NCBI GenBank assembly: GCA_937872315.1
Contig: CALMST010000027.1
Location: 1-42,684 of the forward strand
Direction of reading: 5' to 3'
Source: an uncultured Ignavibacteria bacterium
GTDB taxonomy: Bacteria; Bacteroidota; Ignavibacteria; Tepidaquicellales; Tepidaquicellaceae
Length of the DNA stretch: 42,684 nt
Both the position numbers and the translations under genes were made by a program. The notes under the pieces were generated by a model. It was not told where the DNA came from. It saw nothing but the letters and a program-made list of their open reading frames with translations, and ran no database searches. Positions 1 through 42,684 of the stretch are shown one piece after another (the stretch's first letter is position 1; the number at the start of each line of letters is the position of its first letter).

Positions 1-181
1 ATGTAATTTCTATTTTATGCGCTTTCATGCATAATTCACTTAAAGTAATTTAGACTTAATTATTTTAATTCTGCAATTAAAGCAGACTTTCGCTATAGCC
101 AGTATTATATCGCCATTAAAAAATTCACCTCATTATTCAAACGGTTCTTTTAAATGATAATTGGTTAATTATAAATTATGG

Positions 182-214
182 AAATGGTGTCCGGGTAATG
201 CGGATGCCATTTTT
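182..214 (+). terminator. Hairpin terminator of a gene upstream of the window
   Basis: The left arm AAATGGTGTCCG (182-193) pairs with CGGATGCCATTT (201-212) over 12 positions, two of them G-T wobbles, around a 7-base loop, and the right arm runs into a five-T tract. This is the form of a plus-strand intrinsic terminator. Its gene would lie to the left of the window. The assignment is inferred from shape alone. Confidence 0.45.
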
Positions 215-283
215 ATAACTACAAAAATCTATCTTGTAAAATCAAAACTCTTTGATCAAATTACATAAACTAATTTTTCCGCT

Positions 284-1480
284 TTGTACAGGAAAATACT
301 TACACGGTATATTCTAATTCTCTCCTTTGTCAGTTTCCTTACTGACATCTCAAGTGAAATGCTTTATCCCATAATGCCGATCTATCTTAAGAGCATTGGT
401 TTTTCCGTTGTGCTTATAGGTGTACTCGAAGGACTGGCAGAAGCGACTGCCGGCCTGAGCAAAGGATATTTCGGGAAGATGTCCGATCTGTCGGGGAAGA
501 GGGTTCCTTTCGTCAGAGCAGGCTACATGATGAGTGCTGTCTCTAAACCAATGATGGGAATGCTGATCTATCCTATATGGATATTTTTTGCGAGGACTAT
601 AGACAGACTCGGCAAAGGTATCAGAACTTCAGCGCGTGATGCGATACTTTCTGATGAGACCACTCCCGAACACAAAGCCAAGATCTTCGGGTTTCACCGG
701 GGAATGGATACTCTCGGCGCAGTGCTTGGTCCCGTTTTTGCTTTGATTTATCTGTATTTCTATCCCGAACAATACAGAACGCTTTTCTTTGTTGCTTTCA
801 TTCCGGCAATTTTAGGTGTCGTGTTTACATTTATTTTAAAAGACAAAAACAAAGATGATCAGCGCTCTGTTTCTAAATCTGAAAAGAAAAAGTTCTTTTC
901 CTTCCTGTCTTACTGGAAAATAGCAGGAAAAGAATATAAAAAACTCGTTGCGGGATTGTTTGCGTTTACACTGCTCAACAGTTCGGATATATTCCTTCTG
1001 CTTATGGTAAAGAATCTTGGCTTCCCTGATGACAAGGTTATCTTTGTATATATCTTCTATAATCTCGTTTATGCTCTCTCCGCTTTTCCGATCGGAATAC
1101 TCGCTGATAAGATCGGTTTTAAAAATAATTATATAATCGGACTGGTTCTTTTTGCGGTTGTGTACGGGAGCATGGCTTTAGAGCCGGGGATCGGATTTTT
1201 ATTCTTTATATTTTTTCTTTACGGATTGTATGCATCATCCACCGAAGGCGTGTCAAAAGCATGGATCACAAATATTTCGGATAAAAAAGATACGGCGACT
1301 GCGCTTGGATTTTATTCCGGATTAAACAGTATATTTTCTCTTGCAGCAAGTACTCTTGCTGGCTGGCTCTGGTACACTTTTGATGCCAGGGTTATGTTTA
1401 TATTTTCTGCAGCCGGAACGGTGGGAGTAATTATTTATTTTCTTCTGAATTTCAGAAAGCAGATCTATTCATCGGTATAA
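284..1480 (+). CDS. MFS transporter
   Basis: A 398-residue polytopic membrane protein of the major facilitator superfamily. About twelve hydrophobic segments are visible. The loop after the fourth segment carries GKGIRTSARDAILSDETTPE and then FGFHRGMDTLGAVLGP, the conserved cytoplasmic loop and following helix of an MFS_1 subgroup common in Bacteria. A basic and hydrophilic central loop (around residues 185-210) separates the two halves. The substrate cannot be read from sequence. The start is a TTG at 284 with no clear Shine-Dalgarno; it gives a normal MFS N-terminus (MYRKILTRYILILSFVSFLT), and no better start lies upstream. Its 3' end overlaps the end of the convergent glycosyltransferase gene by 16 bases. 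Confidence 0.85.
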   Translation: MYRKILTRYILILSFVSFLTDISSEMLYPIMPIYLKSIGFSVVLIGVLEGLAEATAGLSKGYFGKMSDLSGKRVPFVRAGYMMSAVSKPMMGMLIYPIWIFFARTIDRLGKGIRTSARDAILSDETTPEHKAKIFGFHRGMDTLGAVLGPVFALIYLYFYPEQYRTLFFVAFIPAILGVVFTFILKDKNKDDQRSVSKSEKKKFFSFLSYWKIAGKEYKKLVAGLFAFTLLNSSDIFLLLMVKNLGFPDDKVIFVYIFYNLVYALSAFPIGILADKIGFKNNYIIGLVLFAVVYGSMALEPGIGFLFFIFFLYGLYASSTEGVSKAWITNISDKKDTATALGFYSGLNSIFSLAASTLAGWLWYTFDARVMFIFSAAGTVGVIIYFLLNFRKQIYSSV

Positions 1481-2448
1481 TCATACTTAACGACATATTT
1501 TCTCCATTCATCGTTTGTAACTAATTTGAGATCGCATTTGATCCTGTATATGAAATAATGAAAATAAGCTCTGTTAAGTCTCCAGACATCTTTGCCTGTA
1601 TATTTTTCCTTCAGCGAATTGAAATAAAATTTAAACATTGAAGGCATATGCGAAAACATGATAAGTTTCATCAGAACTTTTTTCGAATTCTCATTCTTTC
1701 TGAAGATCGTAAAACTGTCACAGTTGCCCTGATTGGCAAACCTGTAATTCATATATCTCTGCGTCATTCTTGAGCGCGGGATAATATGATATGTAACTGC
1801 GGAATCTATATAAGCAAAATTATATCCTGCATTAAGGACCTTTATGTTAAGTCCTGTCTCACCGTTGCCGATAAGTTTTTCCTTTACAATATCAGGATTG
1901 AAACCGCCGCATTCAAAAAGAATTTTTCTAAGTATAGCCTGATGGCAACTGTATATACCCATGTCATAAGCTGCTATAATCAGTTTTTCAGATTTTTCTA
2001 TAAGACTCAGAGATCCGTTCTTAAAATATTTCAAAAGCCATTCGGGCGGATCAAATTCCCACTTCGGTAAAACTTTCCCGCCTACAATTGCAACATTATA
2101 ATCAAGATCAAACGGTTTAATAATATTCATAAGAAGATCTTTATCAGCTATCATATCATCATCAGTAAAATACAGTATTTCGCTTTCAGATAATTTAGCA
2201 GCCGTATTCCTTGCTATATGAGCCCCCTGCTTTTTTTCAAACAGATATTTTACGGGAACCTCTGATTTTGAATTCCACTTTTCGACTACCTGCTTCGTAT
2301 TGTCATTTGAGTTGTTATCTACAACAATAATTTCATATCTATCCTTCGGATATGATTGATTAATGCAACTTTCGAGTGTAATATCAAGAATTTTCGCTCT
2401 GTTATAGGTGGGAATTATTATTGAGATTGTTCTCAAACCTTTATTCAT
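1465..2448 (-). CDS. Family 2 glycosyltransferase
   Basis: A 327-residue GT-A-fold glycosyltransferase. The N-terminus SIIIPTYNRAKILDITLESC is the classic GT2 nucleotide-sugar binding start. VVDNNSNDNT follows at about 42-51, and FTDDDMI at about 95-100 supplies the metal-binding DxD-like acidic motif (D96-D98). The C-terminal third is basic and aromatic without an obvious transmembrane helix, so it probably acts at the cytoplasmic face. It lies 81 bases downstream of the 552-residue polysaccharide gene on the same strand, so the two may be co-transcribed in surface glycan synthesis. Donor and acceptor sugars are unknown. Confidence 0.85.
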   Translation of the reverse strand: MNKGLRTISIIIPTYNRAKILDITLESCINQSYPKDRYEIIVVDNNSNDNTKQVVEKWNSKSEVPVKYLFEKKQGAHIARNTAAKLSESEILYFTDDDMIADKDLLMNIIKPFDLDYNVAIVGGKVLPKWEFDPPEWLLKYFKNGSLSLIEKSEKLIIAAYDMGIYSCHQAILRKILFECGGFNPDIVKEKLIGNGETGLNIKVLNAGYNFAYIDSAVTYHIIPRSRMTQRYMNYRFANQGNCDSFTIFRKNENSKKVLMKLIMFSHMPSMFKFYFNSLKEKYTGKDVWRLNRAYFHYFIYRIKCDLKLVTNDEWRKYVVKYDYTDE

Positions 2449-2529
2449 TATATGAAACTTCTTCTAATATTATTTTAAAGTGCAATTTAATGAAAATATA
2501 AACAGATTTAAACATGATAATTTTATACT

Positions 2530-4188
2530 TTATTTACCGATCTCCACTTCTTTAACCATATTTTCATCGAGTATTACGTCTTTCCCATTTATAATGCTGT
2601 TACATATCTCATCCAGAATAATGTTGTTTCCCGGCAGAAGATCATTGAGTTTATTCATATCAATATTACCAAAATGACCTTCTGTCTTATTGACAATATT
2701 GATCGGGATCTGACGCTGTATGAAATAAGAATATGCATATTGTCTTGCAAGAGCAACCTGTTCCGGATCAGGTCTTTCTATCGAAGCCGCTTTCCTCATA
2801 AGATCAAAATATTCTTCCTTCGTCCCGGCATCTATCGTAAATCCTTTTCCCGAGAAATGAGCCTCACCGCCTGATACTACCGGCTTACCTAGAACGGGTA
2901 GTTCGGCTCCCATTGTTCCAAACAATGTTATACCCACATCTATAAGTTTATAAAGTCCAAGCGAATTGATTTCCGAATCCGACCATAATATCTTCACATG
3001 ATCCGGAATATTTTTAAAATTTTCTTTTATAAAATCATCATTTGTATAAAGACTGCCCGAGACTTTTTCTCCGGGATGAACTCTGACGATCCAGTTCACA
3101 TCCGTTATTTTAAATATCGTTTCAAGTGATTCGCTCAGCCACTGATTGGCATTATCAAAGACCATTGTCGAAAGATCAAATGAAAGATCCCAGCTGACGT
3201 GACAGAAAAGGCATGCCACTTTCTTTCCGTTATCAAAACCTAATTTCTTTCTCAGATCTTCGGGATCTTCCGGAAGCGTTACATTAAGAAAATCCCTTTT
3301 GTTGCCTTTATTGAATCTGTGATGAATGTACAGATCAAGCATTTTATTTTCTTCTTCGGTAAGCGGAGTATCTTTTCTCTTCTTCCATTCGGGTTCGGTG
3401 ATACCGCGGAATTCCAGCTTGTTCGGTTTCTTTGGAACGGTAAAATAATGCAGAAAATCCCTGAAGCCGCTTGACCATATAATTGCTTTTATCCCTTTGA
3501 GATATGCCAGAAGTATCGGCGGTGAAAAATCCACATAGACTCCGTGCGAGCCATATATGCTAACGGGATTGAACTTGTTAATGACCTCTTCGGCTATGTA
3601 TGTATTTACAAGACCTGCATAAAAATATTTTCTGAATATGATCTCATCCTCTTTTTTCAGATCCTTTTTTTCAATAATAAATCCTTTCATGTATCTGATG
3701 ACCGAGCTCCAGGCAAGCATACCAACATCAACACCTAAGTATTTGTAATGAAAAATGTCATTTATCCCGATAGAAAGCGATAGGTCAAGAAACTCTTTTT
3801 TCTTTTCCCCGGAGATGTAATCACCTGCGACAGAATAATCAACATTATACAGACCGGCTACATATTTCATGATTGAGAAACATTTCGGACACTTATCCTT
3901 CCATTCACTCAGCTCTTCCTTTTTTTCAAGACCTCTCTGAATGCAGGCTTCGGGAGTTCCGTCACAGATTATGAAATGAGTCTTATAACCTCTTATGTTC
4001 AGAGCTCCGGCGATCATCGCATTCTTCTTCATTATATCTCCGAATCCTCCCATTTCCCAGACTATTATTACAGGCGAGTCAACTGTTACTTTTGAATGCT
4101 TCTGCGTGAATTTATAATACTTATATTTTAAAGTATCTTTTCTTTTCAGATAATCGCGAAACCGTTTAATAAAATTATTGGAACTCAT
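2530..4188 (-). CDS. Capsule/surface polysaccharide glycosyltransferase-like protein
   Basis: A 552-residue protein that looks like a GT-B-type surface polysaccharide enzyme. Residues about 38-65 (SPVIIVWEMGGFGDIMKKNA) form a Rossmann-like start with a glycine loop. Cysteines at 75, 82, 100 and 103 (CDGTPEAC, then CPKC) suggest a metal-binding insertion. The C-terminal half has IVRVHPGEKVSG and later LFGTMGAELPVLGKPVVSGG, resembling the HPGE...GT.G.E....GKPV pattern of capsule export/synthesis proteins of the KpsS/LipB type. No signal peptide is evident. It precedes a GT2 gene on the same strand. The family assignment rests on the C-terminal motif; the exact reaction is not known. Confidence 0.6.
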   Translation of the reverse strand: MSSNNFIKRFRDYLKRKDTLKYKYYKFTQKHSKVTVDSPVIIVWEMGGFGDIMKKNAMIAGALNIRGYKTHFIICDGTPEACIQRGLEKKEELSEWKDKCPKCFSIMKYVAGLYNVDYSVAGDYISGEKKKEFLDLSLSIGINDIFHYKYLGVDVGMLAWSSVIRYMKGFIIEKKDLKKEDEIIFRKYFYAGLVNTYIAEEVINKFNPVSIYGSHGVYVDFSPPILLAYLKGIKAIIWSSGFRDFLHYFTVPKKPNKLEFRGITEPEWKKRKDTPLTEEENKMLDLYIHHRFNKGNKRDFLNVTLPEDPEDLRKKLGFDNGKKVACLFCHVSWDLSFDLSTMVFDNANQWLSESLETIFKITDVNWIVRVHPGEKVSGSLYTNDDFIKENFKNIPDHVKILWSDSEINSLGLYKLIDVGITLFGTMGAELPVLGKPVVSGGEAHFSGKGFTIDAGTKEEYFDLMRKAASIERPDPEQVALARQYAYSYFIQRQIPINIVNKTEGHFGNIDMNKLNDLLPGNNIILDEICNSIINGKDVILDENMVKEVEIGK

Positions 4189-4601
4189 TTAGCCGTCATG
4201 TGAAGTTGAAAATTGCTGAGTAAAATATTTATTAAAAGAATAAATTTAAATCTAATTACCTGAGTATATATGAACAATCTCACATCCGTCCAAAACGTTT
4301 TAATAAAATTCTAAAAAAGATCCATCTGTACGCTGGCTAACTTTCTTACTTTTGAATTTTTAAAATAAGAATGTAAATTAGTGAATAGCTTAACACAATA
4401 CTGTATTTGTTTAAAAGTTTTGCGCATAGTTGCTGAAAGATAAAATTTTCTCTGATTCTTTTAGCCGTATAAATCAGATTTGCTTTCATTTTATTCCGTG
4501 ATTAACAGCTGAACCTTCTCTTATTTTATTTTAAAAATTAAATAAAAATGATTTACTGAATGTATTTTAATTACAAATTTTTTTTTTAATATTAGGAACC
4601 T
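4189..4601. other. Divergent intergenic region
   Basis: A 413-base AT-rich spacer between two divergent genes, expected to hold promoters in both directions. I see no coding remnant, no RNA gene and no convincing promoter match. A run of ten T lies at 4578-4587, fourteen bases before the ATG of the nucleotidyltransferase gene. Confidence 0.5.
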
Positions 4602-5273
4602 ATGAAAGCTATGATACTCTCGGCCGGTTTCGGCACAAGATTAAAACATTATACTAAGACCATACCCAAGGCACTCGTACGATACAGAAATAAGCCCATG
4701 ATAAGTTATCAGATAGAATTACTGAAAAAGCTTGGAGTGGATGAAATAGTCGTAAATGCTCATCATCATTCACATAAACTGACAGAATATTTTACTCACA
4801 ATAAATTCGGTGTTGACGGTTATGTCATTATCGAAGAGGAAATACTGGGGACAGGCGGCGGTATTCTTAATGCCGAACAGTTTTTCAGGGATGAGGATTT
4901 TTTTCTGGTGATAAATGTCGATGTGGAAACTAACATGGATTTCGAAAGAATGATAATTTATCATCAGTCCCTTAATCCCCTTGCGACGATCGCAGTTCAG
5001 AACAGGATATCAAAACGATATCTGGATTTTGATGATGACATGAAACTTACCGGCAGAGCAAAAAAAATTGACCATTCAATAAATCAGTTTGCATTTAACG
5101 GTGTACACATAATTTCCGGCAGGATCTTTAAGCTTGGTCTGGAACTGAAATATCAGGACATACTGGATATTTATTTTAAAGCGATCAGAGAAAATAATGA
5201 AGTCGTAAGAGGCTATGATGTAGGCGGATGTAAATTCAAAGATCTTGGAAAGATAGAAAATCTTCTTTCTTAA
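4602..5273 (+). CDS. Sugar-1-phosphate nucleotidyltransferase
   Basis: A 223-residue NTP-transferase domain protein. The signature AGFGTRLKHYTKTIPKAL at residues 8-25 is the nucleotide-binding loop with the conserved Arg and Lys, GTGGGIL (about 85-91) binds the base and sugar, and VINVDV supplies the metal-binding Asp at the place of the usual NGD. It lacks the long C-terminal extension of glucose-1-phosphate thymidylyltransferases, so it resembles short MurU- or HddC-like enzymes that make an NDP-sugar from a sugar-1-phosphate. It is transcribed away from the two glycosyltransferase genes. Sugar and nucleotide specificity are not determinable here. Confidence 0.8.
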   Translation: MKAMILSAGFGTRLKHYTKTIPKALVRYRNKPMISYQIELLKKLGVDEIVVNAHHHSHKLTEYFTHNKFGVDGYVIIEEEILGTGGGILNAEQFFRDEDFFLVINVDVETNMDFERMIIYHQSLNPLATIAVQNRISKRYLDFDDDMKLTGRAKKIDHSINQFAFNGVHIISGRIFKLGLELKYQDILDIYFKAIRENNEVVRGYDVGGCKFKDLGKIENLLS

Positions 5274-5280
5274 AAAATAT

Positions 5281-5535
5281 TTACATAACAACTGATTCAA
5301 TTCTTTTCACATCACGTATCTCATGCATTAAAGCTCTTTCAATTCCGGCTCTCAGGGTCATCATTCTTAACGGGCAGTCTTTGCAGGCGCCGGTCAGACA
5401 AACTTCAACAATACCGTCTTCTTTTTTTATATTAACCAGTTCCACTCCTCCATTGTCAAGTTCAAGATATGGTCTGATCTTTTTCAATACCTTTTCTACA
5501 TTTTCAATATTTAACTCGCTCATCGTTTGATGCAT
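5281..5535 (-). CDS. NifU-domain Fe-S scaffold protein
   Basis: An 84-residue protein that is a complete NifU C-terminal-type domain. The helix VEKVLKKIRPYLELDNGGVE leads to GACKDCPLRMMTL, in which C51 and C54 are the CxxC pair that holds an Fe-S cluster in Nfu-type carriers. Residues 1-4 may not be translated, because ATG codons lie at 5535 and at the fifth codon (5523). It is the last gene of a probable minus-strand group after Mrp (6035-7114), itself an Fe-S cluster carrier ATPase, so a shared role in cluster assembly or delivery is likely. It ends 7 bases from the convergent nucleotidyltransferase gene. Confidence 0.88.
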   Translation of the reverse strand: MHQTMSELNIENVEKVLKKIRPYLELDNGGVELVNIKKEDGIVEVCLTGACKDCPLRMMTLRAGIERALMHEIRDVKRIESVVM

Positions 5536-5573
5536 AATTTTTCAGTCTTAAACTCAGTTTTATCCATAATAAT

Positions 5574-5996
5574 TTATTCGACCTTTTTCATATTCTCTTC
5601 CATGTATCTGGCATAGTCAAGTTTCCATGTTCCGTCTTCCTTTATTGAATATAATTCGGAATTACTGTTATCTTTTAATTTGATTATAACTGTAGCTTTA
5701 TCTCCTTCTTTCTTTTCCTCCACCACTTCAAATTCCGACCCCATCATTCCGACTGTGCCCGAGCTTGAAAAACTCTTTTCAAAATATTCCTTTCCGCTCT
5801 GATTTCTTGTCTTTGCAATATCATCATACATTTTCTGCGAACCCGATGACAGATAATTCCATGCTTTTCCCGGATTCTGCTCCTGCAATGCCTTATCAAA
5901 ATCTTTTATGGAATTTGCAGGTGAATCAGATCCGCCTGTGGATCCGCATCCTGATAATAATATCAATGCAAAGAAGATATAAATTTGCTTTCTCAT
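5574..5996 (-). CDS. Small lipoprotein (DUF4878-like)
   Basis: A 140-residue predicted lipoprotein. The N-terminus MRKQIYIFFALILLSGC is a short signal peptide with lipobox LSGC and lipidated C17. The mature part begins with a Gly/Ser-rich linker, then AIKD/QNPGKAWNYLSSGSQKMYDD-type residues and a beta-rich end (ATVIIKLKDNS...WKLDYARYME), which is the NTF2-like layout of DUF4878 lipoproteins. It lies between mrp and the NifU-like gene on the same strand, 38 bases from each. A functional link to Fe-S assembly is not obvious, and it may simply share transcription. Confidence 0.72.
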   Translation of the reverse strand: MRKQIYIFFALILLSGCGSTGGSDSPANSIKDFDKALQEQNPGKAWNYLSSGSQKMYDDIAKTRNQSGKEYFEKSFSSSGTVGMMGSEFEVVEEKKEGDKATVIIKLKDNSNSELYSIKEDGTWKLDYARYMEENMKKVE

Positions 5997-6034
5997 GATA
6001 AAAATTTATTTTTTGTTTTAATTTAATCACTGAC

Positions 6035-7114
6035 TTATATTTCAATTACCACATCGGGTGTATTTACTCTTTCTGTATTTTTTTTGTTTATCTCTTTTAT
6101 GACATCCGAAGCTATTTTTCCGAATATTTCTTCAGAATCCTTATCCGTAAGCACGGATGGTTTTCCTTCATCACCGCCGGCTCTGATCTTTGTATTGACA
6201 GGGATCTCTCCCAGAAGATTCACGTTAAACTCATCTGCCATTTTTCTTCCGCCGTCCTTTCCGAAAATAAATTCTTTGCTTCCGTCAGGATTAATATAAT
6301 AGCTCATGTTTTCAATGATGCCCAAGGTCGGCACATTTACTTTCTCAAACATGATGTAACCTTTTTTTGCATCTGCAATTGAGATCTCCTGCGGTGTGGA
6401 AACTATTACTGCTCCGGTAAGCGGAATGGTCTGACTTAATGTAAGCTGTATGTCGCCTGTTCCCGGAGGCATATCAAAAAGCAGAAAATCCAGGTCGCCC
6501 CAGACTACATCGGCCATAAACTGTTTAAGAGCGCTCGAAGCCATCGGTCCGCGCCATACAACGGCAGTATCTGCTTCCATCAGAAATCCGATTGACATAA
6601 CCTTCACGCCGTATTTTTCCATGGGAACGAGTTTATTCTTGTCTCCAACTTTCGTAATCCCGGGTTTTCCTTTCAGATCAAACATCAAAGGTATCGAGGG
6701 TCCGTAGATATCAGCATCGATCAGCCCTACTTTAAATCCTTTTTCAGCTAATGCAACGGCTATGTTTACAGCAATGGTGGATTTACCAACGCCGCCTTTA
6801 CCGGAGGCTACTGCGATCGTATTTTTAATTCCGGGCAAAACAGATGATTTCTTTTCATTTACATGTTCGGTAATGCCCTGCACAAAAGTAACTTCAACGC
6901 TATTTATCCCCGGAAGGGATTTTTTAAATTCATTTTTTATGATTTCGATTGTTTCCGAACGGACATTTTCAGGAATTTCAGAAATACCGAGAGTAAGTTT
7001 AAGATCATTTCCGTTAAGAGAGATGGAATTTACAAAGCCAAGTTTTACAAAATCAACATTCAGCACAGGTTCTTTGACTTTTGAAAGAACCTCTTTTATT
7101 TTATCTTCAGTCAT
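6035..7114 (-). CDS. mrp: Mrp/ApbC family P-loop ATPase, Fe-S carrier
   Basis: A 359-residue protein with an N-terminal MIP18/DUF59 domain (about residues 3-75) followed by a Mrp/NBP35 ATPase domain. The deviant Walker A GKGGVGKST sits at 105-113, followed by LIDADIYGPSIP and FLLFDMPPGTGDIQLT, all diagnostic for Mrp. The family loads and transfers Fe-S clusters in the cytoplasm. The C-terminal CPxC cluster ligands found in classic ApbC are missing: the segment reads ENMSYYINPDGSKEFIFG without cysteine. It is the first gene of a minus-strand group with a lipoprotein and a NifU-like scaffold. Confidence 0.9.
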   Translation of the reverse strand: MTEDKIKEVLSKVKEPVLNVDFVKLGFVNSISLNGNDLKLTLGISEIPENVRSETIEIIKNEFKKSLPGINSVEVTFVQGITEHVNEKKSSVLPGIKNTIAVASGKGGVGKSTIAVNIAVALAEKGFKVGLIDADIYGPSIPLMFDLKGKPGITKVGDKNKLVPMEKYGVKVMSIGFLMEADTAVVWRGPMASSALKQFMADVVWGDLDFLLFDMPPGTGDIQLTLSQTIPLTGAVIVSTPQEISIADAKKGYIMFEKVNVPTLGIIENMSYYINPDGSKEFIFGKDGGRKMADEFNVNLLGEIPVNTKIRAGGDEGKPSVLTDKDSEEIFGKIASDVIKEINKKNTERVNTPDVVIEI

Positions 7115-7306
7115 TTTTTATATTCATAATTTTTTAATGAATTTCAAATTAGTAATTATATAAGTTTAGTGAAATGAAATTATAATTAAATATTTCAGAT
7201 CGTCCTGTCTGACCCCTGGATCATTTTAAATGAAAAAAATTCAGTCTAATTTTTTCATTATTAACAAACTTAAAATTGATTAAATTGTGTAAAATTTTTT
7301 CTTACT

Positions 7307-7927
7307 TTGATTTTAAACAAAACAGCAAGGATCTCGCTTTTCATAATGATAGTGTTTGCCATATTCTGGCTAGGCGGGATCAATGTCAGATTCTTTATTG
7401 GTAATCAGCTTCTGAATTACGATGAATTCAATTTCAGAACAAGCATACCTCCCGATGAAGAAAATCAGATCTTTAAAATGATCTCTGACGCTTCGGTCAT
7501 GATAATGGTTTCCTATATCTTTGTACTTGCTAGCGCAATAGTGTTTGTTAAGTCTGTAAAGATAAATCTGCGAGAAAACCCTTGGTTTCTGATGTGCTGC
7601 ATCCTTTTCTTTGCGTTTGTTCCTGTTGAGCTTTACACTTCATTTATTGATATAAAGTTTGCATTACTTTTCGATAAACGTCCGGCCAATCATGACAGGC
7701 TGCTTGAGTTGTTTGGTGAAAGAATCGGATTTCTGAGAGGTGTGCCCTGGATCGCTGTGATGAGTTATTATACGATCATATGGCTGTCTGTATTTAAACC
7801 CATGAAAAAGACCATGGCTCAGATAGAAGAGGAAGAAAAAATGATTGAAGATACACACGGTTATAAATACATATTTCATGAAGAAGATGATCTTGTTACA
7901 GAAGAATTTAATGAATCCGTCAATTAA
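7307..7927 (+). CDS. Uncharacterised integral membrane protein
   Basis: I do not recognise the family of this 206-residue protein. It has four apparent hydrophobic helices (about residues 8-28, 66-87, 96-118 and 146-165), a polar stretch between the first and second, and a charged C-terminal tail rich in Glu (AQIEEEEKMIEDTHGYK), so it is probably an inner-membrane protein with a cytoplasmic tail. The start is uncertain. The TTG at 7307 is the longest option, but it lies inside a TACTTTG element that could be a -7 promoter box, and an ATG at 7346 (MIVFAIFWLGG) also gives a complete first helix. It heads a compact plus-strand run to 10261. Confidence 0.65.
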   Translation: MILNKTARISLFIMIVFAIFWLGGINVRFFIGNQLLNYDEFNFRTSIPPDEENQIFKMISDASVMIMVSYIFVLASAIVFVKSVKINLRENPWFLMCCILFFAFVPVELYTSFIDIKFALLFDKRPANHDRLLELFGERIGFLRGVPWIAVMSYYTIIWLSVFKPMKKTMAQIEEEEKMIEDTHGYKYIFHEEDDLVTEEFNESVN

Positions 7928-7985
7928 CCATTTAACCATTTATCCTGTTAACCAATAAACATAATTAACTAATTCTCTACCCCTA

Positions 7986-8303
7986 TTGGCAAAGATCATT
8001 AAAAAAGCCGTAAAACCTGTTAATGACAGCAAGAAAGACATTCTCATAGACGAACTCACGGAAGTTCTGGATAAACTGGGATATTCGGTCCGGATCGAAA
8101 AAGGAGTATTCAGGGGAGGGTTTTGTCTTTTAAGAGAACAAAAGTTGTTTCTTCTCAATAAAAATCTTGATCAGGATAAAAAGATCAGCATACTAGTAAA
8201 AAATATTGCAGGAATAGGTATTGAAGGGATTTTCCTTAAACCAAACATTCGTGAACTTGTGGAAAAGGAAACCGGTGAAAGTTCTGACGGGACATTATTA
8301 TAA
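7986..8303 (+). CDS. Conserved hypothetical protein, 105 residues
   Basis: A small basic soluble protein of unknown function. The central part LGYSVRIEKGVFRGGFCLLREQ looks like a conserved core: a beta hairpin with a single Cys and a Gly pair. It is preceded by an amphipathic helix (ILIDELTEVLDKL) and followed by a second helical part. No signal peptide or transmembrane helix is seen. The start is TTG at 7986; there is no in-frame ATG before the conserved core. It lies 24 bases upstream of the PhnP-like hydrolase gene, and the spacing suggests co-transcription. Confidence 0.6.
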   Translation: MAKIIKKAVKPVNDSKKDILIDELTEVLDKLGYSVRIEKGVFRGGFCLLREQKLFLLNKNLDQDKKISILVKNIAGIGIEGIFLKPNIRELVEKETGESSDGTLL

Positions 8304-8327
8304 TCAAGCTAAATTGAATAAATATAA

Positions 8328-9092
8328 ATGAAAGTAATTGTATTAGGTACCGGTACATCGCAGGGTGTACCTGTAATTGGCTGTAAATGTGAAACCTGCC
8401 GGTCAGAAAATCCAAAGGATAAAAGATTAAGAACTTCGGCTTATATTGAGACCGGCGGCTCGAAAATACTGATCGACACTTCCATAGATTTCAGACAGCA
8501 GATGCTGATTAATAATATTGATGACGTAGATTCGGTTTTATATACTCATCATCATGTTGATCATATTAACGGAATGGATGATCTCAGACAGATCACTCAG
8601 AAGCACAAAAAAACCATCGAGCTTTACGGCAACAAAACTACCGTTGATGAAATGAAGATATCATTCAGATATGTTTTTGAAAAGGATCTCATCAAACATC
8701 ATGCAGTGCCGCTTGTTCATTTCAATAAGATTACAAATAAAGAATTTATGACAGGCGACGTGAAAATCATTCCCGTAGAATGCATGCACGGCAATCTGAA
8801 AATTTTCGGATACAGGATAAATGATTTTGCTTACATCACAGACTGCAGTTACATTTCAGATAAAGAATTAAAAAAGCTTGAAGGATTGAAAATACTGGTG
8901 CTCAATGCATTACGGATCAGACCTCATCCGACACATTTCAATCTGCAGCAGGCGATTGAAGTTGCAAAAAAAGTTAAACCAAAGAAAACTTATTTTACTC
9001 ATCTTACTCATGATATTCTTCATAAAAAAATTAATTCGACCTTGCCAAAGGGTATCGAACTGGGATATGACGGAATGGAATTCAATCTGTAA
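8328..9092 (+). CDS. MBL-fold metallo-hydrolase (PhnP-like)
   Basis: A 254-residue metallo-beta-lactamase-fold phosphodiesterase. The metal-binding motif is THHHVDHINGMDDL (H74, H76, D78, H79), further ligands are expected in VECMHGNLKIFGYRI and DCSYIS, and a last His lies in THLTHDI. The N-terminal LGTGTSQGVPVIGCKCETC carries three cysteines (19, 21, 24) in the spacing of the structural zinc site of PhnP. That places it with PhnP-type cyclic phosphodiesterases rather than with RNase Z or glyoxalase II. There is no phn cluster here, so a role in phosphonate use is not supported; a general phosphodiesterase role is more likely. Confidence 0.85.
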   Translation: MKVIVLGTGTSQGVPVIGCKCETCRSENPKDKRLRTSAYIETGGSKILIDTSIDFRQQMLINNIDDVDSVLYTHHHVDHINGMDDLRQITQKHKKTIELYGNKTTVDEMKISFRYVFEKDLIKHHAVPLVHFNKITNKEFMTGDVKIIPVECMHGNLKIFGYRINDFAYITDCSYISDKELKKLEGLKILVLNALRIRPHPTHFNLQQAIEVAKKVKPKKTYFTHLTHDILHKKINSTLPKGIELGYDGMEFNL

Positions 9093-9114
9093 GTATGCTA
9101 ATAAAAATCTATAA

Positions 9115-9885
9115 ATGAAGAATACTTTAATCAAAGCTGCACTTGAATCAGGAAGGATTTTAAAAGAAAATTTCGGAAGTAATTTTAAGATATCGAGTAA
9201 GGACGTAGTTTCAAATCTTGTAACTGAGATCGATAAAAAATCAGAAGAAAAAATCTTTGAAATTATAAAACAGGATTTTCCCGGACATTACATTTTATCG
9301 GAGGAAGCCGGAGCCTTAGCGCAGGAATCTGAATACAAGTGGATCATAGATCCGATAGACGGGACAGTTAATTATGCGCATGCCATCCCGCTTACCTGTG
9401 TTTCAATTGCTCTGGAAAAAAGCGGAGTAGTGATCCTCGGAGCTGTTTATAATCCTATCTCAGGTGAATTTTTCTTTGCTGAAAAAGACAAAGGCTCTTA
9501 TCTTAATGATGAAAAGATTTATGTTTCTGACTGTACCGATTTTGAACGATCGCTTCTGGTCACGGGATTTCCTTATGATTCGAGCAGTTACAAACCTGAT
9601 CCGGTGGCAGTTTTTAAGAAATTCATAATGCGTGACATGCCGATCAGAAGACTTGGCTCTGCAGCGCTTGATCTGTGCTGGACAGCATGCGGAAGATTCG
9701 AAGCATTCTGGGAATATAATCTGAATGCCTGGGATGTTGCAGCAGGCGCGTTGATATTAGAAGAAGCCGGTGGTCTGATCACGGATCTTTCCGGAGAAAA
9801 GTTTTCAATATTCGGAAAGGAATTACTTGCTGTGAATAATAACATTATACAAAATGCCATGCTTGAAGTAATCAATGAAAACTGA
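9115..9885 (+). CDS. suhB: Inositol monophosphatase family protein
   Basis: A 256-residue Mg-dependent sugar-phosphate phosphatase. The metal-binding residues are all present: SEEAG (E63), WIIDPIDGTVNYAHAIP (D79, D82) and the late WDVAAGALILEEAGG (D207). This is the full motif set of the IMPase/SuhB family, and the length is typical. Likely substrates are inositol-1-phosphate or similar sugar phosphates; SuhB-like members also act on rRNA transcription in some bacteria. The gene follows the PhnP-like gene by 22 bases, and its stop overlaps the start of the DUF423 gene. Confidence 0.88.
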   Translation: MKNTLIKAALESGRILKENFGSNFKISSKDVVSNLVTEIDKKSEEKIFEIIKQDFPGHYILSEEAGALAQESEYKWIIDPIDGTVNYAHAIPLTCVSIALEKSGVVILGAVYNPISGEFFFAEKDKGSYLNDEKIYVSDCTDFERSLLVTGFPYDSSSYKPDPVAVFKKFIMRDMPIRRLGSAALDLCWTACGRFEAFWEYNLNAWDVAAGALILEEAGGLITDLSGEKFSIFGKELLAVNNNIIQNAMLEVINEN

Positions 9886-10261
9886 TAAAGAATTAAGAAT
9901 GGACAGTTCGAAGAAATGGATAATCATCAGCGCGGTTATGGGATTTCTCGGGGTAGCGCTAGGAGCGTTTGGAGCTCACAGTCTCAAACCATACATAGAT
10001 CCGGATAAACTTGATGTTTACAAAACCGGAACTCATTATCAGATGATCCATGCAGTTGTAATGCTGGCAACAGCCTTTCTCGGAGATAAAATTTATCTGA
10101 AAGCCGAAAAATTTTTCCTTGCAGGAATAATATTGTTTTCATTTTCGCTGTATCTTTATTCAATAACATCCATAGTTGCTTTTGCAATGGTGACACCTGT
10201 AGGGGGAGTTTCGTTTTTGACCGGATGGGCGGTTTTGATTGTGGAAGCGGCGAGACGTTAG
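9875..10261 (+). CDS. DUF423 membrane protein
   Basis: A 128-residue membrane protein of the DUF423 (YgdD-like) family. GFLGVALGAFGAHSLKPY at about 20-37 is the family signature, followed by THYQMIHAVVMLA and three more hydrophobic segments. Function is unknown in the family. The ATG at 9875 overlaps the suhB stop; a second ATG at 9899 (MDSSKKWIIISAV) is equally plausible. The last codons (EAARR and TAG) lie in the heptameric repeat that begins at 10250, so the repeat has set the C-terminus. Confidence 0.82.
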   Translation: MKTDKELRMDSSKKWIIISAVMGFLGVALGAFGAHSLKPYIDPDKLDVYKTGTHYQMIHAVVMLATAFLGDKIYLKAEKFFLAGIILFSFSLYLYSITSIVAFAMVTPVGGVSFLTGWAVLIVEAARR

Positions 10262-10273
10262 ACGCGAGACGTG
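10250..10273. repeat. Left inverted heptamer repeat flanking the four-helix-bundle gene
   Basis: The 24 bases have period seven (GAGACGT, TAGACGC, GAGACGT). The first 16, GCGAGACGTTAGACGC, recur exactly in inverted orientation at 10783-10798, and the next eight match there with two changes. It covers the last three codons and the stop of the DUF423 gene. Confidence 0.7.
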
Positions 10274-10390
10274 GGTTGTTGGATCATAAATGTTGAAGTT
10301 GCTATATAATTTTGGGGATAATGTAAGTTTAGAATAATTGTAAAGATAGATTTTATTTTAGAAAAGAAAGAATTAATTTGTTCTTCATAA

Positions 10391-10397
10391 AAGGAGG
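10391..10397 (+). promoter_or_regulatory. Strong Shine-Dalgarno of the four-helix-bundle gene
   Basis: AAGGAGG lies five bases before the ATG at 10403. A full anti-SD match is rare in this window, where most genes have none (gyrB and glyQS, for example). Another clear case is GAAGGAGG in front of the xanthine dehydrogenase large subunit. It supports 10403 as the real start and hints at an acquired gene. Confidence 0.6.
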
Positions 10398-10402
10398 ATT
10401 TT

Positions 10403-10759
10403 ATGTTGAATTTAAGTCACAAAAGATTAGAAGCAAGGGGTCTTAGTTTAGAAATAATAAATATAATATATAAACTTACAGAAGATTTCCCTACAAAAGA
10501 AACTTATGGAATTTCATCTTAAATGAGAAGATGTTCAGTTTCTGTTAGATCGAATCTGGCTGAAGGTCGTTCCAGAAATACAGCAAATGAAAAGAGAGGA
10601 TTTTTTGAAATAGCCGGATCATCTTTGGTAGAGTTAGATACACAGCTTGAAATATCAATCAGGTTAAAATATTTAGACTGGAACAAATATGGTTATCTTG
10701 ATGAAATGATAAATAAATTTTTTGCAAAACTTACAAATTTAATTTTAAAAACTATATAA
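10403..10759 (+). pseudogene. Four-helix-bundle (IVS/S23-type) protein, broken by in-frame TAA
   Basis: From the ATG at 10403 the frame reads MLNLSHKRLEARGLSLEIIN, continues to FPTKETYGISS, then has TAA at 10520-10522 and continues in the same frame as MRRCSVSVRSNLAEGRSRN to the stop at 10757-10759. Joined, it is a full-length (118-codon) four-helix-bundle protein of the 23S rRNA intervening-sequence family. The family normally has YGLTSQ-RR-SVSIPSNIAEG at this spot, so the TAA stands where a Gln codon (CAA) is expected, a single C-to-T change. The usual Pro of the SIPSN motif is also Arg here. The 3' part (10523-10759) could start at an ATG, but would lack the first helix. The ORF lies between inverted repeats at 10250 and 10775. 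Confidence 0.75.
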
Positions 10760-10761
10760 TT

Positions 10762-11721
10762 ATGACAAACGTCTCACATCTTGCGTCTAACGTCTCGCGT
10801 AAAACAGCCGTCTTCGGCGGCACGGGAATGCTCGGGAGTTCGATCACCCGCCGTTTAAAAAGCAAAGGTTATGAAAATGTTCTTACTCCGTCGCGTAAAG
10901 ACGGATTCGATCTTCTGGATAAAGAAGCTGTAGAAAAATTCTTTAAAGAGGAAACTCCGGATAATGTTTATATGGTCGCGGGATTGGTTGGCGGAATTTT
11001 AGCCAATAATTCAAGGCAGGCAGATTTTCTTTATCAGAATGCACTGATGATACTTAATGTTATCGAAGCGCTTAAAGATTTTTCTCCGGAAACAAAACTT
11101 CTATATACAGGATCGACCTGCATTTATCCAAAGGAAAATCCACAGCCTATCAATGAAAGCAGATTCATGCACGGACCACTTGAAGAGACAAACAAAGGCT
11201 ATGCTGTAGCTAAAGGTATGGGGATCATTGCCTGCCAGCTGTACAGACAACAGTACGGTATCAATGCCATTGCAGCCATGCCGACAAATCTTTACGGACC
11301 GAATGACAATTACGATCTGACCAACTCACATTTTATAGCGGCTATGGTGCAGAAGTTTGTGAATGCTCAGCGTGACGGCACCGAACTCGTATTCTGGGGC
11401 AGCGGCAAACCGAGACGTGAAGCCCTTTATGTTGATGACTGCGCTGATGCCTGTATCTATCTTATGGAAAATTATGATAAACCCGAGATAGTTAATATAG
11501 GTACCGGGTTTGATAATTCCATTAAAGAATATATCGAAATTGCTCAGAAGGTTTTTGAGTTCGATAAAGAGATCAAATGGGATACTTCAAAACCGGATGG
11601 CATGTATGAGAAGAGAACAGACATTGCATATCTGAAAAGCATTATGCCGGATTATGCGCCGAGGAAATTTGAGGATGGATTGAAGGATGTGCTTAAGATT
11701 GATTTTGGAGTGGAAGTTTAA
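10762..11721 (+). CDS. fcl: GDP-L-fucose synthase
   Basis: A 319-residue short-chain-dehydrogenase-type epimerase/reductase that makes GDP-L-fucose from GDP-4-keto-6-deoxymannose with NADPH. The cofactor loop is GGTGMLG (19-25), and the catalytic Ser-Tyr-Lys set is S118 in YTGSTCIYP and Y147/K151 in GYAVAKG. NLYGPNDNYDLTNSHFIAA and the later GSGKPRREALYVDD are typical for WcaG/Fcl. The first 13 residues (MTNVSHLASNVSR) are encoded by the heptameric repeat at 10769-10800, and no alternative in-frame start lies between them and the Rossmann motif, so the repeat appears to provide the N-terminus. No GDP-mannose dehydratase gene is in the window. Confidence 0.9.
   Translation: MTNVSHLASNVSRKTAVFGGTGMLGSSITRRLKSKGYENVLTPSRKDGFDLLDKEAVEKFFKEETPDNVYMVAGLVGGILANNSRQADFLYQNALMILNVIEALKDFSPETKLLYTGSTCIYPKENPQPINESRFMHGPLEETNKGYAVAKGMGIIACQLYRQQYGINAIAAMPTNLYGPNDNYDLTNSHFIAAMVQKFVNAQRDGTELVFWGSGKPRREALYVDDCADACIYLMENYDKPEIVNIGTGFDNSIKEYIEIAQKVFEFDKEIKWDTSKPDGMYEKRTDIAYLKSIMPDYAPRKFEDGLKDVLKIDFGVEV
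10769..10800. repeat. Right inverted heptamer repeat, inside the fucose synthase N-terminus
   Basis: The 32 bases have period seven (ACGTCTC, ACATCTT, GCGTCTA, ACGTCTC). The reverse complement of 10775-10798 matches 10250-10273 at 22 of 24 positions. The repeat is translated as part of the first codons of the fucose synthase gene. Confidence 0.7.
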
Positions 11722-11730
11722 ATCAATTGG

Positions 11731-11748
11731 GAATTAGGAATTAGGAAT
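11731..11748. repeat. Short heptamer repeat after fucose synthase
   Basis: GAATTAG occurs twice in tandem, followed by GAAT, ten bases after the fucose synthase stop. In the other strand the unit is CTAATTC, close to the CTAATAC unit at 14449-14483, so it appears to belong to the same dispersed family. It lies directly upstream of the hicBA relic. Confidence 0.55.
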
Positions 11749-11786
11749 AAAAAATTAATACAACCAAAATATATTATTATTTCTGC

Positions 11787-11921
11787 AAAATTTTAACGGC
11801 AATAATTCATAAAGAGAAAAAATATTATGTCGCTGAAGGTACTTTGAGAGGTAAACTAAGACAGGCTAAGATTTCTCCTGAAGATTTTATTAATTCATTA
11901 AAAAATAGATCAGCATTTTAA
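11787..11921 (+). pseudogene. Fused relic of a hicB-hicA toxin-antitoxin pair
   Basis: One open frame of 44 codons and a stop, with no start codon at its head, reads KILTAIIHKEKKYYVA and then EGTLRGKLRQAKISPEDFIN to the end SLKNRSAF. The first 16 residues match the beginning of HicB antitoxins (LTAII-KE--YVA). The remainder matches the last part of HicA toxins (GTLR-ILRQA-IS-EEF---L). The middle of both genes is gone, and the junction is in frame, as if one deletion removed the 3' part of hicB and the 5' part of hicA. It lies just before glyQS. The call rests on recognition of both family ends and would be confirmed by a profile search. Confidence 0.6.
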
Positions 11922-11927
11922 AAATAT

Positions 11928-13397
11928 ATGTCAGATAAAAAAAACAGCAATAAATCAGATGTAACTGAAAAAATAGTTTCGCTTTCGAAAAGAAGAGGAT
12001 TGATATTTCAGTCTTCCGAGATCTATGGCGGACTCAACGGTTGTTATGATTACGGTCCGTTGGGAGTTGAGCTTTTAAGGAATATCAAAGAAGCATGGTG
12101 GAAAGAGATGACCTACCGTGAGGACGTTGAAGGTCTTGATGCATCGATACTTATGCATCCGAGAGTATGGGAAGCATCGGGACACGTTGAGCATTTTTCA
12201 GATCCGATGGTTGACTGTAAAAGCTGCAAATCAAGATACAGAGTTGATGTGCTGTTTGAAACATTATCGGCAAAGAACAAGAAAGTTGTTTCGGAAGAGA
12301 TCTTAAAAGCAAACAGTTCACTCACAGATTCAGAAGACAGCATAAAAGAATTTTTTACCAGTGATCCTAATCCATATCTGAGTTTGCTGGTCTGTCCTAA
12401 CTGCGGCAACAAAGAGACATTCACCGAAGCAAGAAGTTTTAACCTGATGTTCAAGACTTTTATCGGACCATTGGAAGACTCCTCAAATGCAGTATTTCTA
12501 AGACCAGAAACAGCTCAGGGAATCTATGTGAATTTTAATAATGTAAAAGAATCTTCCCGTCAGAAATTACCCTTTGGAATTGCGCAGGTTGGGAAGGCAT
12601 TCAGGAATGAGATAAACACAAAGAATTTTTTATTCAGGACAAGAGAGTTTGAGCAGATGGAGATGCAGTATTTCATAAATCCGGCAGATGATGATAAATG
12701 GTTTGAGTACTGGCGCGAACAGAGATTCAACTGGTTTATAAAATACGGAATGGATCCGGCTAAACTAAAACTTCACGTTCATGAAAAACTTGCACATTAT
12801 GCAAAAGCTGCGGTTGATATTGAGTTTGAATTCCCGTTCGGATGGGGCGAGATAGAGGGTATTCATAACAGAACGGATTTTGATCTGAAAAGACACACTG
12901 AATTTTCCGGAAAGAAGATAGAATATTTTGATGATCAGACAAAAGAAAGATTTACACCTTATGTAATTGAGACATCAGCCGGTGCTTCAAGAAGTTTTTT
13001 TGCATTTCTTTGTAATGCTTATGATGAAGAAGAGATGGTCAGGGAAAATTCAGATGGTACGAGTTCATCCGAGACAAGGACAGTTCTCCGTTTCCATCCG
13101 GCACTTGCTCCGATAAAAGCAGCAGTGTTCCCGCTTGTAAACCGTGACGGCATGCAGGACATAGCTCAGAATATTTCAGCAGATCTGAGAAAGAATTTCA
13201 AAGTGTTTTATGATGATTCGGGTGCAGTCGGAAGACGTTACAGGAGACAGGATGAATGCGGTACACCGTTTTGCATTACGGTGGATTCTGATACACTGAC
13301 TGATGATACGGTTACAGTAAGAGACCGTGATTCGATGGTACAGGAGAGGATCAATAAGGATAATATCCAGAGTTATATAAACTCAAAATTGATTTAA
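11928..13397 (+). CDS. glyQS: Glycyl-tRNA synthetase, single-chain dimeric type
   Basis: A 489-residue class II aminoacyl-tRNA synthetase that charges tRNA-Gly. KRRGLIFQSSEIYGGLNGCY near the N-terminus, CKSCKSRYR with a later CPNCGNKETFTEARSFNLMF, RPETAQGIYVNFNN (motif 2 region), FRTREFEQMEMQYF and the C-terminal anticodon-binding part (PIKAAVFPLVNRDGM, then GRRYRRQDECGTPFC) are those of the alpha2-type enzyme also found in Gram-positive bacteria, archaea and eukaryotes, rather than the split GlyQ/GlyS type. There is no Shine-Dalgarno before the ATG. The upstream 200 bases hold a heptamer repeat and the hicBA relic; no T-box is visible. Confidence 0.93.
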   Translation: MSDKKNSNKSDVTEKIVSLSKRRGLIFQSSEIYGGLNGCYDYGPLGVELLRNIKEAWWKEMTYREDVEGLDASILMHPRVWEASGHVEHFSDPMVDCKSCKSRYRVDVLFETLSAKNKKVVSEEILKANSSLTDSEDSIKEFFTSDPNPYLSLLVCPNCGNKETFTEARSFNLMFKTFIGPLEDSSNAVFLRPETAQGIYVNFNNVKESSRQKLPFGIAQVGKAFRNEINTKNFLFRTREFEQMEMQYFINPADDDKWFEYWREQRFNWFIKYGMDPAKLKLHVHEKLAHYAKAAVDIEFEFPFGWGEIEGIHNRTDFDLKRHTEFSGKKIEYFDDQTKERFTPYVIETSAGASRSFFAFLCNAYDEEEMVRENSDGTSSSETRTVLRFHPALAPIKAAVFPLVNRDGMQDIAQNISADLRKNFKVFYDDSGAVGRRYRRQDECGTPFCITVDSDTLTDDTVTVRDRDSMVQERINKDNIQSYINSKLI

Positions 13398-13414
13398 CAA
13401 TATTTTCATTTCTA

Positions 13415-13450
13415 ATCCGCCGGGGTGAATAACACTATGCCGCAGCGGAT
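13415..13450. repeat. Stem-loop after glyQS
   Basis: ATCCGC (13415-13420) pairs with GCGGAT (13445-13450), with an inner CGG/CCG pairing and a further GTG/CAC pairing around AATAA. It lies 17 bases after the glyQS stop. No T tract follows on either strand, so it is not a normal terminator. It could act in mRNA stability. Confidence 0.4.
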
Positions 13451-13455
13451 AAAAA

Positions 13456-13482
13456 ATTAACACAATTAACATAATTAACAAA
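13456..13482. repeat. Three tandem 9-base repeats before SemiSWEET
   Basis: ATTAACACA, ATTAACATA and ATTAACAAA follow one another directly and end ten bases before the TTG start of the SemiSWEET gene. A looser ATTAACC/TTAACC series occurs at about 7923-7970, ahead of another TTG-started gene. Confidence 0.5.
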
Positions 13483-13492
13483 GTTTACTATT

Positions 13493-13747
13493 TTGGATAC
13501 AACATTGACAGTAGGATTAATAGCAGCATCGCTTACAACCTTTGCCTTTCTGCCACAATCATTAAGAGCAATTAAGACAAAGCATACAAAAGATATTTCC
13601 TTGCCAATGCTTTTGATGCTTGAGTTTGGAGTTGTAGTCTGGATAGTTTACGGTTCGATGATATCCGATATCCCGCTTTTGGCTGCAAACATAATCTCAT
13701 TCATCTTTGTAACAATAACACTGGTTTTAAAACTTAAATATGGATAG
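13493..13747 (+). CDS. SemiSWEET-type sugar transporter (PQ-loop)
   Basis: An 84-residue protein with three transmembrane helices, the size of a bacterial SemiSWEET half-transporter, which works as a homodimer and moves sugars across the inner membrane down a gradient. The PQ motif is in the first helix (FAFLPQSLRAIKTKHTKDIS, P21-Q22), followed by the conserved polar link KTKHTKDISLPM. The start is TTG at 13493, needed to make the complete first helix. Its end overlaps the Crp/Fnr gene start by eight bases, so the two are translationally linked. Confidence 0.88.
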   Translation: MDTTLTVGLIAASLTTFAFLPQSLRAIKTKHTKDISLPMLLMLEFGVVVWIVYGSMISDIPLLAANIISFIFVTITLVLKLKYG

Positions 13748-14435
13748 CAGCATATTAAAAAACGTGCATTTGTTTTCAGATCTCGATGAGGATGAGCTTG
13801 ATAAGTTATATTCGCGGTGTGACATAAAAACTTTTAATAAAGGCGAGATAATATTTTTCGATACAGAACCTTATCAGGGATTTTATATAGTGATTGAAGG
13901 CGGAGTGAAGATATTTAAAATTTCCAAAGACGGACGGGAACATATATTATATTTTATATATCCATTCAACACCTTTGCTGAAGTTCCGCTGCTTGAGCAG
14001 TATGAAAAAATTAAAAAAGATGAATTTTCATATCCGGCAAATTCAATGGCTATGGAAGAAAATACAAAACTCATTCTTATAAGATCTTCGGTTTTTTACA
14101 ACTTTGTTGAAAACAACAGCCACTTATGTCTTAAGATGCTTTCAAGCCTTGCAAAAAAATTAAGACATCTTAACAGCCATATAGAAACAATAACGCAGGA
14201 TGTACCAAAGAGACTGGCAAAATATATTCTTTCGGAACATGCAACCACCGCAAAGCAAAATTCACTCATTGAGCTCAGTATAAGCAAACATGATCTTGCT
14301 TCTTATCTTGGAACTATTGATGAAACACTTTCAAGGATTTTAAAAAAATTTCAGGATGAGAATCTTATTGAGGTTAAAGGAAAAAAAATTCTGATAAAAA
14401 ATAAACAAGAACTGTTAAATATCTCCACCCGGTAA
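13740..14435 (+). CDS. Crp/Fnr family transcription regulator
   Basis: A 231-residue regulator with an N-terminal cyclic-nucleotide-binding-like beta barrel (about residues 5-120; FNKGEIIFFDTEPYQGFYIVIEG), a long dimerisation helix (NSHLCLKMLSSLAKKLRHLN) and a C-terminal Crp-type winged helix (SISKHDLASYLGTIDETLSR recognition region, then KKFQDENLIEVKGKKILI). No FNR-type four-cysteine cluster is present, so it is not an Fe-S oxygen sensor; the ligand is unknown. It overlaps the SemiSWEET gene, and local or autoregulatory control of that transporter is possible but unproven. Confidence 0.88.
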   Translation: MDSSILKNVHLFSDLDEDELDKLYSRCDIKTFNKGEIIFFDTEPYQGFYIVIEGGVKIFKISKDGREHILYFIYPFNTFAEVPLLEQYEKIKKDEFSYPANSMAMEENTKLILIRSSVFYNFVENNSHLCLKMLSSLAKKLRHLNSHIETITQDVPKRLAKYILSEHATTAKQNSLIELSISKHDLASYLGTIDETLSRILKKFQDENLIEVKGKKILIKNKQELLNISTR

Positions 14436-14448
14436 ACTCTTTTATTAC

Positions 14449-14483
14449 CCAATACTAAATACCTAATACTTAATACCTAATAC
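14449..14483. repeat. Five-unit heptamer repeat
   Basis: Five consecutive 7-base units: CCAATAC, TAAATAC, CTAATAC, TTAATAC, CTAATAC. It fills the gap between the convergent Crp/Fnr and rhomboid genes. The last unit supplies the stop codon and final Tyr codon of the rhomboid gene on the minus strand. Confidence 0.7.
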
Positions 14484-15211
14484 CTGAAATTATCCGGCTC
14501 TGCATCTTCATCTATCCCGGTTTCATCAGCTAAATTTTCTTCATCCTGATCAGGTTCATCTTCGAGATCATCTTCATAATCTTCTTCTTCCCATTCATAA
14601 ACAGGCGGAGGATCATTTTTTCTGAAAATGAAAGCGCAGGCAATACCGATTATTGCACCGGACAAATGTGATTCAAAAGAGATTTTAGGATCTATAGGCA
14701 ATACTCCCCAGACCATTCCACCGTAAAGAAAAACTATCAGAAGGGAAAGCGCAATGGATCTTTTGTCTTTTCTGAAGAGTCCGCTGAAAAACAGAAAAGC
14801 TGCAAAACCATATACAAGTCCGCTGGCGCCAATATGATATGAATGTCTGGCAAAAAACCAGACCAGTATGCCGTTTGAAATATAAATTATCACAAATACT
14901 ATTACTGCAGAGCTTCTGTAAAAGTATAAAATACCAAACAGCAAAAGGAATAGTGTAACCGAATTAGAGATCAGATGTGAGAAATCGGCATGAACAAGAG
15001 GAGCGGTGAAAATTCCTTTTAGTCCTGAAACTTTTCCGGGATATACGCCAAAGACAGAAAGATCCGTTTCTGAAGCCCATTGATAAAACTGAACAAGCCA
15101 GAGAAATAACACAAAACAACCGCTGAAAAAAATTGAAGAAAGTATTTTGTTTTTTTCTTTAGATTCTTCTTCGGTTGGATCTTTACCGTAAACATCCCAA
15201 TCATGATCCAT
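14477..15211 (-). CDS. Rhomboid family intramembrane serine protease
   Basis: A 244-residue membrane protease. The catalytic serine lies in HIGASGLVYGFAAF (S130) and the catalytic histidine in FESHLSGAIIG (H182). The earlier HADFSHLISN carries the conserved His and Asn of the oxyanion region in the second helix. Six or seven hydrophobic helices are seen. An acidic N-terminal extension (DPTEEESKEKN) and a strongly acidic C-terminal tail of about 45 residues (many Asp and Glu after YEWEEED) flank the core. The last residue and stop codon come from the heptamer repeat. Substrates are unknown. Confidence 0.88.
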   Translation of the reverse strand: MDHDWDVYGKDPTEEESKEKNKILSSIFFSGCFVLFLWLVQFYQWASETDLSVFGVYPGKVSGLKGIFTAPLVHADFSHLISNSVTLFLLLFGILYFYRSSAVIVFVIIYISNGILVWFFARHSYHIGASGLVYGFAAFLFFSGLFRKDKRSIALSLLIVFLYGGMVWGVLPIDPKISFESHLSGAIIGIACAFIFRKNDPPPVYEWEEEDYEDDLEDEPDQDEENLADETGIDEDAEPDNFRY

Positions 15212-15399
15212 AGAAATTTTTTGATCCGGGTTTAATTGTTAAAAGGTTTAATATAAACACAATGGAATAATAATTTAATGTATTTTTAACACATTGAATT
15301 ACTAAAAAAAAAATATTAAAGTTTTATGTTTCAATATAAAAAAATAGATTAAAATGTTTCAGGTTTGAAAAATGAGTTACATAAAATTATTTATAAAAG

Positions 15400-15407
15400 T
15401 ATATTTG
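15400..15407 (+). promoter_or_regulatory. Possible Bacteroidota-type -7 box
   Basis: TATATTTG matches the TAnnTTTG -7 consensus known from Bacteroidota, 32 bases before the ATG of the dienelactone hydrolase gene. I see no good TTG at the -33 distance, so the call is weak. Confidence 0.3.
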
Positions 15408-15439
15408 TAAAAAATTAAAACTAATAAAAGATTTTAAAA

Positions 15440-16219
15440 ATGAAATTAATATTAATTATCTCACTATTCTTAATTTGCTCAATGAATGCAAGATCTGAAA
15501 TTATCTCTTCCGAGATCGAATATAAAATTGGTGACCTGACTCTTCAGGGATTTATTGCTTATGATAACAGTTCAGCCGAAAAACGTCCGGGAGTTATGAT
15601 AGTTCATCAATGGAAAGGTCTCACAGACTATGAAAAATCCAGAGCCGTTCAGATAGCCGAGCTGGGTTATTTTGCATTCGCCGTTGACATATACGGAAAA
15701 GGCATCAGACCTTCAACTTCAGAGGAAGCAGGACAGACCGCAGGTCAGTTTTATGCGGACATAATGCTTTTCAGGGAAAGACTTAATGCCGGATTGAATG
15801 AACTCAAAATGCAGCCGCTTGTTGATCCTGATAAAATAGCAGCCATAGGATATTGTTTCGGAGGTGGTGGTGTACTCGAACTTGCAAGAAGCGGAGCTGA
15901 TTTACTTGGTGTTGTCTCTTTTCACGGAAGTCTGAAATCACAGAATCCGGATGATGCAAAAAATATAAAATGCAGGGTTCTTGTTCAGCACGGCGCAATT
16001 GATCCGTTTGTTAAGGAAGAAGATGTTATAGCTTTCAAAAAAGAAATGGAAGATGCTAAAGTGGATTATGTACTGACGGAATACGCCGGATCAGTTCATT
16101 CGTTCACAATGGAAAGCGCCGGAAATGATATTACCAAAGGTGCAGCATATAATGAAAATGCTGATAAAAGATCATGGGAAGCGATGAAGATGTTTTTGAA
16201 AGAGATTTTTGGATCATAG
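15440..16219 (+). CDS. Dienelactone hydrolase family protein, exported
   Basis: A 259-residue alpha/beta hydrolase with an N-terminal signal peptide (MKLILIISLFLICSMNARS), so it is probably periplasmic. The Cys-Asp-His triad of dienelactone hydrolases is visible: C139 in GYCFGGGG, D188 in HGAIDPFV and H220 in AGSVHSFT. IVHQWKGLTDYEK and VDIYGKGIRP are also typical of the family. Dienelactone hydrolases act in ring-cleavage pathways, but many exported relatives have unknown substrates. An intradiol dioxygenase lies 17 kb away, too distant to call a pathway. Confidence 0.86.
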   Translation: MKLILIISLFLICSMNARSEIISSEIEYKIGDLTLQGFIAYDNSSAEKRPGVMIVHQWKGLTDYEKSRAVQIAELGYFAFAVDIYGKGIRPSTSEEAGQTAGQFYADIMLFRERLNAGLNELKMQPLVDPDKIAAIGYCFGGGGVLELARSGADLLGVVSFHGSLKSQNPDDAKNIKCRVLVQHGAIDPFVKEEDVIAFKKEMEDAKVDYVLTEYAGSVHSFTMESAGNDITKGAAYNENADKRSWEAMKMFLKEIFGS

Positions 16220-16553
16220 TCCCTGGTGATAGATTTGACTTCTGATAAAAAGTTAGCGCTTAGATTTATTATTTAACCAAACTTTTTTAATATGGGTGGA
16301 TAAATTACTGTTTGATATATTATTAAAACTTATGGATTTTTTATAAATCTTTTATTGCTGAGTTTGCTGATTTGATTTTATTAGTTGAATACTTCTTCAA
16401 ATATTATGTGTTTTCCTATCTTATATTCTTCCCTTGCGCAGTAAAATCTTAATTTTATATTTCTGTTTTTTTGCCGGACTATTATGATAATTTTCAAACT
16501 TTTATAATTTTACTTCGTAAAAAAAATCATTTACAAAATTAATCATTAACATT
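16220..16553. other. Intergenic region without visible gene
   Basis: A 334-base AT-rich spacer between the dienelactone hydrolase and epimerase genes. Both strands were read. I see no coding remnant, RNA gene, clear hairpin terminator or repeat. Confidence 0.5.
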
Positions 16554-17543
16554 ATGAACATACTCATACTCGGAGGAAGCGTCTTCCTCGGAATCCAGCT
16601 GGTAAACTCCGCACTAAGAAACAATCACACAGTCACATTATTCAACAGAGGTAAACGTAATCCGGATATATTTCCTGATGTGGAAAAACTGACAGGTGAC
16701 AGAGCCGGTTCGCTGGATGCGCTCAAAGGCAGAACTTTTGATGCCGTAATCGATACTTCAGGACACATTCCGGGACAAGTCCGAAACTCTGCTGAACTAT
16801 TAAAAGATAATGCCGGACATTACACTTTCATTTCAAGTATCTCAGCATATTCGGATTTTTCCGATATGCATATAAAAGAAGGTTCGGCTACCTGCAAGAT
16901 CACAGACGGGAATGTTACTGAAATGACAATGGAAAATTACGGCGCAATGAAAGTTCTTTGTGAAGAAGCCGTTTCGGATGTTTTCGGTGACAGAGCATTG
17001 AATATAAGACCCGGGCTGATAGTAGGCACGAATGACTGGTCGGACAGATTTACATACTGGGTACACAAAACTACTGAAGGCGGGAAAGTGCTTGCGCCGG
17101 ATGATAAAGACAGTTCAGTACAGTTTATAGATGTGAAAGATCTTGCTGACTGGATAATCAAAATGGCAGAAGAGAAAAAATCAGGATTGTATAATGCAAC
17201 AGGTCCGGGAGAGAAACTGTCCTTCGGGGATTTTATTGATAAATGTATTAAGTTCGGAGGTAAAGATACAAAAATGGTATGGGTAAACGAAAAATTCATA
17301 GAAGATGAAGAGATTATCCCATGGGCAGAGTTTCCCATGTGGGTTCCGCCTTCCGAACAGGGAGTCAGCAATGTCAGCATAAGTAAAGCCATAAACGACG
17401 GATTGAAGTTCAGACCGCTTGAAGATACATTAAAAGACACACTTGAGTTTGACCGTTCGAGAAAAGATCACAAATTGAAAGCCGGATTATCACCAGAGCG
17501 GGAAGCTGAGTTAATAAAAAAATGGGAAGATATGACAGTTTAA
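16554..17543 (+). CDS. NAD-dependent epimerase/dehydratase family protein
   Basis: A 329-residue extended short-chain dehydrogenase/reductase. The N-terminal Rossmann loop is GGSVFLGIQLV (8-18). FISSISAYSDF and YGAMK (Y129, K133, the YxxxK pair) form the active site. It resembles the isoflavone-reductase-like subgroup (LFNRGKRNPDIF, then DRAGSLDALKGRTFDAVIDT), which includes uncharacterised bacterial reductases and plant CSP41-type RNA-binding homologues. Substrate is unknown. It is directly upstream of dnaN, in the place that dnaA often takes, but there is no functional tie. Confidence 0.8.
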   Translation: MNILILGGSVFLGIQLVNSALRNNHTVTLFNRGKRNPDIFPDVEKLTGDRAGSLDALKGRTFDAVIDTSGHIPGQVRNSAELLKDNAGHYTFISSISAYSDFSDMHIKEGSATCKITDGNVTEMTMENYGAMKVLCEEAVSDVFGDRALNIRPGLIVGTNDWSDRFTYWVHKTTEGGKVLAPDDKDSSVQFIDVKDLADWIIKMAEEKKSGLYNATGPGEKLSFGDFIDKCIKFGGKDTKMVWVNEKFIEDEEIIPWAEFPMWVPPSEQGVSNVSISKAINDGLKFRPLEDTLKDTLEFDRSRKDHKLKAGLSPEREAELIKKWEDMTV

Positions 17544-17766
17544 AATTTTCTGGAGAAAAAAGTGTATGGAAATTTTTAAAATCAAACTGTCAGGGACAAA
17601 TTAATATTATTTTTTCATGTACATGAGAGACTTTTTCAGCCGGGTGTAAGAAAAATTGGATTACCTCTGGGAGCTGATCTTCCAGAATACTTCATTTCTC
17701 CGTTAACCCTTGTAAACATTGACCTCAATCTATGTTTAAAAATGAAATTTTATTAAAATGACGTAG

Positions 17767-17797
17767 TTTGTCAATTGAATATAGAGGATTAAATTTG
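17767..17797 (+). promoter_or_regulatory. Possible dnaN promoter (Bacteroidota type)
   Basis: TTTG at 17767-17770 and TAAATTTG at 17790-17797 are separated by 19 bases and match the -33 TTTG / -7 TAnnTTTG pattern of the Bacteroidota primary sigma factor. The dnaN ATG follows 29 bases after the -7 box. This is the best promoter match I found in the window. Confidence 0.45.
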
Positions 17798-17826
17798 TAT
17801 TTTTCTCCAATTAAATTTAATCACAA

Positions 17827-19056
17827 ATGAAATTTTCTGTTACAGGTGACAAACTTGTAGATTATCTTAGTAAACTCAATTCAGTAATACCAACACGCTC
17901 TCCTCTTCCGATTCTTGATAATATATTATTCGAATTAAACGGAAACGAACTGAAGCTTTTAGCTTCGGATCTGGAGATCTTTATCCGTACGACTCTTGAA
18001 GTCAAAGGTGAAAAAGACGGTAAAGTTGCTATTCCGGCTAAAAAGTTACTTGAAATATCGAGAACTCTGACTTCTGCAAAACTTGATTTTAGTGTTAATG
18101 AAAAGAACCGTATTACAATAAAAACCAGAAACGGAAAATATACAATTGGCGGCGAGCCGGCAGAAGAATTTCCGGTGCCGGAAGAAAAAAGTGAGATGAA
18201 CACACTGGAATTTGACGGACGGCTTTTAAGAAGATTTTTGTCAAAGGTCATTCACGCTGTCAATACTGACGAACTAAGAAGAAATATGTCCGGTGTTTTA
18301 CTTGATGTAAAGCCGGGCGAACTAAAGTTTGTGGCAACTGACGGATTCAGACTGGGAAAGATCATTAAGGATAATTTCAAAGTGAAATCCGATCTTGAGG
18401 AAAAGATCATTATTCCTCTGAAGACAAGTAATCTCATTTTAAGATTAAACAACGGTGAAGATTCCGTGATTGATTTTGATGAAAATGACCTTAAAGTTAC
18501 ATTCGGTGATTTTGAGATATTTTCAAAACTGATAGATGATACATTCCCGAGTTATGAAAATGTGATCCCGGACAACAATGACAAGATCCTGAAAATAGAA
18601 AAGAGTTCATTGTCAGCATCGCTCAGAAGAGCGCTTATATTTGCTGATGCAATAACAAAAAGAGTCAGACTTGAGATCTCAAACAATGCGCTGACGATCA
18701 AGGCTGATAATCCTGAAATAGGTTCGGAAGGCGAAGAGACGATCGAAGGTTCGTTTACAAGCACCGGAGGCGATGAAGATTTTGACAGTAATCCTTTTGT
18801 AATAGCATTCAATGCAGGTTATTTACTTGATGCGGTCTCACAGATGGATATCGGAAACAGTTCCGCTGATGAAATGCCAAAGATCGGAGCGGACGGAGCT
18901 TTGGTTGATGTTATTGATGAAGAATCGAAGCACATGCCCGAAGGTGAAATTAACATCAGCTTCGGAAGTTCATCCAAAGCTGCTATTATTACTCCATCAG
19001 AGCAGAAGAAGAATGAGAATTATATTGAGCTGATAATGCCGGTTAGAGTTGGATAA
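17827..19056 (+). CDS. dnaN: DNA polymerase III beta subunit (sliding clamp)
   Basis: A 409-residue beta clamp, the ring that tethers replicative polymerase to DNA. MKFSVTGDKLVDYLSKLNSVIPTRSPLPILDNIL is the standard first-domain start; LLEISRTL, FDGRLLRRFLSKVIHAV (second domain) and ATDGFRLGK are further family landmarks; and the end YIELIMPVRVG corresponds to the canonical C-terminal strand. It is longer than the about 370-residue norm because of an acidic and Ser-rich insertion in domain III (about residues 335-395). It begins the dnaN-recF-DUF721-gyrB block; dnaA is not upstream. Confidence 0.95.
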   Translation: MKFSVTGDKLVDYLSKLNSVIPTRSPLPILDNILFELNGNELKLLASDLEIFIRTTLEVKGEKDGKVAIPAKKLLEISRTLTSAKLDFSVNEKNRITIKTRNGKYTIGGEPAEEFPVPEEKSEMNTLEFDGRLLRRFLSKVIHAVNTDELRRNMSGVLLDVKPGELKFVATDGFRLGKIIKDNFKVKSDLEEKIIIPLKTSNLILRLNNGEDSVIDFDENDLKVTFGDFEIFSKLIDDTFPSYENVIPDNNDKILKIEKSSLSASLRRALIFADAITKRVRLEISNNALTIKADNPEIGSEGEETIEGSFTSTGGDEDFDSNPFVIAFNAGYLLDAVSQMDIGNSSADEMPKIGADGALVDVIDEESKHMPEGEINISFGSSSKAAIITPSEQKKNENYIELIMPVRVG

Positions 19057-19065
19057 TTTTAAAAA

Positions 19066-19114
19066 GTATTGAGTATTGAGTATTGAGTAGTGTGTATTGT
19101 GTATTGTGTAGTGA
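19066..19114. repeat. Seven-unit heptamer array between dnaN and recF
   Basis: Seven uninterrupted 7-base units: GTATTGA three times, then GTAGTGT, GTATTGT, GTATTGT, GTAGTGA. It begins ten bases after the dnaN stop. On the opposite strand the main unit is TCAATAC, close to the CCAATAC/CTAATAC units at 14449-14483. Confidence 0.8.
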
Positions 19115-19277
19115 GTAACATTCTGCTATTCGGATTTAGTAATATAAATTTTTTTTATTATCAAGAGTTTTCATTAATTATATATCCTGCCGTTCAACAG
19201 CACTGAACATATACATTGTAAAAATTATCATTACTTAACTGAATTTTACTAAGTGGTCATGATGAATGAGACCAATT

Positions 19278-20516
19278 ATGATTTTAAAGAAAATTTTATT
19301 GAAAAATTTCAGAAATTATTCCTGGCAGGAAATAATTTTTAATGATAAGTTTAATTTCATTTACGGGAATAACGGTCACGGAAAGACAAATATTCTTGAA
19401 GCGGTTTCATTTACAACTTTCGGGAAGAGTTTTCTCGGAGCTGCCGAAACCGATTGTGTAAAGTTTGGTGAAAAAGAGTTCTTTATAGAGTCGGATTTCT
19501 TAAATGATCTGGATAATGAGGACAGGCTGGTTATTAATTATAATTCTGAAACCCGCTCAAAGTCGATCAGCAGGAACAAAGAAAAGGTGTCGTCATTTTC
19601 TTCCGAGATATTCGGAAGATATCCTATAGTCTTTCTTTCTCCTCACAGTCTGAACATTACATACGGTAATCCGTCGGACAGACGAAAGTTTTTTGACATC
19701 CTGATCTCTCAGTCAAGCAGACTATATCTGGATTATCTTAAGGAACTTGCAAAGATACTAAGACAAAAAAATGCTCTGCTGAAAAATTTTACTGTCTTTA
19801 AAAAATATACCCGGAGTCAGTTTGAAGATCTTGTTCAGTCATACAATGAAAAGCTTATAACAGTATCAACGAATGTTATTTTTAAAAGACTGAATTTTCT
19901 GAATGAGTATGACAGTTATTTCAGTAAAAATTTTTCGATGCTGACAGTTGAAGAGCATGAAGGCAGCATTAGTTATAATTCCGATGCATTAGGAGAAACT
20001 GATCCACTTAAAAGCAAAATAGATTTTGATGAGATCTGCCTGAAGATAAAAATTGCAATTGATAACCGTCTTGATGATGAAGTAAAAAGAGCAGTTTCAC
20101 TCTGTGGTCCTCAGAGAGATGATTACATATTCAGGCTTAAGAAGAATGATCCTGGAAAAAACGAAATCTCCCGTGGATTTGATCTTAAGAATTTTGCATC
20201 ACAGGGTGAGCATAAGACATTTCTTGTTGCTTTAAAGTTATCCGAATTTGATATTTTAAAAGATAAGAAAGGAACAAACCCTGTACTGCTGCTGGATGAT
20301 GTTTTATCCGAACTTGATCAAAGCAGGGTTTCAAAGATCATATCTCATCTTAAGGAATACGGTCAGATCTTTCTTACTACAACTGACAGATCTTATCTGG
20401 AAAACCTCGGTGAATTTTATGAGGAAAAAGAGATCTCGGTATTTGAGATCGAAGAAGGAAAGGTTATAAACACAAACGACATAATTTTTGCAGCTAAAAA
20501 TAAATTTCAGAATTGA
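19278..20516 (+). CDS. recF: DNA replication/repair protein RecF
   Basis: A 412-residue SMC-like ATPase that helps load RecA at single-strand gaps. The Walker A FIYGNNGHGKTNILEAV lies close to the N-terminus, FLSPHSLNITYGNPSDRRKFFD and SLCGPQRDDY are RecF landmarks, the ABC signature is FASQGEHKTF, and Walker B/D-loop is LLLDDVLSELDQSR. I take the ATG at 19278 (MILKKILLKNFRNY, the usual RecF start); an upstream in-frame ATG at 19266 would add MRPI. Its stop overlaps the TTG start of the DUF721 gene. Confidence 0.93.
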   Translation: MILKKILLKNFRNYSWQEIIFNDKFNFIYGNNGHGKTNILEAVSFTTFGKSFLGAAETDCVKFGEKEFFIESDFLNDLDNEDRLVINYNSETRSKSISRNKEKVSSFSSEIFGRYPIVFLSPHSLNITYGNPSDRRKFFDILISQSSRLYLDYLKELAKILRQKNALLKNFTVFKKYTRSQFEDLVQSYNEKLITVSTNVIFKRLNFLNEYDSYFSKNFSMLTVEEHEGSISYNSDALGETDPLKSKIDFDEICLKIKIAIDNRLDDEVKRAVSLCGPQRDDYIFRLKKNDPGKNEISRGFDLKNFASQGEHKTFLVALKLSEFDILKDKKGTNPVLLLDDVLSELDQSRVSKIISHLKEYGQIFLTTTDRSYLENLGEFYEEKEISVFEIEEGKVINTNDIIFAAKNKFQN

Positions 20517-20824
20517 AAAGCATAGAAACAAAAACCCGGTTCAATAAAACAGTCTGTCTGAAAAACGAGATGGATAATTTTATGAATCATATAGGGCTGG
20601 ACAACAGAATGCAGGAGCTTCAGGTGCTGAACATCTGGAAAGAATGTGTGGGAGAGGCAATAGCAAGATATTCAACTCCGCTTGAGATTAAAAAAAACAA
20701 ATTATTTGTAAGGGTTGAAAATGCAGCATGGAGATATGAACTTTCTTTAAAGAAAGTTCAGATAGTTGATAAATTAAATGACAGTTTCAAAAAAAAATTA
20801 ATCAGAGACATAATTTTTATATAA
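20513..20824 (+). CDS. DUF721 (DciA-like) protein
   Basis: A 103-residue DUF721 protein. The core (GLDNRMQELQVLNIWKECVG, then TPLEIKKNKLFVRVENAAWR and YELSLKKVQIVDKLN) is the KH-like domain of DciA, the ancestral loader of the replicative helicase DnaB. The position between recF and gyrB is the common one for DUF721 genes in Bacteroidota relatives. The start is TTG at 20513, overlapping the recF stop by four bases, so translation is coupled. Confidence 0.85.
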   Translation: MKSIETKTRFNKTVCLKNEMDNFMNHIGLDNRMQELQVLNIWKECVGEAIARYSTPLEIKKNKLFVRVENAAWRYELSLKKVQIVDKLNDSFKKKLIRDIIFI

Positions 20825-20832
20825 AATTTTAA

Positions 20833-22854
<2,022 letters not shown>

Positions 22855-22953
22855 TCAAGCGTGCAGAGTTTGACAAGCATGTTAAGTTTTGATTTAATTT
22901 CCGTAATTTTTAAAACACAGCAACACAAAATAATCTAACAGATAAATTTTTCT

Positions 22954-23784
22954 TTGGAAGAAATATTCAGAGCAATTGTTCTTGGAATAATACAGGGCAC
23001 CACGGAATTCATACCGGTCAGCAGCACGGCGCATCTCAGGATAATCCCTGCCTTACTCGGCTGGAAAGACATCGGAGCAGCATACTCAGCAGTGATGCAG
23101 ATCGGAACACTCGTCGCTACACTTATATATTTCAGGAATGATATCATAAATCTTATTAACGGATTCCTCGGTGCGTTTAAGAAAAAGGATTTTCTCACAA
23201 ATTCCGAATCAAGAAATTTCATACTAATCATATTAGGTACCATTCCTATTGGTGTCTGCGGATTACTTTTCAAAAGATTCATAGAAGGTGATGCAAGAGG
23301 ACTGTATGTGATCAGCGCTGCATTGATCTTACTTGCAGTAATTCTTTTCATCGCCGAGAAAGTCGGTTCCAGAAAAAAGGATCTTTCGGAAATTACCGTA
23401 AAAGACGGATTGATAATAGGTTTTGCTCAAGCGCTTGCGCTTATTCCCGGAAGTTCGAGAAGCGGTGTCACTATCACAGCCGGACTTTTCCGGGGATTGA
23501 AAAGGGATGTAGCTGCAAGATTCTCCTTTCTCCTCAGCATTCCTGCAATTGGTCTCAGCGGGTTATATGAACTATATAAAGAAAGAGATCTTCTTCTGAA
23601 TGAAAATCTGCTTAGCTTAACTGTTGCAACAGTTGTATCCGGAATAGTCGGATATCTTTCAATAGCATTTCTGATCTCATATCTCAAAACGAAGAGCAAT
23701 ATGGTCTTTATAATATACAGGATCGCTCTAGGAATTTTGATTCTCATCCTTTTGTCACAGGGTATCCTGTCCAATCTGGAATAA
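22954..23784 (+). CDS. uppP: Undecaprenyl-diphosphatase
   Basis: A 276-residue membrane enzyme that dephosphorylates undecaprenyl pyrophosphate to recycle the lipid carrier for cell-wall and glycan synthesis. QGTTEFIPVSSTAHLRI (about 14-30) carries the catalytic Glu and Ser-rich motif, and ALIPGSSRSGVTITAGLF is the second family signature (PGSSRSG). About eight transmembrane helices are seen. The start is TTG at 22954; any later start would cut into the first conserved helix. It follows gyrB by 99 bases. Confidence 0.92.
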   Translation: MEEIFRAIVLGIIQGTTEFIPVSSTAHLRIIPALLGWKDIGAAYSAVMQIGTLVATLIYFRNDIINLINGFLGAFKKKDFLTNSESRNFILIILGTIPIGVCGLLFKRFIEGDARGLYVISAALILLAVILFIAEKVGSRKKDLSEITVKDGLIIGFAQALALIPGSSRSGVTITAGLFRGLKRDVAARFSFLLSIPAIGLSGLYELYKERDLLLNENLLSLTVATVVSGIVGYLSIAFLISYLKTKSNMVFIIYRIALGILILILLSQGILSNLE

Positions 23785-24234
23785 AGATTAATTCCGGTAA
23801 CATTTTTATTGACTATAAAACTTTAAGACTTTAAGGTTAAAATTTATGGGATCACCTTGTTTCATAAAATGTGATTTTTTTTATTAACAATTTTTATAAG
23901 TGTTCAGGCAGTACAAAGAAACTTAAATACACGGCTGGCAATCGAATTCCTGTCTGAGGCTTTGAATCTCTGAGAAAAATACTTTACCGAATGTTTTCAT
24001 TAATATTTATTAATCAAGTTTATGAAATATGTTTTTTTACGATATAATGTATGAATTTGATGATAAAATATCAGTCGGTTTTGAATCAGTTAATGGTAAT
24101 TTTACTTCTTTAAATCGCTTTGGAAAGATGCGGTTCTGAGTCCGGAAATTTTTAATTTTTTTACGTTTTGATGTTACGAATTATTTTGTATTTTAAAATG
24201 TTAAATATTAACAAAATTAAAATAAAATTAAGAA
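23785..24234. other. Intergenic region with a weak terminator-like hairpin
   Basis: This 450-base spacer carries a weak terminator-like hairpin shortly after uppP and no visible gene in the rest. AT-rich DNA fills the last 250 bases before the thioredoxin-fold gene, with a poor promoter-like TATTTTG near 24184. Confidence 0.45.
23851..23883 (+). terminator. Weak intrinsic terminator after uppP
   Basis: ATCAC (23851-23855) pairs with GTGAT (23871-23875), whose last T begins a nine-T tract. The stem is only five pairs, with a possible inner TTT/AAA pairing, so it is weak, but the T run and the location 67 bases after the uppP stop fit a terminator. Confidence 0.4.
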
Positions 24235-24732
24235 ATGAAAGCTTCAAAAATTTTATTCACCGTTATAATCTGTTTGTTTGCATTTACAGGTACTTATGGT
24301 CAGAATTCTCAAACATTCAATTCCGGTCTTAACGACGCAAAAACAAGCGGCAAAAAAATCTTCCTTTATATATATTCAGAATCAGACAGCTGGAGTAAAA
24401 AAACAGATTCCGAGGTCATTGCTTCCGATGGGGTAAAAAATGCTCTGGGAGCATTTACATTTATAAGGCTCAATGCTGACAGTCCGGATAAATTCACATA
24501 CAATAAAAAAGAGTATACTTCATCCGATCTTGCTAAACAATTCGGCGGAACAGGTTATCCTACATTTGTTTTTATGAATCCTGACGGCAGCGTTATTTCT
24601 TTTAAATATAACGGTGATGTAACATCAAATATTTCGGGATTTATGGGTGCGGATGATTTTGCAGATATGCTTAATTTCTTTGCGCAGAACAAACATCAGA
24701 ATTCGGATCTTTCAACGATCTTCTCAAACTAA
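24235..24732 (+). CDS. Exported thioredoxin-fold protein lacking the CxxC cysteines
   Basis: A 165-residue protein with a Sec signal peptide (MKASKILFTVIICLFAFTGTYG, cut before QNSQ), so it is periplasmic or exported. The rest is a thioredoxin_7/DUF255-like fold: KIFLYIYSESDSWSKKTDSEV, FIRLNADS and the cis-Pro loop GYPTFVFMNPDGS. At the site where relatives have W-C-x-W-C-K-K it reads S-D-S-W-S-K-K, so neither active-site cysteine is present, and the protein has only one cysteine, in the signal peptide. It cannot be a classical thiol oxidoreductase and may be a binding or chaperone-like variant. It ends eight bases from the convergent coaD. Confidence 0.78.
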   Translation: MKASKILFTVIICLFAFTGTYGQNSQTFNSGLNDAKTSGKKIFLYIYSESDSWSKKTDSEVIASDGVKNALGAFTFIRLNADSPDKFTYNKKEYTSSDLAKQFGGTGYPTFVFMNPDGSVISFKYNGDVTSNISGFMGADDFADMLNFFAQNKHQNSDLSTIFSN

Positions 24733-24740
24733 TTACAGTT

Positions 24741-25229
24741 TTAATTCTTTTTGAATTTTTTCTTAAGTACTTTCAAAACATTCGGCGGTACAAATTCAAT
24801 TATGTTTGAATCATAAAAGGCAAGTTCTCTTACCAGAGAAGAGTTTAGATAAGTGTATTTCTCATTGGGCATCAAAAATACTGTATTGATGTCGGGACTT
24901 AGTTTTTTATTGGTGAGTGACAACTGGAATTCATATTCAAAATCCGATATCGCCCGTAATCCTCTTACTATTACAGAAGCTTTTTTCTTATTGGCATATT
25001 TAACAAGAAGTCCTTCAAAGTGATCAGCTTCTACATTCTTTATTTTTCCCGTTGCGCCTTTTATCATACCAAGCCTTTCTTCAACAGTAAATACAGGCAC
25101 CTTTGCAGGGTTTACCGCTATAGCAACAATCACTTTATCAAAAATGCCCGAAGCTCTTTTTATGATATCGAGATGTCCGTTTGTGAGCGGATCGAATGTT
25201 CCCGCATAAACTGCTGTGATCTTTTTCAT
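24741..25229 (-). CDS. coaD: Phosphopantetheine adenylyltransferase
   Basis: A 162-residue nucleotidyltransferase that makes dephospho-CoA from 4'-phosphopantetheine and ATP. AVYAGTFDPLTNGHLDII (7-24) carries the HxGH-type motif in the form TNGH (H19), VIVRGLRAISDFEYEFQ is the conserved central region, and YLNSSLVRELAFY corresponds to the ISSTxVRE signature. Length is typical. It is the last gene of the minus-strand group comEA-like, pilM-like, rsmD, coaD, with gaps of only 28-32 bases. Confidence 0.95.
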   Translation of the reverse strand: MKKITAVYAGTFDPLTNGHLDIIKRASGIFDKVIVAIAVNPAKVPVFTVEERLGMIKGATGKIKNVEADHFEGLLVKYANKKKASVIVRGLRAISDFEYEFQLSLTNKKLSPDINTVFLMPNEKYTYLNSSLVRELAFYDSNIIEFVPPNVLKVLKKKFKKN

Positions 25230-25257
25230 ATAAATAGCTTAATTTTATTTTAAAGAA

Positions 25258-25791
25258 TCAAAATCCTCTGCTGAAATCATATACAGTAAAATTTACCGTC
25301 CCAACTTTTTTATTAAACACCAGCTGCTCCGAATATCTTTCCTCATTTACAAATTTATCCGAATGCTCCAATACTAATATAGTTTTCATACTTGAGATCT
25401 TTTCCGTCAGCTCGGTATATTTCTTATAATCATAAGGAGGATCGCAAAATACAAGACCGGGGTTGATTGCATAGTTCAGATTTAAAAATCCCAAAACTTC
25501 TGATCTTATTACTTCTGAACTGTCCTGTTCTTTCAGCAGTTCAATATTTTTTTTTACGGTTCTTACGTCTTCATCGACAAAATAACATTTCTCCGCACCC
25601 CGTGAGATCGCTTCCAATCCCAGATTTCCGGTTCCGCAAAACAGATCGAACAAAACTGCTCCCTTCAGATCAAACCTGTTTGTCAGCATATTGAATAAAG
25701 TTTCCTTTGCCCTGTCAGAAGTTGGCCTTATCTTATCCGTTTCAGGAGACTTTAATACTCGGCTTTTATGGAGCCCGGAAATAATTCTCAT
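25258..25791 (-). CDS. rsmD: 16S rRNA (guanine966-N2)-methyltransferase RsmD
   Basis: A 177-residue Rossmann methyltransferase. The N-terminus MRIISGLHKSRVLKSPE leads to RPTSDRAKETLFNML, diagnostic of RsmD. FDLFCGTGNLGLEAISRGA is the S-adenosylmethionine site, and VFCDPPYDYKKY carries the DPPY catalytic motif. It methylates G966 of 16S rRNA. It sits in the common rsmD-coaD order. Confidence 0.92.
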   Translation of the reverse strand: MRIISGLHKSRVLKSPETDKIRPTSDRAKETLFNMLTNRFDLKGAVLFDLFCGTGNLGLEAISRGAEKCYFVDEDVRTVKKNIELLKEQDSSEVIRSEVLGFLNLNYAINPGLVFCDPPYDYKKYTELTEKISSMKTILVLEHSDKFVNEERYSEQLVFNKKVGTVNFTVYDFSRGF

Positions 25792-25823
25792 TAATTAATA
25801 TCTTATATTCTCGGTATTCAGGT

Positions 25824-26702
25824 CTATACATTCTTAAGAGCAAGTCCGTACAAAGGTGAAAATGCTGTGTCATCCGTATTGTCATAATTAATATTGAAAA
25901 CACCCGTATTTTCAAATTGCTCTTTCAGGAATTCCCTTAAATCATTATTTCCGTCTTCGCCATAAATAAAAAAGTTATCAATATTGAACAGAAGCGAGTT
26001 TAAGAGATTTATCTGATTGATAACCAGATATTTGAGATTTGACCCGCCCGGACAGGCATAATCATAATAACGGATCTCCCCGTCACTAAGCAGACTGAAA
26101 TCCACTCTCCCCTTTTTAATGCCTATTACAAGAACGGTTTTTCCGATTATATCTTCAGGATATTTTTCCTTCAGACATTTTTCTATTACTATATGATCGA
26201 TCTCTATATTTCTGATCTTTATTCCCGAACTGTCACAAAGCGTTTTGATAAACTCAAGTTTTTTTTTATTGATGGCAATAAGTAAAGTGTCATCTATATT
26301 CTCGCTGACCCTGTTATTGTTAAGTCTGTAATATCTGACATTAAAATCCTTGTATGTATCAGGAAAATAATTGGAGAGCTCCCAGATTATATGTGATGTG
26401 ACCGAACTGTTGTCTTCTTCAAAATCCACCGGAGTAACATTAAGAAATGTCTGTTCTGTGCCGATCAGAATTCCTGCGGAAACATTATCGTCATTATCAT
26501 CAATTTCAGGATCTTTCTTCAGTACATCCGATATTGCATCCCCGAATTCATGTATGAGATCAAATTTATCCTTTCTCATGACAGTTTCATCACTAAGACT
26601 GAAACTTACATTTACTTCATCTTTTGATAAAATTTTTTTTAGTTTATCAAGCCGCAGGATGCGTATTGTATTGTCAGAGAATTCTATGTTTAAATTTATC
26701 AA
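25824..26702 (-). CDS. PilM-like actin-fold protein
   Basis: A 292-residue protein that looks like the PilM/FtsA-type ATPase fold of type IV pilus assembly. VTSHIIWELSNYFPDTYKDF followed by VRYYRL resembles the IIxEMEQYIPF segment of PilM. LLIAINKKKLEFIKTLCDSS, then GIKIRNIEIDHIVIEKCL, is the usual PilM middle (AAxKxxVxxYxxxxxxAGLxxxxVDxxxFA). TVLVIGIKKGRVDFSLLSDG is the second phosphate-loop region. No PilN, PilO or PilQ genes follow. It lies next to a ComEA-type gene, which suggests a role in DNA uptake or piliation. Divergence is high, so the assignment is moderate. Confidence 0.6.
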   Translation of the reverse strand: MINLNIEFSDNTIRILRLDKLKKILSKDEVNVSFSLSDETVMRKDKFDLIHEFGDAISDVLKKDPEIDDNDDNVSAGILIGTEQTFLNVTPVDFEEDNSSVTSHIIWELSNYFPDTYKDFNVRYYRLNNNRVSENIDDTLLIAINKKKLEFIKTLCDSSGIKIRNIEIDHIVIEKCLKEKYPEDIIGKTVLVIGIKKGRVDFSLLSDGEIRYYDYACPGGSNLKYLVINQINLLNSLLFNIDNFFIYGEDGNNDLREFLKEQFENTGVFNINYDNTDDTAFSPLYGLALKNV

Positions 26703-26730
26703 TTAATTTTTTGTCTGTTTAAAATGTCTG

Positions 26731-27219
26731 TTACTCCGCTTTGATTTGACTTTTCAGTTTATCAAACTTCTTCTTTCCGATACCGCTGATATTCATCAGG
26801 TCTTCTGCGCGTTTAAATTTTTTATTCCGCTCTCTGTATGAAATTATCTTATCTGCAATAGACTCGCCTATTCCCGGAAGGTCTATAAGATCTGATCTGG
26901 TGGCTGTGTTAATGTTTAAAAGTCCTTCTGAACGAATATCAGCGTTTTCATTTGATTCAATACCGGTTTTTACAGAATCGTTTGATACACTTTTATCCTG
27001 ATTAACTTTATTTACCGACAAAGATTTAAAAACGGAATCTTCAGAAGTATAATCAAATCTGACAGATGGACTGTTTAAAACCTGTTTATAAAACTTTATG
27101 GAAAATCCTGTGACAAGAACTGTTATAACAAATAATATAACCCTGGTCTCATTCTTTGTAAAAGAAATATTCTTCATTAATCTATTCATCGTCTGTCCGG
27201 CTCCTTTTAATTCACTCAA
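26731..27219 (-). CDS. ComEA-type helix-hairpin-helix protein
   Basis: A 162-residue membrane-anchored DNA-binding protein. One transmembrane helix (about residues 27-43, RVILFVITVLVTGFSIKF) is followed by a long polar linker and then a double helix-hairpin-helix domain: LLNINTATRSDLIDLPGIG, then ADKIISYRERNKKFKRAEDL and MNISGIGKKKFDKLK. This is the ComEA layout, in which the HhH part binds incoming DNA in the periplasm during transformation. The first ATG (27219) and an ATG ten codons later (27189) are both possible starts. It is directly upstream of the PilM-like gene. Confidence 0.8.
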   Translation of the reverse strand: MSELKGAGQTMNRLMKNISFTKNETRVILFVITVLVTGFSIKFYKQVLNSPSVRFDYTSEDSVFKSLSVNKVNQDKSVSNDSVKTGIESNENADIRSEGLLNINTATRSDLIDLPGIGESIADKIISYRERNKKFKRAEDLMNISGIGKKKFDKLKSQIKAE

Positions 27220-27394
27220 AAATACCAGTTCAAAAATAACTATTATAAAATTATAAAAAAACTAATGTCTGAGGAATAAATTATAGCTTTGAGGTTACGG
27301 GACGAAATATTTAATCCGCAATTCGATTCGGTTTCAGCGTGAACAGATCTGAATTGGAATAGAAATTTATTGTATATAAGAAAACTGAAATGTT

Positions 27395-28045
27395 TTACTT
27401 CACAACCGATAGAGTAAACCCGTCACCTATGGTCATAAGTATGGATTCCGTTCTCCCATCTTTTGAGATAAGATCATTTGTATGCTGAATGGCTTTCAGG
27501 TCTGCGTCATCTCCGGCATCCTCCACGACTCTTCCGGACTTGAGCATATTGTCGAGAATGATGACTGTACCTTTGTGAGACAGGTTTATTGCATTTTCAT
27601 AATAATCCGGGTAAGAGGTTTTATCCGCATCTATGAAAATGAGATCGAATTTTTTATTCTCTGAAACGAGTTTTTTCATTGCATCCAGAGCAGGCATATT
27701 CATGATCTCAACTTTATCTTTCAGTCCGGCTTTCTCAAAATATTTAGCGGCAAAATCCGCGTGCTTTTTTTCAAGCTCGACTGTAACAAGTTTACCGCCT
27801 TCGTTCAGTCCCCTTGCAATGTGAATTCCACTGAATCCTGTCAGAGTGCCTATCTCAAGCACATTCGAAGCATTGATCATTTTTGCAGTGAGATACATAA
27901 ACTTTGCCTGATCTCTTGAGATCTGAATCAGCGGGATCTCAAGCTTTTCAGTCTCAGCTATCAGTTCTGTCAGGAGAGTCTCGTCCGGTGCGAATCTGTC
28001 AACAATGTAATTGTAGATCTGTTCGGTTAAGGTTACTGATTTCAT
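27395..28045 (-). CDS. SAM-dependent O-methyltransferase
   Basis: A 216-residue class I methyltransferase of the caffeoyl-CoA O-methyltransferase family (Methyltransf_3). NVLEIGTLTGFSGIHIARGL is the S-adenosylmethionine loop, KLVTVELEKKHADFAAKYFEK follows, and FIDADKTSYPDYYENAINL carries the metal-binding Asp residues and the conserved Lys. The start MKSVTLTEQIYNYIVDRF at 28045 is the usual one; an in-frame ATG at 28123 would add 26 atypical residues. Substrate is unknown. It stands apart from its neighbours by about 150 bases on either side. Confidence 0.88.
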   Translation of the reverse strand: MKSVTLTEQIYNYIVDRFAPDETLLTELIAETEKLEIPLIQISRDQAKFMYLTAKMINASNVLEIGTLTGFSGIHIARGLNEGGKLVTVELEKKHADFAAKYFEKAGLKDKVEIMNMPALDAMKKLVSENKKFDLIFIDADKTSYPDYYENAINLSHKGTVIILDNMLKSGRVVEDAGDDADLKAIQHTNDLISKDGRTESILMTIGDGFTLSVVK

Positions 28046-28274
28046 TTTTTTATGCTTTAAAGTCTTATAAGTTAAGAAATGCAGGTTTTCTAAACCCTTT
28101 CCCCTGATGCCTATCTTAAACAAATGGAAACATGAATCATTTGAAAAATTATTACCTCTCTGTCTGAAACATTCCTATTTATAAAAAATTGGAAAACATT
28201 AACAGGATCAAAACATTCAGAAATTCATTTATATTGATCATACATGATCATTTCTCAGCGAAAGAGGATCATTT

Positions 28275-29072
28275 TCAGAATTCAGGGTAGAAGATCTTCT
28301 TTATCGAAGTCCCTTTTCCGGTCTGCTGATCAATTTCACAAAGCACGGCAGAGAATCGAAGATCTTCATCTGCAACTTCAAACTTCTGAGGGGTCGAATA
28401 TATGAATCTTTTTATTGAACCTTCTTTTTTCATTCCAATCACAGAGTCATAAGAACCGGTCATACCGACATCGGTAATGTAAGCTGTGCCGCCCGGGAGT
28501 ATTCTGCTGTCTGCAGTCGGAACGTGTGTATGTGTACCGACTACTACAGAAGCTCTGCCGTTTACATACCAGCCGAAAGCGATCTTCTCTGCTGTTGCTT
28601 CGCCGTGAAAATCAACGAACACAATATTAGTATCATATTTTACTTTTTCATAGAACCAGTCAAAAGCCCTGAAAGGGCAGTCTATACTTTTCATGAAAAC
28701 TCTTCCCTGAAGATTAATGACAGCGATCTTCAATTCGGTTCCGGGAATTTTAAATATTCCGTAACCGTGACCATAAGCTCCCCGCGGATAATTCTGAGGT
28801 CTGAGCACATTCGGTGTCTCATTCAGATATTTATGCGCCTGTATTTTGTCCATTGTATGATTTCCTCCAGTAAGGACATCTATGTTCAGATCAAGAAGCT
28901 TCTTTCCGTCTTTTTCGACAATGCCTTTTCCATCGGTGATATTCTCTCCGTTGGCAATTACAAAATCGATCTTATGCTTTGTGACATATGTGGGTAACAG
29001 TGTCTTGGTCAGATTAAAACCGGGTTCTCCTATAATGTCACCTATAAATAATAATTTAATTTTTTCGGGCAA
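28275..29072 (-). CDS. ymdB: YmdB-type metallophosphoesterase
   Basis: A 265-residue phosphoesterase of the TIGR00282 family. FIGDIIGEPG (D12), ANGENITDGKG (E43, N44), GGNHTMDK (N71, H72), FVDFHGEATAEK and VGTHTHVPTADSRILPGGTA are the metal-site motifs in the right order. Members such as Bacillus subtilis YmdB hydrolyse 2',3'-cyclic nucleotides and affect biofilm and motility gene expression. No rny gene is next to it here, though the B. subtilis homologue neighbours it. Confidence 0.9.
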   Translation of the reverse strand: MPEKIKLLFIGDIIGEPGFNLTKTLLPTYVTKHKIDFVIANGENITDGKGIVEKDGKKLLDLNIDVLTGGNHTMDKIQAHKYLNETPNVLRPQNYPRGAYGHGYGIFKIPGTELKIAVINLQGRVFMKSIDCPFRAFDWFYEKVKYDTNIVFVDFHGEATAEKIAFGWYVNGRASVVVGTHTHVPTADSRILPGGTAYITDVGMTGSYDSVIGMKKEGSIKRFIYSTPQKFEVADEDLRFSAVLCEIDQQTGKGTSIKKIFYPEF

Positions 29073-29135
29073 GTATTATACTCTGCTTTCTGATATAAAA
29101 GTTAATGATTATTGTGTTTGTAAATGAAATAAAAA

Positions 29136-29549
29136 TTAAAAATATTCCTGTGTATCAAGACCTTTCCATTCAGCATATTTCTCCAGATCGAATTGTATGG
29201 ATTTGAATATTGAAGCAAACAATACGGCATCATCAGCAAATCCAAACAGCGGAAGCATATCTGGTACCAGGTCGAAAGGATTGACAAAATATATTATGGC
29301 TGCTCCGATTAAAGTTATCGATCTCCAGGGAATATCTGTATAAGCTTTTGTTTTGAAATCTTTGATAAGACTCATTGCAAGTTTTAACTGCCTGAGGAGT
29401 TTTTTGAATTTGTTATCATCCAGACGGGAAGATTTTCTTTTGATCTCTTCTTCATCATTTACAATTAAATCCAGTTTTTTATTATCAATTTTAGAAGAGC
29501 CTTTTTCGACTTCTTCTAAAATTTCTTTGTCTGTTATATTTCTGTTCAT
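29136..29549 (-). CDS. YkvA-like DUF1232 protein
   Basis: A 137-residue protein with a charged N-terminal half and a C-terminal DUF1232 domain: WRSITLIGAAIIYFVNPFDL, then VPDMLPLFGFADDAVLF. The YFxNPFDLxPDxxPxxGxxDD pattern is the family signature and forms a helical hairpin in the membrane. Function is unknown. It lies 63 bases upstream of the YmdB-like gene on the same strand. Confidence 0.82.
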   Translation of the reverse strand: MNRNITDKEILEEVEKGSSKIDNKKLDLIVNDEEEIKRKSSRLDDNKFKKLLRQLKLAMSLIKDFKTKAYTDIPWRSITLIGAAIIYFVNPFDLVPDMLPLFGFADDAVLFASIFKSIQFDLEKYAEWKGLDTQEYF

Positions 29550-30046
29550 ATTACTGCTTTTTTTACAATATATTATTAATAGTTCTGTAATTCAATACTT
29601 ATAAAGTCAATAGAAGAAACTTCCAAGTAAAGTAAATCCGCAGATTCATTGCTGACGATACATTTATTTTATTACCGCCGCAGCAGGTTTTCCAAAAAGC
29701 CTGGCAGTGAAATCCGGATCATGAAAAATGTATATTACAAAATTTTTACAGACCTCAGGGACACCTTCTGATTACTGAATGTAAATTTATATGGTAATTT
29801 TAACAGGTTCCATCGGAGAGAAAGATCCGGAATCTGAAATTTAGGGTTTCGGGTTCGAAAAAGTTCCTGAAGTTGAAATCAACAACTTTTCCCAAATCGA
29901 AAATCCCGATTCCTATATTCATATATTTCACAAATCGAAAAATTTACAATTAGGAAAATCGGAATAATTTATTTATGTTAAGCAGGTTTTGGATATACTT
30001 CATACCCGTTCAATTCATATCATAAAGTAAAAAAACAGCAGCGTTA
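29550..30046. other. Divergent intergenic region without visible gene
   Basis: A 497-base spacer between the minus-strand YkvA-like gene and der. There is a possible stem TTTACA/TGTAAA around 29749-29789 with an inner CTCAG/CTGAT pairing. GGTTCGA near 29853 is not part of a tRNA. I could not recognise a coding remnant on either strand. Promoters for both flanking genes should be here. Confidence 0.45.
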
Positions 30047-31408
30047 ATGGAAAACATAGTAACAATAGTAGGCAGACCTAATGTAGGTAAATCAACGCTT
30101 TTCAACCGGATGGTTGGCGGCCAGACGGCAATAGTTCATGAAACAAGCGGAGTCACCCGAGACCGTAATTACGGAGAAGTGGAATGGCAGAATAAAAAAT
30201 TTTTTCTCATTGATACAGGCGGTTTTGTACCTGATTCTGAAGAACGGTTCGAGCAGGCGATCCGGACTCAGGTGAAAATGGCAATCGAAGAAGCTGATGA
30301 AATTTTATTCGTGGTAGATGCAAAAAACGGTATTCATCCGATCGACAAGGAGATTGGCAATATGCTCAGAAAATATTCAAATAAAAAAAAGATAATACTT
30401 ATTGCTAATAAAGTTGATGTAGTTGAAAAAGAACCGAATGTTCTGGAATTCTATTCACTCGGACTCGGCGAACCGTTTCCTCTCTCGGCTATCAACGGCT
30501 ATAACTCCGGCGATCTGCTTGATGAGATCACAAAAGATTTTAAACCTGCTGATGAAGATAAAGAAGACAACAGGATTAAGTTTGCAATAATTGGAAAGCC
30601 TAATGCGGGGAAGTCTTCCATTGCAAATGCATTGCTTAACGAAGAAAGGAATATAGTCACCGAGATCCCGGGAACGACGAGAGATTCAATAGATTCGACT
30701 CTGAAACATCACGGTGATGAGATCATCCTTATTGACACCGCTGGATTAAGAAGAAAGACAAAGGTGAAGGAATCGCTGGAGTTTTATTCTGCAATCAGGA
30801 CGTACAAAGCCATCGAAAGATGTAATGTGGCTATTCTGGTAATTGATGCATCGGATCTTCTAGAAGAGCTGAGCAAATCATCAGATATCGATCTTGCAAC
30901 ATTCAAACTCGATAATCAGGATGTAAAAATAATCAATGATGTGGTTGAGTTAAAAAAAGGACTCCTCATAGTTATAAACAAATGGGATCTCGTTGAGAAA
31001 GATTCAAACACAGCAAGAAAGGTGGAAAAGAAAATTACCGAGCATCTTAAGAGTTATACTTATCTTAAATTCATTTTTATTTCGGCGCTTACAAAACAGA
31101 GAATTCACAAAGTGATCGATGAGGCAAAGATTATTTTTAATGAGAGAGCGCGAAAGATCAAGACAAGTGAACTCAATGAAGCTCTTCTAAATGAGATAAG
31201 ACTCAAACCGCCTCAGTCACAGAGAGGAAAAGAGATCAAGATCAATTATATAACTCAGCTCAGATCATCTCCTCCTGTATTTGCATTTTTTGCAAATGAT
31301 CCGGACGGGATAGAAAGTAATTACAAACGATTCCTTGAAAAAAAGTTAAGGGAAAAATTCGGATTTACCGGAGTGCCGATCGAACTGGTGTTTAAGAAGA
31401 AAAACTGA
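30047..31408 (+). CDS. der: Ribosome biogenesis GTPase Der (EngA)
   Basis: A 453-residue protein with two tandem G domains and a KH-like C-terminal domain, which assists 50S subunit assembly. The first domain has GRPNVGKSTLFNRM (8-21), DTGGF and NKVDV; the second has GKPNAGKSSIANAL (from about 183), DTAGLRRK and NKWDL. The C-terminal part contains PPVFAFFANDPDGIESNYKR, typical of Der. No insertions or losses are seen. It reads in the same direction as the comM-like gene, with a 99-base gap. Confidence 0.95.
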   Translation: MENIVTIVGRPNVGKSTLFNRMVGGQTAIVHETSGVTRDRNYGEVEWQNKKFFLIDTGGFVPDSEERFEQAIRTQVKMAIEEADEILFVVDAKNGIHPIDKEIGNMLRKYSNKKKIILIANKVDVVEKEPNVLEFYSLGLGEPFPLSAINGYNSGDLLDEITKDFKPADEDKEDNRIKFAIIGKPNAGKSSIANALLNEERNIVTEIPGTTRDSIDSTLKHHGDEIILIDTAGLRRKTKVKESLEFYSAIRTYKAIERCNVAILVIDASDLLEELSKSSDIDLATFKLDNQDVKIINDVVELKKGLLIVINKWDLVEKDSNTARKVEKKITEHLKSYTYLKFIFISALTKQRIHKVIDEAKIIFNERARKIKTSELNEALLNEIRLKPPQSQRGKEIKINYITQLRSSPPVFAFFANDPDGIESNYKRFLEKKLREKFGFTGVPIELVFKKKN

Positions 31409-31455
31409 TCCGGTCAGATTTATTTATTATTTCTGAAAAACAGATTTCGTTCTTT

Positions 31456-31481
31456 ATATACATACGACATATACATACGAT
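31456..31481. repeat. Tandem 13-base direct repeat
   Basis: ATATACATACGAC is followed at once by ATATACATACGAT, between der and the comM-like gene, about 25 bases before the latter's ATG. It could be an operator-like site or chance. Confidence 0.35.
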
Positions 31482-31507
31482 TTTTTGAAAATCAAACACG
31501 ATAAACC

Positions 31508-33034
31508 ATGATAACTGAAGTATTTACGGCTTCAACTTACGGCGTTGATGCATACATAATCAGAGAAGAAACACACATCGAGAAAGGTCTGTTTACTTTT
31601 TCCATAGTCGGACTTCCCGACAGCGCTGTAAAGGAATCAAGAGACAGAGTAGCCGCTGCGATCAAGAATTCCCTGTTCCATTTCCCTTCAAGAAGATATA
31701 CAGTAAATCTCGCTCCGGCAGATGTCCGGAAAGAAGGCTCGGGATTTGATCTTCCGATCGCCATAGGTATTTTATGCGAGACTTCTCAGGCATCTCCGGT
31801 AAAAGTAAAAGACTATATATTTACCGGTGAACTCTCACTCGACGGAAAGCTCCGCCCGGTGTCAGGTGTTTTACCGATTGCTCTTGAAGCAAAGAAGAAT
31901 AATTTCAAAGGAATAATCCTTCCTCTTGATAATGCAAAAGAAGCTGCCATTGTAGAAGAACTCGAAGTAATGCCTTTTGAGACATTGATGGAAGTCATAG
32001 ATTTTTTAAATGATGAGATCTGTCCGCAGCCTTTCAGGGTAGATGTGAAGAAGATGTTTTCGCAGGATCAGAATTACCTCGTGGATTTTGCAGATGTAAA
32101 AGGGCAGGCGGAAGTTAAACGCGCTATGGAAGTTGCCGCAGCAGGTTCACATAACATAATAATGATAGGACTCCCGGGTTCTGGAAAGACAATGCTGGCG
32201 AAAAGATTACCTACGATTTTACCTCCTCTGACACTTGACGAAGCACTTGAAACGACAAAAATTCATTCCATTGCTGGCATACTGCACAACAGTTCGGCAA
32301 TAATCTCGACAAGACCTTTCCGTTCACCGCATCATACCGCAAGCGATGTCTCTCTTGTAGGAGGCGGACCGAATGCAAAACCCGGCGAGATCTCATTTTC
32401 ACATAATGGTGTTTTATTTCTTGATGAGCTTACAGAGTTCAAAAAGAACGTTCTCGAAGTAATGCGGCAGCCGCTTGAAGACAGGATCGTGACCATATCG
32501 CGGTCAAAGATCTCGGTAATGTATCCGTGTAATTTCATGCTCGTAGCTGCTATGAATCCCACTCCTGCCGGTTCACAAAAAGAAGCATCAATGTATTCCG
32601 ATTTTGATGTACAGAAATTCCTTTCAAAAATATCCGGACCTATTTTAGACAGAATAGATCTTCACATTCATGTAAATCCCGTAAAGTATCAGGAGCTATC
32701 GAGTAAATCAGAAACTGAAAGATCCGAAAAAGTAAGGGAAAGAGTCATCAGAGCCCGTAACATTCAGACATTGAGATTCAAAGACAGAGCCGGGGTATAT
32801 TCAAATTCAAATATGTCCAGCAAAGAGATCAAAGAGTATTGTAAAATAGATTCGGACTGTGAGAATCTGATGAAAACTGCTATTACCAGACTCGGACTTT
32901 CGGCAAGAGCTTATGACAGGATACTGAAGGTAAGCCGGACAATTGCTGATCTCTCAGGTGAGGATAAGATTTCGACGGCGCATATCAGTGAAGCGATTCA
33001 GTACAGGAGCCTGGACAGGGCGAGCTGGGTGTGA
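31508..33034 (+). CDS. comM: YifB/ComM family Mg-chelatase-like AAA ATPase
   Basis: A 508-residue AAA+ ATPase. The N-terminal ChlI-like part has FSIVGLPDSAVKESRDRV, typical of YifB, with FDLPIAIGIL. The Walker A is MIGLPGSGKTMLAKRLPTIL (GLPGSGKT at about 221-228). The zinc/Mg-chelatase region includes FRSPHHTASDVSLVGGG and LFLDELTEFKKNVLEVMRQP (Walker B), with sensor NPTPAG. ComM is a hexameric branch-migration helicase for recombination during natural transformation. The usual CPCG cluster of many YifB proteins is not evident here (the segment runs MNPTPAGSQKEASMYSDF). Confidence 0.92.
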   Translation: MITEVFTASTYGVDAYIIREETHIEKGLFTFSIVGLPDSAVKESRDRVAAAIKNSLFHFPSRRYTVNLAPADVRKEGSGFDLPIAIGILCETSQASPVKVKDYIFTGELSLDGKLRPVSGVLPIALEAKKNNFKGIILPLDNAKEAAIVEELEVMPFETLMEVIDFLNDEICPQPFRVDVKKMFSQDQNYLVDFADVKGQAEVKRAMEVAAAGSHNIIMIGLPGSGKTMLAKRLPTILPPLTLDEALETTKIHSIAGILHNSSAIISTRPFRSPHHTASDVSLVGGGPNAKPGEISFSHNGVLFLDELTEFKKNVLEVMRQPLEDRIVTISRSKISVMYPCNFMLVAAMNPTPAGSQKEASMYSDFDVQKFLSKISGPILDRIDLHIHVNPVKYQELSSKSETERSEKVRERVIRARNIQTLRFKDRAGVYSNSNMSSKEIKEYCKIDSDCENLMKTAITRLGLSARAYDRILKVSRTIADLSGEDKISTAHISEAIQYRSLDRASWV

Positions 33035-33185
33035 CTTTGTTTGTACTATGATCTGGTCTGTGATATGGAATGGTTATTATGATGACTGTGGTTTTTAGTT
33101 TGGAATATGATTTTTAATGTAATTTATTTTATTAATTGAATAGATAAAAATTAAGATAAAGGAAGAATATAAATACTGGGATTTT

Positions 33186-33560
33186 ATGTGCAGAATTATT
33201 AAATGCGTTTTTGCAGATCAAAACTATCCTGGTAATGAATTTCAGGAAGTAAATTATCAGCGCGCACGGACTTATGAGTTTTAGCCGGAAGATCCGGGTT
33301 TTAAAAGGAACAGGAAACGGACACATACTGTAAAGAACTCTATAAGCCTTTTGAAAACAGGCGTGCTGATTTTTTTCTGAAAGCTAAACAGATAGTAGAA
33401 CTAAAATCTGTAATTCACTTGGAAGATGTTCATCTTGCGCAGGCGATAAATTATCTTGGAGAGTTTAAACTTGAAGTTGGTTTATTATTAAATTCGGATC
33501 AAAGGAACTTCAATTCAAAAGAGTCATGTTAAATGAAAACCAGTTAAAAATTGCAGCGCA
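33186..33560 (+). pseudogene. GxxExxY (PDDEXK_3) protein, heavily frameshifted
   Basis: A degraded gene of the GxxExxY family, which has a PD-(D/E)XK nuclease-like core. The frame from 33186 reads MCRIIKCVFADQNYPGNEFQ, then EVNYQRARTYEF, then TAG; GNEFQEVNYQ corresponds to the family's GxxExxY motif. The continuation changes frame: PEDPGFKRNRK (a shifted KDPGFKREQE), then CKELYKPFENRRADFFLKA and KQIVELKSVIHLEDVHLAQA with NYLGEFKLEVGLLLN. After that a single missing base shifts FGSKELQFKRVMLNENQ into another frame. At least three or four indels separate the pieces. The RADFF and VELK residues of the nuclease-like core remain. The end near 33560 is approximate. Confidence 0.72.
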
Positions 33561-33672
33561 ACAAATATTTTTTACAGGTAAGTTAAATTACATCAAAGTT
33601 ATCATCTGTCTCTTTCAAAATTTAAAGTTCAGACAATCTTAGTCATAAATATATCCTTTACGGATCAAACTC

Positions 33673-34647
33673 TTACTTAATCAGCAGCATCTCCCGTGTT
33701 TGAATAAACTCTCCCGCTTCAAGCTTATAGAAATAATACCCGCTGCTCAGATTCCCTCCATTAAAATTTATCTCATATGCACCTGCATTCTGATTTTTGT
33801 CTATCAATACCATTACCTCTTTACCGAATCCGTCATAGACGGTAATTTTGACTTTTGAATTTGCCGGAATTTCATATTTGATCTTCGTTACAGGATTAAA
33901 AGGATTGGGATAATTCTGAGATAAAGAATATCCTTTTGCTTCTTCCACAGGGTCATTTATTCCTGTCGGGACATCAATACCGATAGTATAATTACCGTCA
34001 TATCCGCCTGTACCGTTAGGCGTTGCATTCATTACAAGATACTGCGGATTTGAATTGTGAAAGACACCGTCGGCTGCATTGGTGGTAGGATTTGGACCCC
34101 TGCCTATATAAAGAGGAGTTGCATATATTGTATTGTTAAGTGAATCAGGAAAACAAAACTGCGAAGTAACATAAGTAAAAGAATTGAGACGAACCTTAAA
34201 ATGAATATGCGTTGCTCTGCCCGGATACCAGCCAGGATAGACAGTATCAAAAAAAACAGTACCTGATGCATCGGTGATCTGAGTTCCTCTCATGAAAGTC
34301 TGTCCGACAAAAGCATTATATCCCGAATAATCTCCGTTAATATCACAATGCCATACATCGACCAGTACATCAGGGATAGGATTACACTGTGCATCTATCA
34401 CATTGATATTCATTCTCAGAGCCAGTCCCGGTCTTCCTTCCGTAATATCCATTCTTACAAGATTTCCATTCAAATAATACGGACCTTCCGTAGTTGCAGG
34501 AGTAAGCCAGCATCCAGCGGTATCTTCCAGTCCTTCATTTCTAATTGCTTTTGCAGTTTTGTCAATTGCGCTAAAAGTATTTTTAAACGGAAGCAACGCA
34601 GTTAATCCGAAAGCTCCAATACCTTTGATCAGATTTCGTCTTTTCAT
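33673..34647 (-). CDS. Secreted intradiol ring-cleavage dioxygenase with Tat signal and T9SS domain
   Basis: A 324-residue protein of the protocatechuate 3,4-dioxygenase beta-type fold, which cleaves catechol-type rings. The Fe(III) ligands of the family are visible: Tyr in VWHCDINGDYSGY (likely Y107), Y141 in PGWYPGR, and H147 and H149 in THIHFKV. The N-terminus MKRRNLIKGIGAFGLTALLP is a twin-arginine (Tat) signal. After the catalytic part comes YSLSQNYPNPFNPVTKIKYE and a C-terminal beta domain ending in GEFIQTREMLLIK, the type IX secretion sorting domain. The enzyme is thus predicted to be at the cell surface or outside. It lies 52 bases after the Kir channel gene on the same strand. Confidence 0.85.
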   Translation of the reverse strand: MKRRNLIKGIGAFGLTALLPFKNTFSAIDKTAKAIRNEGLEDTAGCWLTPATTEGPYYLNGNLVRMDITEGRPGLALRMNINVIDAQCNPIPDVLVDVWHCDINGDYSGYNAFVGQTFMRGTQITDASGTVFFDTVYPGWYPGRATHIHFKVRLNSFTYVTSQFCFPDSLNNTIYATPLYIGRGPNPTTNAADGVFHNSNPQYLVMNATPNGTGGYDGNYTIGIDVPTGINDPVEEAKGYSLSQNYPNPFNPVTKIKYEIPANSKVKITVYDGFGKEVMVLIDKNQNAGAYEINFNGGNLSSGYYFYKLEAGEFIQTREMLLIK

Positions 34648-34699
34648 AAATAAATAGTTTAAAATTAAATTTTGTGAATCTTTATATCTGAACTATACA

Positions 34700-35695
34700 T
34701 TAAAATTTATTTTCATCTGACAGCATTTTGTTTTCAGGTAACTCAGCATTTGTAAACGAACTTATCTTCTCCAGATCTATAATTGTTTTACCATTTTCCG
34801 GAGCGGCATAAATACTTACAAACTTAGCGCCCCAGATTATTTCATTGAATTTATAAGAAGAACGGGAATGTACAATCTGAGCAAACGTATCGTCAAATCC
34901 TTTTATTAAAATAAAAAATTCGGCATTAGCTTCTATCAGGTCTTTTTCAGTCTTTCCAAACAGAGGACTGTTTTCTGTGATCGGATGATTAATAGTCCAT
35001 GTGGTTGTAAAAAAAGTTATCTTATCATACTCGAGTATTAATTTTTCAAACCTTACTTTACCATCCTTTACATGTGAGATCAGAAGATCCGCCTCCACAT
35101 CTACCATCTGATGATCAGCTCTTTTATTTGCTATTCTGAACTGAAGCCCTGTTATATCTTTAAATGGCGCGATCAATGCATTGTCGCTGTAAATTATTTT
35201 GGCGGCAGGTTTTACAAATCTTCCCATCATAAGACCTGTTGCTACGGCAAGAGAAAGCAATCCTATCAGAGATTCAATTGATGAAATTGTATTGGAATAA
35301 ATTCCTACAGGATTAATTCTGCCGTATCCGACTGTTGTAAATGTCTGAGTGCTGAAAAAGAATTCATTTAAAAATTTATGAAACTCCGTGCTGGCTTCAA
35401 TCCCTTCAAAATTGGATTCTCCGCCAATGTAATATAAAAAGGCAAAAAAAATGTTTACAAGTAAATAACTACTGAAGATCAGTGTCCCGAATTTAACCCA
35501 AGACATTGTGATAAGCCATTGGTAAACACTGAAGGTCTCAAAATAGGAAAGCCCCTTTCTGATAACATTAAAACTTCCGTCCTTATTTATTATTCTGTTA
35601 CTGCCTTCCGGAAAATAACTGCCAAGTCCAAGCTCTGTAACTTCTTTGTCCTTTTTTCTGTCTGAAGCTGTCACATATCCTTTTTTAGATTTCAA
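34700..35695 (-). CDS. Inward-rectifier (KirBac-type) potassium channel
   Basis: A 331-residue K+ channel. The selectivity filter is TFTTVGYGRINPVG (T121-G125, TVGYG), between a first transmembrane helix (about 70-90) and a second (about 139-158). A slide-helix-like segment (FSVYQWLITMSW) precedes the first helix, and a cytoplasmic immunoglobulin-like Kir domain follows (LQFRIANKRADHQMVDVEA, then LISHVKDGKVR and TWTINHPITENSPLFG). This order is that of KirBac channels. It starts 13 bases after the M28 peptidase gene, so co-transcription is likely. Confidence 0.92.
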   Translation of the reverse strand: MKSKKGYVTASDRKKDKEVTELGLGSYFPEGSNRIINKDGSFNVIRKGLSYFETFSVYQWLITMSWVKFGTLIFSSYLLVNIFFAFLYYIGGESNFEGIEASTEFHKFLNEFFFSTQTFTTVGYGRINPVGIYSNTISSIESLIGLLSLAVATGLMMGRFVKPAAKIIYSDNALIAPFKDITGLQFRIANKRADHQMVDVEADLLISHVKDGKVRFEKLILEYDKITFFTTTWTINHPITENSPLFGKTEKDLIEANAEFFILIKGFDDTFAQIVHSRSSYKFNEIIWGAKFVSIYAAPENGKTIIDLEKISSFTNAELPENKMLSDENKF

Positions 35696-35708
35696 TTTGT
35701 GTAATGTT

Positions 35709-37541
35709 TTATCTTGAACCCAGTTTTATCATTAGTACGACTTTTTCATTCTTCCTAATTACAGTAACTTCTGCTTCCTCACCCGGTTTGAACTCTCCCA
35801 TGGCATACATATAGTCATATATGTTCTTTACATCCTTGCTTCCGAATTTAATAATCAGATCCTCAGCCTGAAGCCCGCCTTTATCGGCAGGACTGCCTTC
35901 TTTTACCCCGGCCAGTTTCATTCCCTCTTCGGTAGATGAATAATCCGGGATCGTCCCTACATATACTTTTACATTTCCCATTGACCGCTTTTCATTATCC
36001 GTACTTACTACTTTGATAAAGTCGGGTTTGTTTTCCATCTCATCGAGAGTCATTGCAATGTCATAGACCATATTCAGAACCATTGCTTCACCTTCGGAAT
36101 TTATCTTTTCTACATCATCTGTCGGAGAATGATAATCACTGTGTGTTCCGGTAAAGAAATGCAGAACAGGCATATTTTTTGCATAAAAGCTTGAATGATC
36201 CGAAGGTCCGAATCCGTCAGGTGTCTTTGTAATATTAAAATTAAAAGAATTATTTATTGAGTCGATCAATGGATCCCAAATTGAAGAAGTGCCAGTTCCG
36301 TATATTATAAGTTTATTATCCGATAGTCTTCCAACCATATCCATATTTATCATAGCCACAATATTCTTATCTTCAAACAATTTCGATTTAGTAAAATACG
36401 ACGATCCGAGCAATCCGGCTTCCTCAGCGCCAAAGCCAATAAACAAAATACTTCTTCTGAGATCTTTTCTTTCTGAAGAAAATTTCTGAGCAAGCTCCAG
36501 CATGCCTGCTGTACCCGAGGCATTATCGTCAGCACCGTTATGAATCTGCTTATCGTTGCCGGCATAAAGCGAACCGTAAAGACCGTAACCGAGATGATCC
36601 TTGTGTGCGCCAATGACAATTACTTCATTCTTCAGAACAGGATCGCTTCCTTCAATTATACCAACTATGTTTTGAGTTATAACTTTTACAGGTTCTACAT
36701 TTGTTTCAATAACAGCATCTGCATCATTGAGAGTAAACGAATCCGGCTTTTTTGTTGAGTCGATCTTATTCTGAATTGCTAAAAGGTCAAGACCTTTTTG
36801 CCTGAAAATATTTTCAATTATCTCTCTCTTACAGTTTATAATTGGAATTCCTTCATTCTGAAGAACATTATCATACTTCATTTTTGAGATCTTATCATCA
36901 CCGGCATTTGGTCCGCTGATAAGAATTATTCCTGCGGCATTTCCGTCCCTTGCGCTTAGAGTTTTAAATCGTGTCTGTTCATATTTTTGAAAAGGATTGT
37001 TATGCACATCCGCGCCGCCCGGTGAATCTTTCATGATCACTAAAATCTTACCCGCTATATCAATTTCATTTCCGTTTTTGTCTTTGTAATCATCATAATT
37101 CTGTTCCGGAGCTGAGATCCCGTAGCCGAGAAAGACAAGTTCACCCTGGGCAATCCCGTTACCCGAAAAACCCAGCGGCAAAAAATCTTCTTCCACCGTA
37201 TAGTTTTTTTCATTACCGTCTGAGAAGATACTGAATTTATTATCACCGCTTAATCTTACATGTGTATAAATTTCGAATGGCTGCATGTAACCGTTCTCTC
37301 CGGCAGGATCCAGACCGTATTTTACAAACTCACCGGCCAGATAGCTGTTTGTAAGCGAATCACCCGGAGTACCCGGAAATCTGCCTTCAAGTTCATCTGA
37401 AGATAAATATTTTATATGCTGATATATTTCTTCTTTGGATATATCATTGTTGCGAATATTATCAATATCATCTTTTCCGTCATATAAAGTAAAAGCGGAA
37501 ACAGATACGAATATTACAAGTGTGAGAATTTTAAAAATTTT
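35709..37541 (-). CDS. M28 family zinc aminopeptidase with PDZ domain, exported
   Basis: A 610-residue exported peptidase. I take the ATG at 37541 (MKIFKILTLVIFVSVSAFT, a Sec signal); an in-frame start at 37571 would add ten residues and spoil the signal. A PA-type insertion lies at about 120-270, followed by the M28 metal site: GAHKDHLGYG, HNGADDNASGTAG (D), GAEEAGLLGSSY (Glu pair), MINMDMVGR (D) and HSDYHSPTDDVEK (H). A C-terminal PDZ domain (MGNVKVYVGTIPDYSS, then GVKEGSPADKGGLQAEDLII) ends the protein. It likely trims peptides in the periplasm. Confidence 0.9.
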   Translation of the reverse strand, partial: KIFKILTLVIFVSVSAFTLYDGKDDIDNIRNNDISKEEIYQHIKYLSSDELEGRFPGTPGDSLTNSYLAGEFVKYGLDPAGENGYMQPFEIYTHVRLSGDNKFSIFSDGNEKNYTVEEDFLPLGFSGNGIAQGELVFLGYGISAPEQNYDDYKDKNGNEIDIAGKILVIMKDSPGGADVHNNPFQKYEQTRFKTLSARDGNAAGIILISGPNAGDDKISKMKYDNVLQNEGIPIINCKREIIENIFRQKGLDLLAIQNKIDSTKKPDSFTLNDADAVIETNVEPVKVITQNIVGIIEGSDPVLKNEVIVIGAHKDHLGYGLYGSLYAGNDKQIHNGADDNASGTAGMLELAQKFSSERKDLRRSILFIGFGAEEAGLLGSSYFTKSKLFEDKNIVAMINMDMVGRLSDNKLIIYGTGTSSIWDPLIDSINNSFNFNITKTPDGFGPSDHSSFYAKNMPVLHFFTGTHSDYHSPTDDVEKINSEGEAMVLNMVYDIAMTLDEMENKPDFIKVVSTDNEKRSMGNVKVYVGTIPDYSSTEEGMKLAGVKEGSPADKGGLQAEDLIIKFGSKDVKNIYDYMYAMGEFKPGEEAEVTVIRKNEKVVLMIKLGSR

Positions 37542-37571
37542 CATATAGATAACAAAATTAAGATTTAACAA

Positions 37572-37944
37572 ACGTTTATATATCTGATAAAAAAGTCAAG
37601 ATAATAATTAGAATAAAAAATCTCCGGGAATCCGGGCTGACCAAAACATTTTTTAAAATCAATTTCCGTTTAAATCCTGTTCAGATCAAGGATGAATTTC
37701 CTGCTGTTTAAAATTATAAAAAGATAAAAAACCGCCGGATTTTGTTTGATCTTACAGAAGAAAGAAAGAAATCCGGAGTAATGTTGAATCTGCTTTAAAT
37801 TTCATTAAAACATTTTTGAAGAATGCTGTATAAATCAGAATACTGCTGAATATTAAAAAAAATTAAGTTTTTACGTTGTCTTGTTTTAATTATATATTAT
37901 TTTTAGTTTGTGAAAATATAATTTTTATTAATAAAAAATATACC
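37572..37944. other. Divergent intergenic region before the lipoprotein gene
   Basis: A 373-base spacer. It has a stem of CCGGATTT (37735-37742) with AAATCCGG (37769-37776) around a 26-base loop, without a T tract on the plus strand. A TTAGTTTG element at about 37902-37909 may be a -7 box of the lipoprotein gene. No coding remnant is visible. Confidence 0.45.
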
Positions 37945-38598
37945 ATGAAAAAAATCATTTATCTTACATTATTATTAACATTCTCTTGTTATTTCTATTC
38001 CTGCTCTTCCGTTACCGATATATCAGGTACCTGGAAAAAACCCGGTACAATAGCTCAGAAATATAATAAAATAGCAGTACTTGGATTAGGAAAAAGCAGA
38101 GTTAACAATTCAACAATAGAAAATGCTGTAATCTCAAATTTAAGAACCTACGGAATAACTGCAGTTTCCGGATCAAATATTCTCACAAGTAATTTCCTGG
38201 ATGCTGACGGAGACGGAAAAGTGGACGATGGAAGCAAAGAAAAAATTGCTGATAAACTTAAAGAAGCCGGAGTTGACGGAGCGTTGGTTCTCTCATTACA
38301 GGATGTTAAGAAATCAGAACAGTATGTACCCGGAACTTCATTCTATACACCTTATGCAGGTTTCTACGGATTTAACAGTTATTACTGGGGCGCTTATAAT
38401 ACTATAAATACACCCGGATATTATACAACTACAACAAATTATTTTATTTCTTCAAATTTTTATAACATGAAAGATCTTGATCTTATCTGGTCTGCTCAAT
38501 CAGAAACACTTGATCCGCAGTCAGTTAGTGATTTTGCAGGTTCTTATGCGCCGGTAATTGCACAAACTTTCGCAAGCGCAGGTATTGTTTCAAAATAA
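37945..38598 (+). CDS. DUF4136-like outer-membrane lipoprotein
   Basis: A 217-residue predicted lipoprotein. The start is ATG at 37945, giving MKKIIYLTLLLTFSCYFYSC with lipidated C20. The mature part has IAVLGLGKSRVNNSTIENAV, then ALVLSLQDVKKSEQYVPG, a Tyr- and Gly-rich middle (FYTPYAGFYGFNSYYWGAYN) and DLDLIWSAQSETLDPQSV. This is the pattern of DUF4136-type lipoproteins, whose function is unknown. A TTG 23 codons upstream keeps the frame open, but that extension is not supported. It is followed by a very strong terminator, so it is a single-gene unit. Confidence 0.72.
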   Translation: MKKIIYLTLLLTFSCYFYSCSSVTDISGTWKKPGTIAQKYNKIAVLGLGKSRVNNSTIENAVISNLRTYGITAVSGSNILTSNFLDADGDGKVDDGSKEKIADKLKEAGVDGALVLSLQDVKKSEQYVPGTSFYTPYAGFYGFNSYYWGAYNTINTPGYYTTTTNYFISSNFYNMKDLDLIWSAQSETLDPQSVSDFAGSYAPVIAQTFASAGIVSK

Positions 38599-38618
38599 AA
38601 TTTTAAATTAGTTTATTT

Positions 38619-38658
38619 ACGGAAGATCTTCTTATCAGAGGATCTTCCGTTTTTTTTT
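38619..38658 (+). terminator. Strong intrinsic terminator after the lipoprotein gene
   Basis: ACGGAAGATCTTCT (38619-38632) pairs with AGAGGATCTTCCGT (38637-38650) over 14 positions with one G-T wobble, around a TATC tetraloop, and an eight-T tract follows. It lies 20 bases after the lipoprotein stop. This is the clearest terminator in the window. Confidence 0.9.
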
Positions 38659-38716
38659 GTTTAATATCGGTTGTAAATGAAATCAAATATTTTTAATTTA
38701 TTAAAATTATTTTTTT

Positions 38717-40150
38717 ATGCCCGGGAATATTAATTTCATTTTAAACAACGAACTTATATCCGCTGATCTGAATCCGGCAACAGTACTTCTTGACTTCATA
38801 CGAAACCAAAAATTAACCGGAACCAAGGAAGGCTGCAAGGAAGGTGATTGCGGAGCATGTACTGTTTTAACCGGTGAAATAAACAAAGACCGCGATGAAG
38901 TGATTTATTCTGCCGTAAACTCCTGTCTGATACCTGTTCAGAATATCAACGGTAAGCATGTCGTAACTATAGAAGGACTGAACCTTCCCGGTAAAGAACT
39001 AAATCCCATACAACAGGAATTTGTAAATGAAGGGGCTTCTCAGTGCGGATTCTGTACTCCGGGCTTTATTGTTTCCCTGACGGGATATTTTCTGAATAAA
39101 GGATCTTTAAATTCAGGTAAAGTAATAAATTCTCTTGACGGCAATATATGCAGATGCACAGGCCATAACTCAATTATCAGAGCAGCGGAAAAAATATCTG
39201 ATAAATTTGATTTTACTGCCCACTCAAACGGAACCCGGTTTAAATTTCTTTCAGAAAACAAGATCATACCTGAATATTTTCTTTATATTAAAGAGAGACT
39301 TTCCAAACTCAATACTTCTGTTATTAAAATCTCATCAGATCCCGGTAACAAAAAATATGTCAGCGGAGGTACGGATCTGTTTGTTCAGATACCCGATGAA
39401 ATGCTGAATTACGAAATAACCTTTTTATCTGATGATCCTTCACTCAAAGGGATATCCATATATAACGGTGAATGTACGATCGGAAGTCTGACTACCGTAA
39501 CAGATATCCTTGAATCAGGAATAATGAATGACCTGTATCCCGGAATAAAAAATTTTGCCGGTTTATTTGGTTCGACTCCGATAAGAAACTCGGCTACCCT
39601 TGGCGGTAATATAAATAATGCATCTCCCATCGGTGATATGACTGCTTTGTTTCTTGCGCTTGATTCCAAAGTGGTATTGTCTGATTCTGAAAATAAAAGA
39701 ACTGTCCCTCTAAAAGATTTTTATTTATCGTATAAAACAACAGCGGGTAAACCGGATGAATATACGGAGTCTCTGAAATTTAAAATTCCCAAGGGAAATT
39801 ATTATATTAATTTTGAGAAAATATCAAAACGTACTTATCTTGATATAGCAAGTGTTAATACAGCAATTTTAATTTTCACCGGGCAGGATACTATTCGGGA
39901 AATTCATCTGTCCGCCGGCGGAGTTGCGCCCGTACCTTTATATTTAAAAGAGACCTGTAAATTTTTAAAACAGAAAAAAATCAGCGCTGAAAACATATCG
40001 AATGCTCTCGATATAACTCAGTCTGAAATTTCACCGATCAGCGATGCAAGAGGAAGCGCGGATTATAAAAGAATGCTGTTAAACGGATTGATCAAAACTC
40101 ACTTCATAAAACTTTTTCCGGAATATTGTTCTGAAGGAGGTATCTTTTGA
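38717..40150 (+). CDS. xdhA: Xanthine dehydrogenase small subunit (2Fe-2S and FAD)
   Basis: A 477-residue subunit of a molybdenum hydroxylase. The first 2Fe-2S cluster uses GCKEGDCGACTV (C40, C45, C48) and C70; the second uses C110 and C113 (CGFCTPG) with C145 and C147 (CRCTGHN). The FAD domain follows from about residue 190 (KYVSGGTDLFVQIP, then FGSTPIRNSATLGGNINNASP, the flavin-binding segment). The fused FeS-FAD arrangement is that of XdhA; CO dehydrogenase-type enzymes split these into two genes. It transfers electrons from the molybdopterin subunit to NAD+ during purine breakdown. Its stop overlaps the large subunit start. Confidence 0.9.
   Translation: MPGNINFILNNELISADLNPATVLLDFIRNQKLTGTKEGCKEGDCGACTVLTGEINKDRDEVIYSAVNSCLIPVQNINGKHVVTIEGLNLPGKELNPIQQEFVNEGASQCGFCTPGFIVSLTGYFLNKGSLNSGKVINSLDGNICRCTGHNSIIRAAEKISDKFDFTAHSNGTRFKFLSENKIIPEYFLYIKERLSKLNTSVIKISSDPGNKKYVSGGTDLFVQIPDEMLNYEITFLSDDPSLKGISIYNGECTIGSLTTVTDILESGIMNDLYPGIKNFAGLFGSTPIRNSATLGGNINNASPIGDMTALFLALDSKVVLSDSENKRTVPLKDFYLSYKTTAGKPDEYTESLKFKIPKGNYYINFEKISKRTYLDIASVNTAILIFTGQDTIREIHLSAGGVAPVPLYLKETCKFLKQKKISAENISNALDITQSEISPISDARGSADYKRMLLNGLIKTHFIKLFPEYCSEGGIF
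40131..40140 (+). promoter_or_regulatory. Shine-Dalgarno of xdhB
   Basis: CTGAAGGAGG ends six bases before the TTG at 40147 and fixes this start, which overlaps the xdhA stop. Most genes in the window lack such a match. Confidence 0.6.
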
Positions 40151-42420
40151 AAAATTACGACACTATAAATCACGTCAGAGGCGAGTCACTTTTTATTGAT
40201 GACATCAATATACCGGACGGAACATTATTCGCATCAGTTTTTTATTCTCCCATTGCTCACGGTAAGATCACCGGTCTTGATCTTAATGAAGCTTTATCAT
40301 CAGACGGAGTAAAGAGAATTATTACGTGTAAGGATATACCCGGAGAAAATCAGATTGGCGGAATTATTTTTGACGAGCCATTGCTTGCTGAAGAGCATGT
40401 ACACTTTATCGGAATGCCGGTTGCTTTGGTAATTGCTGAAAATGAGCTTACCGCAAGAAATGCTGTAAAGAAAATCAAAATTGAAATCGAACGGTATCCC
40501 GTCATTACTGATCCGAGGGAAGCTTTTAAAAATGGAGATCTGATTGTACCTCCCGAAACTTTCTCCTGCGGCAATACAGATGATGCATGGAATGAATGTG
40601 ATGTGATCATAGAAGGCGAATGTGATTCAGGCGGTCAGGAGCATCTGTATCTTGAAACGCAGGGCGCAATTGCATTTCCTTCGGAAGGAGGAGGTTTGAA
40701 GATAATTTCTTCTACACAGGGTCCGACTACCGTTCAGAGAGTTGCTGCAAAGGTTCTGGCTTTGTCTATGAATAAGATTGAAGTCGAAGTATTAAGACTC
40801 GGCGGCGGCTTCGGGGGTAAAGAGGATCAAGCAACTCCGTGGGCTGTTATGACTGCTTTGGCGGCTATGAAATTGAATAAACCCGTAAAACTAATACTGC
40901 GCAGACATGACGATATGATAATGACCGGCAAGAGAAATCCTTATTCATCTGATTTTAAGATAGGTCTGAAAAAGGACGGTAAGATCATTGCTTATGAAGC
41001 TTCTTTTTATCAGAATGCGGGAGCGTCTGCTGATCTTTCAACCGCTATATTAGACAGAACCTTATTCCATTGTACCAACAGTTATTTCATCCCGAATGTA
41101 AAAGCTACTGGATACTGTTGCAAAACAAATCTGGCTCCGAATACTGCTTTCAGAGGATTCGGTGGTCCACAGGGAAAGTTTGTAATCGAATGCGCGATCC
41201 ATAAAGCTGCCGGAAGCATGGGTTTACTTCCATCCGTCATTCAGAAAATGAATCTGTTAAAAGAAGGAGATGAATTTCCATACGGTCAGAAAGCCGAACA
41301 TGCTCAGGCAATAAGCAGCTGGAAAGCCGCTGAAGAATCATTTAAACCCGGTGAGATATTGGACAGGATAAATAAATTCAATTCCGGAAATAAATTTTTT
41401 AAAAAAGGATTTGCTTTTATGCCGATATGTTTCGGGATAGCATTTACGAATACAAAAATGAATCAGGCAAATGCGCTGATCAATATTTATTCTGACGGCA
41501 GCGTTAGTTTCAGTACGGCCGCTGTGGAAATGGGTCAGGGTGTAAATGCAAAGATCAGGGAAGTTGTCTCGAGAGTGTTCTCTGTTACTCAGGAAAGAAT
41601 AAAAAATGAAACCACTAACACGACAAGATCAGCAAACACTTCACCGACTGCCGCGAGCTCAGGAGCAGATCTGAACTGCAATGCAGCATACAGGGCATGC
41701 AAAGAAATTTTAGACAGATTAAAAAATTCTGCTCTTGAAGAATTGAATGAAAGTGATTTTACAAAAGTTGAGATACGGAATGAAACTGTTTATTATGATA
41801 GCATAAGAACAGATCTGGAATGGTGTGATCTTATCGAAAGGACTTTTCACAAACGGATTAGTTTAACGGCACATGCACATTATTCCACACCTGAAATATT
41901 TTTTGATAAAAGCACAAACAAGGGTACGCCTTTCAGATATCACGTTTATGGAACTTCCATAACAGAAGTAACGGTGGATTGTCTTCGCGGAATTTATAAA
42001 ATAGACTCAGTCAGAGCGGTTCATGATTTTGGTGAATCGCTGAATCCCGTAATAGATCTTGGACAGGCTGAAGGCGCAATTATTCAGGGATTAGGCTGGA
42101 TGACCATAGAGGAAGTTGTCCATAATAAAGACGGCAAATTATTGTCTGATCTGCTTTCTACATACAAAGTACCGGACATACACTTCTCGCCCGGGGAAAT
42201 GAATATCAAATTTCTCGGTATTCCTAATCCTGCCGGGATATTCAACTCAAAAGCAATTGGTGAACCGCCGCTGATGTACGGTATAGGCGCATATTTTGCC
42301 ATCAGAAATGCCGTTAGAGAATTCACAGGTTCGAATGATTTTCCATATTCAGCTCCCATCACTCCGGAAAAAGTTTTTATGAATCTGAATTTGAAAAAAC
42401 CGGTTTCACAATCTTCTTAA
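40147..42420 (+). CDS. xdhB: Xanthine dehydrogenase molybdopterin-binding subunit
   Basis: A 757-residue large subunit that carries the molybdenum cofactor and hydroxylates xanthine or hypoxanthine. EEHVHFIGMPVALVIAE, GQEHLYLETQGAIAFP, LGGGFGGKEDQA (219-), NTAFRGFGGPQGKFV and EMGQGVNAKIREVVS are the cofactor-binding stretches in normal order. The catalytic Glu is E706 in KAIGEPPLMYG. The start is TTG at 40147, overlapping the xdhA stop and preceded by a good Shine-Dalgarno. There is no export signal, so the complex should be cytoplasmic. Confidence 0.92.
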   Translation: MKNYDTINHVRGESLFIDDINIPDGTLFASVFYSPIAHGKITGLDLNEALSSDGVKRIITCKDIPGENQIGGIIFDEPLLAEEHVHFIGMPVALVIAENELTARNAVKKIKIEIERYPVITDPREAFKNGDLIVPPETFSCGNTDDAWNECDVIIEGECDSGGQEHLYLETQGAIAFPSEGGGLKIISSTQGPTTVQRVAAKVLALSMNKIEVEVLRLGGGFGGKEDQATPWAVMTALAAMKLNKPVKLILRRHDDMIMTGKRNPYSSDFKIGLKKDGKIIAYEASFYQNAGASADLSTAILDRTLFHCTNSYFIPNVKATGYCCKTNLAPNTAFRGFGGPQGKFVIECAIHKAAGSMGLLPSVIQKMNLLKEGDEFPYGQKAEHAQAISSWKAAEESFKPGEILDRINKFNSGNKFFKKGFAFMPICFGIAFTNTKMNQANALINIYSDGSVSFSTAAVEMGQGVNAKIREVVSRVFSVTQERIKNETTNTTRSANTSPTAASSGADLNCNAAYRACKEILDRLKNSALEELNESDFTKVEIRNETVYYDSIRTDLEWCDLIERTFHKRISLTAHAHYSTPEIFFDKSTNKGTPFRYHVYGTSITEVTVDCLRGIYKIDSVRAVHDFGESLNPVIDLGQAEGAIIQGLGWMTIEEVVHNKDGKLLSDLLSTYKVPDIHFSPGEMNIKFLGIPNPAGIFNSKAIGEPPLMYGIGAYFAIRNAVREFTGSNDFPYSAPITPEKVFMNLNLKKPVSQSS

Positions 42421-42445
42421 ATTAGTTTTATTCTTTATTGTAAAT

Positions 42446-42684
42446 ATGAAAGAGATCCATTTATGGAACTTCGTGTACTCCGAACTCAAAAAAAGCAACA
42501 GCGTGATCTTAGCCGTAGTTGTTGATCATAAAAAAGGTTCTCCGGGAAAGCAGGGATTTAAAATGGCTGTTTCATCAAACGGAGAAATGGCCGGATCAAT
42601 CGGCGGCGGAGTAATGGAATATGACTTTTTAAAAAAGTGCGAAACAGCTTTTAAAGAGAAAAAGGAATTGAATAAAATCGAAAC
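42446..42684 (+). CDS. xdhC: XdhC/CoxI family protein, truncated by window end
   Basis: The first 79 codons of a gene that continues past the window. MKEIHLWNFVYSELKKSNSV is followed by GSPGKQGFKMAVSSNGEMAG and SIGGGVMEYDF. The GSxPRxxGxxM...GxxxGSIGGGxxE pattern is the XdhC N-terminal domain, which delivers and sulfurates the molybdenum cofactor for XdhB. It lies 25 bases after xdhB and completes the operon. Confidence 0.85.
   Translation, partial: MKEIHLWNFVYSELKKSNSVILAVVVDHKKGSPGKQGFKMAVSSNGEMAGSIGGGVMEYDFLKKCETAFKEKKELNKIE

Follow-up and report, generated by a model that had tools for sequence, protein, structure and literature searches.

The question raised by this locus is whether a short gene of the four-helix-bundle (FHB) family, the type found in intervening sequences (IVS) of rRNA, and the two inverted heptamer arrays on either side of it in intergenic DNA form one mobile unit. 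The window, meaning the whole stretch of DNA that was analysed (42,684 nucleotides), comes from a draft genome of 4.56 Mb (386 contigs), of which it forms contig 27. When an alignment of the family proteins of the order was used as the query, the best named match was an Ignavibacteria MAG. The features of the locus are as follows.

9875..10261, + strand: upstream neighbour, a DUF423 gene, which ends within the left arm.
10250..10289, + strand: left arm, a period-7 array (GAGACGT TAGACGC GAGACGT ...), overlapping the end of the DUF423 gene.
10390..10397, + strand: Shine-Dalgarno sequence AAAGGAGG of the FHB frame, common to two sister species.
10403..10759, + strand: FHB gene (PF05635 / TIGR02436 type), read as a pseudogene, with TAA at 10520-10522; intact orthologues occupy the same site in the sister species G001 and G002.
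10760..10798, - strand: right arm, the inverted copy of the array (GCGAGACGT TAGACGC AAGATGT GAGACGT), overlapping the annotated start of the fcl frame.
10762..11721, + strand: downstream neighbour, an NAD-dependent epimerase (fcl-type), the first residues of which (about MTNVSHLASNVSR) come from the right arm.

The 24-base repeat GCGAGACGTTAGACGCGAGACGTG at 10250-10273 and its inverse at 10775-10798 are identical at 22 of 24 positions, exactly as the initial annotation had described. The ungapped arm pair reaches 31 nt (10250-10280 / 10768-10798, 84% match), and gapped local alignment covers 10250-10289 / 10760-10798 with a score of 21. The DUF423 gene has its stop codon (10259-10261) within the left array, and the right array encodes the first residues of the annotated fcl frame. 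The repeats are short and of low complexity, as a chance likeness of the two arms would have it, but none of 408 ORFs of a relative scored 20 or more, against 21 for the window. The same design, with changed units, was found in both sister species and recurs across the order and many phyla; chance is already refuted as the explanation of this pair, and its probability is close to nil.

The ORF between the arms belongs to PF05635 (E 8e-25; 87.5 bits against a cut-off of 33.8; positions 3-105 of 106), which bears out the family assigned to it initially. It is not an intact reading frame, however, since 10403-10759 is interrupted in frame by one TAA (10520-10522, codon 40). In G001 and G002 the frame is open where the window has the TAA, and the FHB gene is intact at the same site. 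On comparison of these frames the window copy is taken to be a pseudogene, and dN/dS in comparisons that involve it rises to 0.42. The order DUF423-[FHB]-fcl is kept in all three genomes of the genus. The flanking genes of the sister species align well, and the arms differ in unit, both arms together (GTCAGACG-like in G002, TTAGACG/TGAGACG-like in G001, GAGACGT/TAGACGC in the window). The strong Shine-Dalgarno sequence noted earlier as atypical is real, but as a hallmark of FHB genes it was rejected: GGAGG precedes only 8 of 97 FHB genes, against 3-5% of other ORFs, and is a trait of the window's subfamily. Fold prediction for the window transcript gave a z of -4.5, with the arms predicted to close a long stem. 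Between the arms lies the FHB frame only, with no transposase gene. A search of 9000-12500 against Rfam returned no match, the cassette being situated between DUF423 and fcl and not in rRNA, and a narrow search for viral contigs carrying the window protein found none. The stretch 10250-10798 is quite probably a copy, now decayed, of a mobile or once-mobile module without a transposase, a judgement that concerns its identity as such a module.

In the genome at large, the pattern AGACGYNAGACGYNAGA was found at three places, namely both window arms and C57:20777. An exact heptamer was rejected as a signature, having only this one further place, at a contig end. There (L003 1485-1663) heptamer arrays of GAGACGT, TCAGACG, and AATACTC follow one another after the stop codon of a gene and the contig then ends; the arrays may be the cause of the assembly breaks at this point. 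The signature is not GCGAGACGTTAGACGC but the presence of inverted arrays of period 7 to 9, with units that differ by site. The genome has 8 PF05635 hits, two of which look like one locus on two contigs and one of which is a fragment, and inverted period-7 arrays stand on both sides of nearly every FHB gene whose flanks could be read (units TACTCAA, AAATTAC/AAATTTC, TTTAAAA, CTCATAT, TTTGGAA, and the window's GAGACGT).

FHB genes were present in 37 of 40 relatives, with 1-10 copies each. For the order, 99 FHB genes were collected from the best-scoring matches in genomes that are mostly drafts and MAGs, and 91 of them had full 250-base flanks. To obtain the arm score, the left flank was locally aligned to the right flank in reverse complement; the thresholds were chosen once the first loci were known, and controls were scored identically. 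A score of at least 13 was reached by 82% of the 91 FHB loci, compared with 1.5% of the 408 other ORFs, 0.5% of windows shifted by 700 bases, and 8.5% of cross-paired flanks of different loci. At a score of at least 20 the figure for FHB loci was 52%, against 0 for other ORFs, 0 for shifted windows, and 1.2% for cross-paired flanks. Control genes at 13 or more were few (DUF423 4%, nitrilase paralogues 0%, carA 0%, other ORFs of G009 5%), and the same FHB flanks taken in direct orientation gave 11% at 13 or more and 3% at 20 or more. Among arms in the order, the period was 7 in 164, 8 in 35, and 9 in 14, and left arms were C-poor. A fixed heptamer consensus was considered and set aside, as it was only weak (2.36 bits per unit versus 1.83 in permuted units, maximum 1.93 of 20).

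A wider sample of 80 loci was picked from a genome collection by protein similarity alone, its sources including Bacteroidota, Clostridia, the candidate phyla radiation, Acidobacteria, Chloroflexi, and Proteobacteria. Of its 73 loci with full flanks, from many phyla, 70% scored at least 13, compared with 2.6% of cross-paired flanks. A second sample, 29 loci from the phylum, gave 45% at the same threshold. Detectable arms were absent at 18% of loci in the order, about 30% elsewhere, and 55% of the phylum sample. No rRNA match was found at 20 diverse FHB loci, and in two Rhodanobacter genomes the cassette lies between accB- and accC-like genes with GGGAATC/GGGATTC-like arms. Judged from these flank comparisons, the inverted-array anatomy is general for FHB genes. 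The initial proposal of a small IVS-related unit, an FHB gene between inverted repeats that spreads to intergenic DNA, is well supported and holds far more widely than in the window.

In an unbiased scan of 839 kb from three genomes, periodic inverted pairs mostly enclosed FHB genes. The few exceptions were a periodic pair that flanks a GxxExxY gene and another that flanks an unrelated gene; the remaining inverted pairs were palindromic, including those of RAYT-like and GIY-YIG genes. Inverted arms were found at 18 of 25 GxxExxY (PF13366) genes (L141-L170), with CACAGAG/CACTAAG-like units of period 8-10, and these loci represent a parallel case to the FHB cassettes. The window itself holds a GxxExxY (PF13366) gene remnant between two ORFs (33353-33502), a decayed member of this parallel class. 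GIY-YIG genes were rejected as members of the same class, since the arms detected at 8 of 22 are palindromic and not periodic. Two pairs in contig C8 of G009 (loci L121-L134) also stand out, one close, inverted, and MITE-like beside an FHB fragment (205955-206078) and one of period 9 around an unrelated gene (166984-167708).

Solo arrays are common as well, with 61 in the 839 kb of sampled genome stretches to which the count was confined, against about 5 in simulated sequence, and most of them lie away from FHB genes. Three occur in the window: a GTATTGA array at 19060-19118 that begins 4 bases past the dnaN stop codon without an inverted partner and shares its unit family with the arms of the nitrilase-preT FHB cassette in the window's genus; a period-7 array (GGAATTA) at 11723-11755, just past the fcl stop, in a fcl-glyS gap that also contains a short, unassigned frame remnant; and a period-7 array (AATACTT/AATACCT) at 14451-14489 between convergent genes. 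In G009, 22 solo arrays match the genome's own FHB arms better than the arms of other genomes (18.5 vs 13.3, sd 1.4; 0 of 2000), and in the small sets from G025 and G000 (the window's genome) the likeness was not significant. The abundance of intergenic arrays away from FHB genes, together with published heptamer arrays of Xanthomonas and Nostoc reported without a mobile-element link (PMC4692102), is what would be expected if the arrays were an independent family of gene-end repeats beside or into which FHB cassettes merely insert. Insertion into an array should, however, leave direct flanks, and the flanks are inverted (82% versus 11% direct, at 13 or more); moreover, arms at unrelated sites are alike when their FHB proteins are alike. 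The earlier concern that the repeats might be common at gene ends without the ORF is correct for solo arrays and incorrect for periodic inverted pairs at the window's arm spacing, which are nearly restricted to FHB and GxxExxY genes. An independent repeat family is thus already disfavoured and has a small probability.

Evidence that the cassette moves as a unit was sought in its arms and in its sites. Across sites that share no flanking gene, arm similarity tracks FHB identity, and 0 of 2000 permutations reached the observed correlation. An arm similarity of 15 or more was found in 2% of pairs with less than 30% FHB identity and in 23% of those with more than 60%. Because arms are alike when the FHB proteins are alike, even at unrelated sites, arms and gene appear to travel together. 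The closest relative of the window clade at another site, L026 in G005 (support 0.85), also carries GTGAGACGT units. The initial annotation had asked whether empty sites exist. None was found for DUF423-fcl: the two genes were found as neighbours in the three members of the genus alone, each with the cassette, and not outside the genus; occupied and empty versions do exist at carA-carB and nitrilase-preT. In genus g17, the carA-carB junction holds an FHB gene in 2 genomes, an FHB remnant with a left array in a third, GxxExxY genes in 2 others, and gaps of 3-8 bases in 2. At nitrilase-preT, in the window's family, an FHB gene is present in 5 genomes and the cassette is absent from 7, one of them with a gap of a few bases. 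Different, unrelated FHB genes were found at one junction. As a separate observation, the contents of the carA-carB junction in g17 (L195-L207) vary by species among FHB, GxxExxY, hairpin elements, and nothing, and the junction is a possible insertion hot spot.

A target-site duplication was not recognised at any of these sites; the carA-carB and nitrilase-preT junctions have diverged too far for one to be read, and the window locus has no conserved empty site. No transposition event was seen, and no genome was found to carry a nearly identical pair of FHB genes at separate sites; movement is therefore old or rare. A unit copied from the target site was hinted at by AATTTGATA near the empty carA-carB junction, but this idea was dropped because arms track FHB identity across sites. 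Two candidate enzymes acting in trans were likewise rejected as requirements. G000 and 28 of 40 relatives, G009 with its 10 FHB genes among them, gave no match to the RVT_1 reverse transcriptase, and this enzyme is thus missing from most carriers; Y1 transposase, with 4 genes in G000, is absent from 6 of 40 relatives, among them the carriers G007 (5 FHB genes) and G016 (5 FHB genes).

Once in place, the cassette is mostly inherited with its site. In the FHB tree, ten of 16 same-site sets correspond to exact clades and one more comes close, with strong support for most and only 0.23 for the window set, and therefore most sites were entered once and then inherited. Arms within a locus match each other better than arms across loci in 69 of 82 same-site pairs. 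These pairs are interdependent, and a clearly positive mean difference is confined to about half of the 14 clusters. Since within-locus arms are more alike, both arms appear to change unit together. Wobble pairing in RNA was rejected as the force that keeps the arms alike, there being no excess of G-U-compatible changes among arm mismatches (66 vs 62, p 0.79). Where measurable, dN/dS of FHB genes is mostly 0.01-0.2, with synonymous sites often saturated, values that point to strong purifying selection for the most part; very low values at some sites are as compatible with a gene useful to the host as with a selfish one. The upstream gene is co-directional with the FHB gene in 88 of 90 cases, and between tandem neighbours the FHB gene is in sense orientation in 74 and antisense in 0. 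Median values are 3 bases for the distance between the upstream stop codon and the left array and 503 bases for the cassette from arm to arm.

Much of this could also describe a resident, useful operon gene with little or no mobility, whose inverted arrays are stabilising or insulating hairpins under selection for pairing. The dN/dS of 0.01-0.02 at vertically inherited sites, the mostly monophyletic same-site copies, the sense orientation in operons, and the pairing of the arms in the predicted RNA fold all agree with such a gene. Occupied and empty sites inside one genus or family do not, nor do differing cassettes (FHB or GxxExxY) at one carA-carB junction, unrelated FHB genes that share a site, arms that track FHB identity across unrelated sites, or neighbour genes that are functionally unrelated, and selection for pairing does not agree with arm mismatches free of a G-U excess. 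A resident gene is accordingly regarded as unlikely, although less so than an independent repeat family.

The mobile or once-mobile module has a single FHB gene flanked by two inverted arrays of a 7-9-nt unit, spans about 500 nt including the arms, and sits in the sense direction between co-directional genes. After insertion its inheritance is mostly vertical, with the FHB gene under purifying selection and the arms changing unit jointly; the window copy has lost its reading frame and is decaying. The following mechanism is suggested for the module tentatively and, taken alone, is held with low confidence. The cassette would be transcribed by readthrough from the operon, and sense placement near the upstream stop fits such a dependence. 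Within the transcript the two arms would base-pair with each other, as those of rRNA IVS elements do and as the fold of the window RNA predicts, and the paired arms may be a substrate of RNase III. The FHB protein would form a ring whose subunits each bind one repeat of the unit, and would protect, deliver, or help to copy the cassette, while host enzymes cut and join. Two structures of the FHB family have been solved (2gsc, XCC0516, and 2rld), and XCC0516, an FHB relative, is a homopentamer with a ring of five subunits according to work cited in PMC4990558. Arms usually have four to five units, which would suit one unit per FHB subunit. Solo arrays may be relics or ends mobilised in trans, comparable to REP sequences beside RAYT. 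A broader proposal, conceivable but rather doubtful, is that FHB cassettes are a bacteria-wide mobile class without a transposase of its own, in which a ring of FHB protein reads arrays of 7-9-nt units by their period, unit and protein drift together, copying keeps the arms alike, and the protein also spreads solo arrays.

The closest kind of known element is the rRNA IVS with an S23p/FHB ORF, as in Coxiella and Leptospira, which shares the protein family, terminal inverted repeats, and sense orientation within a transcript. The IVS of Coxiella has 428 nt, with tandem heptamers GACAGAT ahead of the S23p ORF (PMC4990558), a size similar to the roughly 500 nt of the cassette. In contrast to these elements, the cassette lies between protein-coding genes of operons and not inside rRNA, its arms are tandem arrays with a site-specific unit, and its FHB gene is mostly under purifying selection; because it is not in rRNA, it is not an IVS as defined. 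The RAYT/REP pair likewise has a small gene between inverted repeats in intergenic DNA, with related solo repeats elsewhere (for the cassettes, in G009), but the cassette is without a HUH/Y1 transposase, and its arms are periodic arrays rather than single palindromes, with a unit that varies among cassettes of one genome. By analogy, the working of the cassette would most closely resemble that of an IVS in RNA and that of a RAYT/REP pair in the genome. The DGR accessory protein Avd is a related four-helix bundle, and an FHB relative matched the Avd model at E 4e-5, which is below the cut-off; the cassettes differ in having no DGR context and no RVT_1 match in the window's genome or in 28 of 40 relatives. 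From DNA transposons and insertion sequences the cassette differs in encoding no transposase.

Heptamer arrays themselves have been described before. The intergenic arrays of Xanthomonas (GGGAATC) and Nostoc (GGGGA(C/T)T) are described as quadruplex-forming, without a link to mobile elements or an FHB gene, and 70 of the Xanthomonas orphan arrays occur as convergent pairs (PMC4692102). The Xanthomonas arrays are close to the arms of the two Rhodanobacter FHB cassettes (GGGAATC/GGGATTC-like). The TAACTGA repeats of Beggiatoaceae are intergenic tandem heptamers like the cassette arms, but have one fixed unit and almost only direct orientation, and S23, 23S, or intervening sequences are not mentioned in that paper (PMC4679880). 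The open-access papers searched contain no account of FHB genes that lie between inverted arrays elsewhere than in rRNA.

FHB (S23p-like) genes are annotated without a function in very many bacteria, and orphan heptamer arrays have long been reported without explanation. If the present reading is correct, both belong to a single element, of which the rRNA IVS is the special case that landed in rRNA. Arrays spread by the protein would, if that part is true, explain the orphan heptamer arrays of many genomes. The reading also supplies a protein family of unassigned function with a defined substrate, in the form of each protein together with its own array, and poses an unusual evolutionary puzzle, namely how two inverted arms come to change their sequence jointly. 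An 'unknown' gene family that is very common thus appears to be an element that is, or once was, mobile and has no transposase.
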